DNA from: Solobacterium sp.
Lineage (GTDB): Bacteria; Bacillota_I; Bacilli_A; Erysipelotrichales; Erysipelotrichaceae
Length of the DNA: 64,000 nt
Reading direction: 5' to 3'
Assembly: GCA_017510405.1 (NCBI GenBank)
Contig: JAFWNG010000043.1
Span: 1 to 64,000 of the forward strand
How positions within the stretch are numbered: the first letter of the stretch is position 1; the number at the start of each line of letters is the position of its first letter. The position numbers and the translations under genes were made by a program. Shown one piece after another: positions 1-64,000 of the stretch. The notes beneath the pieces are model-generated. The model searched no databases. It saw only the letters and a list, made by a program, of their open reading frames with translations, and was not told where the DNA came from.

Positions 1-256
1 CGAACGTGTATTTGCGGATGACAAGGAGAACCATTGTCTGCGTTTTACCAGGATACGGGGACTTAAAAAGAACAGTCATCAAGCTGCTCTGATTTTTGCG
101 TGTCATAATCTGCAGAGGATGGCAAAATGGAAATGGAAACACTCTTTTTTTATTTTGAAATTCAGAAATATCATGACTTAACAGGACAATTCGATCCCCG
201 GATACAACAAAAGTGGCAGCTTCTGTTTGAAACTGCCACTTTGTCAACAATCTGAA
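1..256 (+). mobile_element. Right end of an IS1182-family insertion sequence
   Basis: The transposase tail is followed by a 10-bp inverted repeat, AAAGTGGCAG at 210-219 and CTGCCACTTT at 233-242, then TTTGTCAACAATCTGA. IS1182-type elements typically end with a hairpin followed by a TTTGTC.ACA.TCTGA-like tail, so the element probably stops near 255. The boundary is inferred from this resemblance; the other end lies outside the window. Confidence 0.6.
2..181 (+). CDS. Transposase C-terminus, IS1182-like (partial)
   Basis: The frame opening at base 2 runs 59 codons to a TAA at 179-181. It begins ERVFADDKENHCLRFTRIRG and continues to a HNLQRMAKW stretch. This ERVFADAKEKHG...RYT..RGL pattern followed by a F(A)C.NL..(L/M)A segment is the usual C-terminal end of IS1182-family DDE transposases. 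The active-site part lies to the left of the window, so intactness cannot be judged. The reading frame is open from the window edge. Confidence 0.75.
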   Translation, partial: ERVFADDKENHCLRFTRIRGLKKNSHQAALIFACHNLQRMAKWKWKHSFFILKFRNIMT

Positions 257-276
257 GCGAATCATATGTGATTCGC
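257..276. terminator. Perfect 8-bp hairpin, weak terminator candidate
   Basis: GCGAATCA, loop TATG, TGATTCGC. It sits 17 bases past the stop of the large minus-strand gene. Neither strand shows a good T-tract (CTTTCATT on plus), so it may be only a palindrome at the insertion-sequence boundary. Confidence 0.3.
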
Positions 277-293
277 CTTTCATTGTCCGGTGT

Positions 294-3200
294 TTATATT
301 TTTTCAGATACGGCTCCGGCCCTGACACTGTAATACCCCAGGAAAGAATCTTCCAGTTCTTCGGAAGAGTTCAGCGTTACAACGTCTGAAATTACAATGC
401 CGTTTCCGGATCGGTCTCTGAATCCAACTCTTCCCCTGCCCATGTATATTGCCGAAAAAGATTTCCACAACGCAATATCACCAGGCGCAGGATTTTTTAC
501 AGACCTGCATCTCTCACGCTGAATTTCCGGTGCTGATCCAATATCGATACCATAGAACCGTGAATATATGAACTGGCAGAAATCTTTATATCCGTATTCT
601 TCAGACGGATCAATACCGATCATCACCCAATACAGGACTTCACGCAGTACTTGTGAGTTTTTTGCTCCGCTGGTCTCATAAACATATTCCATAATGTCAG
701 GAAAACGTTCAGAATTTTCAAGTATACGTTTGAACTCTCGAATTGCACGTTTTTTAAGACTTTTAACCGAACCTGTATTTAAAGACGGCAAAGACTTATC
801 TGACCCGGAAGACTGTTCTTGATCCTCAAGTTTATTAGCATATCTGAGCAGATTCTCCTGCTGGTTGCCCAGATTTCTTAATGCACGCTGAACTTCATCT
901 ATGACGACCTTCCGCCGCTTCTCCCGCTCACGTACTTCCGGACGCATCTGCGGATCGCCGATTACCGTTTCATAAGAAGCTTCCTGATCCGGCAGAGACA
1001 TGTCAAGGTATATATATCGATTACTTATGAATAAATCACAAACCTCTGCGAACTGCCTGTGAAATTCCTGATATCTTTTTTCTATGTCCCGTTCCGTTCT
1101 GTACTCTTCTTTCACTTTGATGTTTTTCAATAATACAGCAGCTTTCACAATTGCTTTATCGATTTTTTTGGTGTTATCGCTATTATTTTCTTCCAATAAT
1201 TTTTTAGCATTATTTAAGAGTGTTTGGGCTTCTTTCTCTTCTATAGTGAGCGGCCGCTTATCTTTCCCGTCATTTCCATTAATAGTAGACGGCTGCTCAT
1301 CTTTATTATTACTTTCATTTCCCGGCAGACTATTCAGCAAAGCCTGCACTGTTTTTTCTCTTTCATCATCTGTGTGCTCTTTTGCCATTTGATATGCCGC
1401 TGCCCGTAAGGCGGTTTTATCAATATCTTTGCCCATTTTTTTCAGCTCTTTTTTCACTTTATCAAGCAAGTCGGCATATGCTGTCTTTTCTTCGGAGAGC
1501 GCGCGTTCAAAACCATCGTCTTCCATCTTCAGGAGCAGTTTCCTGAAAAAGAGTATGGATCTCCCCATGTTATTTATTTCGTTTTCTATATTGCGCAGGT
1601 CCTCGCCGGGAAAGTCCTTTCCAGATTCCTTCCTGTACCCTCTCTTTCTTGCTTCGTATCGAATAGCTGCATACCAGATATACTTCTTTTCTTCTTCTGA
1701 AAAGTTTTCTTTTTTCTCGTTGTCAAAAGCATCATCGATATTATTTTCTGCATCGTCTTCAGCAATCTCTTCTGAAACATCCGGATCATAGAAAATCGCT
1801 GCATTCCTTAAATCTTTCAGAATCAGATATTCTTCTTTTGTGTATTTCAAAGGATTCAAAGCTCTGCTGATATATGCACTCAGCTCGTTCGTGACTCCGC
1901 GGTTTGCATACTTTCCGAACACCCCTTTGTTAATGTCATATTTTGTGATTAATTCAATCAGTTTCAAATTTCCTTCCTGGATCAGATCCATAAAGAGATC
2001 CGCTTTGATCCTGTAATTCCTGGCCGCAGCCTGCTTATAAACCAGATATAGATAAGACGAAGCGATTCGTTCTTTCGCTTCATTTGCGTAATTCTCTTTT
2101 TCTTTATAAATATTTATATCTTCATCTGTATTTATGTTCTCGATGTTGTCAGATAATGCTGAAAAATCCTGTATCTTCTGAAATAACATTTCAATTTCAA
2201 TATCAGTAAGGAAAAAATACGTGGACATCCTTCTTCTGTATACATTTTGAAGCGGCTGTGTTTCACCTGCCTCTGTCCGCAGTGCTTTTTCTTCATAATG
2301 CAGTTCCGGATAGTTTAGTCCTATTTTTAACCTGGCTATCTGATCTTTTAATACACGGGTCTGTTTCCAGATGTCTCTTCTGTCAGACAGATTCACTCCG
2401 GTAATGGAATCTAGTAAAAAATCAGCAGAAAGACTGCGAACAGAATAATTTGTGAAATCAAAGGAAAGCCAGAATATTCTTGAGTACAGCAAGACAGCAT
2501 CTTTGATCTTAGCAGGATCGGTCCGGAACTCGTCACGGATGATCTGCGGTATTTCTATTGTTTCAGTGAAAGACGGATCAAGCCTCAGATTCCTGATGAA
2601 TTTCCGAAGTCTTTTTTTCAATGCGTCTTTTAATACTTCTTCAAAATTCTCTTCCGGCCTGATGTCTTTTACGACAGTGCGCAGGACAGCCATGGCTTTC
2701 ACGATCAGATCTTCAAAAAGAACATCTGCGTTCCAGTTCGCAAGATAAATATATGAACAGGCATCAAAGATCATTGAAAAATACCGTGATATGAGCACGA
2801 TCCTTGCCCGGTTATTAACATTAGCCCAGTCTTCTCTCCACTCACGAATAAGCTTCAAATCTCTTTTGGAGGCGTCCGCGGTGGAAATGTACGATTTTTG
2901 TTTGTTTATGACCGATTCTGCCTCATTAACGATTTCCAGCCGGTAATAGTAATCAAACCTTTCCTCCCACTTTGATCTTGTCTTTATAATGTCTCTCTGC
3001 GCAGTATGAAAAACCTTTGCCTCAGCCACGCCGTTTCTGGCAGTTTGTATCTGCGACGCAGACAGTTTTATTGTTTCACCTGAAGAACTTTCTATTGTTA
3101 TTATTTTAGACAAATACTCATTGGAGCAGTCACGAATCGTATATGTTTCGAAATCAAACGATGTCCAGAATATTTTTGAATAATTGACTGCTGCGTTAAG

Positions 3201-4163
3201 AGGCAGTTCCGGATTGAGCGTGTATGCTTCTCCCGCATACTTTTCAAGCCGAACATCTAATGTATGTTCCAGTTTCCGATTGAAAGTTTTCCCCTTATTC
3301 TTAGCAGCGGCATTTTCAATTATCCGTATTCCTTCCATGATCAGGTCTTCAAAGATAACATAGTACGGGTGTGTTTCCTGCAGATACAGCTGTTTCGCAC
3401 GCTCAAATATGACATCAAAATACTGTGACAAAAGGATGTTTCTTTCACCCAACTGTTTGTTTTCTTTCCCGGCAAGCCGGGCTGACATCTGTATTATTTT
3501 TGCATTTCTGACCGCTTCTTCAGCCTGTCTGACGATTTCTTTTCTGGTATCCAGAACAGGAGCGGACAAGTGTTCGCGATCCTCACACAGCAGGGGCATA
3601 AACGGTCTGCCGTATTCAGCCGAGCCGACGCTTCGGGCAAAATAACGGACGTAATAATTCCGGATGGTGTTTTCAATATCTCTTTTTGCTTTTGCGATAT
3701 CTTTCAGTTCCTTACTTAACGGTTTACGAATAATCCTGTATGAATTGAAATCAAACTTCTCCCAGAAAACCCTGGAGAACGAATTATGGAGACCCGGGCT
3801 GACCGCATTTACCTTTGTCGTTTCAACCATTTCAATGTATGTGCTGATCTCTTTTTTGATGACGGTTTTCAAATATTCATCGTTAATAAGGCTATCCGCA
3901 TAGCTGCCGCTGCTGTATGCTTCGTCCACTGCATTCAGACCTGTCTCAATAAGCGCTTCGAATACCAGGGAATCAGAAGCGGAAGACAGGTATCGCTCAG
4001 AAGAAAAATCAACAATAAAATCCAAACACCTTTTACGCTGTTCAATTCTCAGTTGTTCAATGATCTCTTTGTCATCTGTTATGATTGCCTGTTTCTGAGG
4101 CTTTTCCCCCCGGGTTTTAATGATTTCTTCAGCCCGTTTTACAATGTTTTCTTTATACGACAT
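294..4163 (-). CDS. Giant sigma-70-like protein with repeated sigma2-like units and a degenerate NlpC/P60-like tail
   Basis: 1289 residues with no signal peptide. Four similar units are visible. The core FEALIETG/FEDLIMEG/FEDLIVKA/FMDLIQEG lies at residues 68, 271, 483 and 724, about 205-240 apart. Units 1-3 also share a following FW..FDF..Y.(I/V)R motif (133, 332, 564) and a preceding EIV..AE helix. Unit 4 (about 700-775) matches sigma-70 region 2 best: DLIQEGNLKLIELITKYD, then KYA and an RAL end. Residues about 1051-1150 resemble the sigma 3.2 linker and region 4 (LDMSLPD, IGDPQMRPE, RALRNLGNQQ, then LKKRAIREFKRIL). The last 100 residues resemble NlpC/P60 (DFCQFIYSRFYGI, PAPGDIALW, AIYMGRG), but the catalytic cysteine is displaced by one and the histidine is absent. 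Ribosome site AAAGAGAG. Function unknown; a sigma factor or sigma-derived scaffold is inference. Confidence 0.7.
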   Translation of the reverse strand: MSYKENIVKRAEEIIKTRGEKPQKQAIITDDKEIIEQLRIEQRKRCLDFIVDFSSERYLSSASDSLVFEALIETGLNAVDEAYSSGSYADSLINDEYLKTVIKKEISTYIEMVETTKVNAVSPGLHNSFSRVFWEKFDFNSYRIIRKPLSKELKDIAKAKRDIENTIRNYYVRYFARSVGSAEYGRPFMPLLCEDREHLSAPVLDTRKEIVRQAEEAVRNAKIIQMSARLAGKENKQLGERNILLSQYFDVIFERAKQLYLQETHPYYVIFEDLIMEGIRIIENAAAKNKGKTFNRKLEHTLDVRLEKYAGEAYTLNPELPLNAAVNYSKIFWTSFDFETYTIRDCSNEYLSKIITIESSSGETIKLSASQIQTARNGVAEAKVFHTAQRDIIKTRSKWEERFDYYYRLEIVNEAESVINKQKSYISTADASKRDLKLIREWREDWANVNNRARIVLISRYFSMIFDACSYIYLANWNADVLFEDLIVKAMAVLRTVVKDIRPEENFEEVLKDALKKRLRKFIRNLRLDPSFTETIEIPQIIRDEFRTDPAKIKDAVLLYSRIFWLSFDFTNYSVRSLSADFLLDSITGVNLSDRRDIWKQTRVLKDQIARLKIGLNYPELHYEEKALRTEAGETQPLQNVYRRRMSTYFFLTDIEIEMLFQKIQDFSALSDNIENINTDEDINIYKEKENYANEAKERIASSYLYLVYKQAAARNYRIKADLFMDLIQEGNLKLIELITKYDINKGVFGKYANRGVTNELSAYISRALNPLKYTKEEYLILKDLRNAAIFYDPDVSEEIAEDDAENNIDDAFDNEKKENFSEEEKKYIWYAAIRYEARKRGYRKESGKDFPGEDLRNIENEINNMGRSILFFRKLLLKMEDDGFERALSEEKTAYADLLDKVKKELKKMGKDIDKTALRAAAYQMAKEHTDDEREKTVQALLNSLPGNESNNKDEQPSTINGNDGKDKRPLTIEEKEAQTLLNNAKKLLEENNSDNTKKIDKAIVKAAVLLKNIKVKEEYRTERDIEKRYQEFHRQFAEVCDLFISNRYIYLDMSLPDQEASYETVIGDPQMRPEVREREKRRKVVIDEVQRALRNLGNQQENLLRYANKLEDQEQSSGSDKSLPSLNTGSVKSLKKRAIREFKRILENSERFPDIMEYVYETSGAKNSQVLREVLYWVMIGIDPSEEYGYKDFCQFIYSRFYGIDIGSAPEIQRERCRSVKNPAPGDIALWKSFSAIYMGRGRVGFRDRSGNGIVISDVVTLNSSEELEDSFLGYYSVRAGAVSEKI

Positions 4164-4379
4164 ATTTATCTCTCTTTATCCGCCGGTCGACATAACAGTG
4201 ATCGTTTATAAACCAATCAGGAGATATTCCGTGTGACCGCAGTTCTCCCAATAACTTTTTATATCAATATCATATTATATTTCATCCATAACTTCGTAAT
4301 TTTTGAATGTATTTGAGAACCGGAAACAGTAACTCAGCTAATTGATCATCGAGATCATTTTTGTTTATCGCGATCCGCC

Positions 4380-4407
4380 TTGAAATTCACAGACCTACTT
4401 ATATATA
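4380..4407 (+). promoter_or_regulatory. Promoter for the J-like/ABC operon
   Basis: TTGAAA at 4380-4385, 16-bp spacer, TATATA at 4402-4407. The 5' leader of about 40 nt ends in AAAAGGAGG ahead of the first gene. The divergent large gene starts 216 bp away. Confidence 0.55.
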
Positions 4408-4453
4408 CGACAGGAGAAATCAGAGCTTCTGACTAAAAGGAGGTAATGAATCA

Positions 4454-5230
4454 ATGACAGATTTAAGAAATTACAACTCTCTTTACAAAGCATACACAGA
4501 ACTTCTGATACAGAAAGAGAAGCTCAACAAGGAGATGATGCGGTTAAGATTCCGCTATCTTGTCATATTCGGCGAATTAAAGAACGAAGCTGTCCGCAAC
4601 CGTGAGACTGGAAAGATCCTGCTGAAAAAGATCAATTACTGTAAGCGAATGGTTCAACAGGCACTGCCTATCACGGAAAAGAATATGGATATGGCGCTGG
4701 AAAAAGACATCCTGAAATCCTGGAGAATCATTCAGCTGGGAGAAATCAGTTATTCGGAAGCCTGTGCCGCCTTCAGCGATACCGCCGCGCAGGTCCGGGA
4801 TCACGATCCGGAAGAAGTACAGGGGGCTTTTGATACCCTTTTGGAAATACTGTCTCCGGATCTTCATCCAGATCTTCAAAGGAACAAAGATGCCCTTTCA
4901 TTATGGGCTGCAGTCGTCCGGGCTTATGTACTGAACGATTTAGACTACCTTAAAATAGTTGCTTCTTTTAAGGCTGATCTTGTACAAGTATTCAATTTAC
5001 TGAATGAGCCTGTTCTCTCTGATCTGGAAAAGCGGATCGATGAGTTAAAGAAAAGAATCAACGGGTATTCGGACTGTGAAGAGTTTGGTTTTTCTTCAAT
5101 ACTTGCGGATCCCCGGAGAATCGAAGAGGAAAAGAAAAGACTGACCACACAGATACAATACTTCGCTGACAGCATACTGGAGTTTGAACAGAAGCTTGAT
5201 TCATTTCCAATTTTGAGAATGCTTTCATAA
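4454..5230 (+). CDS. J-domain-like coiled-coil protein
   Basis: 258 residues, soluble, rich in charged helices, with coiled-coil stretches at about 10-60 and 190-250. Residues 135-165 carry a LHPDLQ motif followed by a conserved-looking LW..VV.AY...D...LK helix. This is the HPD loop and following helix found in J-domain-derived proteins of Firmicutes, where HPD contacts DnaK. The start follows a consensus AAAAGGAGG with 10-nt spacing. It is the first gene of a tight operon with an ABC ATPase and permease. A chaperone-adaptor role is inferred from the HPD motif only. Confidence 0.6.
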   Translation: MTDLRNYNSLYKAYTELLIQKEKLNKEMMRLRFRYLVIFGELKNEAVRNRETGKILLKKINYCKRMVQQALPITEKNMDMALEKDILKSWRIIQLGEISYSEACAAFSDTAAQVRDHDPEEVQGAFDTLLEILSPDLHPDLQRNKDALSLWAAVVRAYVLNDLDYLKIVASFKADLVQVFNLLNEPVLSDLEKRIDELKKRINGYSDCEEFGFSSILADPRRIEEEKKRLTTQIQYFADSILEFEQKLDSFPILRMLS

Positions 5231-5299
5231 AAAATGTTTATCGTCTCAGGCCGAATAAAAAATCGGCCTATATATGCAGTGTATAGGAAAGGGACTGAC

Positions 5300-6061
5300 A
5301 TGAAGCTATATATTCAATCAAAAAAATACGGCTCTAACGTTGTACTGAAGGATGTTTCGATCGAGTTTCCTGAAGGCTCAGCCACTCTGGTAATTGGTGC
5401 CAGCGGCGGCGGAAAGTCGACTTTGATGAAAAGTCTTGTTGGTCTGACAAAATTCAAAGGCTATCTTCTCAAAGATGGTAACTCCCGTGTCAGATTTAAT
5501 CGGAAGAATATCTGCTACATTTCACAGCAGCCTCTGTTGAACCCAAAAGAGACTGTAATACAGTGTCTTTATTATCAGACACTTCTCAGTTTTCCGAATA
5601 TGAGCAAAACTGAAGCACTTCAGTATGCAAAATGTTTTATCCAGCGTTTCGCGCTCAGTAAGGTTGAAAACCAGAGGATCCGGTCCCTGTCCGGAGGCCA
5701 GCAGAAGCGTGCGGCAATCGCGCACGGAATGCTTCGCAATCTTCCCGTCATCGTCGCTGATGAAATAGACAGCGGTCTTGACTGTGTTCTTGGGGAATCG
5801 ATCATCCGTGACCTGTGCAGAATAGCACACCAGGAACATAAAACTTTAGTAGTCATCTCTCATAATTTGGATAATATCCGTTTCTTTGATAACATCGTCA
5901 TCCTGGCAGGTGACGAGCACGGAACAGGCAGAGTTGTTTATTCCGGTCCGACAAAGGCTGTACTAAAGCATTTTGAAGCGAAAGACATCAAGGAAGTGAT
6001 GCATATCGTTTCGAATAAACGGTACCGTCAGAATACACAGGATAAGGAGGAGGTATTATGA
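5300..6061 (+). CDS. ABC transporter ATP-binding protein
   Basis: 253 residues. Walker A GASGGGKST, Q-loop ISQQP, signature LSGGQQKRAAIA, Walker B VIVADEIDSGLD with the catalytic glutamate, and H-loop VISHN are all present, so the ATPase should be active. The start at 5300 is preferred over the in-frame ATG at 5234 because AGGAAAGGG precedes it and homology begins there. The stop overlaps the next gene's start as ATGA, implying translational coupling to the permease. The order of domains is like ABCG/ABC-2 exporters. The substrate is unknown. Confidence 0.85.
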   Translation: MKLYIQSKKYGSNVVLKDVSIEFPEGSATLVIGASGGGKSTLMKSLVGLTKFKGYLLKDGNSRVRFNRKNICYISQQPLLNPKETVIQCLYYQTLLSFPNMSKTEALQYAKCFIQRFALSKVENQRIRSLSGGQQKRAAIAHGMLRNLPVIVADEIDSGLDCVLGESIIRDLCRIAHQEHKTLVVISHNLDNIRFFDNIVILAGDEHGTGRVVYSGPTKAVLKHFEAKDIKEVMHIVSNKRYRQNTQDKEEVL

Positions 6062-6840
6062 ACAAAATCAGTATCTGCATTAACCGGTATTTCACAACAA
6101 ATCTCTGGACGTTCATGAAGAAACTGTTTCTTCATGGTCTTGTTCTCACTTTCGTGTTATACGCTGTTCAGGAAGACGCCTTCGAATCTTTTGGAGCAAC
6201 CAAGACGATGCTGTTCGCCCTCTGTATAACACTTGTCGTTATTGGTTTTTTCAATGCCGCAACGGAGTTTCATTCCCAGAGAGAGTACCTGGTATTCGAT
6301 CTGAGAACCGTTCTCCCTTTATCTGTATGGGTGATTTCAACACTTATCATTCAATCTCTGCTTGTTTTCTGTCAGGCATCGATCACTGTCGTGATCTTGA
6401 TAAAAATCTTTTCCATCAAGAATTATTTCCAATATTTTATTACCGTTTTTCTGATTCTGTTCAGTTCCGACATGCTCGGATTCCTTTGTGGATTTTTGAT
6501 CACGTCGTCATTGAATACGACCATGAGCCTGATGGCCGGTGCGATCATTATTCAAGTTGTTCTGTCCGGCGTATTATTCACTCCGACAGGCTTGTTCGAA
6601 AAAATAACCAAGGCTATTGTTTCGTATCACGGGATGTGCGCGATCGGATCCGTAGCGGATCTGAACAGCTATCTGCCGGCCGGATATCCGTTGGAAATGA
6701 TGTATTATCCGGATCTCGATTACATTATCACTGCCTGGGCATCTTTACTCGTATTGGCTGCTCTGGAATGCGCACTCGGTGTTGCAATTCTGTACTTCAA
6801 CCTCAGCTGTACGGAAAAGTACAGTTTGACGAAAGAGTAA
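6058..6840 (+). CDS. ABC-2 type permease
   Basis: 260 residues with about six hydrophobic segments (roughly residues 20-40, 50-70, 95-120, 125-150, 155-180 and 220-245) and no signal peptide. The layout fits an ABC-2/ABCG-type membrane subunit working with the preceding ATPase, with which it shares an ATGA overlap and an AGGAGG site inside the ATPase 3' end. It could export a lipid, glycan or peptide; nothing in the sequence decides. Its last codons are copied again near 7951 by a tandem duplication. Confidence 0.75.
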   Translation: MNKISICINRYFTTNLWTFMKKLFLHGLVLTFVLYAVQEDAFESFGATKTMLFALCITLVVIGFFNAATEFHSQREYLVFDLRTVLPLSVWVISTLIIQSLLVFCQASITVVILIKIFSIKNYFQYFITVFLILFSSDMLGFLCGFLITSSLNTTMSLMAGAIIIQVVLSGVLFTPTGLFEKITKAIVSYHGMCAIGSVADLNSYLPAGYPLEMMYYPDLDYIITAWASLLVLAALECALGVAILYFNLSCTEKYSLTKE

Positions 6841-6997
6841 AAGAATTATGTTTATCGCCAATGTGCGTTTTTTTTCTGTACCTATTTATATGTCAGGAAG
6901 GAGGAATGCATTTCTAATGTGAAATAAGAATAGGATTCACCCGTGCCGTTCACTTGTCATTTCATTGAGAAAAGTAATCCTGGAGGAAAAAAGGATA

Positions 6998-7873
6998 ATG
7001 AGAAAAACCCACAATTTCTTTGTTCTTATTCTTACACTTGCTGCCTGCATGATCCTCGGTGCTGCTTTTATTCGAATCACAGAAGCTGAGACTGAACTCA
7101 GGCAAGAAAATACAGGTTCTGCGAATGACAGCGCTGCCGCTGAGGAAGCGCAGATTTCTGAGGAAGAACCGGCTGATGTTGTAGAGGAAGAACCTCACGT
7201 CCACACGGAGGTGACTGCGGCAGCAGTCGAGACCGTTGAAAGTACCTGTACTGAAGAAGGTCATAAAACTACCGCGTTCCTGTGCGACTGCGGGACTGAG
7301 CTTCGACGGGAAACAGAGATACTGGCTCCTCTTGGTCATAATTATGATCCCGAAACAGGGATCTGTTCCAGATGTGGTTTGAAGGATCCTGAGTTTGTAA
7401 AAATCTATTCCTCAAAGGACATAGTGAAAGTCATGGAAGACTCTGCAATCACTTCTTCCGGAACTACTGCTTATCATCTTGGAAACAGTGATCTCGTAAA
7501 TGCCTTCGGGAAAGAACATGCGAATACAATTACGATGGATCTCAGTTGTGATTACAACCTCTGGGATAATCACATTCAGTATTTTTTAGTCAACTTATCA
7601 ACACTGAATGAAATGAATATAGATACTTTGTATTTCAATGTTGCAGGGAAGAAGGGAACTACAGGAAGCTTAACTGTTGAAATCTTCCTGGATCCTGAAA
7701 GTTCCTTAGATGAATCTGAACCTGCACAGATCATTGAAGCAGATCCTATTGCGGTCGAAAAGACCATTGCTTTACCGATTAAAGACGCAACAGTGCTGGC
7801 GATTCGCTGCACGAATCATTCCGGCAATAATAACACTGTTGTCTTCTATGATTTCTCCAATATGCCGGCTTAA
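6998..7873 (+). CDS. Secreted or membrane-anchored protein with Cys ribbon and NPCBM-like domain (paralog 1)
   Basis: 291 residues. The N-terminus (KTHNFF then about 18 hydrophobic residues) is a signal or anchor segment. An acidic linker follows, then a Cys-rich module with CTEEGH, CDCGTEL, LGHNYD and CSRCG. This CTE.G...C..CG...LGH.Y pattern is a short repeat common in surface proteins of gut Firmicutes. The C-terminal 160 residues look like a beta-sandwich with weak similarity to NPCBM carbohydrate-binding domains (FGKEHAN, GSLTVEIF, VVFYDF); this is inference. The start at 6998 follows GGAGG. It is the first of two tandem paralogs. Confidence 0.7.
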   Translation: MRKTHNFFVLILTLAACMILGAAFIRITEAETELRQENTGSANDSAAAEEAQISEEEPADVVEEEPHVHTEVTAAAVETVESTCTEEGHKTTAFLCDCGTELRRETEILAPLGHNYDPETGICSRCGLKDPEFVKIYSSKDIVKVMEDSAITSSGTTAYHLGNSDLVNAFGKEHANTITMDLSCDYNLWDNHIQYFLVNLSTLNEMNIDTLYFNVAGKKGTTGSLTVEIFLDPESSLDESEPAQIIEADPIAVEKTIALPIKDATVLAIRCTNHSGNNNTVVFYDFSNMPA

Positions 7874-7911
7874 GCGCAGGTTTTAATAAGCCCGGCAGTT
7901 TTCTGGTCCAG

Positions 7912-7936
7912 GGAGGACTCCCGATCCGAGTCCTCC
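7912..7936 (+). terminator. Hairpin after paralog 1
   Basis: GGAGGACTC, 7-nt loop, GAGTCCTCC: a perfect 9-bp stem followed by a short TTAT. The same hairpin, with a better T-run, follows paralog 2. Confidence 0.5.
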
Positions 7937-8129
7937 TTATGAACCGCTTAGAAAAGCATCCTCTGACGAAAGAGTATAAGAATTTTGTTTATCGCCAATG
8001 TGCGTTTTTTTTCCGGACCTATTTATATATCAGGAAGGAGGATACGCTTCATATGTGAAATAAGAACAGGATTCACCCGTGCCGCTCACTTGTCATTTCA
8101 TTGAGAAAAGAAATCCTGGAGGAAAAAGG

Positions 8130-8993
8130 ATGATGAAAAAAACCCACAATATATTTGTTCTTCTTACGATCGCTGCCTGTGCTGCTCTGGGTATTGCATT
8201 TGTTAATATTACCGAAGCAGAAAATGAATTGAGAAAAGACAATGTCAGTTTCCCAAAAGAAAACATCGCTGATGAAATCCAGATTTCTGACAGCGAACAT
8301 GTCCTCAACTTAGATGCTGTGAGTGAAGAACCACACGTCCACACGGAAGCGAATAAAGTAGTCATTGAAAAAACAGATCCAACCTGTACCGAAGAGGGTC
8401 ATACGACAACTGCTGTTGTTTGTGACTGCAGAACGGAGCTGCGTCATGAATCTGAGACTATCCCGCCTCTTGGACATGATTATGATCAGAATACCGGGTT
8501 CTGTACAAGATGCGGTCTTAAAGATCCGGAGTTTGTAAAGGTGTATTCGTCAAAAGAAATCGTCCAGGCATTAAAGGACTCCCGCATTACTGATTCAGGC
8601 ACGACAGCTTATCACTTAGGCAGTAACGATCGTGTAAATGTATTTGGCAAAGAACGCGAGAACTGTATAACGACAAATACTTCAGCCACTGTAAATCTAT
8701 GGAATGGCAGTCATCAGTATTACATGGTGAATCTGACTTCACTCAGTGATATTGACACACTTCACTTCAAAGTCTGCGGCGAAAACGGAACCACCGGTTC
8801 GATGACTGTGGAATTCTATCTTGATCCGGAGTCTTTAGATGATGAAGAACCATACCTTGTTCTTGAGCTTGACCCTATTGCCCTTGAAAAGGAAGTTTCT
8901 TTACCGATCAAAGACACTGCAGTTTTGGCTGTCAAAGTTGATAATCACGCCGGACATTCAAATCGTGTTGTCTTTTATGACTTCACGAATTAG
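8130..8993 (+). CDS. Secreted or membrane-anchored protein with Cys ribbon and NPCBM-like domain (paralog 2)
   Basis: 287 residues, collinear with paralog 1. It has a KKTHNIF hydrophobic N-terminus, an acidic linker, the Cys module (CTEEGHT, CDCRTEL, LGHDYD, CTRCG), and a beta-rich C-terminus with GTTAYHLG, GSMTVEFYLD and VVFYDF. The second residue of the CxCG pair is changed (CDCG to CDCR). Two adjacent ATGs (8130, 8133) follow a GGAGG site. It arose by the local tandem duplication. A carbohydrate-binding surface role is inferred; no catalytic motif is visible. Confidence 0.7.
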   Translation: MMKKTHNIFVLLTIAACAALGIAFVNITEAENELRKDNVSFPKENIADEIQISDSEHVLNLDAVSEEPHVHTEANKVVIEKTDPTCTEEGHTTTAVVCDCRTELRHESETIPPLGHDYDQNTGFCTRCGLKDPEFVKVYSSKEIVQALKDSRITDSGTTAYHLGSNDRVNVFGKERENCITTNTSATVNLWNGSHQYYMVNLTSLSDIDTLHFKVCGENGTTGSMTVEFYLDPESLDDEEPYLVLELDPIALEKEVSLPIKDTAVLAVKVDNHAGHSNRVVFYDFTN

Positions 8994-9014
8994 ATTCTCT
9001 CTTTGATGATCCAC

Positions 9015-9039
9015 GGAGGACTCTCTATCTGAGTCCTCC
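9015..9039 (+). terminator. Terminator after paralog 2
   Basis: GGAGGACTC, loop TCTATCT, GAGTCCTCC, then TTTAGTTTT. Confidence 0.65.
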
Positions 9040-9095
9040 TTTAGTTTTGAGTTAAGTTGCTGTTCTGAAAGTAATACACAGAAGAAAGGGAAATC

Positions 9096-10556
9096 ATGAA
9101 TACGATTAAACGATTAACTGCAGTTCTTTTTGCTTTCCTTATGATTACTGCCCGTCTTTGCCCGGCTGCTGTACACGCTGATGCCGGGAATCTTAGCGGC
9201 AGTCATGAAGTTTCCGACGGTACCTATATGATCGTCAGCGGCAACAGCGATCACATGGTGGTTGACATTAACAATTCCAGTATGGAGAATGCCGGCAATG
9301 CTGAACTATTTAATAAAAACAACACATTGAATCAGCGTTACTTCATACGATATGAAGGCGGCTATTACACAATTATGTGTATTCATTCAGGGAAATATCT
9401 TCATGTTGAAGATGGCAGCAAGACTCAGGGAAATGTTCACCAGTGGGAAGGCAACAAACACGCCAATGCACAATGGGAACTTATTCCTGCCGGTAATGGA
9501 TATTATTATCTGCGAAACAAAAGCACCGGCAGCTATCTCGACAACTGCGGAGGCAGTACAACCCCAGGCAACAACCTGATTTACTATCCTTTCAACGGAT
9601 CTAATGCACAGAAATGGAAGTTTGAACCCGTTGACAATACATATTGCCTGAATCTGAACGATAACTATTTTAAAATCGCCAGTGCAAACAGCAGTGATCT
9701 GATTTTAGATGTACATGGTTCAAATAGAGATAACGGAGCAAATCTCGAAGTATTCTCCAATAACAATACCGCAAATGAGAGATTTTACCTTCGTTATGAA
9801 AACGGATATTACACAATAATGGCTGTTCATTCCGGGAAATACATTCACGGAGAAGACGAAAACAAGGTTGTTGCAAATGCTCATATGTGGACAGGAAACA
9901 AGCATGACAATGCTCGTTGGATCGTCATACCTGTGGGTGATGGGTACTGTTATTTGCAGAATAAGGCAACAGGTTCTTATCTTGATAACAGCGGTGGAAA
10001 CGCAAAACGCGGAAATAATGTGATACTCCATCCATTTAATGGGTCTGCCGCCCAGAAATGGAAATTTCTGAAAACCTCTGCAAACGGAGGGCCAACCCTT
10101 GACCCTGAAACCTATAGTTATAAGCGGGTAACATTTGACTGTTCATCTCTGGATAACTGGGTCAGTTCTGTTAAGAGTACAGGATACAAAGTCACTTCCA
10201 ACTCCGGTGTAGTCGTGGCGGTAAACATTCTTTCGTATGATACACTTACCTGTCAGATTCCAAAGCAGGGACCGTATCAAAACGAAAATGACAGACCGAC
10301 TGTGACGAGACAGTATAAGGTTCCGAAAGAAGTGATCTACACCATTCATCATCATAAATATCTCGATGGATATGGTGTACGCTGGGCATATGAAGATCAG
10401 ACCATTGTAGTGCGGGAGACGTGTGAGTGCGGCTATCAGGTCGATACAGCGGTATGGGTCATGCCTTTGGATGACGGATTGGTCAGTGACATTCAAGGGG
10501 TAATTGATGCTTCAGCACCGATCAATCCTGTCACTACATCCTTAATGATCGACTAG
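9096..10556 (+). CDS. Secreted protein with two ricin-type beta-trefoil lectin domains
   Basis: 486 residues. A classic signal peptide occupies residues 1-29 (KRLTAVLFAFLM, cleavage near VHADA). Residues about 38-180 and 190-327 are two copies of a RICIN-like domain. Each ends with GSYLDN, GNN, PFNGS and AQKWKF, and each has a YYTIM..HSGKY(L/I)H strand. The C-terminal 150 residues are unrelated to the lectin, include a CECG pair, and are unrecognised. No catalytic domain is evident, so it is a sugar-binding exoprotein. It has its own GAAAGGG site and a strong terminator. Confidence 0.85.
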   Translation: MNTIKRLTAVLFAFLMITARLCPAAVHADAGNLSGSHEVSDGTYMIVSGNSDHMVVDINNSSMENAGNAELFNKNNTLNQRYFIRYEGGYYTIMCIHSGKYLHVEDGSKTQGNVHQWEGNKHANAQWELIPAGNGYYYLRNKSTGSYLDNCGGSTTPGNNLIYYPFNGSNAQKWKFEPVDNTYCLNLNDNYFKIASANSSDLILDVHGSNRDNGANLEVFSNNNTANERFYLRYENGYYTIMAVHSGKYIHGEDENKVVANAHMWTGNKHDNARWIVIPVGDGYCYLQNKATGSYLDNSGGNAKRGNNVILHPFNGSAAQKWKFLKTSANGGPTLDPETYSYKRVTFDCSSLDNWVSSVKSTGYKVTSNSGVVVAVNILSYDTLTCQIPKQGPYQNENDRPTVTRQYKVPKEVIYTIHHHKYLDGYGVRWAYEDQTIVVRETCECGYQVDTAVWVMPLDDGLVSDIQGVIDASAPINPVTTSLMID

Positions 10557-10598
10557 TTCACCTGCTGAACCGCTGATATTTGACTCTGTAAGCATTAT

Positions 10599-10660
10599 GA
10601 GGGATGCGATTTCTGTTAAGTTCTTATCGAACTTAGCAGGGTCGCATCCCTCTTTTTTTT
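10599..10660 (+). terminator. Strong Rho-independent terminator
   Basis: GAGGGATGCGA at 10599-10609 pairs with TCGCATCCCTC at 10642-10652. An inner stem CTGTTAAGTTC/GAACTTAGCAG extends it, and eight T follow. Confidence 0.9.
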
Positions 10661-10709
10661 GTTTTCGAAGAGAGTCATGAAATTGTATGATGATACTGAG
10701 GTAGCACGT

Positions 10710-11831
10710 ATGAAACTCATTAAAAACGCACATGTATACGCGCCGGAAGACCGCGGTGTACAGGATATTCTTATATGTAATAACCGCATCCTTGCCGTAC
10801 GGGATCATATCGATCCTGTATGGGAAGATACCGAGATCATTGACGCAGCCGGAAAGACTGCGTTCCCCGGTTTTATCGACCAGCACGTACATATCATCGG
10901 AGGCGGCGGTGAGGACGGGTTTGCGTCACTGATCCCGCCGGTCCGTATCCGTGATCTGGTGCGTTACGGACTGACCGGAGTGATCGGTCTTCTTGGGACC
11001 GACGCCCATGCCAAGTCTGTGGAAGCTCTTGTCGCAAAGACCAAAGCTCTGAAAGAAGAAGGAATGAGCGCATGGTGCCTCACCGGTTCCTATGCGGTCC
11101 CCACAGTCACCCTGACGGGTTCTGTCGGAAAGGATATCGTCTTTGTCGAAGAGATCCTCGGCGTCAAGACAGCCATCAGCGACCACCGTTCTTCGGCGCC
11201 GACCGTACAGGAACTTGCCCGTCTTGCGGCCGAAGCGCGCACTGCCGGACTGCTTGCGCACAAACCCGGCATCGTGCACCTGCATACCGGCCGCGGAAAA
11301 GCAGGACTGAAGCAGATCCTGCAGATCGTGGAAGAGACCGATATCCCCATTGCCCAGTTCCGTCCCACTCACTGCGGAAACCAGCTGGACGATGCCATTG
11401 TCTTCGGCAAAAAAGGCGGATATATCGACTTCACTGCCGGCGAAGAAACGGCGCATAAGATCACCTGTGCACTGAAAGAAGTGCCGCTCGGTCAGATCAC
11501 GCTGTCTTCCGACTCCAACGGTTCCTTCCCAAAATGGAGCGAAGACAACAAACTGATCGGTCTTGGCATCGGTAAACCGGTGACACTGTTTGCGACCGTA
11601 CGTGATCTCATTGAAAAGGAACATGTCTCTGTCTGTGACGCCGTTTCCCTGATCACATGCAATGTCGCCGAAGCGATGCTGTTAACGAACAAGGGATATC
11701 TCAAAGACGGCTATGACGCAGATATCGTCCTGGTCGACGAAAAGTGGAATATTACCGATGTACTGTGCCGCGGTGAGTTTGCCGTACATGACGGCGTGAT
11801 CACAGTGAAAGAGAAATACAGCGATGCCTGA
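10710..11831 (+). CDS. iadA: Isoaspartyl dipeptidase (M38 metallo-amidohydrolase)
   Basis: 373 residues. It hydrolyses beta-aspartyl dipeptides arising from damaged proteins. All metal ligands of the E. coli enzyme can be placed at a constant offset: H59 and H61 in DQHVH, K153 in GVKTAISDHR (carboxylated lysine), H192 in HLHTG, H221 in PTH, and D268 in SSDSNG. The start at 10710 has GAGG 8 nt upstream and matches the usual N-terminus; ATGs at 10659 and 10677 are possible but add no homology. The 3' end overlaps the polymerase gene by 8 nt, an unusual operon partner. Confidence 0.93.
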   Translation: MKLIKNAHVYAPEDRGVQDILICNNRILAVRDHIDPVWEDTEIIDAAGKTAFPGFIDQHVHIIGGGGEDGFASLIPPVRIRDLVRYGLTGVIGLLGTDAHAKSVEALVAKTKALKEEGMSAWCLTGSYAVPTVTLTGSVGKDIVFVEEILGVKTAISDHRSSAPTVQELARLAAEARTAGLLAHKPGIVHLHTGRGKAGLKQILQIVEETDIPIAQFRPTHCGNQLDDAIVFGKKGGYIDFTAGEETAHKITCALKEVPLGQITLSSDSNGSFPKWSEDNKLIGLGIGKPVTLFATVRDLIEKEHVSVCDAVSLITCNVAEAMLLTNKGYLKDGYDADIVLVDEKWNITDVLCRGEFAVHDGVITVKEKYSDA

Positions 11832-13290
11832 AAGAACCTATATCGCCATCGATCTGAAGTCCTTCTACGCTTCGGTGGAATGCCGGGAACGCGGACTGGA
11901 TCCCCTGACCGCCAATCTGGTCGTCGCGGATGAAAGCCGTACGAACAAGACCATCTGTCTTGCCGTATCCCCTTCCCTGAAGTCTTTTGGCATTCCCGGA
12001 AGACCGCGTCTGTTCGAAGTGGAACAGCGTGTGCGGGCATTGAACCGGGAACGGGATCCGTATCACAGAAACGGGGAGTCCCGCTCCTATACAGAACTTC
12101 AGAAAGATCCTTCCCTGCGCATTGCCTACCATACTGCGGTGCCCCGCATGGCGCTGTATATCGAATACAGCACGCGTATCTACAACATCTATCTGAAGTA
12201 TCTTTCACCGGAAGATATTCATGTCTATTCGATCGACGAAGTGTTCATGGACGTGACCGGCTATCTGCGTACATACGGAAAGACTGCGCATGAACTGGCT
12301 GTCATGATGATCCGCGATGTTCTGAAACAGACCGGCATCACCGCCACGGCCGGCATCGGCACCAATCTCTATCTTGCCAAAGTGGCAATGGATATCACTG
12401 CCAAGCATATGCCGGCGGACAAAGACGGCGTACGCATTGCCGAGCTGAACGAATATACCTACCGGAAACAGCTCTGGACGCACGAACCGCTGACAGACTT
12501 CTGGCGTGTGGGGCGCGGCTATGCAAAGCGTCTTGCGGACATGGGGCTCCATACAATGGGTGACATTGCCCGCTTCTCCCTGACACAGGAAGAAGAACTG
12601 TATGCCGAATTCGGCGTCAACGCAGAGCTGCTCATCGACCACGCCTGGGGCTGGGAGCCATGTCAGATCAAAGATATCAAGGCGTATAAGCCCGAGCACA
12701 ATTCCATCGGCAGCGGACAGGTCCTCATGGAACCGTATTCGTATGAAAAAGCAATGATTGTCCTGCGGGAAATGACTGACGCCCTGGTTCTCGATCTTGT
12801 GGATAAAGACCTCATGACCAATGCCATAGCCCTGTTTGTCGGCTATGACGCAGCGGTCCCGTCTTCCTGGTCCGGTACGATCACCACCAACCGCTGGGGA
12901 CTGCGCGCACCCAAGCCGGCCAACTCCATCGCCCGGCTGAAACATTATACGTCCTCCTCACGGGAGATCATGGATGCTGTACTGAAGCTCTATGCCCGCA
13001 TCACAGACAAGTCCCTGAAGATCCGCCGGTTCAACGTGACCGCGGTCAATGTGCTTCCCCGGGAAGAAGCTTCTTCCATCCCTTCGTATGAACAGATGGA
13101 TCTTTTCGCATCACCGGAGACCCAGAAGGGACCGGATCCCGCAGAAACGGAGAAAGAGCAGAAAGTCCAGAAGGCTATTCTGGATATCCAGAAGAAGTTC
13201 GGAAAGAACGCTGTCCTGAAAGGCACCAGCCTGCAGGACGGAGCGACCGGCAAAGAACGGAACAAGATGATCGGAGGTCACCGGAAATGA
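11824..13290 (+). CDS. Y-family DNA polymerase (UmuC/DinB-like)
   Basis: 488 residues. Translesion polymerase with catalytic acids D10 (IAIDLKSFYASVE) and D138/E139 (YSIDEVFMD). A central helix-hairpin-helix region (RLADMGL) is followed by a little-finger region. A sliding-clamp motif QMDLF lies near residue 428. The length fits the Firmicute UvrX/YqjW-type branch, which carries a C-terminal extension, rather than DinB (about 350). It overlaps the YolD-like gene by ATGA. No LexA-type box was recognised upstream, since transcription comes through iadA. Confidence 0.9.
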   Translation: MPERTYIAIDLKSFYASVECRERGLDPLTANLVVADESRTNKTICLAVSPSLKSFGIPGRPRLFEVEQRVRALNRERDPYHRNGESRSYTELQKDPSLRIAYHTAVPRMALYIEYSTRIYNIYLKYLSPEDIHVYSIDEVFMDVTGYLRTYGKTAHELAVMMIRDVLKQTGITATAGIGTNLYLAKVAMDITAKHMPADKDGVRIAELNEYTYRKQLWTHEPLTDFWRVGRGYAKRLADMGLHTMGDIARFSLTQEEELYAEFGVNAELLIDHAWGWEPCQIKDIKAYKPEHNSIGSGQVLMEPYSYEKAMIVLREMTDALVLDLVDKDLMTNAIALFVGYDAAVPSSWSGTITTNRWGLRAPKPANSIARLKHYTSSSREIMDAVLKLYARITDKSLKIRRFNVTAVNVLPREEASSIPSYEQMDLFASPETQKGPDPAETEKEQKVQKAILDIQKKFGKNAVLKGTSLQDGATGKERNKMIGGHRK

Positions 13291-13703
13291 ACGCAAAAGA
13301 TCCGCATCGCTACGACGATATGCTGGAACTGCCCCACCATGTTTCCCCGCGCCGCCATCCCATGTCCATGACAGAGCGGGCTGCCCAGTTCTCCCCCTTC
13401 GCAGCGTTATCCGGCTATGACGCAGCCATTCAGGAGACCGCCCGGCTGACCGAGGACGAGATCCAGCTGAGTGAAGATGACCGCCAGGCACTGGACGCAT
13501 CCCTGCAGGAACTGTTATCCCGCATCAAAGAGCGCCCAGCCGCATCGATCACCTGGTTCATTCCGGATGAGCGAAAAAAAGGCGGTGCGTACACCACCGT
13601 GACCGTGCATCTGCGCAAAGTCGATCCGATCGGAAAGATCCTGTATACAGCGGAGGGGCATACCATACCGCTTGCCCGTATTATATCCATTCAGCCGGAA
13701 TAG
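13287..13703 (+). CDS. YolD-like protein
   Basis: 138 residues. The N-terminus shows the YolD signature: RYDDMLELPHHVS, MSMTERAAQFSPFAAL and GYDAAI. YolD-like proteins sit beside UmuC-like polymerases in many Firmicutes and are thought to work with them in SOS mutagenesis. The ATGA overlap with the polymerase supports coupling here. It ends three bases before the stop of the convergent TetR gene. Confidence 0.88.
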   Translation: MNAKDPHRYDDMLELPHHVSPRRHPMSMTERAAQFSPFAALSGYDAAIQETARLTEDEIQLSEDDRQALDASLQELLSRIKERPAASITWFIPDERKKGGAYTTVTVHLRKVDPIGKILYTAEGHTIPLARIISIQPE

Positions 13704-13706
13704 ATA

Positions 13707-14249
13707 CTACTGCAGTTCGTAATAGACTGCAGGAACTTCTTTCAGCACAATATCCACATAGTGGCGTATCCTGACGGGATCAGAGAATTCTTCCGGATTC
13801 CGAAGGATCTTATTAACATATACCATATTGCCCAGCGCATAAAATGAGATCCGGAGCTTTTCATCTTCTGTAAGCTCCGTTTTTTTCATATTCCTCATAT
13901 ATGCAGCAGAATACATTTCTTCTGCCCACCGGGTAAGAAATGTTGAAAACCGATCCAGCTCCCCTGCTTTGTCTGCTTCGAGGAAAAAGCGGGCATGGTC
14001 CCGCAGCAGGAAACACATGAACACTGCAATCTCATTCCAGTTCTTCCCATTGTAATGTTCCTCGATCTCCCGGGTGATCTGCCACGTGAAAAAGGAATTC
14101 ACAGCATCATATTTATCAACAAAATGATTGTAAAACGTACGCCGTGAGACACCGGCATTATCCGCAATTGCTTTCACACTGAGGGAGTCTACACTGCTGT
14201 GATTCATCAGTTCCACAACAGAGTTCAGAATGATTTCCTTTGTCTTCAT
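13707..14249 (-). CDS. TetR family transcriptional regulator
   Basis: 180 residues. The N-terminal HTH spans residues 10-50 with SLSVKAIADNAGVSRRTFYNHF, the usual TetR recognition helix. The C-terminal two thirds form a helical ligand-binding domain resembling the TetR_C_33-type group. It is divergent from the ene-reductase gene with a 137-bp shared intergenic region and probably controls it. The ligand is unknown, perhaps an electrophilic or enoate substrate of the reductase. Confidence 0.85.
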   Translation of the reverse strand: MKTKEIILNSVVELMNHSSVDSLSVKAIADNAGVSRRTFYNHFVDKYDAVNSFFTWQITREIEEHYNGKNWNEIAVFMCFLLRDHARFFLEADKAGELDRFSTFLTRWAEEMYSAAYMRNMKKTELTEDEKLRISFYALGNMVYVNKILRNPEEFSDPVRIRHYVDIVLKEVPAVYYELQ

Positions 14250-14315
14250 GATCCTCTCACCACTCTTAATTTACATATCTTTGATTATGTGCAGATTTGC
14301 TCGTTTTCCGTGTTT

Positions 14316-14336
14316 TGTAAATCGGAAGAAATTACA
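14316..14336. promoter_or_regulatory. Possible TetR operator
   Basis: TGTAA, 11 nt, TTACA lies between the divergent TetR and reductase genes. It is short and imperfectly centred, so support is weak. Confidence 0.25.
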
Positions 14337-14386
14337 CATACTATACCATGAATTTAAAGAGACATATATAAAGGAGAATTCATAAT

Positions 14387-16354
14387 ATGGCTGATTACAG
14401 TATTTTTTCAGAGCCCCTGAAAATCGGTGCCGTCACGGTTCCGAACCGTTTTTCTGTCGGTCCGATGGGCACCGGCGCCTTCATGGATGAAAACGGCGGC
14501 TTCAGCGACAATGGTATTGCATATTTTACCGAGCGTGCCAAAGGCGGCTTCGGCATGGTCGTAACCGGCGCGATCGGATGCGAAGATGTGATCGATCCGT
14601 TCCAGGCAAGCCCGGTGCCGACATCCCACAGAGAACACTTCCTGGAGACATCCCGGAAACTGAACGATTCGATCCACGCAAATAATGCAAAAATGTTCAT
14701 TCAGCTGACGATGGGGCTGGGACGCAATTATCCTTACCTTCCGTCATGTTCACCCAACATCGTCTACGGAACGACCGACCAGCTGTCGCCGGAGCTGACG
14801 AAAGAGCAGATCCACATTAAGATCAACGGTGTTATCGCCAATGCAAAGCTTGCCAAAGAAGCGGGCTTCGACGGTGTGGAAGTCCACGCCATGCACTGGG
14901 GATATCTGCTGGATCAGTTTGGAACCGAACTGTTCAACCGCCGGACAGATGAATACGGCGGAACACGTGAGAACCGTCTTCGTGCCGCGCGCGAGATCGT
15001 GGAAGGCATCAAAAAAGAATGTGGTGAAGATTTCCCGGTCGGCATGCGCATGAGTATGAAATCTTTCATCAAAGACATTAACCAGGCTACTCTCACCGGC
15101 GAAGGCGAAAAAGGACGTACACTGGAAGAATCCGTGGAGTGCTGCAAGCTTCTGGAATCCTATGGCTATGATTATCTGAGCGTTGATGTCGGCACTTACG
15201 ATTCCTTCTACTTTGCCGAACCGCCGGTATATATGCCGCTCGGATTCATGAACGACATGGCTGCGGCTGCTAAAAAAGCAGTGAACATTCCGATCCTGGC
15301 CGGCGGCCGCATGCAGGATCCTGATCTTTCCGCACAGGGTATCCGCGACGGCAAATTTGACGGTGTAGTTCTGGCAAGACAGTCCCTTGCGGATCCATAT
15401 TATCCGAAGAAACTCTATGAAGGCAGACCGGAAGATATCCGCCGCTGCATCGGCTGCAGTCTTGGCTGCTTCAATCGTGCGCTGACCGGACAGGGACCGG
15501 CAAGCTGTGCTTTGAACCCCGCCGCAGGCGTTGAACTTCTCAACGGTCTCAAACCAGCGGATTCAAAGAAGAAAGTTGTTGTCATCGGCGGCGGTGCGGC
15601 AGGTATGGAAGCTGCCATGATATCTGCCCAGAGAGGACACGAAGTTACTCTGTTTGAAAAGAGTGATCACCTTGGCGGTCATCTGGTCGAAGCCGGCGGA
15701 CACAGTTTCAAGAAAGAGATCGGTCTCCTGAACAAATGGTTTGCAAAGCAGCTCAAAGACCTGAATGTCAACGTTAAACTGAACAGCGAACCTTGTGTAA
15801 ACTGCGTAAAGGCAGAAAACCCGGACATCATCCTGCTGGCGACCGGCTCTGTACCGTCCGCTCCGCCGATCCCCGGTCTTGAAAAAGCCATTGTATCCCT
15901 GGATGCGATCAATCATCCGGAGCAGCTCGGCAAAGAAGTCATCATAGTCGGCGGCGGCCTGGTCGGCTGCGAACTTGCTCTGGATGAAGCAAAGAACGGA
16001 AAGAAAGTCACGGTCGTTGAAGCATTGAATGATATTCTTTCCTCCGGACCTAGTGTTCCGGGACCGAACAAGCAGATGATTGGAGACATGTTTGCTTACT
16101 ATGGCGTCACTGTATGCACAAATACAAAACTGACAGAAGTGCGGGACGGCTGCGCTGTCGTGGAACACGACGGGGTCATTACGGAACTGAAAGCAGACAG
16201 TATCGTTTCCGCGCTCGGCTTCCGTCCGGGCAAGTCTCTGAAGGAAGAGTTTGAGACACTGGGCGTCCCGGTCAAAGTACTGGGGGATGCCGAAGAAGCA
16301 AAGACGATTATGAATGCCGTATGGACAGCATATGACGCTGCCAACGCGATCTGA
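14387..16354 (+). CDS. NADH:flavin oxidoreductase of the 2,4-dienoyl-CoA/2-enoate reductase type
   Basis: 655 residues. Residues about 5-340 are an Old Yellow Enzyme TIM barrel binding FMN (FIQLTMGLGR, HAMHWGYLLDQF, RRTDEYGG, ILAGGR). A [4Fe-4S] site follows at CIGCSLGCFNRALTG...SC. The rest is an FAD/NAD(P) module with VVVIGGGAAGMEAA and VIIVGGGLVGCELALD. This is the architecture of FadH, 2-enoate reductase and the bile-acid BaiCD/BaiH enzymes. The substrate cannot be told. The ribosome site AAGGAG is 10 nt upstream. It is probably regulated by the adjacent TetR. Confidence 0.88.
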   Translation: MADYSIFSEPLKIGAVTVPNRFSVGPMGTGAFMDENGGFSDNGIAYFTERAKGGFGMVVTGAIGCEDVIDPFQASPVPTSHREHFLETSRKLNDSIHANNAKMFIQLTMGLGRNYPYLPSCSPNIVYGTTDQLSPELTKEQIHIKINGVIANAKLAKEAGFDGVEVHAMHWGYLLDQFGTELFNRRTDEYGGTRENRLRAAREIVEGIKKECGEDFPVGMRMSMKSFIKDINQATLTGEGEKGRTLEESVECCKLLESYGYDYLSVDVGTYDSFYFAEPPVYMPLGFMNDMAAAAKKAVNIPILAGGRMQDPDLSAQGIRDGKFDGVVLARQSLADPYYPKKLYEGRPEDIRRCIGCSLGCFNRALTGQGPASCALNPAAGVELLNGLKPADSKKKVVVIGGGAAGMEAAMISAQRGHEVTLFEKSDHLGGHLVEAGGHSFKKEIGLLNKWFAKQLKDLNVNVKLNSEPCVNCVKAENPDIILLATGSVPSAPPIPGLEKAIVSLDAINHPEQLGKEVIIVGGGLVGCELALDEAKNGKKVTVVEALNDILSSGPSVPGPNKQMIGDMFAYYGVTVCTNTKLTEVRDGCAVVEHDGVITELKADSIVSALGFRPGKSLKEEFETLGVPVKVLGDAEEAKTIMNAVWTAYDAANAI

Positions 16355-16371
16355 CATGCATCAGTAATATC

Positions 16372-16409
16372 AAAACGGTATATGTTTTCTGACATATACC
16401 GTTTTTTTC
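16372..16409 (+). terminator. Terminator of the ene-reductase gene
   Basis: AAAACGGTATATGT at 16372-16385 pairs with ACATATACCGTTTT at 16392-16405, followed by further T. Confidence 0.85.
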
Positions 16410-16420
16410 TCGCTTTGAGC

Positions 16421-16445
16421 AAAAAAAAGCAGTATTTCTACTGCT
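16421..16445 (-). terminator. Terminator of small peptide gene 1
   Basis: On the minus strand: AGCAGTA, loop GAAA, TACTGCT, then a run of seven T. It starts at the stop codon of the 33-codon gene. Confidence 0.9.
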
Positions 16446-16546
16446 TAGAACGGGAATACATGTAAGAGGAAAAGGCGGAGAGAGAGATTCTGACGGCACC
16501 AGTTCCAGCCTGCATTCATTGCTTCGTAGCGGTTTATACGTTCCAT
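16445..16546 (-). CDS. Small peptide 1 (33 aa), member of a three-copy family
   Basis: The peptide begins MERINRYEAMNAGWNW and ends in a hydrophobic LRLFLLHVFPF. AAAAGGAGG sits 8 nt before the ATG. A TATATT box places the transcript start about 20 nt upstream of the start codon, and a terminator begins at the stop codon. Two paralogs (17468-17569 and 21567-21671) share M.R..RYE....GW.W......FL. Conservation of peptide sequence together with identical gene architecture supports real translation. No family was recognised. It could be a membrane peptide, signal peptide or toxin; nothing decides. Confidence 0.75.
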   Translation of the reverse strand: MERINRYEAMNAGWNWCRQNLSLRLFLLHVFPF

Positions 16547-16572
16547 GAGATTTCCTCCTTTTCTATACCTAC

Positions 16573-16608
16573 AATATACTAAAGCGCTTTCACAGCCTTC
16601 GGAGGGGG
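16573..16608 (-). promoter_or_regulatory. Promoter with CCCCCT element, small peptide 1
   Basis: On the minus strand CCCCCTCCGAAGG begins at 16608, and TATATT lies at 16578-16573 after a 24-nt gap from CCCCCT. The same arrangement precedes the other two copies. Confidence 0.6.
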
Positions 16609-16683
16609 CGGGATTTTTGCGAATACTTTCTTATAATCCTCCTGACTGATTTTCCGATAAGATGGTTTCAGGGAGAAAAATAT

Positions 16684-17430
16684 ATGAAATTCAGTATAGT
16701 AATGGTTTGCGCTGCTTCGCTTGCGGCTGTGATCCTGGCATGGAACTTCACAGACAGGATCTATGAAAAGAGGAAGTCCCCGATCCCGCTGTATCTGTTT
16801 TATTTTCTCATCTGCGCGGTCGATACGGTTGTGCTGCGGCTCTTTCAGGAAAAGTATCCTGCAGACATCCTGAATGCAGGATTGTTGAAATTCAGCGCAT
16901 CTCTGCCGTGCGTCACCTATGCCCTGCACAATTACCTGTATGAAAAGAACCGGTTTTCCCGGCTGATCGTCATTGCAATGTTTATAGCTATGGCAGCGGA
17001 CATTGCGATCAACAGCAGCGTTGCGGCCGGAGCGGTACTGTTTGGCATCTGCCATATTCTGTTTGTGATCGCATTTATCCGGGAGAAGCTGCCTGTTCGA
17101 AGAGAGGTTCTGATCTGGCTCGTGCTTTCTGTGACTGCAGGCATCCTTCTGACTCTGATCCGTGACCGGATCGGCAGTACAATGCTGTATCTCACCGCAG
17201 TCTGCTATATCGCCATACTGATATCGACGTGCGTGTTCTCCTTCCGCATGCCGCGCATCATCTGGCTGTCTGCCATGGTATTTGCTCTGTCGGACATCAT
17301 GTTAGTGGGGAATAACGCGTTTAACGAATCGCTGATCATGCGCATTGCAGCATTGCTTGTATACTATGTTTCCCTGCTCATGTACGGCACAGCGATCCAG
17401 ACCACGGTATATCCGGAAGAGTACCGGTAA
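16684..17430 (+). CDS. YhhN/TMEM86 family membrane protein
   Basis: 248 residues with about eight transmembrane helices. Two family-typical stretches are visible: AGAVLFGICHILFVIAFIRE around residue 120 and AMVFALSDIMLVGNNAF around residue 200. YhhN/TMEM86 proteins include lysoplasmalogenases, which cleave the vinyl-ether bond of lysoplasmalogens; anaerobic Firmicutes often make plasmalogens, so this role is plausible. It lies between two copies of the small peptide gene on the opposite strand. Confidence 0.75.
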   Translation: MKFSIVMVCAASLAAVILAWNFTDRIYEKRKSPIPLYLFYFLICAVDTVVLRLFQEKYPADILNAGLLKFSASLPCVTYALHNYLYEKNRFSRLIVIAMFIAMAADIAINSSVAAGAVLFGICHILFVIAFIREKLPVRREVLIWLVLSVTAGILLTLIRDRIGSTMLYLTAVCYIAILISTCVFSFRMPRIIWLSAMVFALSDIMLVGNNAFNESLIMRIAALLVYYVSLLMYGTAIQTTVYPEEYR

Positions 17431-17443
17431 TCCTGCATGGATG

Positions 17444-17468
17444 AAAAAAAAGCAGTATTTCTACTGCT
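17444..17468 (-). terminator. Terminator of small peptide gene 2
   Basis: Minus strand AGCAGTA, GAAA, TACTGCT plus T-run; the stem and loop are identical to those of copy 1. Confidence 0.9.
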
Positions 17469-17569
17469 CAGAATGAAATGATATGTAAGAGGAAAGCACG
17501 GAGTGAGATATGTTCACGGCACCAGGACCATCCTGCATACATAGCTTCATAGCGGTGAATACGTTCCAT
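17468..17569 (-). CDS. Small peptide 2 (33 aa), paralog of small peptide 1
   Basis: The sequence begins MERIHRYEAMYAGWSW and ends SLRAFLLHIISF. It has the same length as copy 1 and about 65-70 percent identity by eye, with conservative changes (Q to E, L to I). An AAAAAGGAGG site lies 7 nt upstream. It has its own -10 box and its own terminator. Lying between the YhhN gene and the end of the DUF1848 gene, it is a free-standing minus-strand unit of about 145 nt. Function unknown. Confidence 0.75.
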   Translation of the reverse strand: MERIHRYEAMYAGWSWCREHISLRAFLLHIISF

Positions 17570-17594
17570 TATGGTTCCTCCTTTTTCTGACCAC

Positions 17595-17631
17595 AGTATA
17601 CAAGGTCATGGCAGAGGGACTCATAAGGGGG
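17595..17631 (-). promoter_or_regulatory. Promoter with CCCCCT element, small peptide 2
   Basis: Minus strand ACCCCCTTATGAG with CCCCCT at 17631-17626, a 25-nt gap, then TATACT at 17600-17595. Confidence 0.6.
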
Positions 17632-17637
17632 TAAAAT

Positions 17638-18567
17638 TCAGAGTTCCAGACGGATCTGACGGTCGATCCAGGACTTCTGCGGAACATCGTGGATCTCGTC
17701 ATCCGGACGGTAATTACCGATCAGGAAAGGCGATGCCGGATCGTGGAGCGCACTGTTCGCCAGTACCTTCTCCGGTTCCGCGTTTGCGTAACAGTAACGG
17801 CACAGATGCCGGCACGTATTATAGGCACCGATATCCCCGCCCAGGTAACATGCACAGGCTTCCCGGGCGTTTTTACGTTTTGGAACAAGCAGCTTTGCGC
17901 CGATCGCCTGTTCATAATCGCTGATCTTCATACAGCCGGAACAGTCCGCGCCGTACGCTTCCAGTTCTCTTCCTTCGGCGCACGGCTTCACCGTCATGCC
18001 GTGCTTCGACGCGATCTGTATGATTGCTTTGCCTAAGTCGATCCGCTGCTGAGGCAGGACTTCCCGAACTTCCGGGAAGTTCTGTTTTACTTTCGGATAC
18101 AGGTCAATAAAGCTGATCACTACGGTCTTCGTATAGCCGTCCAGCGCGCTCGCAATGGTTTCAATCGCCCGCAGATGATATTCCATGGAATACTTTTCGG
18201 TAATCAGGATCGGATCATAGCGCCATCCGACGGACGGCACACCGACGATCCCGGACAGTACTTTGAAGTCTTCCAGGATGCGGTGCTTATCCGGTACATT
18301 AGGTTCAATGTCTTTTCCGTACGGAGTGATCGTGACGTACCAGTATTGTCCGTACGGCTTCAGAAGATCCATATACCGGAACATCGGAGCCGGGTTTTTG
18401 GAACAGAAGCCGATCACATCCACGACAGAAGGATCGAGACGGTAGCGGCTGACCGCTTTGGGATTATAGGGATTCCGCACACAGACATAGCCTTCCCGCA
18501 GACGGTTCGCGAACCATTCACTGTAAAAAGCCGGTATATCGGTGCGCTGCCCGGTATTCAGGATCAT
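17638..18567 (-). CDS. DUF1848 family protein
   Basis: 309 residues. The N-terminal half resembles DUF1848 (TDIPAFYSEWF, SVVDVIGFCSKNPAPM, WYVTITPYG). The C-terminus holds a Cys cluster typical of the family, CACYLGGDIGAYNTC plus CRYCYAN, and an earlier CSGCM, suggesting metal or Fe-S binding. The biochemical role is unknown. The start at 18567 overlaps the uvrA2 stop as ATGA; an upstream in-frame ATG at 18597 lies inside uvrA2. It is the third gene of the MarR-uvrA2 operon. Confidence 0.8.
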   Translation of the reverse strand: MILNTGQRTDIPAFYSEWFANRLREGYVCVRNPYNPKAVSRYRLDPSVVDVIGFCSKNPAPMFRYMDLLKPYGQYWYVTITPYGKDIEPNVPDKHRILEDFKVLSGIVGVPSVGWRYDPILITEKYSMEYHLRAIETIASALDGYTKTVVISFIDLYPKVKQNFPEVREVLPQQRIDLGKAIIQIASKHGMTVKPCAEGRELEAYGADCSGCMKISDYEQAIGAKLLVPKRKNAREACACYLGGDIGAYNTCRHLCRYCYANAEPEKVLANSALHDPASPFLIGNYRPDDEIHDVPQKSWIDRQIRLEL

Positions 18568-21059
18568 ATGTATTTCCCTGTCCGGCTTTCCGGACAATTT
18601 CGGACAGTTTCGGGAGTGCCGCAGGCAACGATCCTGCCGCCGTCCTTACCGCCTTCCGGTCCCATATCAATAACGTAGTCTGCGCTGCGGATCACATCCA
18701 GATCATGCTCGATCACGATGACCGTCGCACCGTGTTCGATCAGTGTCCGGAATACCTGCAGAAGCGTTTCCACATCACGGGGATGCAGACCAATGGTCGG
18801 TTCATCGAATACAAATACAGAATCATCCTGCTGGCGTCCCATTTCACTTGCCAGTTTCAGACGCTGTGCTTCGCCGCCGGACAGTCCCGGTGTTTCTTCT
18901 CCCAGGGTCAGATACCCCAGACCAAGATCCCGCAGGATCTCCAGCTTCGGTCTCACCGTCTTCATATCACTGCAGAAATCCAGCGCAGTGTTCACATCCA
19001 TATCCATCAGTTCCGGAAGAGAACGCAGTTCTTTTGCTTTGTTGGCAACACGGATCTTTTTGGCATCTTTGCCATAGCGGCTGCCCCGGCATTCCGGACA
19101 GGGAATATCTACATCCGGCAGGAATTGGACATCCAGTGAGATCTGTCCCGTTCCGTCGCATACCGGACAGCGCAGTGACCCGGTATTGTAGGAGAAATCA
19201 CCGGCTTTGTACCCGTATTTTTTCGCCTCTTTCGTGCGTGCGCAGATCTTGCGCAGTTCATCGTGCACGTTGGCATAGGTTGCCACGGTAGAGCGGACAT
19301 TGATGCCGATGGGTGTCGCGTCGATCAGTTTGACGTGGCGGATGCCTTCCGCTTCGATCTTCTGTACATGTGCAGGCATTTTTGTACCGGTGCATACCGC
19401 AGACAATGCAGGTACAAGGCTTTCCAGTATCAGTGTCGTCTTGCCGGAACCGGACATACCGGTCACGACCGTCAGTCGGTTCTTCGGTATATTCACAGTG
19501 AGCGGATGCACCGTATGGATGCGTTCTGTCTCAAGATGGATCTTTCCAACGGAAAACACATCGTCCTGCCCCGTCTTTTCAGCGATATCTGCACGGTCGG
19601 AGAGATAGCTTCCAATCACGGAGCACGGATCTTTTGTGATATCTTCAATCGTGCCTTCCGCGATCACGGTCCCGCCTTTTGCGCCGGCTTCCGGTCCCAT
19701 TTCCACCAGCCAGTCGGATTCTTTCAGGATCTGTGTATCATGGTCTACCAGCAGTACCGTGTTGCCGTCCCGCACCAGGTCGTGCATGACGCCGTTCAGC
19801 CCTTCGATGTTCGCGGGATGAAGGCCGATGCTCGGTTCATCCAGTACATAGAGGACACCGGTCGTCCGGTTGCGCACAGCTCTTGCCAGCTGCATTCTCT
19901 GCCGCTCACCGGTGGAAAGCGTGGAAGAAGCACGGTCCAGTGTCAGATACCCCAGACCGAGATCCATGAGGCGCTTTGCGGCTTCCAGATACGATTCACA
20001 GATATTCTGTGCCATGTCCCGCATCTCTTCCGGAAGCGAAGCCGGAACGCTCTTTACCCAGTCGATCGATTCTTTCAGTGTCATCTGACACGCTTCGGCC
20101 AGGGATATGCCGAGAATGCGCGGCGCTCTTGCGGCATCGGACAGTCTTGTGCCATGGCACTCCGGACAGATTTCTTCTTTCAGGAACTTCTCCACCCGTT
20201 TCATGCCTTTCTCATCTTTGACCTTGTTCAGTGCGTTCAATACTGTCGCAGTGGCACTGTAGTAGGTGAAATCCATTTCCGCCGCAGTTACGCTGTCTTT
20301 GTTTTTCGGCCGGTAGAAGATATGCCGTTTCTCCATCGGTCCATCATAGACGATCTCTTTTTCTTCTTCTGTGAGATCCTTGAACGGCACATCGGTGCGT
20401 ACGCCCATCTCTCTTGCAACATCGGTCATCAATGACCACATGAGGGAGTTCCATGGTGCGACGGCGCCTTCATCCAGTGTGAGATTCTCATCCGGCACAA
20501 GGGTATCACGGTCCACTGTACGCACCGTACCGGTACCGCCGCAGCACTTGCACGCGCCCTGGGAATTGAATGCCAGTTCTTCCGCGCCCGGTCCGTAGAA
20601 ATGCTCGCCGCACTCCGGACAAACGATCTCCTGCATCGCCGCGACCTGAAGCCCTGGTTTTACGTAGTGGCCGTTCGGACAGCGGTGGCTCGCAAGCCGG
20701 GAAAACATCAGACGCAGACTGTTCAATAACTCAGTACCGGTACCGAATGTGGAACGGATGCCCGGTACACCCGGCCGCTGATGAAGCGCCAGGGAAGCCG
20801 GTACATACAGCACCTCATCCACATCCGCTCTGGCAGCTTGTGTCATTCTTCTTCTGGTATACGTGGAAAGCGACTCCAGGTATCTCCGTGAGCCTTCCGC
20901 ATACAGCACGCCAAGTGCCAGGGAAGACTTACCGGACCCGGAAACGCCGGCGATCCCCACGATCTGATCCAGCGGGATATCCACATCAATATTCTTCAGG
21001 TTATGAACTCTTGCCCCTCTTATCTGTATTTTCTTTGGTTTTTCTTCTGTTCTGTTCAT
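18564..21059 (-). CDS. UvrA2-type excinuclease ATPase paralog
   Basis: 831 residues, about 110 shorter than housekeeping UvrA (about 940). It has two ABC cores: Walker A GVSGSGKSS and GMSGSGKTT, signatures LSTGERQRMQLA and LSGGEAQRLKLA, and Walker B VLDEPSIGLHP and VFDEPTIGLHP. Zinc modules are visible as CPECG, CPECHG and CPVCDG...CPECRG. Class II UvrA proteins of this length are linked to resistance to DNA-intercalating drugs. A MarR gene 9 nt upstream fits inducible drug response. No uvrB or uvrC is nearby. Confidence 0.88.
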   Translation of the reverse strand: MNRTEEKPKKIQIRGARVHNLKNIDVDIPLDQIVGIAGVSGSGKSSLALGVLYAEGSRRYLESLSTYTRRRMTQAARADVDEVLYVPASLALHQRPGVPGIRSTFGTGTELLNSLRLMFSRLASHRCPNGHYVKPGLQVAAMQEIVCPECGEHFYGPGAEELAFNSQGACKCCGGTGTVRTVDRDTLVPDENLTLDEGAVAPWNSLMWSLMTDVAREMGVRTDVPFKDLTEEEKEIVYDGPMEKRHIFYRPKNKDSVTAAEMDFTYYSATATVLNALNKVKDEKGMKRVEKFLKEEICPECHGTRLSDAARAPRILGISLAEACQMTLKESIDWVKSVPASLPEEMRDMAQNICESYLEAAKRLMDLGLGYLTLDRASSTLSTGERQRMQLARAVRNRTTGVLYVLDEPSIGLHPANIEGLNGVMHDLVRDGNTVLLVDHDTQILKESDWLVEMGPEAGAKGGTVIAEGTIEDITKDPCSVIGSYLSDRADIAEKTGQDDVFSVGKIHLETERIHTVHPLTVNIPKNRLTVVTGMSGSGKTTLILESLVPALSAVCTGTKMPAHVQKIEAEGIRHVKLIDATPIGINVRSTVATYANVHDELRKICARTKEAKKYGYKAGDFSYNTGSLRCPVCDGTGQISLDVQFLPDVDIPCPECRGSRYGKDAKKIRVANKAKELRSLPELMDMDVNTALDFCSDMKTVRPKLEILRDLGLGYLTLGEETPGLSGGEAQRLKLASEMGRQQDDSVFVFDEPTIGLHPRDVETLLQVFRTLIEHGATVIVIEHDLDVIRSADYVIDMGPEGGKDGGRIVACGTPETVRNCPESRTGKYI

Positions 21060-21068
21060 ATATCCCTC

Positions 21069-21494
21069 TCAGTATTCTTCAATATTCCGCAGTACTTTCC
21101 GAAGCGTTTCTTCAAACTGCAGGATCTCTTCTTCCTGCATTCCCCGGTACCAGCACTCAGTCATGGAAGCCGACACACTCTCATATTCTTCTTTCAGATC
21201 TCCGGCTTTCCCGGTCAGCTTTACGATCTTACTGCGCCCGTCCTGCGGATTGTCTTCCAGAACCAGCAGCCCTGCCTGCCGCATTCTCTCCAGCATGCTT
21301 GTCAGTGATGTCTTCGCAAGTCCTGTCACCGCCGCGATCTCTTTGATCGTCATCGATTCCCGGTTCCACAGGGAATACAGGATGGTCCCCTGTGCCCCGT
21401 TGAATTCCGTAATACCCTGTTCTTTTAATAATTCATTGATCCTGCGTCCGGTCCTCTTATGGATCTGACCGATCAGATAGCCGCCCTGATACAT
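21069..21494 (-). CDS. MarR family regulator
   Basis: 141 residues from the second ATG at 21494, which has AGAGG 8 nt upstream; the ATG at 21500 sits too close to that site. The winged helix-turn-helix is visible as MTIKEIAAVTGLAKTSLTSM followed by the wing DNPQDGRSKIVKLT. It is the first gene of the operon with uvrA2 and DUF1848 and lies directly downstream of a perfect 9-bp inverted repeat, so autorepression relieved by a drug-like ligand is likely. Confidence 0.88.
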   Translation of the reverse strand: MYQGGYLIGQIHKRTGRRINELLKEQGITEFNGAQGTILYSLWNRESMTIKEIAAVTGLAKTSLTSMLERMRQAGLLVLEDNPQDGRSKIVKLTGKAGDLKEEYESVSASMTECWYRGMQEEEILQFEETLRKVLRNIEEY

Positions 21495-21512
21495 ACTCAT
21501 ACCTCTTTGCCT

Positions 21513-21540
21513 GCATATAGTACCATATAGGACTATATGC
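21513..21540. promoter_or_regulatory. Inverted-repeat operator of the MarR-uvrA2 operon
   Basis: GCATATAGT, 10 nt, ACTATATGC: two perfect 9-bp arms with a further CATATAG inside the spacer. It ends 18 bp upstream of the MarR start. Confidence 0.6.
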
Positions 21541-21552
21541 GTAAATAAATAT

Positions 21553-21577
21553 GAAAAAAAAGCTGCTCAGCGGCAGC
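21553..21577 (-). terminator. Terminator of small peptide gene 3
   Basis: Minus strand GCTGC, CGCTGA, GCAGC, then eight T. The stop codon lies in the loop. Confidence 0.8.
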
Positions 21578-21671
21578 CTCTGATCCAGCGAAGGAAAGCA
21601 GTAACTGTGAAGTTTGTTTTCTTCCAGTTCCATCCAACGTTCAGGATCTCGTAACGGTATGCACGGTTCAT
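21567..21671 (-). CDS. Small peptide 3 (34 aa), divergent family member
   Basis: The sequence begins MNRAYRYEILNVGWNW, keeping the RYE and GWNW landmarks of the other two copies; the tail is more basic (TAFLRWIRGCR). AAAGGAGG lies 7 nt upstream, a TATACT box about 25 nt upstream of the ATG, and a terminator overlaps the stop. Its divergence with retained N-terminal motif and gene plan suggests a family older than a single recent duplication. Function unknown. Confidence 0.7.
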   Translation of the reverse strand: MNRAYRYEILNVGWNWKKTNFTVTAFLRWIRGCR

Positions 21672-21696
21672 ATACTTTCCTCCTTTATCTGAGAAA

Positions 21697-21733
21697 AGTA
21701 TATATGAGATCATTTTCTTCCTTCCGAGGGGGG
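21697..21733 (-). promoter_or_regulatory. Promoter with CCCCCT element, small peptide 3
   Basis: Minus strand CCCCCCTCGGAAGG starting at 21733, a 24-nt gap after CCCCCT, then TATACT at 21702-21697. The CGGAAGG part matches copy 1 (CCGAAGG). Confidence 0.6.
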
Positions 21734-21840
21734 TATATCAGGCAGTTTTCCGGTCAGTGATTTCTATATATCCTGACTCATCATGACAGCATGCGAATTG
21801 AAATTATGACCTGGGGGTAAACGGTCCCTCATGCATCGAA

Positions 21841-22791
21841 TCACACTTCAGCTTTATTTCTCTGCATTACGATCAGGAACGCACAGATCACAGACAGACC
21901 GGCGGAGATCAGATACCGGACCACACTGACATTAGACATCATATAACTTAAGTAATTGGTATAGGGATGGATCATATAGACATACAGGCTCATTTTCCCT
22001 GCATGCGGAATATGTATCGTATCGGGATGATTCAGCGCCCACAGGAAGACGCATACAGATACCGGAATCAGACTCAGACAGCAGTTGGCATCGGCTGCGC
22101 CTTTTGACTGGCAGAACCAGCTTTCCGCCAGCAGTGCTGCTGTAAATACCAGAACTCCGATACCGGCATGTTTACTGCGGATATTGTTCTGCCGCAGCCA
22201 CACGCCGATCGACAGGAATAAGATCGACTCATTAAATCCTGCCTGCGGCCATGCCCACACAACTTTATGGATCCGGACAATATCTGCCAGGAACGGCTTC
22301 GGAAACAGCCAGCTGTAGGAAACAAATGTCATTGCGAAAAGATACAGGACGCCGCCGGCGGCGATCAGATACTTTGCCCAGCCTCTTTTCCATGCCCTTC
22401 TGCACACGGCGCAGGTCAGGATCAGAGAGATAATATACCAGTAGATCTGGTTCTGTCCGGTCGTAAACGAGCGCAGCAGCATAAACCACGGCGGTTTTTC
22501 TCTTCCCGGCAGGAATCTTGCCAGCAGATCTACAGCCTCAAAAATGACGTAGATCCGGAACAGCCGCAGTAAGTATTTATCCGTCTTTTCCCGGTCATGC
22601 AGTTTCACAGCATAGAAATATCCCGATGTTATGAAATAGAACGGTACGCCGATCCGGAACACTCCCTCCGTAAATATGCGGAAAAGGCCGGTATTCATGT
22701 CTTTAAACAGATTCAGATGGATCCCGATAATACACAGGGAAAATACCAGACGAAGAACATCAATGGTTTGGTTGCGATGCTTTGTATTCAT
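21841..22791 (-). CDS. Acyltransferase 3 family membrane protein
   Basis: 316 residues with about ten transmembrane segments. The N-terminal IDVLRLVFSLCIIGIHL, with R and H of the acyltransferase 3 (OafA/WecH-like) family, and the PFYFITSGYF stretch are family landmarks. Such proteins O-acetylate or otherwise acylate surface glycans or peptidoglycan. A terminator upstream separates it from trxB, so it is probably its own unit. The substrate is unknown. Confidence 0.8.
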   Translation of the reverse strand: MNTKHRNQTIDVLRLVFSLCIIGIHLNLFKDMNTGLFRIFTEGVFRIGVPFYFITSGYFYAVKLHDREKTDKYLLRLFRIYVIFEAVDLLARFLPGREKPPWFMLLRSFTTGQNQIYWYIISLILTCAVCRRAWKRGWAKYLIAAGGVLYLFAMTFVSYSWLFPKPFLADIVRIHKVVWAWPQAGFNESILFLSIGVWLRQNNIRSKHAGIGVLVFTAALLAESWFCQSKGAADANCCLSLIPVSVCVFLWALNHPDTIHIPHAGKMSLYVYMIHPYTNYLSYMMSNVSVVRYLISAGLSVICAFLIVMQRNKAEV

Positions 22792-22838
22792 GCCTTCATC
22801 GTAGAGGAAAACACTTCATATGACAATCAGAGCAGACG

Positions 22839-22867
22839 TAAAAAGGATATCCCGTACAGGATATCCT
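22839..22867 (-). terminator. Terminator of the nrdD-trxB operon
   Basis: Minus strand AGGATATCC, short loop, GGATATCCT, then TTTTT. Confidence 0.75.
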
Positions 22868-22874
22868 AATAGGT

Positions 22875-23798
22875 TTATCGGTTTTCGTTGATATACCGGC
22901 ATGCCGCAAGCGCTGCCACAGCACCGTCCGCCGCTGCGGTGGTTACCTGGCGCACGCGCTTCTTCCGGCAGTCGCCTGCCACGAAGATGCCCGGTGTCTT
23001 TGTCAGACAGTTCTCATCGGAATCGAAGTAGCCGTAGCTGTCCAGCGCTGCCAGATCTTTGAACGCGTCGTTCTCCGGGATCAGGCCGATTGCGACGAAC
23101 AGGCCGTCGCATTCCACCAGTTTTCCTTCGCCGGTCGTGCGGTCTTCATAGCGGATCCCGCGCAGTTCGCCGTTCACCGTTTCAAAGCCGGTCAGCTTTG
23201 TATTGGTGATGCCCTGGACATTGTCCATGGCAAACAGGACTTCCTGCAGCTTTGCTTCACCGGTGAATACCGGCAGATCCTGCAGAAGGATGACCTTGCG
23301 GCACTTCTGTGCCAGCAGGATGGCTTCCTGCAGAGCGGAGTTTCCGCCGCCTGCCACAACGACAGTTCTTCCGGAATAGAAGTCGCCATCGCATACTGCG
23401 CAGAAGGAGATGCCTTCACCGACCAGTTCTTCCTCCCCTTCCAGACCAAGCATTCTGTGTTTGACGCCGGTCGCAAGGATGACGGTACGCGCTTCGTAGC
23501 GGCTTCCCTCTTCCGTTGTCACGATGCGCAGATCTCCTTCGCAGGAAACACCGCTTACCGTTTCCACTTCAATGTCAGCGCCCTGCGCCATGATCTGTTC
23601 AAACATCTTGTCTGCCAGTTCATTTCCGCTGAGCGACAGCATAGCCGGATAGTTTTCCACTTTCGGGGAATGGGTGATCTGTCCGCCGAAGCCTTCTTTT
23701 TCAATGACCAGTACACTTTTGCCGTTGCGCAGGGCATACAGCGCAGCCGTCATGCCGGCCGGGCCGCCGCCCGCAACGATCACATCATAGACTGCCAT
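22875..23798 (-). CDS. trxB: Thioredoxin reductase-like flavoprotein
   Basis: 307 residues. FAD site VAGGGPAGMTAALYA, NAD(P) site VVVAGGGNSALQEA, redox pair CAVCD, and C-terminal FVAGDCR are all present, the full low-molecular-weight TrxB pattern. It begins 2 nt after the stop of nrdD. Because that NrdD carries its own thioredoxin-like domain, this reductase probably supplies electrons to it, directly or through a free thioredoxin (inference). Confidence 0.9.
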   Translation of the reverse strand: MAVYDVIVAGGGPAGMTAALYALRNGKSVLVIEKEGFGGQITHSPKVENYPAMLSLSGNELADKMFEQIMAQGADIEVETVSGVSCEGDLRIVTTEEGSRYEARTVILATGVKHRMLGLEGEEELVGEGISFCAVCDGDFYSGRTVVVAGGGNSALQEAILLAQKCRKVILLQDLPVFTGEAKLQEVLFAMDNVQGITNTKLTGFETVNGELRGIRYEDRTTGEGKLVECDGLFVAIGLIPENDAFKDLAALDSYGYFDSDENCLTKTPGIFVAGDCRKKRVRQVTTAAADGAVAALAACRYINENR

Positions 23799-23800
23799 GA

Positions 23801-26197
23801 TCAGCTCCGCATCAGCCAGCCTTTGATATCGGATACACCGCGGTATTTCTCAAAGCTGTCTGCGTTCGGGATGACCAGTGTCGGTGCCTGCTTGACGCCG
23901 TATTTTTCAACCAGATCACGCTCTTCGTTAGCGTTCAGAGCAGTGTACTGTACGCCTGCCTTGTCCAGCAGCGCCATAGCTGCCTTGCAGTTCGGGCATG
24001 TCGGTGTCTTGAACAGCAGGATGCCTTCGGCAGCTGTCTGTACCGGTGTCTCGACCGGTGCTTCCTGTACAGGTGCCGGTGCCGGTTCATCGACCGGTGC
24101 CGGATTCGGACCTGTATGGGTCAGTACGGAGTGACCGATGTTGTAGACTTTACGGTCTTTGAATTCCTGAGCCTTGCCGTCGTTCCAGTTCTGTACCGGA
24201 CGGTAGTAGCCGGTGATGCGGCTGTAGACTTCCGTCTTGGCACCGCAGATCGGACATGTGTACTGTTCGCCTGTCAGATAGCCGTGTTCCTTACATACGG
24301 AGTATGTCGGGGACATCGTGTAATACGGAAGCTTGTAGTTTTCCGCGATCTTGCGAACCAGGGCAGCTGCGGCTTTCCAGTCCGGAAGCTTTTCGCCGAG
24401 GAATGCGTGGAAGACAGTACCGGATGTGTACAGTGTCTGCAGATCGTCCTGGATATCCAGAGCGGAGAATACATCTTCTGTATAGCCGACCGGCAGGTGC
24501 GAAGAGTTCGTGTAGTACGGCGTGCCGTTCATGTTCGCAGTGATGATGTCCGGATACTGTTCCTTGTCATGCTTTGCGAAACGGTATGTCGTGGACTCCG
24601 CCGGTGTCGCTTCAAGGTTGTACAGGTCGCCGTATTTCTCCTGGTAGTCGGAGAGACGCTCACGCATATGGTTGAGGACATCGCGGGCGAAGCGCTGTGT
24701 ACGCTCGTCTGTGAGGTCGGCGCGCAGCCACTTGGCATTCAGACCGACTTCGTTCATACCGATCAGACCGATCGTGGAGAAGTGGTTGCTGAAGGTGCCG
24801 AGGTATCTCTTTGTATACGGATACAGACCCTGTTCGAGCAGTCTTGTAATAACGGTTCTCTTGACCTTCAGGCTTCTTGCGGCGATATCCATCAGGTTAT
24901 CCAGACGCTTGTAGAAGTCTTCTTCATCTTTTGCCAGGTAAGCGATGCGCGGCAGGTTGATCGTAACAACGCCGATCGATCCTGTGCTTTCGCCGGAGCC
25001 GAAGAAGCCGCCGGACTTCTTGCGCAGTTCACGCAGGTCCAGACGCAGACGGCAGCACATCGAACGTACATCACTCGGTTCCATATCACTGTTGATATAG
25101 TTGGAGAAGTACGGTGTGCCGTATTTGGCAGTCATTTCAAACAGGAGCTTGTTGTTCTCTGTTTCGCTCCAGTCAAAGTTTCTTGTGATGGAATAGGTCG
25201 GGATCGGATACTGGAATCCTCTGCCGTTTGCGTCACCTTCGATCATGATCTCGATGAACGCCTTGTTGACCATATCCATTTCCTTCTGGCATTCGCCGTA
25301 TGTGAAGTCGACTTCCTTGCCGCCGATGATCGCCGGCAGGTTCTTCAGGTCATTCGGAACGACCCAGTCCAGCGTAATGTTGGAGAACGGTGCCTGTGTT
25401 CCCCATCTGGACGGTGTGTTGACGCCGTAGACGAACGACTGGACACACTGCTTGACCTGCTGCTGGGACAGGTTGTCAATCTTGACGAACGGTGCCAGAT
25501 ACGTATCAAACGAGGAGAATGCCTGTGCGCCTGCCCACTCGTTCTGCATGATGCCGAGGAAGTTGACCATCTGGTTGCACAGCGTGGAAAGATGCTTTGC
25601 CGGTGCCGAAGTGATCTTGCCCGGAACACCGCCGAGACCTTCCTGGATGAGCTGCTTCAGCGACCATCCTGCACAGTATCCCGTTAACATGGACAGGTCA
25701 TGCAGATGCAGCGCTGCGCTTCTGTGCGCGTTGGCGATCTCGTCATCATAGACTTCCGACAGCCAGTAGTTGGCTGTGATCGCACCGGAGTTGGAAAGGA
25801 TCAGACCGCCGACAGAATATGTGACAGTACTGTTCTCTTTTACACGCCAGTCATTGATCTTCAGATAGTTATCCACCAGATCACGATAGTTCAGCAGGGT
25901 GCTGTTGATATTACGGACTTTTTCACGCTGTCTGCGGTACAGAATATATGCCTTTGCGACATCTGCGTAACCGGACTCGGAAAGAACCTTTTCAACACTG
26001 TCCTGGATATCTTCGACGGTGACTTTGCCGCCTTTGATCTTCTTCTCGAAATCTGCTGTAACATGCAGTGAGATCAGATCGATCACGGAAGGATGATATT
26101 CCTTCTGAAGTGCTTCAAATGCTTTTGTGATCGCCGCACTGATCTTGCCGATGTTGAATTCGACGACTTTGCCGTCGCGTTTAACTACCTGATACAT
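23801..26197 (-). CDS. nrdD: Anaerobic (class III) ribonucleotide reductase fused to a thioredoxin-like domain
   Basis: 798 residues. An ATP-cone occupies about 1-90 (VVKRDGKVVEFNIGKI). The radical-enzyme barrel follows, then NLEATPAEST, then a zinc site (C...CPICG) and the glycyl radical site RITGYYRPV (Gly near 663). A Pro/Ala/Glu-rich linker (about 694-724) joins a 74-residue redoxin with active site CPNC at about 734-737 and a cis-Pro stretch QAPTLVIP. Most NrdD end after the radical loop, so the tail is an addition that suggests thiol rather than formate reduction. It is activated by NrdG just upstream. Confidence 0.93.
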   Translation of the reverse strand: MYQVVKRDGKVVEFNIGKISAAITKAFEALQKEYHPSVIDLISLHVTADFEKKIKGGKVTVEDIQDSVEKVLSESGYADVAKAYILYRRQREKVRNINSTLLNYRDLVDNYLKINDWRVKENSTVTYSVGGLILSNSGAITANYWLSEVYDDEIANAHRSAALHLHDLSMLTGYCAGWSLKQLIQEGLGGVPGKITSAPAKHLSTLCNQMVNFLGIMQNEWAGAQAFSSFDTYLAPFVKIDNLSQQQVKQCVQSFVYGVNTPSRWGTQAPFSNITLDWVVPNDLKNLPAIIGGKEVDFTYGECQKEMDMVNKAFIEIMIEGDANGRGFQYPIPTYSITRNFDWSETENNKLLFEMTAKYGTPYFSNYINSDMEPSDVRSMCCRLRLDLRELRKKSGGFFGSGESTGSIGVVTINLPRIAYLAKDEEDFYKRLDNLMDIAARSLKVKRTVITRLLEQGLYPYTKRYLGTFSNHFSTIGLIGMNEVGLNAKWLRADLTDERTQRFARDVLNHMRERLSDYQEKYGDLYNLEATPAESTTYRFAKHDKEQYPDIITANMNGTPYYTNSSHLPVGYTEDVFSALDIQDDLQTLYTSGTVFHAFLGEKLPDWKAAAALVRKIAENYKLPYYTMSPTYSVCKEHGYLTGEQYTCPICGAKTEVYSRITGYYRPVQNWNDGKAQEFKDRKVYNIGHSVLTHTGPNPAPVDEPAPAPVQEAPVETPVQTAAEGILLFKTPTCPNCKAAMALLDKAGVQYTALNANEERDLVEKYGVKQAPTLVIPNADSFEKYRGVSDIKGWLMRS

Positions 26198-26258
26198 TAA
26201 TACTCCTCCACCTTTTTGTTCCGGTTTATTTGCCAGCCCGGATTTTGTTGCATATCCA

Positions 26259-26286
26259 ACTATATCACCGGAAAGAGGAAAGTCAA
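26259..26286 (-). promoter_or_regulatory. Promoter of nrdD-trxB
   Basis: Minus strand TTGACT (26286-26281), 16-bp spacer, TATAGT (26264-26259). The leader is about 55 nt with AGGTGGAGG before the ATG. No convincing NrdR box was seen. Confidence 0.6.
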
Positions 26287-26346
26287 TGCAAATGACCTAT
26301 GTAAATCTGTTACATTTTGTGTACCCTTTTTTCGCCTTTTCAAGGC

Positions 26347-27039
26347 TCAGTCCATACCCCGGATCTGTGCGTCAGCTGTATATTTTTTCATGATCCGGGC
26401 ATACTCTTCCATCGCTTCTTTCGACGGTGCGTGCAGTCCGCCGAAGGGAACGGTATCCCGGTCCGTGAACGCCTGCAGGAAGTATCTGCGGCATCCCCGG
26501 ATCATCTTGCCGATCTCTTCAAAATCCTGTGCCTCATGGAACTCTTCGATGACGGTCGTGCGGAATTCAAAGTCGATGCCGCTGTTCATAAGCAGTTCAA
26601 TACTGCGGTATACCGGTGTCAGGTCCATTTCTTTCAGACCGCATGTCACCGCGTATTTTGCCGGTGAGTTCTTGATATCCATTGCGGCATAGTCGATCAG
26701 CCCCTCTTTGAGGATCGCTTCCAGCAGGTCGGGATGATAGCCGTTGGTATCGAGCTTGACGGCAAAGCCCATTTCCCGGATCTTCCGCATCAATGCCGGA
26801 AGGGATGTATGCAGGCACGGTTCGCCGCCGGTAAACGCGACGCCGTCCAGCAGTCCCTGCCGTTTCTTCAGAAACGCGAGGAAGTCCTCTTCGTCCATGA
26901 CCGGCTGCGCTGTGCCGTCTACGAGTTCAAAGTTATGACAGAACGGGCAGCGGAAATCGCATCCGTTCAGAAATACCGTGCAGGCCACATGGCCGGGAAA
27001 GTCCAGAAGTGTCATCTTCTGCAGTCCGTACAGTTTCAT
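26347..27039 (-). CDS. nrdG: Anaerobic ribonucleotide reductase activating enzyme (radical SAM)
   Basis: 230 residues. It makes the glycyl radical in NrdD using SAM. The cluster motif CDFRCPFCHN (CxxxCxxC) and the SAM-binding FTGGEP are present. The N-terminus YGLQKMTLLDFPGHVACTVF is typical of this NrdG type, which is longer than the 154-residue E. coli form. The start at 27039 is preferred to 27060 because GAGGTG precedes it, 7 nt after the DUF4037 stop. It is at the end of the TPR-DUF4037 chain and directly upstream of the nrdD promoter. Confidence 0.9.
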   Translation of the reverse strand: MKLYGLQKMTLLDFPGHVACTVFLNGCDFRCPFCHNFELVDGTAQPVMDEEDFLAFLKKRQGLLDGVAFTGGEPCLHTSLPALMRKIREMGFAVKLDTNGYHPDLLEAILKEGLIDYAAMDIKNSPAKYAVTCGLKEMDLTPVYRSIELLMNSGIDFEFRTTVIEEFHEAQDFEEIGKMIRGCRRYFLQAFTDRDTVPFGGLHAPSKEAMEEYARIMKKYTADAQIRGMD

Positions 27040-27046
27040 ATTCACC

Positions 27047-27985
27047 TCACAAAGCCGCAAATATATGCATATTCCGCAGCTGCGCGTCCTGGATGGCGTC
27101 GTTTACCGAGACCGCGTGCTTCTCCAGGTCACCGCATACTGCTTTTGTTAATTCCTGTGCGATCAGCTCGTCGATCACGTCTGCCGCGATGCCTTCGATC
27201 ACACTGTATTTTTCTTCCGCGGACGCGTCGTTGTCCGTTGTCAGAAGGTATTCCATGACTTCCGCGCACAATGACAGCTTCGGCAGTGTACGCAGTTTCC
27301 GGAACGACCACTTGTAATACGGCTGGTAGACGTCATTCAGCAGGAAGATCACCGCCATGGCGCTCTTTACATATTCGAAGACGGCCAGCTGGGCAGCCGC
27401 CTGTTCTCCGTGCTTCAGACAGCGCATGTAATTGTACTGTCCTGCCTGCGCCATGTTCATCAAGTGCCCTGCCAGTTTCTTCAGGCGTATTTCCCGGGGA
27501 AAGACTGCGAGGGATCCACGGATGCGGGTGATCTCTCCGTATTCATCCATGAACACCTTCCCGTTGGTCATCTCCGCCAGCGACTGTTCCGGAATGGTCA
27601 TCCACTGCGATATCGTCAGGATGCCGTCTTTCGTACCGGTCTTTGCCAGTACGAAGTCTTCCGTACGCAGTACGCCGTGCCGGTTTCCGCCGGTCGGGGA
27701 CAGTTTCTGTCGTTCAAAGCCAAGATACGTTTTCGGCAGCTTTGCATATGCCCGCTCCAGCAGGAATGCCTGCCGGCGGTCCACGATCTCTTCACCCGGC
27801 AGGAAGATGCAGAAGCCGGGTTCAAAGTCATGGTCACGCGACAATTCGTCATCGAAGCCGAAGCACTCCGAACCGCTGCCGAATAGACCGACCGCCAGAT
27901 ACGGGATCAGATGCGGAAACTGTTCTTCCAGCATCGGCTTCCCGTATTCTTCATAGAAGCGCTCAGACAGTTCCATTCCCTGCAT
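27047..27985 (-). CDS. DUF4037 protein, nucleotidyltransferase-like
   Basis: 312 residues. Near residue 32 is a nucleotidyltransferase-type pattern: GLFGSGSECFGFDDELSRDHDFEPGF, shown here only as GLFGSGSECFGFDDE and SRDHDF. GS followed by D.D fits a pol-beta fold active site, and the rest is helical. DUF4037 proteins have no settled role. The gene overlaps the end of the upstream TPR gene by 23 nt; DUF4037 and TPR proteins are frequent neighbours in Firmicutes, suggesting a functional pair. Confidence 0.75.
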   Translation of the reverse strand: MQGMELSERFYEEYGKPMLEEQFPHLIPYLAVGLFGSGSECFGFDDELSRDHDFEPGFCIFLPGEEIVDRRQAFLLERAYAKLPKTYLGFERQKLSPTGGNRHGVLRTEDFVLAKTGTKDGILTISQWMTIPEQSLAEMTNGKVFMDEYGEITRIRGSLAVFPREIRLKKLAGHLMNMAQAGQYNYMRCLKHGEQAAAQLAVFEYVKSAMAVIFLLNDVYQPYYKWSFRKLRTLPKLSLCAEVMEYLLTTDNDASAEEKYSVIEGIAADVIDELIAQELTKAVCGDLEKHAVSVNDAIQDAQLRNMHIFAAL

Positions 27986-28808
27986 AGATCTTCTCCGCCC
28001 TTTCCTTCAGGTCCTCTGCCGTCAGGAAATATCCGTAGTAGGAAAATACCGGGGCGCATTTTTCGCAGACGAACGCATAGTAGCCGCCGCGCGGAAGAGA
28101 TGGATCATCCAGCAGTTCCTGGGCTTTGTCCAGACACACGTATACGTCGTTCTCTGCCTGTTCTGCGCCTTTCTCCAGCGTGATCATGTCCGCGATGTTG
28201 AGCCATGTGACAGCCTGTTCCAGCTGTCCGTTCTCCACCGTCTTCATCACTGCCAGCGCCTTGTCATACAGTTCGCGGGCACGTTCGTACATGCCGAGCG
28301 ACACGCAGGTCAGCGCCATATTGTTGTACAGTCCGCCCAGCAGGTCTCCCCGTGTATTCTTTGAGGACTCATAGACCGGCAGAGCTTTTTCAAACAGTGC
28401 CAGTGCCTGCTCATTCGCTCCGAAGGCATTGTACGCGGTCGCAATATTCACATAGGTCGTACCGGAGCTGATCGTTCCGTCATAATCCATCGCTTCGATC
28501 AGCTTCAGCGCTTCTGCCGCATGGGCAAACGCACTGTCTTTATTTCCGGTCTTGCGGTAGTGTCCGACCAGTTCGTTGCGGATCATCAGTTCACCCCGCT
28601 GATCACGTCCGAGCTTCGCTTCCTCCAGCCAGTACAGCAGATGGCGTTCGGCCCCGGCGTAGTCCCGGTGACTCATATATTCATCCATCTTCTCGATAAT
28701 GCGCTGCTGGGGAACCGGCTTGGGCTCCGGTTCTGCCCCGTATGGTTTCTCACACAGCGGGCAATTGGGTTCCACATAGTCTTCCGGTTTCAGGATCCTG
28801 TCATCCAT
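27963..28808 (-). CDS. Tetratricopeptide repeat protein
   Basis: 281 residues from the ATG at 28808, which follows AGGAGAG; an upstream ATG at 28862 adds an unlikely tail. A short Cys pair (CPLCEKPYG) near residue 17 may bind metal. The rest is TPR helices, for example NIATAYNAFGANEQALALFEKAL and NNMALTCVSLGMYERARELYDKAL, given here only in part: AYNAFGANEQALALFEKAL. It is probably a protein-interaction scaffold for the overlapping DUF4037 nucleotidyltransferase-like protein. Confidence 0.8.
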   Translation of the reverse strand: MDDRILKPEDYVEPNCPLCEKPYGAEPEPKPVPQQRIIEKMDEYMSHRDYAGAERHLLYWLEEAKLGRDQRGELMIRNELVGHYRKTGNKDSAFAHAAEALKLIEAMDYDGTISSGTTYVNIATAYNAFGANEQALALFEKALPVYESSKNTRGDLLGGLYNNMALTCVSLGMYERARELYDKALAVMKTVENGQLEQAVTWLNIADMITLEKGAEQAENDVYVCLDKAQELLDDPSLPRGGYYAFVCEKCAPVFSYYGYFLTAEDLKERAEKIYAGNGTV

Positions 28809-28858
28809 AGTTCTCTCCTGCGGCTTTTGCCGTATACAGAAAGACCGCATAGAAGCGG

Positions 28859-30409
28859 TCATACATTTCGGATATCGTCGTGCAGAGCTTTTCCGATCCC
28901 GATCTCGATCATCTTGCTCGGTGCCCCGAAGCAGATGGTATAGCCGGAACGCGTCTCGTACACTTTGTGCGATCCCAGATGACGAAGTGCCTTCACGTCG
29001 ATCACGTTGGGATCATACACACTGATATTCAGTGTCGTAATGGAAGAGTATACACTCTTGATATTTTCCAGTCCTCCGACCGCATCGATCGTTCCCTGGA
29101 TCAGCCGGTCTTTGTCACCGGTGCGGAACAGGTCGACCGCCACATAGCGGAAGTAGATCTGTGTTGCCGCAAAGTAGATCACAAACGATACCACACCGAC
29201 AGCCGCCACAACGATCAGCGTTTTCGTCAGCTGGGAATTGGACAGATAGCTGAACAGTTCCGGGAAGGTGCCCGGCATCGCTGTCAGCGTTGTTCCGTCG
29301 GTACTCTTGAAGCCAAGATACACATGCAGTGCCTGGAACAGTCCGTACAGTATACCGGTATATCCCAGATGGAACAGCAGAAGCAGCGGACACAGCACGA
29401 TCAGAAGCAGTTCCAGCGGAAGCAGTGTTCCGAACAGGACCGATGTCAGCGTCGCGATCAGGAAGAAGACCCGTTTGCGTCCTCTTTCCATCCGGTTGGA
29501 CATCAGTGTATACATGCCCAGGATCATGCCCGGCACCGCGAATATGTTCAGTACATAATACGGTGTGATAAACCGTCCGGCCATGCCGATCAGACCGGTG
29601 GATGACAGCTGGCTTGTCCAGATATTGACGTCGCCTGCCACACTGACGCCGGCGATATTATTCCAGCTTCCGCCGCTGATGCCGTACCAGAACGGCTGGC
29701 GGATGAGCGTGCCGAGATTGAATATGCCCAGGAACCGGTCGCTGATCCCGTACAGCGCCAGATTGACCGGATTTGTCGTATCACTGGCAATGAAGCTGAT
29801 CACTTTCTGTATCGCCATCAGGACAAACGGCCACACAAGCGCCACTCCGGCACCTGCCACAAACGATACGAAGATCGTACGCAGGGTTACCGATGCCTCC
29901 TTGGAAATGAATGAGAACAGGCCGTACTCATTACGCACCTTGGAACGGTTGAAGGACCACAGGGTGATCATAGCCACGACAAATGCCCCGACCATACCGG
30001 TCTGCAGCGGATAGTGCGTGGAATGCGACAGTGCGGACGAAGCCGAATTGGATATGCTCAGTCCGAAGATCGAACTGTATGCCGTAGACGGCAGGCTGCC
30101 GGACGCAAACACCATGGTCGCTGTCAGGTAGCTGATATAACCGCACACGGACGAAATGATCGACGTCGCCGACCCGGTATTCCTTGCGGACAGGCGGATC
30201 AGGAATATAAAGGGAAAATTCACCACCAGGAACTGCCCGGCCTTTACCAGCATCTCCGCCAGTATGATGATCGTGTCATTCTCTATGGAATACACGATGC
30301 CCAGGGAACCGCTGGACAGCAAATTTCCGATCCCGATCATGATCCACGCAATAAACAGGACCTCGATCGGATATTTCAGTATTTCGTAAAATGAATGTCT
30401 GCTTCGCAT
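28859..30409 (-). CDS. PTS EIIC-like transporter with an EIIB-like domain lacking its cysteine
   Basis: 516 residues. About ten transmembrane helices resemble the glucose/maltose-family EIIC domain (SHSTHYPLQTGMVGAF, GPL-type segments, ITPYYVLNIF). The last 70 residues align with EIIB: AVGGLENIKSVYSSITTLNI corresponds to GGKENI..(D)ACITRLR, but the phosphorylated Cys is Ser here. GAPSKMIEIG aligns with the EIIB end. Without the Cys it cannot accept phosphate in the usual way; it may be a facilitator, a sensor, or rely on another EIIB. It lies between nadK and the TPR gene in a minus-strand series. Confidence 0.75.
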   Translation of the reverse strand: MRSRHSFYEILKYPIEVLFIAWIMIGIGNLLSSGSLGIVYSIENDTIIILAEMLVKAGQFLVVNFPFIFLIRLSARNTGSATSIISSVCGYISYLTATMVFASGSLPSTAYSSIFGLSISNSASSALSHSTHYPLQTGMVGAFVVAMITLWSFNRSKVRNEYGLFSFISKEASVTLRTIFVSFVAGAGVALVWPFVLMAIQKVISFIASDTTNPVNLALYGISDRFLGIFNLGTLIRQPFWYGISGGSWNNIAGVSVAGDVNIWTSQLSSTGLIGMAGRFITPYYVLNIFAVPGMILGMYTLMSNRMERGRKRVFFLIATLTSVLFGTLLPLELLLIVLCPLLLLFHLGYTGILYGLFQALHVYLGFKSTDGTTLTAMPGTFPELFSYLSNSQLTKTLIVVAAVGVVSFVIYFAATQIYFRYVAVDLFRTGDKDRLIQGTIDAVGGLENIKSVYSSITTLNISVYDPNVIDVKALRHLGSHKVYETRSGYTICFGAPSKMIEIGIGKALHDDIRNV

Positions 30410-30439
30410 GGAAACTCCTCAGCGCCTATTGTACCAGAC

Positions 30440-31219
30440 TCAGAACAGGCTCTTCAATCGATCGAAATAGGATACTTTTCTGCCCCTCAGCATGCGCACC
30501 CACTCTTCATCGCAGATATAGATCTCGATCTCCGTCGCTCCATCCAGCGGATATACCGCGGAATCGGTGCCGAGCAGTGCTCCGTTGAAGCTGTCAGACT
30601 TCCAGACGATGTGCACGCTGTCTTTCAGGATGATCGGCGCATACAGCGATCTTGCCTTGGCATGGTGGATGCCGGCGATCTCTGCCATTTCAATGAGATT
30701 CAGTCCCTCCTGAATGACAGCACCGCCGATCGACCGGTTATATGCCGTGGAACCAAGCTGGGTGCAGAGAAGCAGCCCGGTCCCGCGGAATGTTTCAAAG
30801 TATTCCCCGTCCACGTATACATCGATCTTCTGTGTACGCGCCGGGTTTTCAATACGTACTTCATTGATGGCATGATGGACCATCATTCCTTTTACATCAA
30901 CATGCAGGAGCGGATACATGACCTCATCCAGGTCACCGGCAAAGAAGCGATCCATAAACTCCCGGTAATCGCTGTCTTTGTAGTCTGTATAGAAACCAAG
31001 CGTACCGGTATGGATCCCATACAGCTGCATTTCTTTCAGACGGTAAAACCAGTGATGCACGGCATAGATAAAAGTACCGTCTCCGCCGATGATGAAACCG
31101 TAATCCGCATGACCGTCATCACGCTCATACCCTGCAGCCTGCAGTTCCTGTTCCATATCGCTCATCAGTTTTTCCGACACTTTATCCGGACGGGCTATGA
31201 TCGTATACTTTACTCCCAC
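30440..31219 (-). CDS. nadK: NAD kinase
   Basis: 259 residues. It phosphorylates NAD to NADP. Motifs GGDGTF, INEVRIE and GSTAYNRSIGG are the diagnostic NAD-kinase set. The likely start is GTG at 31219, preceded by GAGGTGG; that GTG start is unusual among neighbours. It follows the coiled-coil gene by 9 nt and precedes the EIIC gene by 30 nt, so it is cotranscribed in this chain. Confidence 0.92.
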   Translation of the reverse strand: MGVKYTIIARPDKVSEKLMSDMEQELQAAGYERDDGHADYGFIIGGDGTFIYAVHHWFYRLKEMQLYGIHTGTLGFYTDYKDSDYREFMDRFFAGDLDEVMYPLLHVDVKGMMVHHAINEVRIENPARTQKIDVYVDGEYFETFRGTGLLLCTQLGSTAYNRSIGGAVIQEGLNLIEMAEIAGIHHAKARSLYAPIILKDSVHIVWKSDSFNGALLGTDSAVYPLDGATEIEIYICDEEWVRMLRGRKVSYFDRLKSLF

Positions 31220-31228
31220 GTTTCCACC

Positions 31229-32455
31229 TCACTCTGCTGTTAATGTGACTGCCGGAAGATCCGGCATTTCGATTTCCTTTCTGCACACTTCGCTCATGCA
31301 GATCACAGGCACGGTCATGGTCAGCCACTGCAGCGACTGCCGCATTGTTTCCGCATCGGTGATCGCTTCGCCTTTCAGCATATCCCGCAGCAGGACGAAC
31401 TGACGCTGTATCTCCGCGATCCCGCTGACTGCCTTCAGATAGTCTTCGGCCGCCGATGACAGCTGATCCAGCGCGTCTTTCATGCACGCGGGATATTCGT
31501 TCATACTGCCGGCTTCCAGCAGCTCTTCAAAGCTCATTTTCGCCAGCGGACCTTCTGACGCAGCTTCCCGGATCGCAGCGGTGCATTCCCGGATCTCTTC
31601 TTCGCGTTCTTTGAGCGCATTAAAGTTCTTCTGGATCCGTTCCAGCGATTTTTCGTCTTTCCCGATCTCACTGTTCAGACGGCTGTCCTGTGATGTCAGG
31701 GTCTTCAGTTCCTGCTGGAGCCTGCGAAGCTCGCTGACAACATGATCTTTCTGTACTGTGAGTTCCTTTTCTTCCGCACGGAACGCATCGGCCTGTTCTT
31801 TCAGTACTGCATTGGCAGCCTGCTCGGCATCAGCTTCCCGCCGGTGCAGCATCCTTGCCAGCCGGCCCGAATAGGTCGTCTGGATGCGGCTTTCCGCGTC
31901 TTTGATCTGCGCCTGTTTCTGGGCGATCTGCCGCTGCAGGTGGCCGAGTTCTTTCTGTCTGGCTGCTTCTTCCGTTTCTTTCCGCTCCAGTTCGCGGGCA
32001 AGGTACTTCCGCTGGGCGACCTTGTTTTTCAGGAAGATCGTACGGCGTTCATGATCATTGACCAGCAGCGAATTTCTGACGGCATCCTGCATGGATGTCA
32101 GTCCGCGGTATGTTTCGCACAGTTTCTTCAGCTGCTCCAGAGCTTTCCGGAGGGAAGATACCTCCGTATAGCGCTTCAGGAATTCTTCCTGGCGCTTTTT
32201 GAATATATTTTTACTGACAGCCTTCTTCCGGATACATGTCTCCGTGATCTCTGCCAGTTGTTCCGTATTTACAGCATACAGGTACCCCTGTACAGCCTGC
32301 TCGGTGATACAGAGAGTTCCCTGCATGGGATATTTACCCGGATCTTTCTGTACGATCTCGGGAATCTCATAGCGGGATAACTGCATGGCCCGTTTCACGA
32401 CACTTCGATTCACAAAGTCCTGCAGTTCCTCATATCGGATCGTTTTTAACTGCAT
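31229..32455 (-). CDS. Coiled-coil protein of unknown function
   Basis: 408 residues. Residues about 85-290 are almost continuous coiled coil (QRQIAQKQAQIKDAESR, SELRRLQQELKTL). The ends are globular and unrecognised. There is no signal peptide or membrane helix. It is directly upstream of nadK with a 9-nt gap and is preceded by GAGGAGAG. It might be a structural or SMC-like accessory protein, but no ATPase motif is visible. Confidence 0.7.
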   Translation of the reverse strand: MQLKTIRYEELQDFVNRSVVKRAMQLSRYEIPEIVQKDPGKYPMQGTLCITEQAVQGYLYAVNTEQLAEITETCIRKKAVSKNIFKKRQEEFLKRYTEVSSLRKALEQLKKLCETYRGLTSMQDAVRNSLLVNDHERRTIFLKNKVAQRKYLARELERKETEEAARQKELGHLQRQIAQKQAQIKDAESRIQTTYSGRLARMLHRREADAEQAANAVLKEQADAFRAEEKELTVQKDHVVSELRRLQQELKTLTSQDSRLNSEIGKDEKSLERIQKNFNALKEREEEIRECTAAIREAASEGPLAKMSFEELLEAGSMNEYPACMKDALDQLSSAAEDYLKAVSGIAEIQRQFVLLRDMLKGEAITDAETMRQSLQWLTMTVPVICMSEVCRKEIEMPDLPAVTLTAE

Positions 32456-32518
32456 TCTCTCCTCTATCGCTTAATGCCGAAAATGAGCACACTCCACTGT
32501 GCCCATTTCCATATATGA

Positions 32519-34462
32519 TCAGCTGATCTTTGTGCCCGGCTCCAGTCCGTTCGCTTCAACAACTGATATTTCTCTGCCGTTTCTGCCTGCCAGCAGCATG
32601 CCCTGCGACTGTACGCCGCGGATGACTGCCGGTTCCAGATTGGCGATCACAACAATGTACTTGCCGATGACCTGACCCGGTGTGTAGCTCTGTGCCAGTC
32701 CGGATACGATCTGACGCGGATTGCGCTCACCCAGATTGACCTTCAGGATGAACAGCTTGTCTGCGTTCGGATGACGCTCACAGCTCAGTACCTTGCCGAC
32801 ACGCAGGTCGATCTTCTCAAAGTCACCGATGGATACCGTCGGCTTCGGTTTTGCTTCTTCCGCTCTTCTTCTTGCTTCGGCAATGGCTTTTTCATTTGCC
32901 TGTACCTTTGCTTCGATCTCTTTGCGGTCAAGACGGGCAAACAGGATCTTCGGTGCATCCGTTACTGTATGACCGGTCTCCAGATTGCCGAATGTCTGTA
33001 CGGAATCCATGTCGCGCTGCTCGGTATTGAGCTGGTTCAGGATGCTTTCCGCTGTATCCGGAAGGAACGGCTTCAGCAGGACGCCGGCAACACGGATGCT
33101 TTCCAGCAGGTTGTACAGCACAGTCGCAAGACGGCCGATCTTGTCCGGATCTTTCGCCAGTGACCACGGCGTTGTCTCATCGATATAGCGGTTGCAGCGG
33201 CCGAACATATCCAGAATGTCCTGGATCGCATCGGCGACGCGCAGCCCTGCCATTTTTTCGTCAACGCTCTTAACCGTGCGCATGACAGTAGCTTTCAGGT
33301 CTTCGTCAACTGCTTCTTCGGCAAACGGATTTGCGATCATGCCGTTGAAGTACTTGTTCTGCATGGACAGCGTGCGGTTGACCAGGTTGCCCAGGTTGTT
33401 TGCCAGGTCGCTGTTGATGCGCTCTACCATGAGCTCGTATGTTACGTGACCGTCCTGTGCAAACGGCATCTCGTGCAGCATGATAAACCGTACGGCATCA
33501 ACGCCGAACAGCTTTACCAGGTCGTCCGCATAGATGACATTGCCCTTGGACTTGGACATCTTGGAATCACCGACCAGCAGCCACGGATGACCGAATACCT
33601 GCTTCGGCAGCGGCTCGTTCAGGGCCATTAACATGATCGGCCAGTAGATGGTATGGAAACGGATGATGTCCTTTCCGATCAGGTGCAGGTCTGCCGGCCA
33701 GTACTTCTTATACAGTTCGCCGTGATTGCCGTCGCAGTCATAGCCCAGTCCGGTAATATAATTGCTCAGCGCGTCGATCCATACATAAACAACGTGGTCC
33801 GGATCAAAGTCTACCGGGATACCCCATTTGAACGATGTACGGGATACGCACAGATCCTGAAGTCCCGGACGCAGGAAGTTATTCAGCATCTCGTTCTTGC
33901 GGCTTTCCGGCTGAATGAATTCCGGATGATCCTCGATGTACTGGATCAGTCTGTCCGCGTATTTGGACATGCGGAAGAAGTATGCTTCTTCTGCCATCGG
34001 CTTGACTTCGCCGCCGCATACCGGACATTTGCCGTCTTTCAGCTGGCTCTTTGTATAGAACGCTTCGCACTCCTGGCAGTACAGACCTTCGTATTCACCC
34101 TTGTAGATGTCGCCCTGGTCATACAGTCTCTTGAAGATCTTCTGGATCTGACGCTCATGATAATCATCTGTCGTACGGATGAAATGATCATAGGAAACGT
34201 TCATGACATCAAACTGCTGTCTGATGATGCCTGCTACTTCGTCAACGAATTCCTTCGGTGAAACGCCTGCTTCTTTTGCTTTTTCTTCTACTTTCTGGCC
34301 GTGCTCATCCGTACCTGTCTGGAAGCGTACGTCATAGCCGGTCTCTCTTTTATAGCGTGCAATGGCATCCGCAAGTACGATCTCATAAACATTGCCGATG
34401 TGCGGCTTGCCAGACGTATATGCAATTGCGGTTGTCAGATAGTAAGGTCCCTTGTTCTCCAT
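32519..34462 (-). CDS. metG: Methionyl-tRNA synthetase
   Basis: 647 residues. Class I signature KPHIGN near residue 19, zinc knuckle (CQEC...CPVCG), KMSKSKGN, and a C-terminal tRNA-binding EMAP-like domain (KIDLRVGKVLSCERHPNADK, quoted to its core). The start at 34462 follows AGGAGG; the open frame upstream lies in the T-box leader. Expression is controlled by the T-box directly upstream. A weak hairpin near 32470-32510 may end the transcript. Confidence 0.97.
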   Translation of the reverse strand: MENKGPYYLTTAIAYTSGKPHIGNVYEIVLADAIARYKRETGYDVRFQTGTDEHGQKVEEKAKEAGVSPKEFVDEVAGIIRQQFDVMNVSYDHFIRTTDDYHERQIQKIFKRLYDQGDIYKGEYEGLYCQECEAFYTKSQLKDGKCPVCGGEVKPMAEEAYFFRMSKYADRLIQYIEDHPEFIQPESRKNEMLNNFLRPGLQDLCVSRTSFKWGIPVDFDPDHVVYVWIDALSNYITGLGYDCDGNHGELYKKYWPADLHLIGKDIIRFHTIYWPIMLMALNEPLPKQVFGHPWLLVGDSKMSKSKGNVIYADDLVKLFGVDAVRFIMLHEMPFAQDGHVTYELMVERINSDLANNLGNLVNRTLSMQNKYFNGMIANPFAEEAVDEDLKATVMRTVKSVDEKMAGLRVADAIQDILDMFGRCNRYIDETTPWSLAKDPDKIGRLATVLYNLLESIRVAGVLLKPFLPDTAESILNQLNTEQRDMDSVQTFGNLETGHTVTDAPKILFARLDRKEIEAKVQANEKAIAEARRRAEEAKPKPTVSIGDFEKIDLRVGKVLSCERHPNADKLFILKVNLGERNPRQIVSGLAQSYTPGQVIGKYIVVIANLEPAVIRGVQSQGMLLAGRNGREISVVEANGLEPGTKIS

Positions 34463-34476
34463 CTTTTCCTCCTGTG

Positions 34477-34705
34477 GTGTAAATAAAAGCGTCCTGAGAA
34501 AGGACGCCTGTATGCGCGGTACCACCTTTACTTGTCTTTATCAGACCACTCTTTCGCTGTAACGGGCTTCCCCGGATCACACTACGTTTCGCATGATCTG
34601 CTCCGGAACCATGTTCATTTCCGCCCGGACACGGACTTTCACCAGCCGCCCGCTCTCTTCGCTCCGCCTCAGAAACTACTCTTTCCTTCAATGCATTTTT
34701 ACAGT
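34477..34705 (-). promoter_or_regulatory. T-box riboswitch upstream of metG
   Basis: The minus strand carries AGGTGGTACCGCG, the T-box consensus that pairs with the tRNA acceptor end, near 34526-34514. A GAGTAGT-type element sits near the 5' end, and a terminator stem GCGTCCT/AGGACGC plus T-run lies at 34507-34485. Uncharged tRNA-Met should favour the antiterminator. Several AUG triplets lie in the stem I region and I could not fix the specifier codon. Confidence 0.92.
34485..34507 (-). terminator. T-box regulated terminator
   Basis: GCGTCCT, GAGAA-type loop, AGGACGC followed by TTTTATTT on the minus strand, 25 nt ahead of metG. Confidence 0.85.
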
Positions 34706-34709
34706 TTGT

Positions 34710-34715
34710 ATTATA
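34710..34715 (-). promoter_or_regulatory. -10 box of the metG leader
   Basis: Minus strand TATAAT, just upstream of the T-box leader. No good -35 hexamer at 16-18 bp was seen. Confidence 0.45.
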
Positions 34716-34815
34716 GTCAAGAATCCCTGTTTTGCATAGTCTTTTCAGGTCTGAAACAATTTGCAGAACGGTATGAAACAGTTTAATTATCGTGACTTTT
34801 TACGGTCATTTTATG

Positions 34816-34844
34816 TTGTAAACAAGTCATATTGAGAGTATAGT
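34816..34844 (+). promoter_or_regulatory. Promoter of the cold-shock gene
   Basis: TTGTAA at 34816-34821, 17-bp spacer, TATAGT at 34839-34844. The leader of about 65 nt includes GGGGAGGAG and TAGGAG. Confidence 0.6.
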
Positions 34845-34913
34845 ATTTTGTGTATAGGAATACCCGGGGAGGAGTATTCACACATACATATAGAATAGGA
34901 GAATCAAAAAACA

Positions 34914-35114
34914 ATGGCTACTGGCAAGGTTAAATGGTTCAACGCTGAAAAGGGGTATGGTTTTATCACGACCGATGAGGGAAGAGATATCTTCGTACAC
35001 TTCTCTGCGATCCAGCAGGACGGCTACAGAACACTCGATGAGGGACAGTCTGTTACGTTTGACATCACCGAGAGTGATCGCGGCCCGCAGGCTTCCAATG
35101 TTGTAAAACTATAA
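34914..35114 (+). CDS. cspA: Cold-shock domain protein
   Basis: 66 residues, a complete CSD. RNP1-like KGYGFI and RNP2-like IFVHFSAI are present, with the N-terminal [13 protein letters not shown] typical of CspA/CspB RNA chaperones. It is monocistronic with its own promoter and terminator. The symbol names the family; which paralog this is cannot be told. Confidence 0.95.
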
Positions 35115-35133
35115 TAGTTTCACTGGGAGTAGT

Positions 35134-35167
35134 AAAAAAATGCTGACGCTGTGCGTCAGTTTTTTTA
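35134..35167. terminator. Bidirectional terminator
   Basis: CTGACGC, TGT, GCGTCAG with a T-run on plus and an A-run on the other side. It serves the cold-shock gene and possibly the convergent hydrolase gene. Confidence 0.85.
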
Positions 35168-36574
35168 TTCTTTCCGGCTTCGCAGCAGTTCTATGAAGCG
35201 GCTGTGTACACTGTCGGCGTAGGATGTCCTGCCAAGGTCAAAGCTGCGGTACAGCAGTTCCCGGTTATCTTTGGAATCATCATAGATGCATTCATGAAAC
35301 AGAATTCCGAGCTTCTCTGCCTGCTCTGCCACGATATGCGCCTGTCCGTTGTAGGTGCCGCTGTTTCCGTCAATGATGAACAGTTCCGGCATGTTCTCAG
35401 TCAGGTATGGCATGACATTTGCGTTCTTCGCTGTTCTGCCGCTCATCAGGTCATTTCCGTAGTAAAGCCGCAGACTGTGATACGCGGGCAGATCGGTAAG
35501 AATAAGTCCGGTCTTTGCGCCGTCTTCCGGTGTATACAGCGCACCGCTCAGATAAACACCGGTGATGCGGGATCCGTCCGAATTCAGTTTCATATCATTC
35601 TTTTCTGCATACGCCGGATGAAAGAAGGCCGTTACATACTGCACTGCAATATCCGCACCGCAGCCTGTACCGGCCAGCACAATTTTATTCAGATTCAGTT
35701 CCCGGCTGCTGTCTTTCTGCAGATACGCGATCAGATCATCCAGCTGCTGCACCGGCACCGGAAACCGGTATTCCGGGGCAAAAGCGTAATTCATGGATAC
35801 GACGGCATAGCCTTCCCGCAGACTGTTCTGCAGCAGTTTCCGGGAGATATCTTCCTTATCCCCGTTCAGATAATCACCGCCGTGGACCCATATGACCGTG
35901 CCCTTCTGTTCAGTATCGGAACTGACGTGAATATCGCATATGCTGTTCGGCATATCGCCGTACACAGCATTGCGCTCCGTCATGATCCCGCCTTCCGTTT
36001 CCACAGTCTTTTCCGCGTATTCACTGCGGTTCTCGCCAAAGTCCGTCATGCGGGACATAAAGCCCTTCGGATTCAGTTCCATGATCACCAGTGTGATCGC
36101 CGCAGCAGTCAGCGCCACCGTTTTGATGACGCGGAATATATATTCCGCCCGCAGAGACGGATATGTCTTCTTCCATACGTAACTGTGCGCCAGGAACCAG
36201 CGGACTTCTTCCCAGACGCCGATCCCGAACGCTCCGGCAAACGCGATCCATAACAGGATGTGATTCTCGGACAGGAAGTATCCGTTCGCCGCGATCGCTG
36301 TGAGTCCCGGAATCAGCAGAGATATCTTCGCGCCGCGTCCGGTATCTTTCATGACCGCCAGCAGATGTACTGCCGCCGCCAGAATGATCGCCGCAGCGAC
36401 ATATTCCCGGTATCCTGTGAGAAACAGCATCACGACGCTCAGCACCCACAGTGCGTTGCCGAGAATATTGCGGTAGTCGGTCTTCGGCTGTGCCGGTGAT
36501 ACATCCTGTATTTTTCCGGAAGTATGCGCCGGTGCCGAAGTCTTGTTATGATTCTTTCTCTTTTTACTGCTCAT
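35165..36574 (-). CDS. Membrane-anchored alpha/beta-hydrolase-like protein without nucleophile serine
   Basis: 469 residues. The N-terminal 40 residues are Lys/Ser/Pro-rich, followed by about four transmembrane helices to about residue 185. A hormone-sensitive-lipase-type alpha/beta hydrolase follows, with oxyanion motif WVHGGDYLNG and NYAFAPEYRFP. At the elbow the usual GDSAGG reads GTGCGA, placing Gly where Ser should be, so ordinary esterase chemistry looks lost unless the neighbouring Cys serves. A TATAAT box ends 6 nt before the ATG and no ribosome site is visible, hinting at a leaderless transcript. Confidence 0.65.
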   Translation of the reverse strand: MSSKKRKNHNKTSAPAHTSGKIQDVSPAQPKTDYRNILGNALWVLSVVMLFLTGYREYVAAAIILAAAVHLLAVMKDTGRGAKISLLIPGLTAIAANGYFLSENHILLWIAFAGAFGIGVWEEVRWFLAHSYVWKKTYPSLRAEYIFRVIKTVALTAAAITLVIMELNPKGFMSRMTDFGENRSEYAEKTVETEGGIMTERNAVYGDMPNSICDIHVSSDTEQKGTVIWVHGGDYLNGDKEDISRKLLQNSLREGYAVVSMNYAFAPEYRFPVPVQQLDDLIAYLQKDSSRELNLNKIVLAGTGCGADIAVQYVTAFFHPAYAEKNDMKLNSDGSRITGVYLSGALYTPEDGAKTGLILTDLPAYHSLRLYYGNDLMSGRTAKNANVMPYLTENMPELFIIDGNSGTYNGQAHIVAEQAEKLGILFHECIYDDSKDNRELLYRSFDLGRTSYADSVHSRFIELLRSRKE

Positions 36575-36620
36575 AACAGAATTATACCGCGGCAGCACCC
36601 GGTACGGATGCCGACTTTAT

Positions 36621-37265
36621 TCAGTCATCAAGAACATCGCCGAAGTTGTAGCATCCCTCGTCTTTCCGCGCTGCCAGCTCAAGCTGATATACACGGGCTT
36701 TTTCGAATGCCTCTTCTTCGAATGTCTTATTTTCAAATTCCGCCTTCAGTTCTTCAAAGTGCCGGCTTCTGCGCAGGATATCCATGCGGATCACCTGGAT
36801 GGCTTCTGCATTGCGTGCATCCAGTTCCGCCAATCTCCCGGTAAACGGCAGAGCTTTTTCACGGCACAGAACAGCGTTTTCTGCATCGCCGCAGTCATCG
36901 CATTCCCAGGCAGCGTGAAGCAGTGAATGGAACGCGTCGGACACCTTCTCTGTTTCCAGGCAGATCATATAATGCTTATAAAAACGCGCTGCCAGATTGC
37001 TTTCAAAATGGATCCCTTCACAGGTACGGTATATTTCCAGTTCCAGAAACTCCCTTGGGATCGCAGGCTCATCCTCTACAGAACGGGATACGTAGCCGCA
37101 CTCCGGACATTCCTGCAGCCAGTAATGCATCGTTCTCCGCTGCATTCCCGCCGGACGGAAATCAAGGTCAGCATAGCCGAAGCTGTTTGTACTGCCCATC
37201 ACCGTGTACGTATGTGTATGACCGCAGACAGCACATTTACACTCATCATGAAAAATTGTAGTCAT
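36621..37265 (-). CDS. Zinc-ribbon protein, DUF2225-like
   Basis: 214 residues. Two Cys pairs, CAVCGH near residue 10 and CPECGYVSRS near residue 51, form a probable zinc ribbon; a helical TPR-like C-terminus follows, with a further CDDCGDAENAV. The start at 37265 follows AAGGA. The arrangement resembles DUF2225 proteins of Firmicutes, whose role is unknown. The 5' flank was the insertion site of the IS110 element, which may have displaced its promoter. Confidence 0.65.
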   Translation of the reverse strand: MTTIFHDECKCAVCGHTHTYTVMGSTNSFGYADLDFRPAGMQRRTMHYWLQECPECGYVSRSVEDEPAIPREFLELEIYRTCEGIHFESNLAARFYKHYMICLETEKVSDAFHSLLHAAWECDDCGDAENAVLCREKALPFTGRLAELDARNAEAIQVIRMDILRRSRHFEELKAEFENKTFEEEAFEKARVYQLELAARKDEGCYNFGDVLDD

Positions 37266-37344
37266 AGAATTCCTTGTATGATACACATGCACCTTGTCAG
37301 TACATGGATATCACAATCCTTTCTAAGCCTTTGAATTAGAATGA

Positions 37345-37517
37345 AGTAGAAACCGTACTCTTTTAAAACCTGTAGTTTTTCTACTTTCTGGAGAGTGAGC
37401 CTATGGCGTCTTATCATTCTGTTCATAGCTGGATAGGTCATCGTATCTTTATGTCCCGCAAGGTTACACGATAGAGCCGCCATAGTTCAGACAAGGTTTC
37501 TGGAAAGGCGGTCTTTT
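37345..37517 (+). ncRNA. Candidate bridge RNA of the IS110 element
   Basis: A first stem pairs AGTAGAAA (37345-37352) with TTTCTACT (near 37377-37384). A second large stem pairs CTATGGCG (37401-37408) with CGCCATAG (37478-37485), with an inner ATCGT/ACGAT pairing. The loop contains TTCATAGCTGG, also found at the presumed right end. IS110-group elements are known to encode a bridge RNA upstream of the transposase whose loops pair with donor and target DNA around a CT core. The structure is seen; the assignment is inference. Confidence 0.45.
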
Positions 37518-38687
37518 ATGACCTTTTATGTCGGCGTTGATATCGCCAAGTATGAACATGTCGCCAGTGTTCTCGATGGTTCCACCGGAGAATTTCTGAT
37601 CGACTCACTTCATTTCGACAATAATGCGAAAGGCTTTAAACTCTTATTGTCGAATCTGTGCGAACTGAATAAGAAAGATGTTGTTATTGGGTTTGAGTCC
37701 ACTGTCCATTACCATCAGACTTTATTCAGTTATCTGTCCGGAAAGAAATACAGGTGTTTTCTGATCAACCCATTTATGACTTCCCGGTTCAGATCTCTCT
37801 CTTTGAGGAATGCCAAGAACGATAATATCGATTCCCGTGCAATTGCCTCATTTCTATCGTTTGAATATCGGAATCTCATTGAAGATGATTTCTTCCTCAA
37901 TGAGCTGAAAGAACTCAGTATCCAGCGTGATTCCCTATTGAAGCGCTCTTCCAGTCTCAAGATACAGCTGCTCACTTATCTGGACCGTGTCTTCCCTGAG
38001 CTGGAATCGGTCGTTTCCAAGTCCGGAATCCATTCAAAGGCTGTCAGGGCGATCCTGAAGGAATGTCCGACGGCAGGCGATATCTCCTCAACCAGGATCG
38101 ATCATCTTCAGAAGCTGGCCAAAGACGCTTCCAATAACAGATATTCTTCCGCTAAAGTCCTTGCCATCAAGGAGGCTGCCAGGACCTCCGTTGGTTTTCC
38201 TTCGGAAGCACTCGGCCTGAAGATCCGCCAGACTATTCAGATGCTGGAAGAATTGAAAAAGCAGATTGATGAAGTCAACCTGGCGATCTGCAGTTCCCCA
38301 ACTGTTATCGACTCGCCTCTGCATAAGATCAAAGGTATCAGTTCGATCGAGATTGCTTACATCATGTCTGCCATCATCAATATAAACCGTTTTGACTCTC
38401 CAGACAAATTGATTGCGTATGCAGGACTTGATCCGATCGTCAAACAGTCAGGTACCTGGCAGGCGAAGAACACCAGAATGTCCAAACGTGGCAACAGACT
38501 GCTTCGCTTTGCTTTGATATGGGCCGCAAACAATGTCCGTAAGCATCCTTCAAAGATGAAAGATTACTATGGTAAGAAGATCACTGAAGGCAAATCGCAT
38601 TACAACGCTCTGGGACATTGTGCTGCCAAACTCTGCAGGTACATCTTCTTTGTTCTCAATCATCCCAATCAGGATTTCATCAACTGA
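37518..38687 (+). CDS. IS110 family transposase (DEDD/serine recombinase)
   Basis: 389 residues. An N-terminal RuvC-like DEDD domain (GVDIAKYEHVASVLDG, GFESTVHYHQ, NAKNDNIDSRAIASFL) and a C-terminal Transposase_20 domain (KIKGISSIEIAYIMSAI, AYAGLDPIVKQSG, SKRGNRLLRFALIWAA) are both complete. The frame is intact and the residues look uncorrupted, so the element is potentially active. The ribosome site is weak (GGAAAGGCGG). Confidence 0.95.
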   Translation: MTFYVGVDIAKYEHVASVLDGSTGEFLIDSLHFDNNAKGFKLLLSNLCELNKKDVVIGFESTVHYHQTLFSYLSGKKYRCFLINPFMTSRFRSLSLRNAKNDNIDSRAIASFLSFEYRNLIEDDFFLNELKELSIQRDSLLKRSSSLKIQLLTYLDRVFPELESVVSKSGIHSKAVRAILKECPTAGDISSTRIDHLQKLAKDASNNRYSSAKVLAIKEAARTSVGFPSEALGLKIRQTIQMLEELKKQIDEVNLAICSSPTVIDSPLHKIKGISSIEIAYIMSAIININRFDSPDKLIAYAGLDPIVKQSGTWQAKNTRMSKRGNRLLRFALIWAANNVRKHPSKMKDYYGKKITEGKSHYNALGHCAAKLCRYIFFVLNHPNQDFIN

Positions 38688-38877
38688 TTTCAAACGATAG
38701 ATTTTCATAGAACTATTGGATAATCTGTTTACCCATTTGATTTACTTCTGTAAATCGTTGTTTTCATAATGCCAGTTAAGTTTTCCTGATTTTACTTGAC
38801 GTATTCATAGCTGGTCTCCTGATCTATTCTATCTGCTGACTTGTGTTATCTCTGATATGGGGATATAAATCAGCCGC

Positions 38878-39102
38878 TCAGAATCCTGTTCCCTGCTGTT
38901 TGTCTGACTTTCTTCTCAGTGAATAAATCGTTTCTTTTGTACGATCCTCTTTTCCATCTATGAAAACATATACATATTGTACCGTCTCATCGTTCGCCGC
39001 CATCTCATCTTTTATGATCTCCTTCACTTTTTCCGGAAGTCGATCTGCTTTGGATGGTTCCATATATTCCAGTAATGTCCATACTTCGATGAATGCGTTC
39101 AT
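38878..39102 (-). CDS. Small hypothetical protein paired with the LRR gene
   Basis: 74 residues, acidic then basic, with no signal or membrane segment. It contains an Asp/Glu/Lys-rich core (VYVFIDGKEDRTKETIYSLR) that could form a small alpha/beta fold. The start overlaps the stop of the upstream LRR gene as ATGA, so the two are coupled. I do not recognise it; the partner relationship could suit an immunity or chaperone protein, without evidence. Confidence 0.5.
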   Translation of the reverse strand: MNAFIEVWTLLEYMEPSKADRLPEKVKEIIKDEMAANDETVQYVYVFIDGKEDRTKETIYSLRRKSDKQQGTGF

Positions 39103-40226
39103 TCATCCTGTCCGGTCACATGCCGTTCCGGAAACTCATATCCGTAAATACCGATCGTCAGTTCTCCGTCCGTATCCGTGCCAGCGCCATCGAGTTTATA
39201 ACTCACATCAAAGGTGAATGTCGTGTATTTCCCAGGAACGTCCTGACTGGATTCCCTGATACATATCAGATCATCGGACCAGTCCGCAATACCTTCTTCC
39301 AACCACATATCGTCCAGTTTCTGCCAGATATCCCCGCACCAGTCTGTACATGCATAATCAAATGGGATAGGAAGTACTCTGTTCGTCATTTCATCCGGTT
39401 CCAGATACTCCGGATCACAAAAACTCCCGTTCACATCGTATTTTACCTGCCACTCCTCCCTGGGAGATATTACCATCCGCAGAAAGTTAATTGTGATCTC
39501 CAGAGGTCCGCCGCTGCCGTCATACAGATAGTATCCGGAACTGTCCGTTTGCTTCTTCTGACAGGAGCGGTAAAATTCCCGCAGACCAAACTGATCATCA
39601 AAATCACGTATAGCTGCTTCAAATGCAACTTTCCACATATCGTTTTTTATTAGAAACGCCAGTTTGTCTGTTGTTTTGATTTCTTTACTCAGAATATCGT
39701 ACAACTCCGTATCTGGTTCTTTCTCAGGAACCCACGGGATCCATATCACAGCATTATTGGTATTTCGGATAAAATTCCACGTAGTACCCGAGTTCGAATA
39801 ATATATTGCGGTCGGATGATCAGATGAGAATACTGTCTTTTCTCCAATCGGTGAAAACGGACAACTTCCAAAGAATCGAATTACATAAGGTGAGGGCATG
39901 CCTTCAAAGGTATCTATCTTAACGGACCAGACACTTTCTGGAATACTGAGAGATTTTAAATTCGTATTTGCAAACACCCTGCTGCCGATCCGTCCTAATT
40001 CTTCTGGAAAATAGATATAGGTCAGATTGACACAGTCGGCAAAGGCTCTGTCTCTGATGGTTCTTACACCAGATGGGAAAACGATCCCTTTTATATGCGT
40101 GTTCCCGCAGAAAGCTTCTTCTCCTATATCTGATACATTCTTTGGAACAAAAACAATGGTATCATTGCCCGTATATTGAATCAGTTGGCCGCCTTTGATA
40201 ATAAAGTCTCTGTATGGATCTTCCAT
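39099..40226 (-). CDS. BspA-type leucine-rich repeat protein with unknown C-terminal domain
   Basis: 375 residues and no signal peptide, so probably cytoplasmic despite the BspA-like repeats. Residues about 20-120 hold four LRR_5 units (VSDIGEEAFCGNTHIKGIVF, IRDRAFADCVNLTYIYFP, IGSRVFANTNLKSLSIPE, quoted separately). Residues 170-375 are unrecognised, acidic and Trp-rich (WCGDIWQKLDDMWLEEG). The start follows AGGAGG. It is in an operon with the 74-residue gene. The AT-rich base use and the flanking IS110 suggest accessory DNA. Confidence 0.65.
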   Translation of the reverse strand: MEDPYRDFIIKGGQLIQYTGNDTIVFVPKNVSDIGEEAFCGNTHIKGIVFPSGVRTIRDRAFADCVNLTYIYFPEELGRIGSRVFANTNLKSLSIPESVWSVKIDTFEGMPSPYVIRFFGSCPFSPIGEKTVFSSDHPTAIYYSNSGTTWNFIRNTNNAVIWIPWVPEKEPDTELYDILSKEIKTTDKLAFLIKNDMWKVAFEAAIRDFDDQFGLREFYRSCQKKQTDSSGYYLYDGSGGPLEITINFLRMVISPREEWQVKYDVNGSFCDPEYLEPDEMTNRVLPIPFDYACTDWCGDIWQKLDDMWLEEGIADWSDDLICIRESSQDVPGKYTTFTFDVSYKLDGAGTDTDGELTIGIYGYEFPERHVTGQDE

Positions 40227-40401
40227 ATTCTGTCCTCCTGTTTACCCTGCAGTCCTGTCTTCTCTGTTTACAGTAATTGTGTCAGTATGTTCTATTTCGT
40301 CATGAAAGTGATTTGTCATGACCGGGCTATGTCCACAGTATATCCCGACTCCGGGATTTTCGAAAACAATATCCTTCCGGACCTGCACCTCTCACTGAAA
40401 T

Positions 40402-40426
40402 AAAAAAGGAAGCACCTGGCTTCCTT
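40402..40426 (-). terminator. Terminator of the mnmE-prs operon
   Basis: Minus strand AGGAAGC, CAGGT, GCTTCCT followed by six T. Confidence 0.88.
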
Positions 40427-40433
40427 CGCATGA

Positions 40434-41408
40434 TCAATACTGGTTTCTTGCGTCGTAGTCGTCGTAGACGTGGGATACCGGCTTATGACCTTCGATTGCG
40501 TCGATCGTCTTTGCCAGCATATCTGCGACAGACAGTACTTTGATCTTTGTGGACTTCGCTGCTTTTTCCGGAGACAGCGGAATCGTATCTGTGATGACCA
40601 TTTCCTTGATCGGAGATTCTTCGATCAGCTGAATGGCATTGCGGGAGAATACACCGTGCGTGATCGCTGTGTAGATGTCCTTCGCACCGTGGTCGCGGAG
40701 GATCTTACAGCCGGCGACGAGACTTCCTGCTGTATCGCAGATATCGTCGATGACGATACATGTCTTGCCTTCGACGTCACCGATGACGTTCTGTGCTTCT
40801 ACCATGTTCGGCTTCGGACGGCGCTTGTCGATGATCGCGATCGGCGCATTGAGAATGTCCGCCAGTTTTCTTGCACGTGTGACGCCGCCGTGGTCCGGAG
40901 AGACGACAACGATGTCATCGTTCGGCAGATGCATGTCTTCGAAATATTTGCCGAGCATTGCGACTGCTGTCAGGTCATCGATCGGAATATCGAAGTAACC
41001 CTGGATCTGTGTCGCATGAAGATCGAATACGATCACACGGTCAGCACCGGCAACCTGCAGAAGGTTGGCGACCAGCTTGGATGTGATCGGCTGACGCGGT
41101 TTTGCCTTACGGTCCTGACGGGCATATCCGTAATACGGCATGATGACATTGATGTTGGCTGCACTGGCACGTCTGCATGCATCGATGCATACCAGGATCT
41201 CCATCAGATGTTCTGTTACCGGGTTGCATGTACTCTGTACAATGTACACATTGCGTCCGCGTACTGACTGCTGCGGTTCAACAAGAATTTCACCGTCTGC
41301 GAAATGCTCTACTTTGATCTCGCCGAGCGGGAGATTCAGCTTGCGGGCAATAGACGCAGCCAGGTCGGTACTGGCAGTGAGTGCAAAGATGATCGTTTCC
41401 TCTAACAT
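40434..41408 (-). CDS. prs: Ribose-phosphate pyrophosphokinase
   Basis: 324 residues. It makes PRPP from ribose 5-phosphate and ATP. It shows the ATP-flexible loop YGYARQDRKAKPR, metal site FDLHATQIQGYFD, and the PRPP loop CIVIDDICDTAGS. Length and motifs are class I. It is the last gene of the seven-gene minus-strand chain, 64 bp after glmU, with its own weak GGGGAAG site. The glmU-prs pairing is common in Firmicutes. Confidence 0.96.
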   Translation of the reverse strand: MLEETIIFALTASTDLAASIARKLNLPLGEIKVEHFADGEILVEPQQSVRGRNVYIVQSTCNPVTEHLMEILVCIDACRRASAANINVIMPYYGYARQDRKAKPRQPITSKLVANLLQVAGADRVIVFDLHATQIQGYFDIPIDDLTAVAMLGKYFEDMHLPNDDIVVVSPDHGGVTRARKLADILNAPIAIIDKRRPKPNMVEAQNVIGDVEGKTCIVIDDICDTAGSLVAGCKILRDHGAKDIYTAITHGVFSRNAIQLIEESPIKEMVITDTIPLSPEKAAKSTKIKVLSVADMLAKTIDAIEGHKPVSHVYDDYDARNQY

Positions 41409-41472
41409 GTTTTATTCTTCCCCTGTCCTTTTATTTCGGTATATACATACCACTCAGATTATAACACGCTTC

Positions 41473-42378
41473 TCAGTCAATAACCTTATCTTTCACGAAG
41501 GTTCCCGGCAGGATGACAGCACCGTCATGGATCACCGTCCTGCCGAAGAGGTATGTGTTCGGCCAGATCGTCACATCATGTCCGATCTCGACATCCGGTC
41601 CGATATAGGTCGTGTTGGGATCTACGATCGTTACACCGCGCTTCATCCAGTCGAGGTTGATGCGGCTGCGCAGATAGGCAGTTGCCTTGGCCAGTTCCAC
41701 ATTGTCGTTGACGCCCTGCACTTCGTCGGTGTCTTCGGCAGTGACCGCTGCGACTTTCCATCCCTTGCTGTTGAAGATCTCTACCAGATCGGTGATGTAG
41801 TATTCATTCTGAGCATTGTTGTTTTTCAGTTCTTTGAGTGCTTCGAACAGCTTGCGGTTGTCAAAAGCGTAAGAACCCATGTTGACTTCTTTCACTGCTC
41901 TTTCTGCATCGGTGGCGTCTTTGAATTCCACGACTTTGGCAACACTGCCGTCGGTGCCGCGGATCACGCGTCCGTAAGCACGTGCGTCTTCCTGGATGCA
42001 TGTCAGGATGACCATGTCCGCGTTCTCCAGAGCGTCGTAGAGAGACTTGTATGTTTCCGGGGAAATGCACGGACCATCGCCGTTGACGACTAACGTAATG
42101 CCGTCTTCGCCTTCCAGCTGTCTTGCCTGCATGACTGCGTGGCCGGTTCCGAGCTGCGGTTCCTGCACGGCGAATTCCAGACGTCCTTCCATGACTTTCA
42201 TGACTTCGTCCCGGCCGTAGCCGACAACGGCGATCTGCCGCTCAGCGCCTGCTTTGGCAAGGGAAGAAGAGATCATGGAGATCATCGGTTCATCCATGAT
42301 CTTATGCAGTACTTTCGGAAGATCGGAGTGCATCCGGGTACCTTTGCCGGCTGCCATGATAATTGCATTCTTTTTCAT
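41473..42378 (-). CDS. glmU: GlmU uridylyltransferase half (truncated GlmU)
   Basis: 301 residues against about 455 for full GlmU. The pyrophosphorylase domain is complete: AAGKGTRMHSDLPKVLHKI, QEPQLGTGHAVMQA, NGDGP, with two or three left-handed beta-helix coils at the end (VTIVDPNTTYIGPDVEIG, VTIWPNTYLFG). The acetyltransferase part with its catalytic His/Lys/Arg is missing, and no continuation was seen in another frame before prs. It should make UDP-GlcNAc only if GlcNAc-1-phosphate is acetylated by another enzyme. It may be a lineage trait rather than decay. Confidence 0.88.
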   Translation of the reverse strand: MKKNAIIMAAGKGTRMHSDLPKVLHKIMDEPMISMISSSLAKAGAERQIAVVGYGRDEVMKVMEGRLEFAVQEPQLGTGHAVMQARQLEGEDGITLVVNGDGPCISPETYKSLYDALENADMVILTCIQEDARAYGRVIRGTDGSVAKVVEFKDATDAERAVKEVNMGSYAFDNRKLFEALKELKNNNAQNEYYITDLVEIFNSKGWKVAAVTAEDTDEVQGVNDNVELAKATAYLRSRINLDWMKRGVTIVDPNTTYIGPDVEIGHDVTIWPNTYLFGRTVIHDGAVILPGTFVKDKVID

Positions 42379-42396
42379 AGTTTTCTCCTGTTGCTG

Positions 42397-43233
42397 TCAA
42401 AGAATATTCGTATGACGCACGAAGTAACGCCGTGCGCGCAGTTCTTTCATTGTGCTTTCCACCAGGTCGCGGTTCCGGGTCAGTCCGAAGACGGTCGATC
42501 CGCTGCCGGACATCAGTACGCCGTCAAAGCCCCGTCCCTTCAGATTCTCTTTGATATTCCGGATATCGCTGACAAGTTCCAGGCTGGCCGCTTCCAGACT
42601 GTTGCCAAGCGAAGCGCATACGCCTTCATAATCGTTGTTTATCAGGGCTGTGCGCATTGCCTGACAGTCCGGGTGGACAACTTCTCTGCTGTCCGCCAGG
42701 GCGAATGCCTCTTTGGTCGATACCCCGCGCCGCGGCTTCACCAGCAGGATCTCCATGGGTGTATTGACTTCGAAGGGATACAGGATATCCCCGGTGCCTT
42801 CCACATAGCTGGGCTGATTGAATACGCAGAAGGGAACGTCGGAGCCGACTTTTTTCGCCGCCGCGATCATTTCCTCCCGGCTCATATTCAGATGCATCAT
42901 CCGGTCGATCATGCGGATCGCCGCAGCCGCATCGGCACTTCCTCCGGCCAGTCCTGCCCGGGTGGGAATATGCTTGCTGAGACTGCAGGCAAACCCCTGG
43001 GTAAACCCGTACATTTCCTGCATGACCTTTACAGCGGTAATAATCGTATTCTTTTCGTTGACCGGAAGATAGCTGCGGTTGACGGTAAGCGTTGTTTCCG
43101 ATGCCGGCACCATTTCCAGCACGTCGTAAAAATTCAGCGGCACCATGATCATTTTCAGTTCATGGTAGCCGTCCTCCCGCACCCCGGCAATATCCAGGCA
43201 CAGGTTGATCTTTGCATATGCTCTTTCTTTCAT
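42397..43233 (-). CDS. ispE: 4-diphosphocytidyl-2-C-methyl-D-erythritol kinase
   Basis: 278 residues. A GHMP kinase of the MEP isoprenoid pathway. The N-terminal YAKINLCLDI, the phosphate loop PTRAGLAGGSADAAAA, and the C-terminal MSGSGSTVFG are all present. The start overlaps the rsmA stop as ATGA. The rsmA-ispE order is usual in Firmicutes. It implies that the organism makes isoprenoids by the MEP route. Confidence 0.95.
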   Translation of the reverse strand: MKERAYAKINLCLDIAGVREDGYHELKMIMVPLNFYDVLEMVPASETTLTVNRSYLPVNEKNTIITAVKVMQEMYGFTQGFACSLSKHIPTRAGLAGGSADAAAAIRMIDRMMHLNMSREEMIAAAKKVGSDVPFCVFNQPSYVEGTGDILYPFEVNTPMEILLVKPRRGVSTKEAFALADSREVVHPDCQAMRTALINNDYEGVCASLGNSLEAASLELVSDIRNIKENLKGRGFDGVLMSGSGSTVFGLTRNRDLVESTMKELRARRYFVRHTNIL

Positions 43234-44078
43234 CTGACTGCCTCATAGATCCGGATCATCTGCTCCACCGTCAGCTGCTGGGCGCGCAGTGATGCCGGTA
43301 TACCTGCTCTGTTCAGTATTTCTTCGGCTTCGGCGGCGTTTCCGGTATATTCCCGCAGGTTGTTGTATACCGTCTTGCGCCTCTGTTTGAAGCATGCCCG
43401 CACAAGGGCGAAGAACTCCTCTGTATCGATATCTTCATGGGAAACTCCCCGGGCAGCGAACCGGATGATCACGCTGTCCACATTGGGAGAAGGATTGAAG
43501 CTTCTGCCGGGAACGGTAAACAGTTTGCGTACTTTGTACAGATACTGTCCTTCCACGCTGAGCGCGCTGTACTGGGAAGATCCCGGTTCCGCCGCAAAAC
43601 GCTCGCCGACTTCTTTCTGCACCATGACCGTGATATACGGGATCTGCGGTGCTTCTTCAAAGATCTTGAACAGTACCGGGGTAGTGATGTAGTACGGAAG
43701 ATTTGCGCATACCGTGACCATGCCGTACTGTTTCTGCCATTCCGGCACCAGTGTTTTCAGATCGGCTTCGAGGAAATCCTGCAGGATGACTTCCACATTG
43801 TCATAGTCCTTCAGGGTGTCCTGCAGTACGGGGATCAGGTCTTCGTCCACTTCGTAGGCGATGACTTTCTGCGCCCGCTCTGCCAGCTGTTCCGTCAGGG
43901 AACCTATGCCGGGACCGATCTCTATGACCAGGCCTTCGCAGTGAGCTTCGTCGGCGCACCTCTGTACGATCACCGGATCCACAAGAAAATTCTGACCGAA
44001 GCCTTTCTTCGCTCTCAGATCATAGGTCTCCAGTATTTCCTTCGTCCGCGACGGGACGGAGATCCATCGTTTTGCCAT
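43230..44078 (-). CDS. rsmA: 16S rRNA dimethyladenosine transferase (KsgA)
   Basis: 282 residues. It dimethylates the two adenosines near the 3' end of 16S rRNA. KKGFGQNFLVD at the N-terminus, SAM motif IEIGPGIGSLTEQLA, and the catalytic NLPYYITTPVL are clear. The start at 44078 has AGGAGGTACTG upstream, and the first 20 residues (PSRTKEILETY) are conserved in the family, so the gene truly overlaps the 3' end of rnmV by 59 nt. Confidence 0.96.
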   Translation of the reverse strand: MAKRWISVPSRTKEILETYDLRAKKGFGQNFLVDPVIVQRCADEAHCEGLVIEIGPGIGSLTEQLAERAQKVIAYEVDEDLIPVLQDTLKDYDNVEVILQDFLEADLKTLVPEWQKQYGMVTVCANLPYYITTPVLFKIFEEAPQIPYITVMVQKEVGERFAAEPGSSQYSALSVEGQYLYKVRKLFTVPGRSFNPSPNVDSVIIRFAARGVSHEDIDTEEFFALVRACFKQRRKTVYNNLREYTGNAAEAEEILNRAGIPASLRAQQLTVEQMIRIYEAVR

Positions 44079-44610
44079 TCAGTACCTCCTGAAGCTGCTG
44101 TGCCGTTATGCCGAGCCAGTTGAGTCTGCGGCACATGGTCCGGGTATTTCCAAAGCCGATATGGAACGCTTCGCCGATGATCTTTCGCCGCGCAGCGCTG
44201 TCCGGACGGCCGCTCAGGCCGAGTTCCATCATCTCTGCGGCAGTAATCGTCGTTTCGGGGCTGGGATCGTACACGGCGATATGCGCCAGTGCCTCTTCCA
44301 GGGCCTCCCGGCCTGCATGTTCCACGCCGACCTTGCGGTCGGTCCGGGCTTTTTCTTTCTCAATAAATGCATTCCCGCATCCGGGGATCCGCCGGTTTAC
44401 TGCATTGCGGATGCGGTTTCCCGGGGAATCGGGATCGGTGAAGATGATCACGCCGCGGGTCTTTGCCGCGAAGGCGATCCGCTCCATGACGTCTTCGTCC
44501 AGGGATGTGCCGCCGGTCTCGGCTGTATCACAGTCAAAGTATTTCTGCAGATTTGCCGTATCGTGGCGGCCTTCCACAACGATCAGCTGCCGGATGAAGC
44601 GGCGTGTCAT
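44020..44610 (-). CDS. rnmV: Ribonuclease M5
   Basis: 196 residues. It matures 5S rRNA in Firmicutes. The Toprim domain shows VVEGRHDTANLQKY and FTDPDSPGNRIR with the metal-binding acids, then PGCGNAFIEKEKA typical of M5. The C-terminal third is helical. The start overlaps the tatD stop as ATGA; the 3' end runs 59 nt into rsmA in another frame, and the two are commonly adjacent. Confidence 0.93.
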   Translation of the reverse strand: MTRRFIRQLIVVEGRHDTANLQKYFDCDTAETGGTSLDEDVMERIAFAAKTRGVIIFTDPDSPGNRIRNAVNRRIPGCGNAFIEKEKARTDRKVGVEHAGREALEEALAHIAVYDPSPETTITAAEMMELGLSGRPDSAARRKIIGEAFHIGFGNTRTMCRRLNWLGITAQQLQEVLNGKTMDLRPVADEGNTGDL

Positions 44611-45371
44611 CGTCCCTCCAGAAAGCGTTCGTAGTTGTCACAGATGATCTGGGCCATTTCTTCTTCCGGAATATTCCGCACTTCCGCCATGACTTTGACG
44701 ATATACGGGATATAGGACGGTTCATTGCGTTTGCCCCGCTTCGGTACCGGCGCCATATACGGGCAGTCGGTCTCGCTCAGCAGCCATTTTGCATCAATGC
44801 CGGCGCACACTTCTTTGGCGTGGCGGGAGTTCTTGAATGTCACGGCTCCGCCAAGGGCAATATAATAGCCCAGTTTTGTAAATTCAATGCCCATTTCCAG
44901 ACTTCCCGGAAAACAGTGCATCAGTCCTCTCACCCGGTGTTCCTTCATGATGTCATACGTATCCTGAATGGCATCGCGGGAATGGACAAGGATCGGCTTG
45001 TTCACTTTGCGGGCAATTTCGATCTGGCGGATGAACAGTTCTTTCTGTTCTTCCTTCATTTCCTTTTCCCAGTGATAATCGAGGCCGATCTCACCGACCG
45101 CGGCGATCTCATCCATGGATACGATTTCTTCCATGCGGGCAATATCCGCTTCTGTTACCGTGCGGATGTCTTCCGGATGGATGCCGTAGGCGACCCGGTA
45201 GCGCTTCGGATCCGTTTTGGCGAATTCGATTGCCTGCAGAGCCTCGTCAGCTTTGGTCGTAATGATCATGACGCCGGTGATATCCGCGTCTTTGATGCGC
45301 TGGATGACAGCGTCAAAGTCTTCCTGGAATTCCTCCGCCATGATATGTGCGTGTGAATCGATATAGTTCAT
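44607..45371 (-). CDS. tatD: TatD family metal-dependent deoxyribonuclease
   Basis: 254 residues. The TIM-barrel hydrolase signature DSHAHI at the N-terminus, GEIGLDYHW, VHSRDA, HCFPG and SETDCPY supply the usual metal ligands. In Firmicutes the gene (yabD in Bacillus) normally precedes rnmV and rsmA, as here. It begins 3 nt after the mnmE stop. Confidence 0.95.
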   Translation of the reverse strand: MNYIDSHAHIMAEEFQEDFDAVIQRIKDADITGVMIITTKADEALQAIEFAKTDPKRYRVAYGIHPEDIRTVTEADIARMEEIVSMDEIAAVGEIGLDYHWEKEMKEEQKELFIRQIEIARKVNKPILVHSRDAIQDTYDIMKEHRVRGLMHCFPGSLEMGIEFTKLGYYIALGGAVTFKNSRHAKEVCAGIDAKWLLSETDCPYMAPVPKRGKRNEPSYIPYIVKVMAEVRNIPEEEMAQIICDNYERFLEGR

Positions 45372-45374
45372 ATG

Positions 45375-46700
45375 TTATTTCCCCAGACAGAAACGGCTGA
45401 AGATCTCATCCAGCAGTCCTTCTTTTGTATGTTCTCCGGTGATCTCCATCAGTGCGTCATAAGCCCGCTGCAGATCGATCGTCACAAGATCCAGTTCCAT
45501 TCCCATATCCAGTGCCCCTGCCGCGTCGTTCATCGCCTGCTGTGCCTGGATGGCAAGACCGATCTGCCGCTCATTGTTCAGAGTGTCCTGATGGGCATGG
45601 GAAATTTCCCGGTCATAGATCTCGAGGATCCGTTTCTTTAACGCGTCCACGTCTCTGTTGGCAGCGCTGATGGATACCGCGTCCGGGATCTCCCGGATAT
45701 CTTTCTTGTTGTATACAACGATGCGTGTTTTATCTTTTGTGCGTTCCAGCAGATCCCTGTCGCTTTCTGTCAGTTCTTCAGAGCCGTCCAGTACAACGAT
45801 CACAAGCGCAGCCCGGTCCATGGCCTGGATCGACCGCTCAATACCGATCTTTTCCACGACGTCATCAGTCTCATGGATGCCGGCGGTGTCGATCAGATTC
45901 AGGGTAACGCCTTCCAGACGGATCGTTCCTTCCACGATGTCTCTGGTCGTTCCGGCAATGTCCGTAACAATGGCCTTGTCTTCCTCCAGCAGGGCATTCA
46001 GCAGAGAGGATTTGCCGACATTGGGTCTGCCCAGTATGACAGTATCAATGCCTTCCCGGATAAATACGGCGTCCTGCGCATTCCGGATCAGCACTGCGAT
46101 ATCGTTCTGCCACTTATGAACTGCGGGAAGGATCTCTTCCTCGGTCAGTACATGTACATCTTCGTATTCCGGATAGTCGATATTGACTTCGATATTGGCG
46201 ATGATCTGGATCAGTTCCTCCCGCAGAGGCTCCAGCACACTGCGCACGCTTCCCTTGAGGGAATGCAGGGCACTGCGCGCATTCACGTCATCGCGGGCAA
46301 AGATCAGATCGTTGATTCCTTCTGCCTGCGACAGGTCCATCTTTCCGTTCAGGAATGCTCGCTGGGTGAATTCACCGGGACGGGCAAGACGCGCCCCCTG
46401 TCCCAGGATCAGCTGCAGGATCCGCCGTGTCAGATACACGCCGCCGTGACAGTTGATCTCTGCGATATCTTCTCCGGTGTAAGAACGCGGAGCACGGAAA
46501 AAGCTTACCAGTACTTCATCCACCGGTTCATCCTGATCGTACAGTGTACCGTATTTCAGCGTATAACCTTTTACGTCTGAGACATCCTGCTTCATCAGTC
46601 TGCCGGTAATTGCCAGTGCGTCGTCACCGCTGATGCGGATGACCGAGATCGCACTCATCGTATCGCCGGTCGCGATCGCAGCTATCGTATCCTGAAACAT
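45375..46700 (-). CDS. mnmE: tRNA modification GTPase MnmE
   Basis: 441 residues. With MnmG it installs the 5-carboxymethylaminomethyl group on wobble U. The N-terminal tetrahydrofolate-binding domain (IAAIATGDTMSAISVIRISG) is followed by a G domain (GRPNVGKSSLLNAL, DIAGTTRD, DTAG, NKKD) and the C-terminal catalytic FCLGK. The start at 46700 has AAGGAG upstream; the frame stays open further upstream but without homology. First gene of the chain; divergent from the helicase gene with a 56-bp gap. Confidence 0.96.
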   Translation of the reverse strand: MFQDTIAAIATGDTMSAISVIRISGDDALAITGRLMKQDVSDVKGYTLKYGTLYDQDEPVDEVLVSFFRAPRSYTGEDIAEINCHGGVYLTRRILQLILGQGARLARPGEFTQRAFLNGKMDLSQAEGINDLIFARDDVNARSALHSLKGSVRSVLEPLREELIQIIANIEVNIDYPEYEDVHVLTEEEILPAVHKWQNDIAVLIRNAQDAVFIREGIDTVILGRPNVGKSSLLNALLEEDKAIVTDIAGTTRDIVEGTIRLEGVTLNLIDTAGIHETDDVVEKIGIERSIQAMDRAALVIVVLDGSEELTESDRDLLERTKDKTRIVVYNKKDIREIPDAVSISAANRDVDALKKRILEIYDREISHAHQDTLNNERQIGLAIQAQQAMNDAAGALDMGMELDLVTIDLQRAYDALMEITGEHTKEGLLDEIFSRFCLGK

Positions 46701-46744
46701 ACTATTCTCCTTACCGTTCAAGTGTACCATATTCTCATCCGTGC

Positions 46745-46750
46745 TATGAT
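46745..46750 (+). promoter_or_regulatory. -10 box directly in front of the helicase ATG
   Basis: TATGAT ends 6 nt before the start codon and no ribosome site is present, so transcription would begin at or next to the ATG (leaderless mRNA). Confidence 0.4.
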
Positions 46751-46756
46751 AGGCAT

Positions 46757-48103
46757 ATGACTTTGATTTCGGTGAATGACACTTTAAAGAGGGCTTTGCA
46801 GGAGATGCACTGCTGGCCTCTGAATACGATACAGGAAGCGTGGATCCCGCTGATCCGTTCCGGAAAGGACTGTTTCCTGCAGGCGGAGACCGGCTCCGGC
46901 AAGACCATTGCCTGTCTGCTTCCTGTCCTGGAACAGATCCGCTCCGATTCCCTGTATACCCAGGCACTGATGGTTGCACCGACCCGTGAGCTTGCCCTGC
47001 AGAGCGCTTCTGTGGCAGAGCAATTGGCCTCCTACACCGGCATTCATACTGTGGCAGTCATCGGCGGGCTGGAGATCGGCCGTCAGGAAAATGCCCTGCG
47101 GAACCGTCCGCATCTTGTCATCGGTACGCCGGGACGTCTTCTGGATCTGCTGGAGCAGGAGAAACTGCGTCTGGACAATGTACGCACGGTCATCGTGGAC
47201 GAAGGCGACATGGTCCTGTCCACCGGACAGAACGAAACACTGAAGGAGATCCTGCGGAGATGTCCGGATACGCAGCGCATCTGTACGTCCGCCACATGGA
47301 ACGACGCCATCGGCACATGGCTGCACAAAGACGCCGTCATGGAAAAGGATACTCAGGCAGTGCGCTCCGTGATCCGCCAGTACTATATTGAGACCACGCA
47401 GAAGCGGAAGAGTCTGAAGAAACTGCTGAACCATCTTCCCGTTACCCGTGCCATTGTGTTTACCGCCTATAAGAGCACAGCGCACAAGCTGGCGGAATAC
47501 CTGGCAAAGCAGGATATTGCCGCAATGGACTTTTCCGGAAACTACGAGGAAAAGAAGCGTCTGGACATCCTGAAACAGTTCCGAGAGGGAAACATACGCA
47601 TCCTTGCGGCGACCGACGCAGCAGCACGCGGCCTGGATATACGCGGTGTATCGCATATTATCCACTATGAGCTGCCGGTCGATTATGAAACGTATATCCA
47701 CCGGAGCGGACGAACCGCCCACCAGGATGACGAAGGTACTGTCATCACCCTGATCGATCCGGAAAAGGATGACGCGGAGCTTGCCGCAAAGATCCGGGAA
47801 TCTTCCGTGCCGTATGAAGGCGATTCTTCCGTTTCAATCGATCTCAGCACACCGCTGGAACAGCAGGAAGAACATGTGCCTGCAGTCACAAAACTGTGCA
47901 TAAGAAAAGGACGGAAAGACAAGATCCGTCCCAAAGATATACTTGGCGCTCTGTGTGCCGTGCTTCCGTTTGAAGAGATCGGCGTGATCGAGATCCAGGA
48001 CAGGTATTCTCTGGTTACTGTCCTGTGTCCGAAAGAAGGACTGGAAGAACGCCTGCAGGGCATAACGCTCAAGGGCAGACCGGTGCGGATCGAGATCCGC
48101 TGA
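46757..48103 (+). CDS. DEAD-box-type RNA helicase with DbpA-like RNA-binding domain
   Basis: 448 residues. Helicase motifs: AETGSGKT, APTRELA, TPGR, DEGD (in place of DEAD), TSAT, ATDAAARGLD, HRSGRTA. The C-terminal 75 residues (TKLCIRKGRKDKIRPKDILG, VEIQDRYS-type strand) match the DbpA/CsdA RNA-binding fold that targets rRNA. A ribosome-assembly role is likely. The DEGD change replaces the third residue of motif II; DExD variants remain active in other families. Confidence 0.9.
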   Translation: MTLISVNDTLKRALQEMHCWPLNTIQEAWIPLIRSGKDCFLQAETGSGKTIACLLPVLEQIRSDSLYTQALMVAPTRELALQSASVAEQLASYTGIHTVAVIGGLEIGRQENALRNRPHLVIGTPGRLLDLLEQEKLRLDNVRTVIVDEGDMVLSTGQNETLKEILRRCPDTQRICTSATWNDAIGTWLHKDAVMEKDTQAVRSVIRQYYIETTQKRKSLKKLLNHLPVTRAIVFTAYKSTAHKLAEYLAKQDIAAMDFSGNYEEKKRLDILKQFREGNIRILAATDAAARGLDIRGVSHIIHYELPVDYETYIHRSGRTAHQDDEGTVITLIDPEKDDAELAAKIRESSVPYEGDSSVSIDLSTPLEQQEEHVPAVTKLCIRKGRKDKIRPKDILGALCAVLPFEEIGVIEIQDRYSLVTVLCPKEGLEERLQGITLKGRPVRIEIR

Positions 48104-48113
48104 CCGGTCTTTT

Positions 48114-50108
48114 TTACTTTTCCGCCACCAGGATACAGTTGGAATCCGGGAACCGGACCGCATCGTGCGTGACCGGATCAAACAGTTCCACAAGCGGTGA
48201 CAGGTGCTCTTCGTATCCTTTTTCCAGGAAGGATTCCGCTTTCAGGATATGCATTCCCAGGGATTCCAGCACCGAGGTGTATTCCGGAAGTGTATAGTAG
48301 CCGAAGCATTCCTGACATTCGTGTGCAAACGACGCTGCTCCCCATGTGTACGTATACAGGAATTCCCTGCCGTAGTTGATATCCGTGATCACTGTCTGCG
48401 CGTCCCGGTCCGCAGAAACAAAGCGTTCGATTTCCGGCATGGCATCCATGCCGTGGAAATCCTTTGTGAAGCGTTCAAAGAATTCCATGCCTTCCGGTGT
48501 TTTGAAGCGGATGCCAAGCTTTCCGCTGCCCGGTGTCTTGATGCCGTCGCGGATCACGATCCTTCCGCCCGGCCGCAGGGAATCGTATGCATTGCGCAGC
48601 GCTGTCTCCACCGAAACGATATTGAAGCGTCCGCTCTCTGTTTCCGTATAGGAATAGATCTCATGCAGGATGGAAGAGAAGATCACGGTATCCACTGCCG
48701 GTTCAAACTTACCTTCAGTGAAATTGTGTATACAGACGGTCCACGCATGTTTCTCTTCCTGTTTCCTGCGCTCCAGCACTTCGATCACATTGCGGGAGAT
48801 ATCTGTGCCGATGATCGTTTTGTCCGGCCAGCGCGCTTCCAGACGGTCCAGCAGTACGCCTCCTCCCGAACCGACATCCAGAATGCGTTCCCCGGTGATA
48901 TAATCCGGCAGATCCTTCTTAGTGCTGGTATCTGCCGCGTTCATCGTTTTCAGATACGATTCTTCGTTGTTCAGACGGTCAAATGCATCCCGGCGGAACC
49001 CGAACATGTCATACAGCATCGTAATGCTCTTTTCATAGGTCAGAAGACCGGAACGTTCCGCTTCCACGCAGAAATCGATCAGTTTCTCACAGACCGGCGT
49101 AAAACGTACGCCGACGGATACGATCGAACCGTTCTGCTCGGTTACCGTACGCACATGACTGCCGTAGTCTTTTGGATCTTCGAGCCAGCGCTCCAGAATC
49201 CTCTGTTTATAGATATTGATATGCTTTTTCCCTTCCAGATCATAGTACAGTTCATCTGCCAGCGGTTTGAATACCAGATGCTTTGTACCGGCATTCGCCG
49301 CCTCCAGGGCAATGGCGCAGAATTTCGCCGCGCCTTCAGCACCAAATGGTGCGAGCGCAGATTCAAAATACCACAGGTCATAACACGGGAAGATCTGTTC
49401 CGCAAAGAAATGCAGCGTCTCTTCCGAAGGATAGGAAGTGAGCGGAAGCAGTTTCTGCAGGCGCTCCTGCGGGAAGTATTCCCGGAATACGTCGGTCCAT
49501 ACCATGCCTGCAAATGCCCGGATGTTTTTCTGTACCGATGCCCAGATCGTTTCACTGACCGCCCGTATGATGCATTCGTTCAGCACGGTAATGAGTTCAA
49601 TAAATTCCTGCTCCGTCCTGCCTTTGCGCAGCTTTCGCAGATCAGTGCTTGCGGACATGCGGCATTCTCCGCGGATAAACTGTCCGGCAAGTCCGTGTGT
49701 ACGGATCAGGATACAGACAGGGTCCTTCTCCGGATCACGGACAAAGTGATGATCCGCATAGATCATCGCCGATGCCTCATTGTGGATGGCGAGCGGATAG
49801 CCGCGTTTCCGCCAGGTTTCCCGCATCTGCTTCGTGCCGCCTTTTGCTGTTTCGCTCCAGCAGAGCACGGTACGGATCAGCCGGTAATTCTCTTCGGAAA
49901 TATACGGCATGCCGTCCAGGATATCCAGTGTGCGCAATGTATAAGCCAGGGCATTGTTCTGCTCTTTTTCCGCCATATTGCCGATGCGTTCCGCGTTCCA
50001 GTACAGTTCTTCGCCTTCGTACAGAAGCTTCAGCCATATATTGTGTTCCAGCGCTTCCGGACGCACGCTTCCATCCGGTTCAAAATACCTGTCTCTGTTC
50101 GTGATCAT
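48114..50108 (-). CDS. Class I SAM-dependent methyltransferase with large unknown N-terminal region
   Basis: 664 residues. The first 400 residues are alpha/beta and unrecognised, with a possible HD-domain look (YADHHF, RTHGL). Residues about 408-440 hold the SAM motif ILDVGSGGGVLLDRLE and an acidic end of strand 2 (IIGTDIS). DTVIFSSILHEIYSY and LRPGGRIVIRD follow the typical order. The C-terminus has an AdoMet-MTase cap. The substrate is unknown. It overlaps the upstream 185-residue gene by ATGA. Confidence 0.7.
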   Translation of the reverse strand: MITNRDRYFEPDGSVRPEALEHNIWLKLLYEGEELYWNAERIGNMAEKEQNNALAYTLRTLDILDGMPYISEENYRLIRTVLCWSETAKGGTKQMRETWRKRGYPLAIHNEASAMIYADHHFVRDPEKDPVCILIRTHGLAGQFIRGECRMSASTDLRKLRKGRTEQEFIELITVLNECIIRAVSETIWASVQKNIRAFAGMVWTDVFREYFPQERLQKLLPLTSYPSEETLHFFAEQIFPCYDLWYFESALAPFGAEGAAKFCAIALEAANAGTKHLVFKPLADELYYDLEGKKHINIYKQRILERWLEDPKDYGSHVRTVTEQNGSIVSVGVRFTPVCEKLIDFCVEAERSGLLTYEKSITMLYDMFGFRRDAFDRLNNEESYLKTMNAADTSTKKDLPDYITGERILDVGSGGGVLLDRLEARWPDKTIIGTDISRNVIEVLERRKQEEKHAWTVCIHNFTEGKFEPAVDTVIFSSILHEIYSYTETESGRFNIVSVETALRNAYDSLRPGGRIVIRDGIKTPGSGKLGIRFKTPEGMEFFERFTKDFHGMDAMPEIERFVSADRDAQTVITDINYGREFLYTYTWGAASFAHECQECFGYYTLPEYTSVLESLGMHILKAESFLEKGYEEHLSPLVELFDPVTHDAVRFPDSNCILVAEK

Positions 50109-50662
50109 GATTTCCTCCCGGGTTCATAGCCGGCACCGAATTCCTTCAGGAATCCCTTGCCTTTCGGTGAGATGCCCGTCAGAAGTACGTGCGGATTCTT
50201 TCGCTGGGCATAGGCAGCGAAGTGCTTTGCCTGTTCCATGGAATCCGCTTCGAACGCAAATACACCGTCATCCTTCGTACACGTGATCATGGCGCATCCA
50301 TTCCGCAGTTCCTTTACACCCACGCCGGTGATCCCTTTTGTGGAATATTCCCGGACATTGAATTTTTTATCGATCGTCAGGATGCGGTCTTCCGCAATAT
50401 ACGTGTCTTTCAGCATTCCCCCAAGTTCGAACTCCTCTTTGTTCTGCACTGCTTTCAGACCTTTGTTGATACGGTACTTGCTGGTGTAGTACAGTGCCAT
50501 GACTACGATCAGAAAAGCCGTGGCGATATACATTCCCCACTTCAGTTTTGTATCTGCGCCGGAGCGCATGCGGAATGCCAGGAAAAAGATCACCAGTGAC
50601 GGCGCAACCAGCAGAAAGCTGTAGCGGATGCTTAAAAGCGACTGGTAATAGCGTTTGATCAT
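50105..50662 (-). CDS. Two-helix membrane protein with PH-like soluble domain
   Basis: 185 residues. Two transmembrane helices occupy about 12-30 and 42-62, followed by a soluble beta-rich region resembling the YcxB-like/PH-type fold (STKGITGVGVKELRNGCAMI). No enzyme motif is visible. It is the first gene of a two-gene operon with the methyltransferase. The role is unknown. Confidence 0.6.
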   Translation of the reverse strand: MIKRYYQSLLSIRYSFLLVAPSLVIFFLAFRMRSGADTKLKWGMYIATAFLIVVMALYYTSKYRINKGLKAVQNKEEFELGGMLKDTYIAEDRILTIDKKFNVREYSTKGITGVGVKELRNGCAMITCTKDDGVFAFEADSMEQAKHFAAYAQRKNPHVLLTGISPKGKGFLKEFGAGYEPGRKS

Positions 50663-50747
50663 ATCGTTCTACCTCATATCATATATACACAGTATTTTCG
50701 TCTGTTCCCATAAGAACATATGCTATACTTTGTACAGGAGCAGCACC

Positions 50748-51011
50748 ATGGAAGCACAGGATCTTCTGCCGTATCTGAAAAAGTTCATCGAAGTCACTCT
50801 TGACGATGGCTCCCATACAGCAGGCTATATTACAAATCCCGACGCATTCCGGAATGCGGAACAGGAACCGACGCATGTCGAACTGATCAACGGACTGATG
50901 AAGTCCGCCGTTCCCCTGTCCCGTATCGTTTTCATCAGCCTTCCCGCCCGGGAAGACACGGTGGAACTCCCGATCATCACCGATCCGGATCTGTTTGCGA
51001 ATAATCACTGA
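50748..51011 (+). CDS. Small conserved-looking hypothetical protein
   Basis: 87 residues, acidic, with a fold-like pattern of short strands (FIEVTLDDGSHTAGYITN, SRIVFISLP). The start at 50748 follows CAGGAG, and a TATACT box lies about 20 nt upstream of the ribosome site. A strong terminator follows immediately. The SH3/Sm-like start (V.LDDGS...GYI) could mean a small RNA- or protein-binding barrel; this is speculative. Confidence 0.65.
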   Translation: MEAQDLLPYLKKFIEVTLDDGSHTAGYITNPDAFRNAEQEPTHVELINGLMKSAVPLSRIVFISLPAREDTVELPIITDPDLFANNH

Positions 51012-51736
51012 GCACTTGCGTAAGTGCTTTTTTTATACGCAGGATTGAACGGGCAGCGCGATCGGATGCACTGGTTGTTCTCAGCGGAGTGCGTACAGAC
51101 AATGGGATGGATCTGCATTTCCACACCCAGTTTTTCTTTTGCGTACTGCACGGCTGTTTCAATTGCCAGATAGGAATTGCGCTTGCAGCAGCGCGGTCCG
51201 CCGACTTCCCCGATGGCTTTCAGGGAAGCAGCTGTCAGACCATGCGAGAGACTGTAGGCTTCTTCGGAAAGCGGCGACGCACCGGTCACGATGGAACAGA
51301 ACATGCCGGAACTGATGCCGGCACCGCACGCGCCCCAGAAACCGCATGCCCCGCCCGGTACTTTTCTGCCTCTCTGAAACATATCGTGTAAAGCAGCGGA
51401 AAGATCCAGGCTTCCGCCGGCATTCCGATATGCTGTCAGGAGTGCCGCGCCGACCATGACATGGTGTTCCGGACCATGCATATGGCAGAAATCCATTGTC
51501 ATCAGTTTTTCCAGAATATCTGCCGGGTCCTTAGAAGACTCCTGCAGGCATACACCAAGAATCACATCCATTCCCGCAGTGTGGCAGTCATTGCATACAT
51601 AGTGGCCGTGGATACAGCGTGTCCTGCTGTATTCTTTTTTATGACATACCGCGCATTCCATCAGCCGGTCAGTTTCCAGATATTCCAGCGGCGCACCGCA
51701 GATGAGGCATTCCTCATTCCTGTAGATATATTTCAT
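51005..51736 (-). CDS. Cysteine-rich protein, DUF5714-like
   Basis: 243 residues. An N-terminal zinc ribbon (CLICG...CAVC, then CIHGHYVCNDCH) is followed by a Gly/Cys-rich core (GGACGFWGACGAGI, GGPRCCKRNSY) and C-terminal CTHSAENNQCIRSRCPF. The pattern matches the DUF5714 group as I remember it, of unknown function but probably metal- or Fe-S-binding. It overlaps the flavin-reductase-like gene upstream by ATGA, suggesting a redox pair. Confidence 0.65.
   Translation of the reverse strand: MKYIYRNEECLICGAPLEYLETDRLMECAVCHKKEYSRTRCIHGHYVCNDCHTAGMDVILGVCLQESSKDPADILEKLMTMDFCHMHGPEHHVMVGAALLTAYRNAGGSLDLSAALHDMFQRGRKVPGGACGFWGACGAGISSGMFCSIVTGASPLSEEAYSLSHGLTAASLKAIGEVGGPRCCKRNSYLAIETAVQYAKEKLGVEMQIHPIVCTHSAENNQCIRSRCPFNPAYKKSTYASAQ
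51011..51034 (+). terminator. Terminator of the 87-residue gene
   Basis: GCACTT, GCGT, AAGTGC followed by seven T. Confidence 0.88.
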
Positions 51737-52206
51737 CGCAGGATCTCTGTTACTTCGCCGATATACATGCGGTGCGGATCGTCCGTCCGGTAGTGGTGAC
51801 GGATCGCTTCTTCCGGCATGTTTTCCTTCAGCAGATCATTCCAGTAGATCTTGCGGCATACCAGCGTCACAGCTGCTTCTTCAAAGCTGATGCTGTTTCC
51901 GGAAACGCACGCGTGCAGTCCTGCTTCTTTTTCCTTGTCGGTATCCCGTCCGGACAGGCTGCCCATGAGTGACAGCGCTTCACGGTATTTCTCATCATAG
52001 AAGCTGACCGTGAAGTATTCATTGTTATTCAGATAATTGTACGTATACCGGCACGGCTTTACATACACGGTCACGACCGGTTTTCCCCACAGTGTGCCCA
52101 TACCGCCCCAGCTGATGGTCATTGCGTTATGGTCTTCTTCGGTACCGGCACATACCAGTGCCCATTTTTCATTGAACTGTTCAAAGATATCTGTTTCAAA
52201 ATTCAT
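51733..52206 (-). CDS. Flavin reductase-like FMN-binding protein
   Basis: 157 residues. A split-barrel flavin reductase domain: WALVCAGTEEDHNAMTISWG and GTLWGKPVVTVYVKP are the FMN-binding strands of the DIM6/NTAB type. The start follows AGGAGGG. It is coupled by ATGA to the DUF5714-like gene and lies 17 nt after the 234-residue gene, so the three form one operon. The partner substrate is unknown. Confidence 0.8.
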   Translation of the reverse strand: MNFETDIFEQFNEKWALVCAGTEEDHNAMTISWGGMGTLWGKPVVTVYVKPCRYTYNYLNNNEYFTVSFYDEKYREALSLMGSLSGRDTDKEKEAGLHACVSGNSISFEEAAVTLVCRKIYWNDLLKENMPEEAIRHHYRTDDPHRMYIGEVTEILR

Positions 52207-52223
52207 GATTCCCTCCTGATGTC

Positions 52224-52928
52224 TTATCGGAATCTCAGCAGATGTTCGATCTGCTCTTCCTCCACGCCCGGCAGATTCTTTTTCATATGCCGTACGATCT
52301 TCCTGTAAGATTCTTCCGGTGTGTGTTTGTATACACCGTTGGTGAAATACTTGCCGAAGAAGCTTTCCGGTGTCGTATAGCGGGCAATGCCCCAGCCGTA
52401 GAAATTGCCGTTCTTGTCCGTCTCATATTCGAAGTCGGATGTAATGATATAGCACTGCATCTGCAGCTTTGTAATTCTTGTATCGAAGCCTTTGCGCGGC
52501 TCCCAGGTATCCCTGCCTTTGTCCTTCGGCTTTACATAGCCGCCAAGCACCTTGGCTTCTTTGGACAGTACGGACCGGTGCGACGCAATGATGTTGTACA
52601 GATGCTGGTCATCATAGGTCGCCAGGCCGTCCTCAAAGCGGGAATCGAAGTCATAGCCGTCCCGCCGCCAGTTGGCAAAGTCTCGGAACAGGTCTTTCCG
52701 GATGAATACGGCCTTGCCGCGGAAGAATTTCCCATACGCACACCGTGTTTCCTGGATCACCGGCCCCTTCCAGTCCCATACGCCGGGCTGGTCGGAGAAG
52801 TACGCTTCCGGCGCACAGTGTTCCTCAATGGAATAGCCCGGGATCTCATTGGCAAAGAACGGAAGGATGCCAAGGGTGTCAATTGCCTGGATCATGTCCT
52901 CTTTCGTATGAATGGTAAAGTCGAGCAT
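52224..52928 (-). CDS. Conserved hypothetical protein, possibly AlkZ-related
   Basis: 234 residues. The sequence has no signal peptide and is rich in aromatic residues (VWDWKGPVIQ, YFSDQPGVWDW, WGIARYTTPESFFG). It recalls proteins labelled AlkZ-related, a loose relation of winged-helix DNA glycosylases, but the catalytic QxQ motif of AlkZ is not seen. The start follows AGGAGGG. First gene of the operon with the flavin reductase. Confidence 0.5.
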   Translation of the reverse strand: MLDFTIHTKEDMIQAIDTLGILPFFANEIPGYSIEEHCAPEAYFSDQPGVWDWKGPVIQETRCAYGKFFRGKAVFIRKDLFRDFANWRRDGYDFDSRFEDGLATYDDQHLYNIIASHRSVLSKEAKVLGGYVKPKDKGRDTWEPRKGFDTRITKLQMQCYIITSDFEYETDKNGNFYGWGIARYTTPESFFGKYFTNGVYKHTPEESYRKIVRHMKKNLPGVEEEQIEHLLRFR

Positions 52929-52978
52929 ATGCCCTCCTGTTCTGTATAAATTGTAGAGTATGGAATGCTGGAATAACA

Positions 52979-53011
52979 GAAAAAAGCATTGAAGCTTTCA
53001 CCTCAATGCCT
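52979..53011 (-). terminator. Terminator of the malic enzyme gene
   Basis: Minus strand GCATTGA, 10-nt loop, TCAATGC, then six T. Confidence 0.8.
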
Positions 53012-53022
53012 GTGTTTCTGAT

Positions 53023-54195
53023 TCAGATGCGTGCCACGCCGGATGCGCGTGCTGCTTCGGCAGTTGCTTTGGCAACCGCGTCTTTGACACGCGGATCAAA
53101 GGCGGCCGGAAGAATGTATTCCGCATTCAGTTCATCGTCGCTGACAAGACCGGCGATCGCTTTCGCTGCAGCGATCTTCATGGCGTCGTTGATATCGGAT
53201 GCGCGTACGTCCAGAGCGCCGCGGAAGATGCCTGGGAAGCACAGTACGTTGTTGACCTGGTTCGGGAAGTCGCTTCTGCCGGTGGATACGACTGCTGCGC
53301 CGGCTGCTTTCGCTTCATCCGGGAAGATCTCCGGTGTCGGGTTGGCACATGCGAAGATGATCGGATCTTTTGCCATGGTACGGACCATGTCCTGTGTCAG
53401 AGTGCCCGGAGCGGATACGCCGATGAATACGTCGGCACCGCGGATGACATCTGCCAGTGTTCCCTTTTCGTGATTGAAGTTTGTGATCTTTGCCATTTCT
53501 TCCTTGACCGGATTGAGACCGTCACGTCCTTCATAGATCGCGCCTTTGCGGTCTGTCATGATAACGTTCTTCAGTCCCATTGCCATCAGAAGTTTGATGA
53601 TGGCAATACCGGCTGCGCCTGCACCGGATGTGACGATCTTGACGTCTTCGATCTTCTTTCCGACCAGCTTCAGTGCGTTCATCAGACCTGCCAGCGTAAT
53701 AACAGCGGTGCCGTGCTGGTCATCATGGAAGATCGGAATGTCTGTGCATTCCTTCAGTTTCTTTTCGATCTCGAAGCAGCGCGGAGCGGAAATGTCTTCC
53801 AGGTTGACGCCGCCGAAGGAGCCTGCAAGCAGCGCAACGGTCTTAACGATATCGTCGACATCTTTGGAACGTACGCACAGCGGAATGGCATCGACATCGC
53901 CGAATGCCTTGAACAGCGCGCACTTTCCTTCCATGACCGGCATGCCCGCTTCCGGACCGATATCACCAAGTCCCAGTACTGCTGTACCGTCGGTAACGAC
54001 TGCGACAGTATTCCATCTGCGTGTCAGTTCATAGCTCTTGTTAATATCTTTCTGGATCTCAAGGCAGGGCTGCGCAACACCCGGTGTATATGCCAGGCTC
54101 AGTGCCTCTGCATTGTCAACCGGTGCACGTGTAACGACTTCGATCTTGCCTTTCCATTCATAGTGTTTCTTCAGGGATTCTTCTGCATAGTTCAT
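53023..54195 (-). CDS. NAD-dependent malic enzyme
   Basis: 390 residues, the short bacterial form without the phosphotransacetylase tail. It decarboxylates malate to pyruvate. AYTPGVAQPCLEI, VTDGTAVLGLGDIGP, IFHDDQHGTA with the metal-binding aspartates, the GAGAAGIA Rossmann motif, and FACANPTPEI are all present. It is monocistronic with a terminator and an AGGAAAT-type site (GGAGG upstream of the ATG). Confidence 0.94.
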   Translation of the reverse strand: MNYAEESLKKHYEWKGKIEVVTRAPVDNAEALSLAYTPGVAQPCLEIQKDINKSYELTRRWNTVAVVTDGTAVLGLGDIGPEAGMPVMEGKCALFKAFGDVDAIPLCVRSKDVDDIVKTVALLAGSFGGVNLEDISAPRCFEIEKKLKECTDIPIFHDDQHGTAVITLAGLMNALKLVGKKIEDVKIVTSGAGAAGIAIIKLLMAMGLKNVIMTDRKGAIYEGRDGLNPVKEEMAKITNFNHEKGTLADVIRGADVFIGVSAPGTLTQDMVRTMAKDPIIFACANPTPEIFPDEAKAAGAAVVSTGRSDFPNQVNNVLCFPGIFRGALDVRASDINDAMKIAAAKAIAGLVSDDELNAEYILPAAFDPRVKDAVAKATAEAARASGVARI

Positions 54196-54286
54196 AATGA
54201 TTTCCTCCGAGGTAAGTGTATTTCTTCTGATGCCAAATGTCCACAGAGTATTTGTGATATCAAATAGTCCCGGTCTGACTATTTCC

Positions 54287-54315
54287 TTTACAGAATACGG
54301 TCAGCATTTTATAGT
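54287..54315 (+). promoter_or_regulatory. Promoter of the small Cys-rich gene
   Basis: TTTACA at 54287-54292, 17-bp spacer, TATAGT at 54310-54315, followed by TAAGGAGG. Confidence 0.6.
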
Positions 54316-54336
54316 CAGGGTAAGGAGGAACCTGTC

Positions 54337-54519
54337 ATGATCGCCTGCCCGGTACCGAAAGATGAAACAAAACCTGCCAACCCGCTGATTGAAAAGAACT
54401 GTCCGTGTCCGCGCGACTGTCCGCGCCACGGCAATTGCTTCGAATGTGTTGCCAATCACCGGGATGTCGTCACATCCACTCTGCCCTACTGCCTGCGCAT
54501 TCTGCACGAGAAGAAGTAA
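54337..54519 (+). CDS. Small cysteine-rich protein, DUF6485-like
   Basis: 60 residues with six Cys in the first two thirds: CPVPKDE, NCPCPRDCPRHGNCFECVAN. The C.C...C.RHG.C..C...H pattern matches the small DUF6485 group, probably a zinc- or Fe-S-binding knuckle. TAAGGAGG sits 9 nt upstream, and it has its own promoter and terminator. Role unknown. Confidence 0.75.
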   Translation: MIACPVPKDETKPANPLIEKNCPCPRDCPRHGNCFECVANHRDVVTSTLPYCLRILHEKK

Positions 54520-54522
54520 AAC

Positions 54523-54557
54523 GATCCGGAAGCGGTCTCCCGTTTCCGGATCATTTT
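54523..54557. terminator. Bidirectional terminator
   Basis: GATCCGGAA, 12-nt loop, TTCCGGATC, then ATTTTTAT on plus. Confidence 0.85.
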
Positions 54558-55335
54558 TATAATTCTGCGACGATGTCCGTGACTGCGATAAGCACGGCTT
54601 TTCCGCTGATGCTGATACGCGCACCAAGCGGTTCACAATACAGTGTTCCGCCCCGTTTCGACGCCTGGTATGCTGTGATTTTCTGTTTCTGCAGCACGCC
54701 TGCCCAGTAATCCGCGATCTGACAGTGGGCAGATCCGCATACCGGATCTTCCGCTATGCCCAGCTTCGGGCAGAAACTGCGGGATACGCAGTCCGCATCC
54801 GTTCCCTGAGCAGTCGCGTTCTGGATGCGTCCGGGAAGCTGTTTCAGCAGTTCCTGGTCCGGAACCATCCGGTATACCTGGTCTTCTGCTTCGAAGACAC
54901 AGACCAGATCAAGACCAAGCACTGCTTTGACGGGACGAACGCCGTACGCTTTTCCATGTCATCCGTGACCGGGATCTCTCTGAGTTCATATGTCGGGAAG
55001 TTCATTTCATACAGATCGTCCCTGCGTACGACCGTCAGAAGCCCGCTCATGGTCTGAAACCGTACTTCCTTCGTATTCGTCTCATAATAATTCATGATCA
55101 CAAAAGCGGATGCCAGTGTTGCGTGTCCGCAGAGCTCCACTTCGGCTGCCGGCGTAAACCAGCGCAGATGCCAGCCTGCGTCCTCCTTAACAAGAAACGC
55201 AGTCTCGGAAAGATTGTTTTCCATAGCCAGCTTCATCATGCTTTCTTCGGACAGCCAGTGATCCAGTACACAGACTGCGGCGGGATTGCCGGTGAATGGC
55301 GTATCGGCAAAAGCATCCACGATATATTGTTTCAT
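54557..55335 (-). pseudogene. PhzF family isomerase, frameshifted
   Basis: Two overlapping frames together make one PhzF-like protein of about 258 residues. The 5' part has YIVDAFADTPFTGNPAAVCVL, LSETAFLV (catalytic Glu) and ELCGHATLASA. The 3' part resumes at VRPVKAVLGLDLVCVFEA and includes EDPVCGSAHCQIA. The frames join at GAAAAGCGTACGGCG (plus coordinates near 54945-54955): losing one base of an A-run (T-run 54950-54953 on plus) explains the shift. It is either a recent pseudogene or an assembly error; everything else looks intact. Confidence 0.85.
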
Positions 55336-55393
55336 AGTACTTCCTTTCTGCTGCGATAACTGTATTTTATCTTTTCAGCACATGCAGGTATAC

Positions 55394-55417
55394 AAAAAGA
55401 GCAGGTTTTCCTGCTCA
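55394..55417 (-). terminator. Terminator of the glycyl-radical/aldolase operon
   Basis: Minus strand GAGCAGG, AAAA, CCTGCTC followed by five T. Confidence 0.88.
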
Positions 55418-55425
55418 TTTTCTGC

Positions 55426-56106
55426 TTATTCGTCCAGTGCAGACATGGATGTCTTACCAGTCAGTTTTTCAAAGTCATCCACAAATGTCTGGATGGCTGC
55501 GTCTATTGCCATGTTTTTGACAAAGCCGTCGATGACATCCGGGGCACAGGTTGCGCCGCCGACGCCGTACTCACACAGTTCCAGAACCTGCTGGGAATTC
55601 TTGAAGGAAGCTGCGAGTACTTCGCAGTCAAAGTCATTCGCGTCCAGGATGTCCTGGATCTGTTTTGTGACGCGTACGCCGTCATAGCCCATGTTATCGA
55701 TCCGGTTGATATACGGAGCGACATAGGAAGCACCTGCCTTCGCCGCAAGATATGCCTGCATCGGTGTATAGACGACTGTGCCGCATGTGGCGATACCTTC
55801 CTTCTTCAGTGCTTTCATTGCCTTGAAGCCGGTCGGATTGGACGGGATTTTGACAACGGTATTTTTGCCAAGCAGATCAACGATCATGTGTGCATCCCTC
55901 AGCATTCCCTCATATGTAAGATCTACTGCCTGCGCGAACAGGACCGCATCTTCACCGATGATACTGCGGATCTCTTTCAGCGTTTCCCGGGGATCCCGCT
56001 TTGCTTTGGCGAGAATGCTCGGATTGGTGGTCACACCGTCGATCGGATAGAGGTCAGTAAGGCGTTTGATTGCTTCAATGTTTGCGTCATCAATAAACAG
56101 TTTCAT
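55426..56106 (-). CDS. fsa: Fructose-6-phosphate aldolase-type transaldolase
   Basis: 226 residues. A small transaldolase-family aldolase: FIDDANIEAIKRL, VTTNPSIL, VVKIPSNPTGFKAMKAL with the Schiff-base Lys, and APYINRIDNMG are clear. The length fits the FsaA/TalC group, not the 320-residue transaldolase. FSA enzymes accept hydroxyacetone or dihydroxyacetone with glyceraldehyde 3-phosphate. It lies 18 nt after the glycyl radical enzyme stop, the same pairing as ybiW-ybiY-fsaA and pflD-fsaB in E. coli. Confidence 0.9.
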   Translation of the reverse strand: MKLFIDDANIEAIKRLTDLYPIDGVTTNPSILAKAKRDPRETLKEIRSIIGEDAVLFAQAVDLTYEGMLRDAHMIVDLLGKNTVVKIPSNPTGFKAMKALKKEGIATCGTVVYTPMQAYLAAKAGASYVAPYINRIDNMGYDGVRVTKQIQDILDANDFDCEVLAASFKNSQQVLELCEYGVGGATCAPDVIDGFVKNMAIDAAIQTFVDDFEKLTGKTSMSALDE

Positions 56107-56124
56107 ATTTTCCTTCTTTCTTTA

Positions 56125-58539
56125 TTACAGGGACTGCTCTGTTCTGCCGATAATATCATCCTGGGTCTTGCGGGACAGTACATTGAAAAATGCGCTGTAG
56201 CCGGCAACACGTACGATCAGGTCTTTGTGCTTTTCCGGGTGTGCCTGCGCATCCAGCAGTGTTTCCCGGGAAACGATGTTGTACTGCACATGGTAGCCGT
56301 GGAGGCGGTTGAAGAATGCCCGGATGAGCATTTCCAGCTTCTGTTTGTTTTCTTCCGTCGACAGCATCTGCGGCGTCATTTTCTGATTCAGCAGGACACC
56401 GCCGGTGATTTCTTCCGTCGGAAGCTTGGCAACGGATTTGAACACCGCTGTCGGTCCGTTCTTATCCGCATTATGCGCCGGTGAGCAGCCTTCTGCCAGC
56501 GGTTCTTTTGCATTTCTGCCGTCCGGTGTTGCCATGGTTCCCATGCCCTGGCCGACGTTGGCGCTGATAGAAGATGTGCCGCCGTAGCGGATCCCGCCGA
56601 TCGGACCTCTGGCATACCGGGTATTGGGATATTTGCGGATCTCATCGAGATAGCTGTCATATGCTTCGACGACAAGCTGATCGGCATAGTCGTCATCGTT
56701 GCCGTACTTCGGAGCGTCGTTGATCAGCAGGTCCTGGATTTTCCTGTTCTCTTCGCTCTGGAAGTCATCCAGGATCGCGTTCCACAGCTGTTCCGGTGTA
56801 ATCTTCTTTTCTTCGTATACCAGCTTCTTGATGGCAGCCAGGGAGTCTGCCATGTTGGCAATGCCGACCTGCAGCCCGGAGATGAAGTCATAGACCGCAC
56901 CGCCTTCCTTGATCGTTTTTCCTCTGCCGATGCAGTCATCGGTCAGTGCGGAACACAGGATATCCGGGACATCCCGTTCCGATGCCTTGTCGATCGCGTT
57001 TTCCACGATCACGCTGTAACGGGTGAATTCCCGCAGTGTCTTATCCCAGACCTGCATCAGTTCATCGTAGTCTTTCCACTCGGTGAAATAACCGTATCCC
57101 TTTGTGAACCGCTTTCCGCTGGTCAGGTCGACGCCGTTATTCATTGCACACAGCAGAAGGCGCGGGAAGTTGACATAGGACATGCCGGTGCAGCGGTATC
57201 CCCACTTGCCCGGAACAGCCGTTTCCACACAGCCGATCGCACTGTAGTTGTACGCGTCTTCTTCTTTCACACCCCATTTGATGAACGACGGGATGATCAC
57301 TTCGTCATTGTTCAGCGCCGGCATGCCGAAGCCGAGCTTCATGACTTCGACGCATTCATCGAAGAACTGTTTATTCAGACCGGCATGGTAGCGTACGGTC
57401 AGGTTCGGCTGGGTAAGCCGTGTCTGTGCCACAGACTGCAGGACGACGAAGCTCAGTTCGTTGACCGCATCCTTTTTATCCGGTGTCTGTCCGCCGATCG
57501 TAACGTTCTGGTACATCGGAGAACCGGCTGACGACAGTGTATGTGCCTGGGAACGGACTTTATTGATGGTCAGAGTCTTGATCCAGAGACAGGTCAGCAG
57601 CTCCAGCGCTTCTGCCTTTGTAATGCGTTCATTGCGGATATCCTGAATGAAATACGGATACATGTACTGGTCAAAGCGGCCGTAGCTCAGGGAGTGACCG
57701 TTGGATTCGATCTGCAGGATCAGCTGGATGAACCATACTGCCTGCACCGCCTCTTTGAAGGACGAAGCCGGTTCATACGGCACCCTGGCACAGATGCGGG
57801 ACATCTCTTCCAGTTCTGCCTTCCGCTTCGGATCACTTTCCTGAAGTGCCTGCATAAGTGCAAGCGCGCTGTAGCGCACAGCGAATGTATGCACAGCTTC
57901 GATCACGATCAGCACTGCTTTGTAGAATACATATTTATCGATGGACTCCGGGTCTGTCAGATCCAGCTCTGCTTTCAGCTTCTTCGTGCGTTTTTCATAA
58001 CCGCGGAGGCCTTCCTTCAGGACTTTCTCATAATTGACCGCAAGGTGTGCGTCGCCGGCATTGAGCTTTCCTTCCATACCGAAGACACCGGTCTCCATGA
58101 ACACGCTGACTTCGTCCGGAAGAAGCGCTTCGCCTCTTGCCCGCAGGTTGTTGTTCTGCCAGAACGGTGCGATCGTGCGGATCAGCTCTTTTGTTTCTTC
58201 TGTGATATAGAAGACGTCTCCGTCCCGCTTTTCAAACAGATCGAGTTCGTTCAGTACGAACTCCAGAGTATATTCCGGGAAGACCGGTGCGTTGCGGTTC
58301 TTGGTCGCCTGGTTGCCTGCCAGCAGTGTCTTATCCTCAATATAGATGGACATGTTTTCCAGGATCCGCTTCAGCATGAGCGCGCGGACCATGACCCGCG
58401 GCTGATTCTGGTTTTCCCGGTATGCGGCAGTCGCCAGCACTGCCCGCTCCGCATCCACATATGGTTTCTCATCCAGCACTTCCTCACGGAATGCTTTCAT
58501 CCGTTCTGTGAGCTGTCCAAAGTGTTCTGTGTTCTCCAT
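56125..58539 (-). CDS. Glycyl radical enzyme of the YbiW/PflD type
   Basis: 804 residues. The glycyl radical loop RVAGYSAFFNVLSRKTQ (Gly near 780) and the active-site pair SAIGCVETAVPG (Cys near 437, Glu near 439) are intact. The C-x-E arrangement marks a dehydratase-type enzyme, not pyruvate formate-lyase (CC). The start at 58539 is chosen for GGAGG 6 nt upstream over ATGs at 58578 and 58560. Published work, recalled not checked, links this class to 1,5-anhydroglucitol-6-phosphate dehydration with FSA cleaving the product; the neighbourhood here fits. Confidence 0.9.
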   Translation of the reverse strand: MENTEHFGQLTERMKAFREEVLDEKPYVDAERAVLATAAYRENQNQPRVMVRALMLKRILENMSIYIEDKTLLAGNQATKNRNAPVFPEYTLEFVLNELDLFEKRDGDVFYITEETKELIRTIAPFWQNNNLRARGEALLPDEVSVFMETGVFGMEGKLNAGDAHLAVNYEKVLKEGLRGYEKRTKKLKAELDLTDPESIDKYVFYKAVLIVIEAVHTFAVRYSALALMQALQESDPKRKAELEEMSRICARVPYEPASSFKEAVQAVWFIQLILQIESNGHSLSYGRFDQYMYPYFIQDIRNERITKAEALELLTCLWIKTLTINKVRSQAHTLSSAGSPMYQNVTIGGQTPDKKDAVNELSFVVLQSVAQTRLTQPNLTVRYHAGLNKQFFDECVEVMKLGFGMPALNNDEVIIPSFIKWGVKEEDAYNYSAIGCVETAVPGKWGYRCTGMSYVNFPRLLLCAMNNGVDLTSGKRFTKGYGYFTEWKDYDELMQVWDKTLREFTRYSVIVENAIDKASERDVPDILCSALTDDCIGRGKTIKEGGAVYDFISGLQVGIANMADSLAAIKKLVYEEKKITPEQLWNAILDDFQSEENRKIQDLLINDAPKYGNDDDYADQLVVEAYDSYLDEIRKYPNTRYARGPIGGIRYGGTSSISANVGQGMGTMATPDGRNAKEPLAEGCSPAHNADKNGPTAVFKSVAKLPTEEITGGVLLNQKMTPQMLSTEENKQKLEMLIRAFFNRLHGYHVQYNIVSRETLLDAQAHPEKHKDLIVRVAGYSAFFNVLSRKTQDDIIGRTEQSL

Positions 58540-58554
58540 ATCGTCCTCCGTTTC

Positions 58555-58572
58555 TTTCATTCGTAAGTTTTT
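58555..58572. repeat. Operator-like direct repeat, copy 1
   Basis: TTTCATTCGTAAGTTTTT, identical to 58629-58646. It lies just downstream of the predicted transcript start of the glycyl radical enzyme operon. Likely site for the nearby DeoR-type regulator. Confidence 0.6.
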
Positions 58573-58582
58573 GTACAATCAA

Positions 58583-58611
58583 ACTATAGTATTTGTCCGG
58601 ATTCTTGTCAA
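58583..58611 (-). promoter_or_regulatory. Promoter of the glycyl radical enzyme operon
   Basis: Minus strand TTGACA (58611-58606), 17-bp spacer, TATAGT (58588-58583): near-consensus. The repeat at 58555-58572 overlaps the start of transcription, a good place for repression. Confidence 0.75.
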
Positions 58612-58628
58612 TACTTGCCAAATAAATA

Positions 58629-58646
58629 TTTCATTCGTAAGTTTTT
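58629..58646. repeat. Operator-like direct repeat, copy 2
   Basis: Exact second copy of the 18-mer, immediately upstream of the -35 box of the divergent activase-regulator operon. Confidence 0.6.
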
Positions 58647-58648
58647 TA

Positions 58649-58677
58649 TTCACGAAATGCAAGTACTGTGTTATGAT
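58649..58677 (+). promoter_or_regulatory. Promoter of the activase-DeoR operon
   Basis: TTCACG at 58649-58654, 17-bp spacer, TATGAT at 58672-58677; the activase ATG follows 18 nt later with GAGGAAC. Confidence 0.5.
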
Positions 58678-58695
58678 TCCTGTGAGGAACAGAAT

Positions 58696-59610
58696 ATGGA
58701 AAAAGCAGATCGTACAAAAACAGGCGTGATCTTCAATATTCAGAAGTTTAGCGTCAATGACGGTCCGGGCATCCGGACAGTCGTATTCTTCAAGGGATGT
58801 CCGCTGCAGTGCCGCTGGTGCTCCAACCCGGAAAGCCAGCTGCCGAAGGTACAGGTACTGTGGGACGCAAAGAAATGCGTACACTGTTTCCACTGCCGGG
58901 CGATCTGTCCGCGTCAGGCGGTATCGTATGCCAACGGACGCATCCTGATCGATCATATCGCGTGCGACAGCTGTATGGAGTGTGTGAAGGAATGCCCTGC
59001 CCGCGCGCTGAAAAGCGAAGGTGAAACAAAGAGCGTACAGGAAATACTGGATGTCGTGATGCAGGATGAGGTGTTCTATGAAGAAAGCGGCGGCGGGATC
59101 ACACTGTCCGGCGGCGAAATGCTGTCTCAGCCGTATTTCGCTCTGGAGCTGCTCAAAGCCGCGAAAGAAGAAGGACTGCACACATGCTGCGAAACGACCG
59201 GCTATGCCGATTTTAAGATCTTTGAACAGCTTCTGCCCTATCTGGACCTGCTGTTATTTGACTGCAAACACTGGGATCCTCTGGAACATCTGAAAGGAAC
59301 CGGCGTGATCAATGAGCGTCCGCTCATAAATATGCGTGCTGCGATCATGGCAGGAAAAGATGTGCTGCCCCGCATCCCGGTCATTCCGGGATTCAACGAT
59401 TCCCTGAACGACGCGGCACAGATGGCGCGTGTACTGAAAGACTGCGGTGCTTCGCGCTGTCAGCTTCTGCCCTTCCATCAGTTTGGAGAAAATAAATACG
59501 ATCTGCTGGGACGGGAATATTCCTATCACAATACCGATGCCCTGCACAAAGAGGATCTGGAAGATTACCGGACGTGCTTCGTGCAGAACGGGATCGACGC
59601 ATTCTTCTAG
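58696..59610 (+). CDS. Glycyl radical enzyme activating enzyme
   Basis: 304 residues. A radical SAM protein of the PflC/YbiY type: cluster motif FKGCPLQCRWCSNPES, then an inserted ferredoxin-like region with two four-Cys sets (CVHCFHCRAICPRQA, CDSCMECVKECPARA), then TLSGGE. The insert is usual for activases of dehydratase-type glycyl radical enzymes. The start at 58696 (GAGGAA upstream) is preferred over 58615. Divergent from the enzyme it should activate; the regulator follows 8 nt downstream. Confidence 0.92.
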   Translation: MEKADRTKTGVIFNIQKFSVNDGPGIRTVVFFKGCPLQCRWCSNPESQLPKVQVLWDAKKCVHCFHCRAICPRQAVSYANGRILIDHIACDSCMECVKECPARALKSEGETKSVQEILDVVMQDEVFYEESGGGITLSGGEMLSQPYFALELLKAAKEEGLHTCCETTGYADFKIFEQLLPYLDLLLFDCKHWDPLEHLKGTGVINERPLINMRAAIMAGKDVLPRIPVIPGFNDSLNDAAQMARVLKDCGASRCQLLPFHQFGENKYDLLGREYSYHNTDALHKEDLEDYRTCFVQNGIDAFF

Positions 59611-59618
59611 GAGGCACC

Positions 59619-60377
59619 ATGTCCGCAAAAAAAGACAGACGCATCGCCCAGCTGATCGGAATCCTTGCCGAAAAGCAGAAAGCCGATGTAACAGAACTAT
59701 CGTCCCTTCTGAACGTATCCCAGGTCACCGTCCGGAAAGACCTGGACGAACTGGAAAAGAAGGGATTCATCAAGCGTGAACACGGATTTGCGCATATCAA
59801 CAATACCGACGATATTGCCGGACGCCTTGCATACCACTATGACGAGAAAATGAAGATTGCGGAAAAAGCAGCTTCGCTCATACAGGACGGCGATACGCTC
59901 ATGATCGAAAGCGGAAGCTGCTGTGCCCTGCTTGCCCGCGTCATAGCAGACACGCGCAGAAACGTCACCCTGATCACCAACTCCGTATTTATTGCGGATT
60001 ATATACGGGACGCACGCAGTGTTTCCGTCGTTCTGCTCGGCGGAAGCTTCCAGCAGGATTCCCAGTGTCTGGTCGGACCGATGATCCGGGATGCCGCAGC
60101 GAATTACAATGTGAAATATCTCTTTGCCGGAACAGACGGTTTCAGCGAGCGCACCGGCTTCACCAATAAAGACCCGCTGCGTGCCCAGGCAGTCCGTGAC
60201 ATGGCGCACTCTGCCGAAAATACCGTCATTCTTACGGAAAGCACCAAATTCCAGAGTGCCGGCACCGTACCGATGAATATCAAAGACCAGCCGAAAATAC
60301 TGATCACGGACCGGGATATATCGGAAGATATGATCCGTGTTCTCACTGACCGCGGCATACATGTGGAAACCGTATGA
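59619..60377 (+). CDS. DeoR family transcriptional regulator
   Basis: 252 residues. The N-terminal HTH (AQLIGILAEKQKADVTELSS, then VSQVTVRKDLDELEKKGFIK) is followed by a DeoR-C sugar-phosphate sensor domain (YHYDEKMKIAEKAASLI, GDTLMIESGS, LLGGSFQQDS). DeoR proteins typically sense phosphorylated sugars, in line with a sugar-phosphate pathway here. AGGAGG precedes the ATG. It likely binds the two 18-bp direct repeats in the divergent region. Confidence 0.92.
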   Translation: MSAKKDRRIAQLIGILAEKQKADVTELSSLLNVSQVTVRKDLDELEKKGFIKREHGFAHINNTDDIAGRLAYHYDEKMKIAEKAASLIQDGDTLMIESGSCCALLARVIADTRRNVTLITNSVFIADYIRDARSVSVVLLGGSFQQDSQCLVGPMIRDAAANYNVKYLFAGTDGFSERTGFTNKDPLRAQAVRDMAHSAENTVILTESTKFQSAGTVPMNIKDQPKILITDRDISEDMIRVLTDRGIHVETV

Positions 60378-60380
60378 CAG

Positions 60381-60425
60381 AACAAATGCCGGAGTTCCTA
60401 TCCTGAATTCCGGCATTTGTTTTTC
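60381..60425. terminator. Terminator between convergent genes
   Basis: ACAAATGCCGGA pairs with TCCGGCATTTGT, then five T; symmetrical enough to serve both strands. Confidence 0.85.
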
Positions 60426-61196
60426 TCATTGTTCTGCTGTCCCCATAAATTCATCGATTGCTTTCAGCACCGGCGCTGTATACTGTTCACCGCCGAAGAG
60501 CCACTGTTCGTGCTGCATATCAAACGTCCGGATATCCGGATCACGGAAATACTTTTTATAGCGTTTCAGATACTTCTTTCCCATTCTGGCAGCGTATATG
60601 AAATGGACCTGTGTGCCTTCCACATGGATGTCATCCTGCAGCCAGGTAAGCAGATCGGAATAGTATTCGTTCCGGATGGACCTCGGATCGAATTTCGAGA
60701 AACACGCCATAAACCGTTCCGCCATATCATCATTCATCTCAAAGAAACTCTGAAGCTTTGCTTTCGTCTTCGCTCTTTTCTTCTCATTTCCGGTAAAGCC
60801 GGTCAGAAGCGGAACGACCAGCTTTGACTGCAGCCAGGCGCTGAATTTGCCGCTTTGATCCAGATCCGGACTTCCGAATATGCCCTGATCGATATGAATG
60901 TTCCTCCGCTGGATCAGCTGTCCCACAAACGTGCTGCCGAGGGAGGAACCGATCGCACCGTCGATCCTTCCGTTATAGTGGTCCAGGATGTACTTCTCGA
61001 TCTTTTCCGTCACGGTGATCATATCGGGGAAGATCTGACCGCTTCCGTCAAACCCATCGTAATTCACACAGATGAGATGATACTTTTCCCCAAGTCTATC
61101 CAGGACGGTTCCAAAGTTTGTCTGATAGTCGCAGGCGGTCCCCGGCAGAAGCATCAATGTCTTTCCGGACCGGTTTCCCATTTCATCAAACTGCAT
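60426..61196 (-). CDS. Alpha/beta hydrolase
   Basis: 256 residues, soluble. LLPGTACDY forms the oxyanion strand, GSSLGS near residue 83 is the nucleophile elbow, and a His in MQHEQWLFGG near residue 230 completes a plausible triad. A cap domain lies at about 115-190. The substrate is unknown. It follows the four-helix membrane gene by 18 nt in the same operon. Confidence 0.75.
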   Translation of the reverse strand: MQFDEMGNRSGKTLMLLPGTACDYQTNFGTVLDRLGEKYHLICVNYDGFDGSGQIFPDMITVTEKIEKYILDHYNGRIDGAIGSSLGSTFVGQLIQRRNIHIDQGIFGSPDLDQSGKFSAWLQSKLVVPLLTGFTGNEKKRAKTKAKLQSFFEMNDDMAERFMACFSKFDPRSIRNEYYSDLLTWLQDDIHVEGTQVHFIYAARMGKKYLKRYKKYFRDPDIRTFDMQHEQWLFGGEQYTAPVLKAIDEFMGTAEQ

Positions 61197-61214
61197 GGTG
61201 ACACCTCCTTTTTC

Positions 61215-61706
61215 TTACAGATGCATGCAGATCCATGCCAGTACAGCTGCCAGAACCGGACTGGCCAGGATATGGCACAGATGTGTGTTCCGGTTATATC
61301 CAAACAGATGCGGTCCAAGCATCGGTCTTACTTCCGGATAGAAATGCGGGAAGAAGCCGCTGCGGCACAGCAGAACATAATCGAAGAACAGAATGTCATA
61401 TGCCTTCAGGCTCCAGAACATAATCAGGAACCGGAAGAAATACTGCCGGAAATCAAAACTGTTTCGGATCCCGTCCCAGCCGCCGCAGATGACCGCCCCG
61501 GCCATCATCAGGATCGCTGTGACAGCAAGCACCCATCCCAGTGCATGCGCACCCGGAAAACGCTCGTCTCTTGGCATGACCGCTTCCTGTACTTCTTTCG
61601 GTGCGGAAGAGAAGAATTTCTTATCCTGTACCAGACCTACGCCTGCATAGAGCAAAAGGAACAGGCCGGCCATCATGACCAGAGACAGAATGATCGTTGT
61701 TAACAT
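61215..61706 (-). CDS. Four-helix membrane protein of unknown function
   Basis: 163 residues with transmembrane helices near 5-25, 55-75, 88-110 and 140-160. It has a few acidic and His residues between helices (GPHLFGYNRNTHLCH). No family was recognised. GGAGG lies 11 nt before the ATG. It is transcribed from the promoter at 61787-61814 together with the hydrolase. Confidence 0.65.
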   Translation of the reverse strand: MLTTIILSLVMMAGLFLLLYAGVGLVQDKKFFSSAPKEVQEAVMPRDERFPGAHALGWVLAVTAILMMAGAVICGGWDGIRNSFDFRQYFFRFLIMFWSLKAYDILFFDYVLLCRSGFFPHFYPEVRPMLGPHLFGYNRNTHLCHILASPVLAAVLAWICMHL

Positions 61707-61761
61707 CGCTGTATATCCTCCGTATCTATGTCTTTCTGCTAAGACATGGCTGTTCTATTTA

Positions 61762-61777
61762 GTTAGTTATTTCTAAC
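61762..61777. repeat. Short inverted repeat between promoter and gene
   Basis: GTTAG, 6 nt, CTAAC, downstream of the -10 box of the membrane protein operon; possible repressor site. Confidence 0.35.
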
Positions 61778-61786
61778 CCATATAGG

Positions 61787-61814
61787 ATTATACTGCATAC
61801 CGGAAGAAAAGCAA
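61787..61814 (-). promoter_or_regulatory. Promoter of the membrane protein-hydrolase operon
   Basis: Minus strand TTGCTT (61814-61809), 16-bp spacer, TATAAT (61792-61787). Confidence 0.6.
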
Positions 61815-61843
61815 ACAGGATCCGGTCACAATTCCGAATCCTG
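61806..61843 (-). terminator. Terminator of the sirtuin/PilZ-like unit
   Basis: Minus strand CAGGATTCGG, 8-nt loop, CCGGATCCTG, then TTTGCTTTTC. One mismatch in the stem. Its T-tract overlaps the -35 box of the next promoter. Confidence 0.5.
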
Positions 61844-61878
61844 CTTCTTTGTTCTTATGCTTGCGCACAACAGTGCCG

Positions 61879-62412
61879 TTACTGCCTTGTCCTGGCAACT
61901 CTGTGAACAATATTCTGCCACAGATGACCGAATATGCCAAAGTCCTTCTGCAGTGACTGCGGCAGTGTCGGTATACGGTCATACAGAAGCCCGAGATAGT
62001 CGTACTGTGTGCCGTTGAAATCGAGGATCTCGACCGTATGCGTACGGGCAGCTCCGGAAGTGGAAAGATGCACGTCTGTTACCGTTCCGGTAAGCTTTGC
62101 CTTATAATCTGCACTTTCGATCACGAGGTCGACCGGCGTTCCTGCCGTGAGGGCGTCCCCTTCATCCAGGAACAGCCGCACCTTGTGCTCTGTCATCATC
62201 GCTGTGATGCCTTCGTACTGCTTTCCTTTGTCTGTACCATGGCTGACCGTCAGGACCGCTTTTTCCGCATCGCAGACTCTTACAACTTCCGTATCGCTGT
62301 CTCTTCCGTCGATCAAGAAGACAGACATGATCAGGAAATAGAGATTATGTACAAGCCAGAACAGCAGGATCAGCAGGCTGATGATATTTGCGGAATTCAT
62401 AATGAACAGCAC
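61879..62412 (-). CDS. Membrane-anchored PilZ-like protein, orphan tail of a BcsA-type synthase
   Basis: 177 residues, probable GTG start at 62412 with CAGGA upstream. A hydrophobic helix (SLLILLFWLVHNLYFLIM) is followed by a beta-barrel region with HLSTSGAA in the position of the PilZ (D/N)xSxxG motif; the RxxxR motif is not intact. The end, LPQSLQKDFGIFGHLWQNI, resembles the C-terminus of BcsA-like glycosyltransferases that carry PilZ. No synthase domain is present. It may be a stand-alone c-di-GMP-related protein or a remnant; c-di-GMP binding is doubtful. Confidence 0.5.
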   Translation of the reverse strand: MLFIMNSANIISLLILLFWLVHNLYFLIMSVFLIDGRDSDTEVVRVCDAEKAVLTVSHGTDKGKQYEGITAMMTEHKVRLFLDEGDALTAGTPVDLVIESADYKAKLTGTVTDVHLSTSGAARTHTVEILDFNGTQYDYLGLLYDRIPTLPQSLQKDFGIFGHLWQNIVHRVARTRQ

Positions 62413-62441
62413 ACGGATGATTCCTGCCAGAGATACGGCGA

Positions 62442-63446
62442 TCAGGATTCTTCCGTCAGTCTGCGGATTACAGATCTCACATCTTCATTGATGCATATGG
62501 ACTGTGTTTCGATCTGCTCCGGTGTGAAAGCTTCGCTGTAATTCAGACAGGCATAGACTGCCTGCGGGTTTTCCGCGGTCATTGCCCAGAACGGATATTT
62601 GATAATGACCGGGGTATTTCCGCCGACGCCTAGTTCCATAAACAGGACTTTCTTTCCTTCGTTTTTTTCCAGGAAGCGGGCATAGCGGTCTGCGGCATCA
62701 TACCACCCGGCATCCTGTACGAAGGAATCGTCAGCCCGCAGATTCATGGCCATCGGCTTTCCGTCATCCGGACAATACGGCACCAGTTCCGCCGGAACGG
62801 TCATGCGTATTGTTCTTCCCTCCGGCAGGATCAGTGAATTGTCTTCGGCGATCTCATAACCCTGCGACAGGATCATATCCCGCACGATGTCCTCGTTGTC
62901 ATACGTACGTTCCGCAGTGATGCCCTCTGGATCACTGCTCTGGAACAGCCCGTAATCCCCCTGTGTGTAGAACAGACGTTCTTTGGCAAAGCCTGCCCGC
63001 TGGAAGCAGTGATCCACATTGGTGGTAATTACGAAATAATCTTTGTCCTTTACCAGATCATACAGCTGTGTATATACATCGTTCGGGATCGGAGCATAGC
63101 GGTTGATCCAGATATAGCGGCACCAGAAGCCCCATTTTTCTTCCGGCGTCCGGTAAGGATAGAAACCGCCGGAATACATATCATGGAAACCGTACTTCTC
63201 TTCGAAGTCCCGGAAATACTTCCGGAAACGCTCACCGGTATAGATATATCCTGCCGAAGTGGAAAGCCCGGCACCGGCACCGATGACCACGGCATCCGCT
63301 TCTTTCAGCGCCTGTTTCAGCCTCTTGATCTCAACGTCTTTATCCGGAGTTTCCCGGGAAATACCGCCTTTGAATCTGCGGACGCCGGCAATGCCCCTCC
63401 GGATCGTTTCTTCATAGCCATTCTTCTGGAAATATCTGCGGTTCAT
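62442..63446 (-). CDS. Class M sirtuin (SirTM) ADP-ribosyltransferase
   Basis: 334 residues. The NAD-binding GAGAGLSTSAGYIYTGERF and FVITTNVDHCFQRAGF stretches and GVGGNTPVIIKYPFW are sirtuin motifs. The GERF.KYF pattern and the partner macrodomain gene mark class M, known in other bacteria to ADP-ribosylate a lipoylated GcvH-like protein in oxidative stress control. It overlaps the macrodomain gene by ATGA. No gcvH-like or lplA gene lies in the window. Confidence 0.88.
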   Translation of the reverse strand: MNRRYFQKNGYEETIRRGIAGVRRFKGGISRETPDKDVEIKRLKQALKEADAVVIGAGAGLSTSAGYIYTGERFRKYFRDFEEKYGFHDMYSGGFYPYRTPEEKWGFWCRYIWINRYAPIPNDVYTQLYDLVKDKDYFVITTNVDHCFQRAGFAKERLFYTQGDYGLFQSSDPEGITAERTYDNEDIVRDMILSQGYEIAEDNSLILPEGRTIRMTVPAELVPYCPDDGKPMAMNLRADDSFVQDAGWYDAADRYARFLEKNEGKKVLFMELGVGGNTPVIIKYPFWAMTAENPQAVYACLNYSEAFTPEQIETQSICINEDVRSVIRRLTEES

Positions 63447-63916
63447 TGCATACCCCCTGAAAGACGCTGCAGATACAGGTCTCTGTCTTCGTCTTTAAAT
63501 ACATTGAATACGACACGGTCTATTGTTTCGGGATGTTCACCGAGCCACTCTGTGACGGTCGTGACAGCGATGTCCGCGGCACGGTCATTCGGGAAATGAA
63601 ATACACCGGTGGAAATACAGCAGAAAGCGACGCGGCGCAGTCCGTTGTCCGCGCACATGTCCAGGACATTGCTGTAGCAGTCACTCAGCTGCTGTTCCAG
63701 TTCTTTCGTCAGGTACCGTCCAACGATCGGTCCCACCACATGGATGACATGCTTTGCCGGCAGGTTGTATCCGCTGGTTAACATCGGCACAGCAGTCGGC
63801 TGTTCATAGTCGTCTCCGTATTTACGGCGCAGTTCACGCATTTTCTGAGCGCATTCCGCCCGCAGCTGGATGCCCGCATAGGTATGGATACAGTTCCCGA
63901 TACTTGTCCGGTTGCG
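63443..63916 (-). pseudogene. Macrodomain ADP-ribosylhydrolase, 5'-truncated
   Basis: The frame is open from 63916 to the stop at 63443 (157 codons) and stopped by TGA at 63917-63919. Homology begins at CIHTYAGIQLRAECAQ and goes on through TSGYNLPAKHVIHVVGP, STGVFHFP and AVTTVTEWL to the end. The first half of the fold, with the ADP-ribose-binding VNAAN and GCF.P.HGCID loops, is missing upstream and not found in other frames up to the window edge. A rearrangement near 63895-63905 is likely. An internal ATG at 63841 would give a 132-residue fragment. Confidence 0.8.
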
Positions 63917-64000
63917 TCATTTGTGTGTGTATTTCTTCTTCTGTGTCATTTTCATGGCTCTGAATCACACACAAATTGACCTTTAATACCCCATTGCCAG

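Follow-up and report, generated by a model that had tools for sequence, protein, structure and literature searches.

Introduction

Sigma factors usually contain a single copy of each of their domains, and it is regions 2.3-2.4 that read and melt the -10 element. The helix of region 2.2 contacts the coiled-coil of the beta' subunit and regions 2.3-2.4 bind the -10 element (PMC4598750). PhyR is a precedent for a phospho-controlled sigma mimic (PMC4598750), and in the PknS-EcfK pair a Hanks kinase acts on the sigma2 domain, which is a precedent for kinase control (PMC13147305). In a limited search of the open-access literature, no account turned up of sigma2-type units arrayed naturally before a sigma core. 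Here, we describe such an array, encoded in a 64,000-nucleotide stretch of DNA from Solobacterium sp. (hereafter the window; its genome is G000). The 1289-aa protein is a member of the sigma-70 superfamily with a surprising architecture, and we infer a mechanism for it.

Results

Organization of the gene and of its product

The protein has the architecture listed in Table 1, with homologous repeats in its N-terminal part. Its gene has a GC content of 40.7%, against 50.1% for the window. Since a terminator-like hairpin directly follows it, the gene is probably transcribed alone; its downstream neighbourhood is out of view because the contig starts at window position 1. On the other side, the facing genes form an ABC operon as judged by Pfam. 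The first-pass annotation had noted that the sigma-like gene faces these J-like/ABC genes across a shared promoter region; no link to them was found, and for the first facing gene the sister genome G004 has no homologue.

Table 1. Positions in the window of the gene, the parts of its product and the adjacent hairpin
Feature	Residues	Window positions	Strand	Basis
Whole gene, 1289-aa sigma-70-like multidomain protein	1-1289	294..4163	-	intact ORF, exact
Pseudo-unit 1, sigma2-like part (motif at 68)	29-111	3831..4079	-	internal repeat with unit 3, z=7.3; row of AlphaFold2 alignment A8
Pseudo-unit 1, second half with FWEKFDFNSY	112-216	3516..3830	-	motif; no fold assigned
Pseudo-unit 2, sigma2-like part	231-314	3222..3473	-	AlphaFold2 pLDDT 75.7, pTM 0.76; best structural matches sigma factors, Z 10.8 over 81 residues
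Pseudo-unit 2, second half (predicted helix, beta hairpin, helix) with FWTSFDFETY	315-400	2964..3221	-	AlphaFold2 model of unit 2; motif
Pseudo-unit 3, sigma2-like part	448-535	2559..2822	-	z=20 with unit 2
Pseudo-unit 3, second half with FWLSFDFTNY	536-640	2244..2558	-	motif
Unit 4, sigma region 1.2/2 homologue; 2.2 kept, 2.3-2.4 degenerate	674-775	1839..2144	-	Pfam Sigma70_r2 above cut-off; PDB SigA, E 1.2e-7
Charged insertion between sigma2 and sigma3.2/4	800-1036	1056..1766	-	collinear domain map; missing from G004 relative
Sigma region 3.2/4-derived segment, helix-turn-helix degenerate	1037-1162	678..1055	-	homology to region 4 of G004 relative
NlpC/P60-derived tail, both catalytic residues (Cys, His) replaced	1165-1289	297..671	-	sequence comparison with NlpC/P60 proteins of the genus
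Strong intrinsic-terminator-like hairpin directly 3' of the stop codon		210..242	-	consensus match only

Repeated units of the N-terminal part

The motif F[EM][AD]LI occurs four times in the protein, at residues 68, 271, 483 and 724, while two or more copies were found in 0 of 20,000 shuffles of its sequence, chance figures for this region 2.2 motif being biased because the same motif led to the units being noticed. A second motif, FW..FDF..Y, occurs three times (residues 133, 332 and 564), once in each of units 1 to 3. The four sigma2-type units had been placed exactly by the first-pass annotation, and a Pfam match for unit 4 together with a fold model for the pseudo-units bears them out; the second motif, too, is found where it had been described, in units 1 to 3. 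In pairwise shuffle tests, units 2 and 3 were clearly duplicates of each other (z=20) and unit 1 was akin to both (z=7.3 with unit 3, z=4.7 with unit 2), while unit 4 resembled unit 2 only weakly (z=3.1, with 4 of 300 shuffles as good). As judged from these comparisons, units 1 to 3 are true tandem repeats, each made of a sigma2-like half and of a second half bearing FW..FDF..Y.

Units 1 to 3 and the two pseudo-units of the G004 relative described below were combined into one profile, and 300 column-shuffled profiles served as the null. The pseudo-unit profile was in register with the sigma2 domain of SigA over 73 columns, with a score reached by 2/300 shuffled profiles against SigA alone and by 1/300 against SigA plus the proteins' own sigma2s. 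AlphaFold2 was then given unit 2 with an alignment (A8) to which only units 3 and 1 had been added and which held no true sigma2 sequence. The model adopted a sigma2 fold (pLDDT 75.7, pTM 0.76). Foldseek by itself gave a best E of 0.32 for this model, which is not significant, its top match being a sigma factor. After structural re-alignment of Foldseek's picks, sigma factors filled the top 36 of 36 rows, the best being sigma-28 (Z 10.8, 2.6 A over 81 residues), and the first unrelated row came at rank 37 with a Z of 7.2; this re-alignment covers Foldseek's picks only, and helical bundles can reach such Z through arrangement alone. Altogether, a sigma2 fold is predicted for the pseudo-units. 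The second half of pseudo-unit 2 reached a pLDDT of 54 when folded alone, and therefore no fold was assigned to it.

Such repeats could belong to a scaffold without a direct role at the polymerase, in which the sigma2 fold would now serve as a helical repeat for docking, its link to the polymerase being historical. In line with this, most sigma2 residues are gone from the pseudo-units (6-8/25 identical to SigA in region 2.2), every one of them has the extra FW..FDF..Y half to which no fold is assigned, and the enzyme-derived tail is dead. However, the region 2.2 core is kept at 8/9 residues in unit 4 and at 6/9 in unit 2, which would be needless for a pure scaffold, and we regard this explanation as improbable.

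Unit 4 and the C-terminal half

Residues 713-767 match Pfam Sigma70_r2 above its cut-off (26.7 bits vs 24, E 4.9e-6) and have a SigA chain as their best PDB match (E 1.2e-7); sigma-family NCBIfam models match the same site below their own cut-offs. Neither a non-sigma helical repeat nor the lack of a sigma2 match at residues 700-775, the two outcomes that the first-pass annotation had itself held against its proposal, was found. Its view of unit 4 as a functional region 2 is not supported, since the two faces of the domain have fared differently. Region 2.2 is 15/25 identical to that of SigA, while regions 2.3-2.4 are 4/21 identical and not conserved, which is the level of the pseudo-units (2-4/21); the canonical sigma factor from a related locus, next to the gene for the protein X described below, has 11/25 and 8/21, respectively. 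Moreover, regions 2.3-2.4 are no better than those of pseudo-units in both copies, that of the window and that of the G004 relative. By this comparison of sequences, the -10-reading residues have been lost in unit 4 and the beta'-binding face kept, so that the protein looks like one that holds the polymerase, or a partner competing for the same face, rather than a promoter reader. Group 3 and ECF sigma factors diverge in regions 2.3-2.4 too, and for this reason the protein may still use promoters.

As the first-pass annotation had proposed for a stretch near 1051-1150, the region behind the insertion is region 3.2/4-like: residues 1037-1162 are homologous to residues 649-772 of the G004 relative (z=12; collinear phmmer domain). 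The window protein has no Pfam region 3 or 4 match, and its helix-turn-helix is degenerate. In the relative, residues 526-760 match RpoD-type sigmas of plasmids over the whole span of regions 2 to 4 (E 4e-6), and Sigma70_r4 is matched weakly, at 15.1 bits, below the cut-off.

These matches of the relative, together with the strongly kept region 2.2 of the window protein and the canonical sigma-70 gene that adjoins X in another MAG, argue for an alternative sigma factor that does work. Its pseudo-sigma2 array at the N-terminus would be an on-board inhibitor or sensor, and on a signal unit 4 and region 4 would be freed and the protein would direct RNA polymerase to promoters of its own system. 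Yet the low conservation of 2.3-2.4 in both copies, the lack of any Pfam match to region 3 or 4 in the window protein and the 237-residue insertion that parts sigma2 from region 3.2/4 speak against it, and we consider it a possible but rather unlikely explanation.

The dead NlpC/P60-like tail announced by the first-pass annotation was recovered as well. Residues 1182-1258 are 34% identical to a protein of the genus having Pfam NLPC_P60 (E 9e-8), although the Pfam search did not recognise the last 125 residues of the window protein itself. The window protein has YKDF at the position of DCSG, which contains the catalytic Cys, and Phe in place of the catalytic His of (T)GHAAIY. On this alignment, the tail is derived from an NlpC/P60 domain and has lost both catalytic residues.

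A single relative in a sister genome

The only relative found is an unannotated 799-aa protein of Solobacterium sp. RGIG7085 (G004), a sheep rumen MAG (JAFYHC010000092.1, L063:11623-14022). The statement of the first-pass annotation that no family has this plan was thus nearly right, this one relative being the exception. It consists of two pseudo-units followed by sigma2 and region 3.2/4, an order shared with the window protein, and the two proteins have four collinear homologous stretches; its sigma part was compared by local alignments, since the MAFFT alignment (A1) misplaced it. Unlike the window protein, it is devoid of a third pseudo-unit, of the 237-residue insertion and of the NlpC/P60 tail, and its gene lies directly behind that of X, 5 bases apart.

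The gene is very rare. Pseudo-units were found in 2/70 genomes of the genus, and the same two were the only carriers among 316 genomes of the order. A peptide-pattern search of genome contigs gave no further relatives, nor did whole-protein searches of viral contigs, phages and plasmids, and 395 genomes sampled from the class gave just two negligible short matches. As G000 is a close relative of G004, with the neighbourhood in common, the co-occurrence of genes in them does not amount to two independent events.

This rarity, the identity of about 29% between the two proteins when X is 58% identical between the same close relatives, the low GC and the lost catalytic residues would suit an accessory gene that is decaying or drifting fast and no longer has a function. 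Against this stand 1289 intact codons, the clear tandem duplication of units 2 and 3, repeats and a region 2.2 that are still readable, and a gene that is open and intact in the sister genome too. Decay therefore seems to us very unlikely.

Protein X and a phospho-signalling module

X is a protein of about 540-590 aa (538 aa in G004) that neither Pfam nor PADLOC matches. In the window genome it is encoded in two places on other contigs (C8 and C15), not beside the sigma-like gene, and around C8 there is synteny with G004. MAGs named Oscillospiraceae, Lachnospiraceae, Clostridiales and Ruminococcus also carry X. In these loci it is followed by a PP2C-like gene and a large kinase-type gene, intact copies of which encode about 1400 aa; the PP2C-like genes were recognised by sequence and position, and Pfam confirms PP2C in one locus. 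Both of the two large proteins scanned by Pfam contained a kinase and a Card1-like nuclease domain. A ClpP-like gene is present in one Clostridia locus and a VirD4-like gene in two, and both are found at G000:C8 and G004:C74. In these searches, the kinase-PP2C-X module was thus common to Erysipelotrichia and Clostridia.

A canonical sigma-70 gene (regions 2, 3 and 4) is divergent to X in one Clostridiales MAG. With the two loci of G004 set aside, this is the only one of the X loci L065-L071 with an adjacent sigma-70 gene; an ECF sigma gene lies 2.6 kb from X in L070 (Pfam). A sigma2 profile run over nine X loci detected no other such sigma except the G004 relative. Kinship of X itself with the pseudo-units or with sigma2 was not supported, 4/100 and 77/100 shuffles being as good.

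A free-standing N-terminal fragment of RpoC was also detected, of about 315 aa, with its zinc-binding cysteines kept. It occurs in exactly the same 2/70 genomes as the pseudo-units, which is weak evidence of linkage since both carriers are close relatives. That this free beta' fragment would be the target of sigma2 is weakened by its ending before the clamp helices.

In a broader reading, to which we give little credence, a phospho-signalling and possibly immune module would copy parts of the transcription machine and so capture or shield RNA polymerase or its regulators. Its parts would be the multi-sigma2 mimic, the beta' N-terminal fragment, the ClpP-like protein, the VirD4-like ATPase and X, under the control of PP2C and the kinase/nuclease.

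Discussion

We favour, tentatively and with a probability of roughly 45%, the interpretation that a sigma-70-family protein has been turned into a multivalent sigma mimic, whose array would change the sigma of the polymerase under kinase/PP2C/X signalling. The array would bind the usual partner of sigma2, either RNA polymerase at its beta' clamp or else an adaptor or anti-sigma factor, possibly X. Switching of the kinase/PP2C/X module would set the state of the array, presumably through phosphorylation, and the sigma occupancy of the polymerase may change as a result, with an effect on transcription. Pointing to such a mimic are the Pfam match of unit 4, the sigma2 fold predicted for the pseudo-units, a region 2.2 that is kept when regions 2.3-2.4 and 4 are degenerate, the relative's gene adjoining X, the PP2C and kinase genes adjoining X elsewhere, and the canonical sigma-70 gene divergent to X in the Clostridiales MAG. 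Counting against it, no anti-sigma factor was identified, the window gene is not adjacent to X, and a single locus among L065-L071 has a sigma-70 gene as neighbour.

Among known proteins, the NlpC/P60 peptidases of the genus (with DUF5648) are 27-34% identical to the tail, with P.PGD.ALW...AIY.G in both, but the tail has lost the catalytic Cys and His and is fused to an intracellular-type protein. MzaA (NF041931), which is the sigma factor of MZA, an anti-phage system, resembles the window protein in being large and sigma-70-like, in its long N-terminal part and in its defence-type setting, and its region 2 aligns; however, the window protein scores 26.0 bits with NF041931 vs a cut-off of 800, and only residues 661-753 align. 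With sigma-70 factors (SigA/RpoD and group 3), the window protein shares region 2 by Pfam and PDB, the 2.2 core and traces of region 3.2/4. It differs from them by three extra degenerate sigma2-type units, degenerate regions 2.3-2.4 and 4, a long insertion and an enzyme-derived tail. Finally, as in PhyR, the alphaproteobacterial anti-anti-sigma factor, we propose that sigma-like domains bind a partner and not a promoter under phospho-signalling (PMC4598750). PhyR is one ECF-type sigma2-sigma4 pair with a receiver domain, whereas the window protein, which has no Pfam match to a receiver domain, is an array in which sigma2- and sigma4-like domains are both degenerate and extra units are added. 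If docking on RNA polymerase or on an anti-sigma factor is true, sigma mimicry would extend beyond PhyR, to Firmicutes, and the kinase-PP2C-X module would gain a concrete candidate output.

Genes Around the Sigma-70-Like Gene and Free-Standing RpoC Fragments

The ABC operon facing the sigma-70-like gene opens with a coiled-coil protein for which no Pfam family scored above the cut-off, and a homologue was absent from both genomes searched, G004 (the sister MAG RGIG7085) and G038. For the first of the two secreted-looking paralogues, no Pfam match was found either. Further along, the product of one gene looks, on reading, like an IS110-type transposase.

Features of the window and of the RpoC loci
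Feature	Position	Strand	Remark
Coiled-coil protein, HPD J-domain-like motif LHPDLQRNKDALSLWAAVVRAY	window 4454-5230	+	facing ABC operon, gene 1
Secreted-looking protein, tandem paralogue 1	window 6965-7873	+	
Secreted-looking protein, tandem paralogue 2	window 8079-8993	+	
Ricin-B-lectin repeat protein	window 9096-10556		follows the paralogue pair
Candidate IS110-type transposase	window 37518-38687	+	from reading the sequence
RpoC (beta') N-terminal fragment, ~315 aa	L048:69-1010 (G000:C8)		free-standing
RpoC (beta') N-terminal fragment, ~315 aa	L063:5611-6573	-	free-standing

Both RpoC fragments contain the four zinc-binding cysteines and end before the clamp helices, and their genes are adjoined by ClpP-like and VirD4-like genes. 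Such a fragment was found in 2 of the 70 genus genomes, only those with these two loci. In one comparison, an in-frame TAG was flagged in rpoC of G003:C35 and G058:C1. Once the match begins a little further in, the TAG is gone; most probably, then, it sits a short way upstream of where rpoC begins and does not represent a recoded codon.

The X-PP2C-Kinase Module

Solobacterium-type and Clostridia MAGs have in common a module (L057/L058, L059/L060, L061, L063-L071) that joins protein X to a PP2C phosphatase and to a kinase/Card1-nuclease protein of ~1400 aa, with ClpP-like, VirD4-like, TIR or TIR-NACHT-RyR genes nearby in some loci. PADLOC gave no match for X. On contig C15 of the window's own genome, TelA, MoxR-type AAA and DUF2201/VWA genes lie at most ~15 kb from the module genes, and a TelA-like gene is likewise within ~15 kb of them in G004:C18. 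This set (loci L057 and L060) is reminiscent of Ter-type stress systems.
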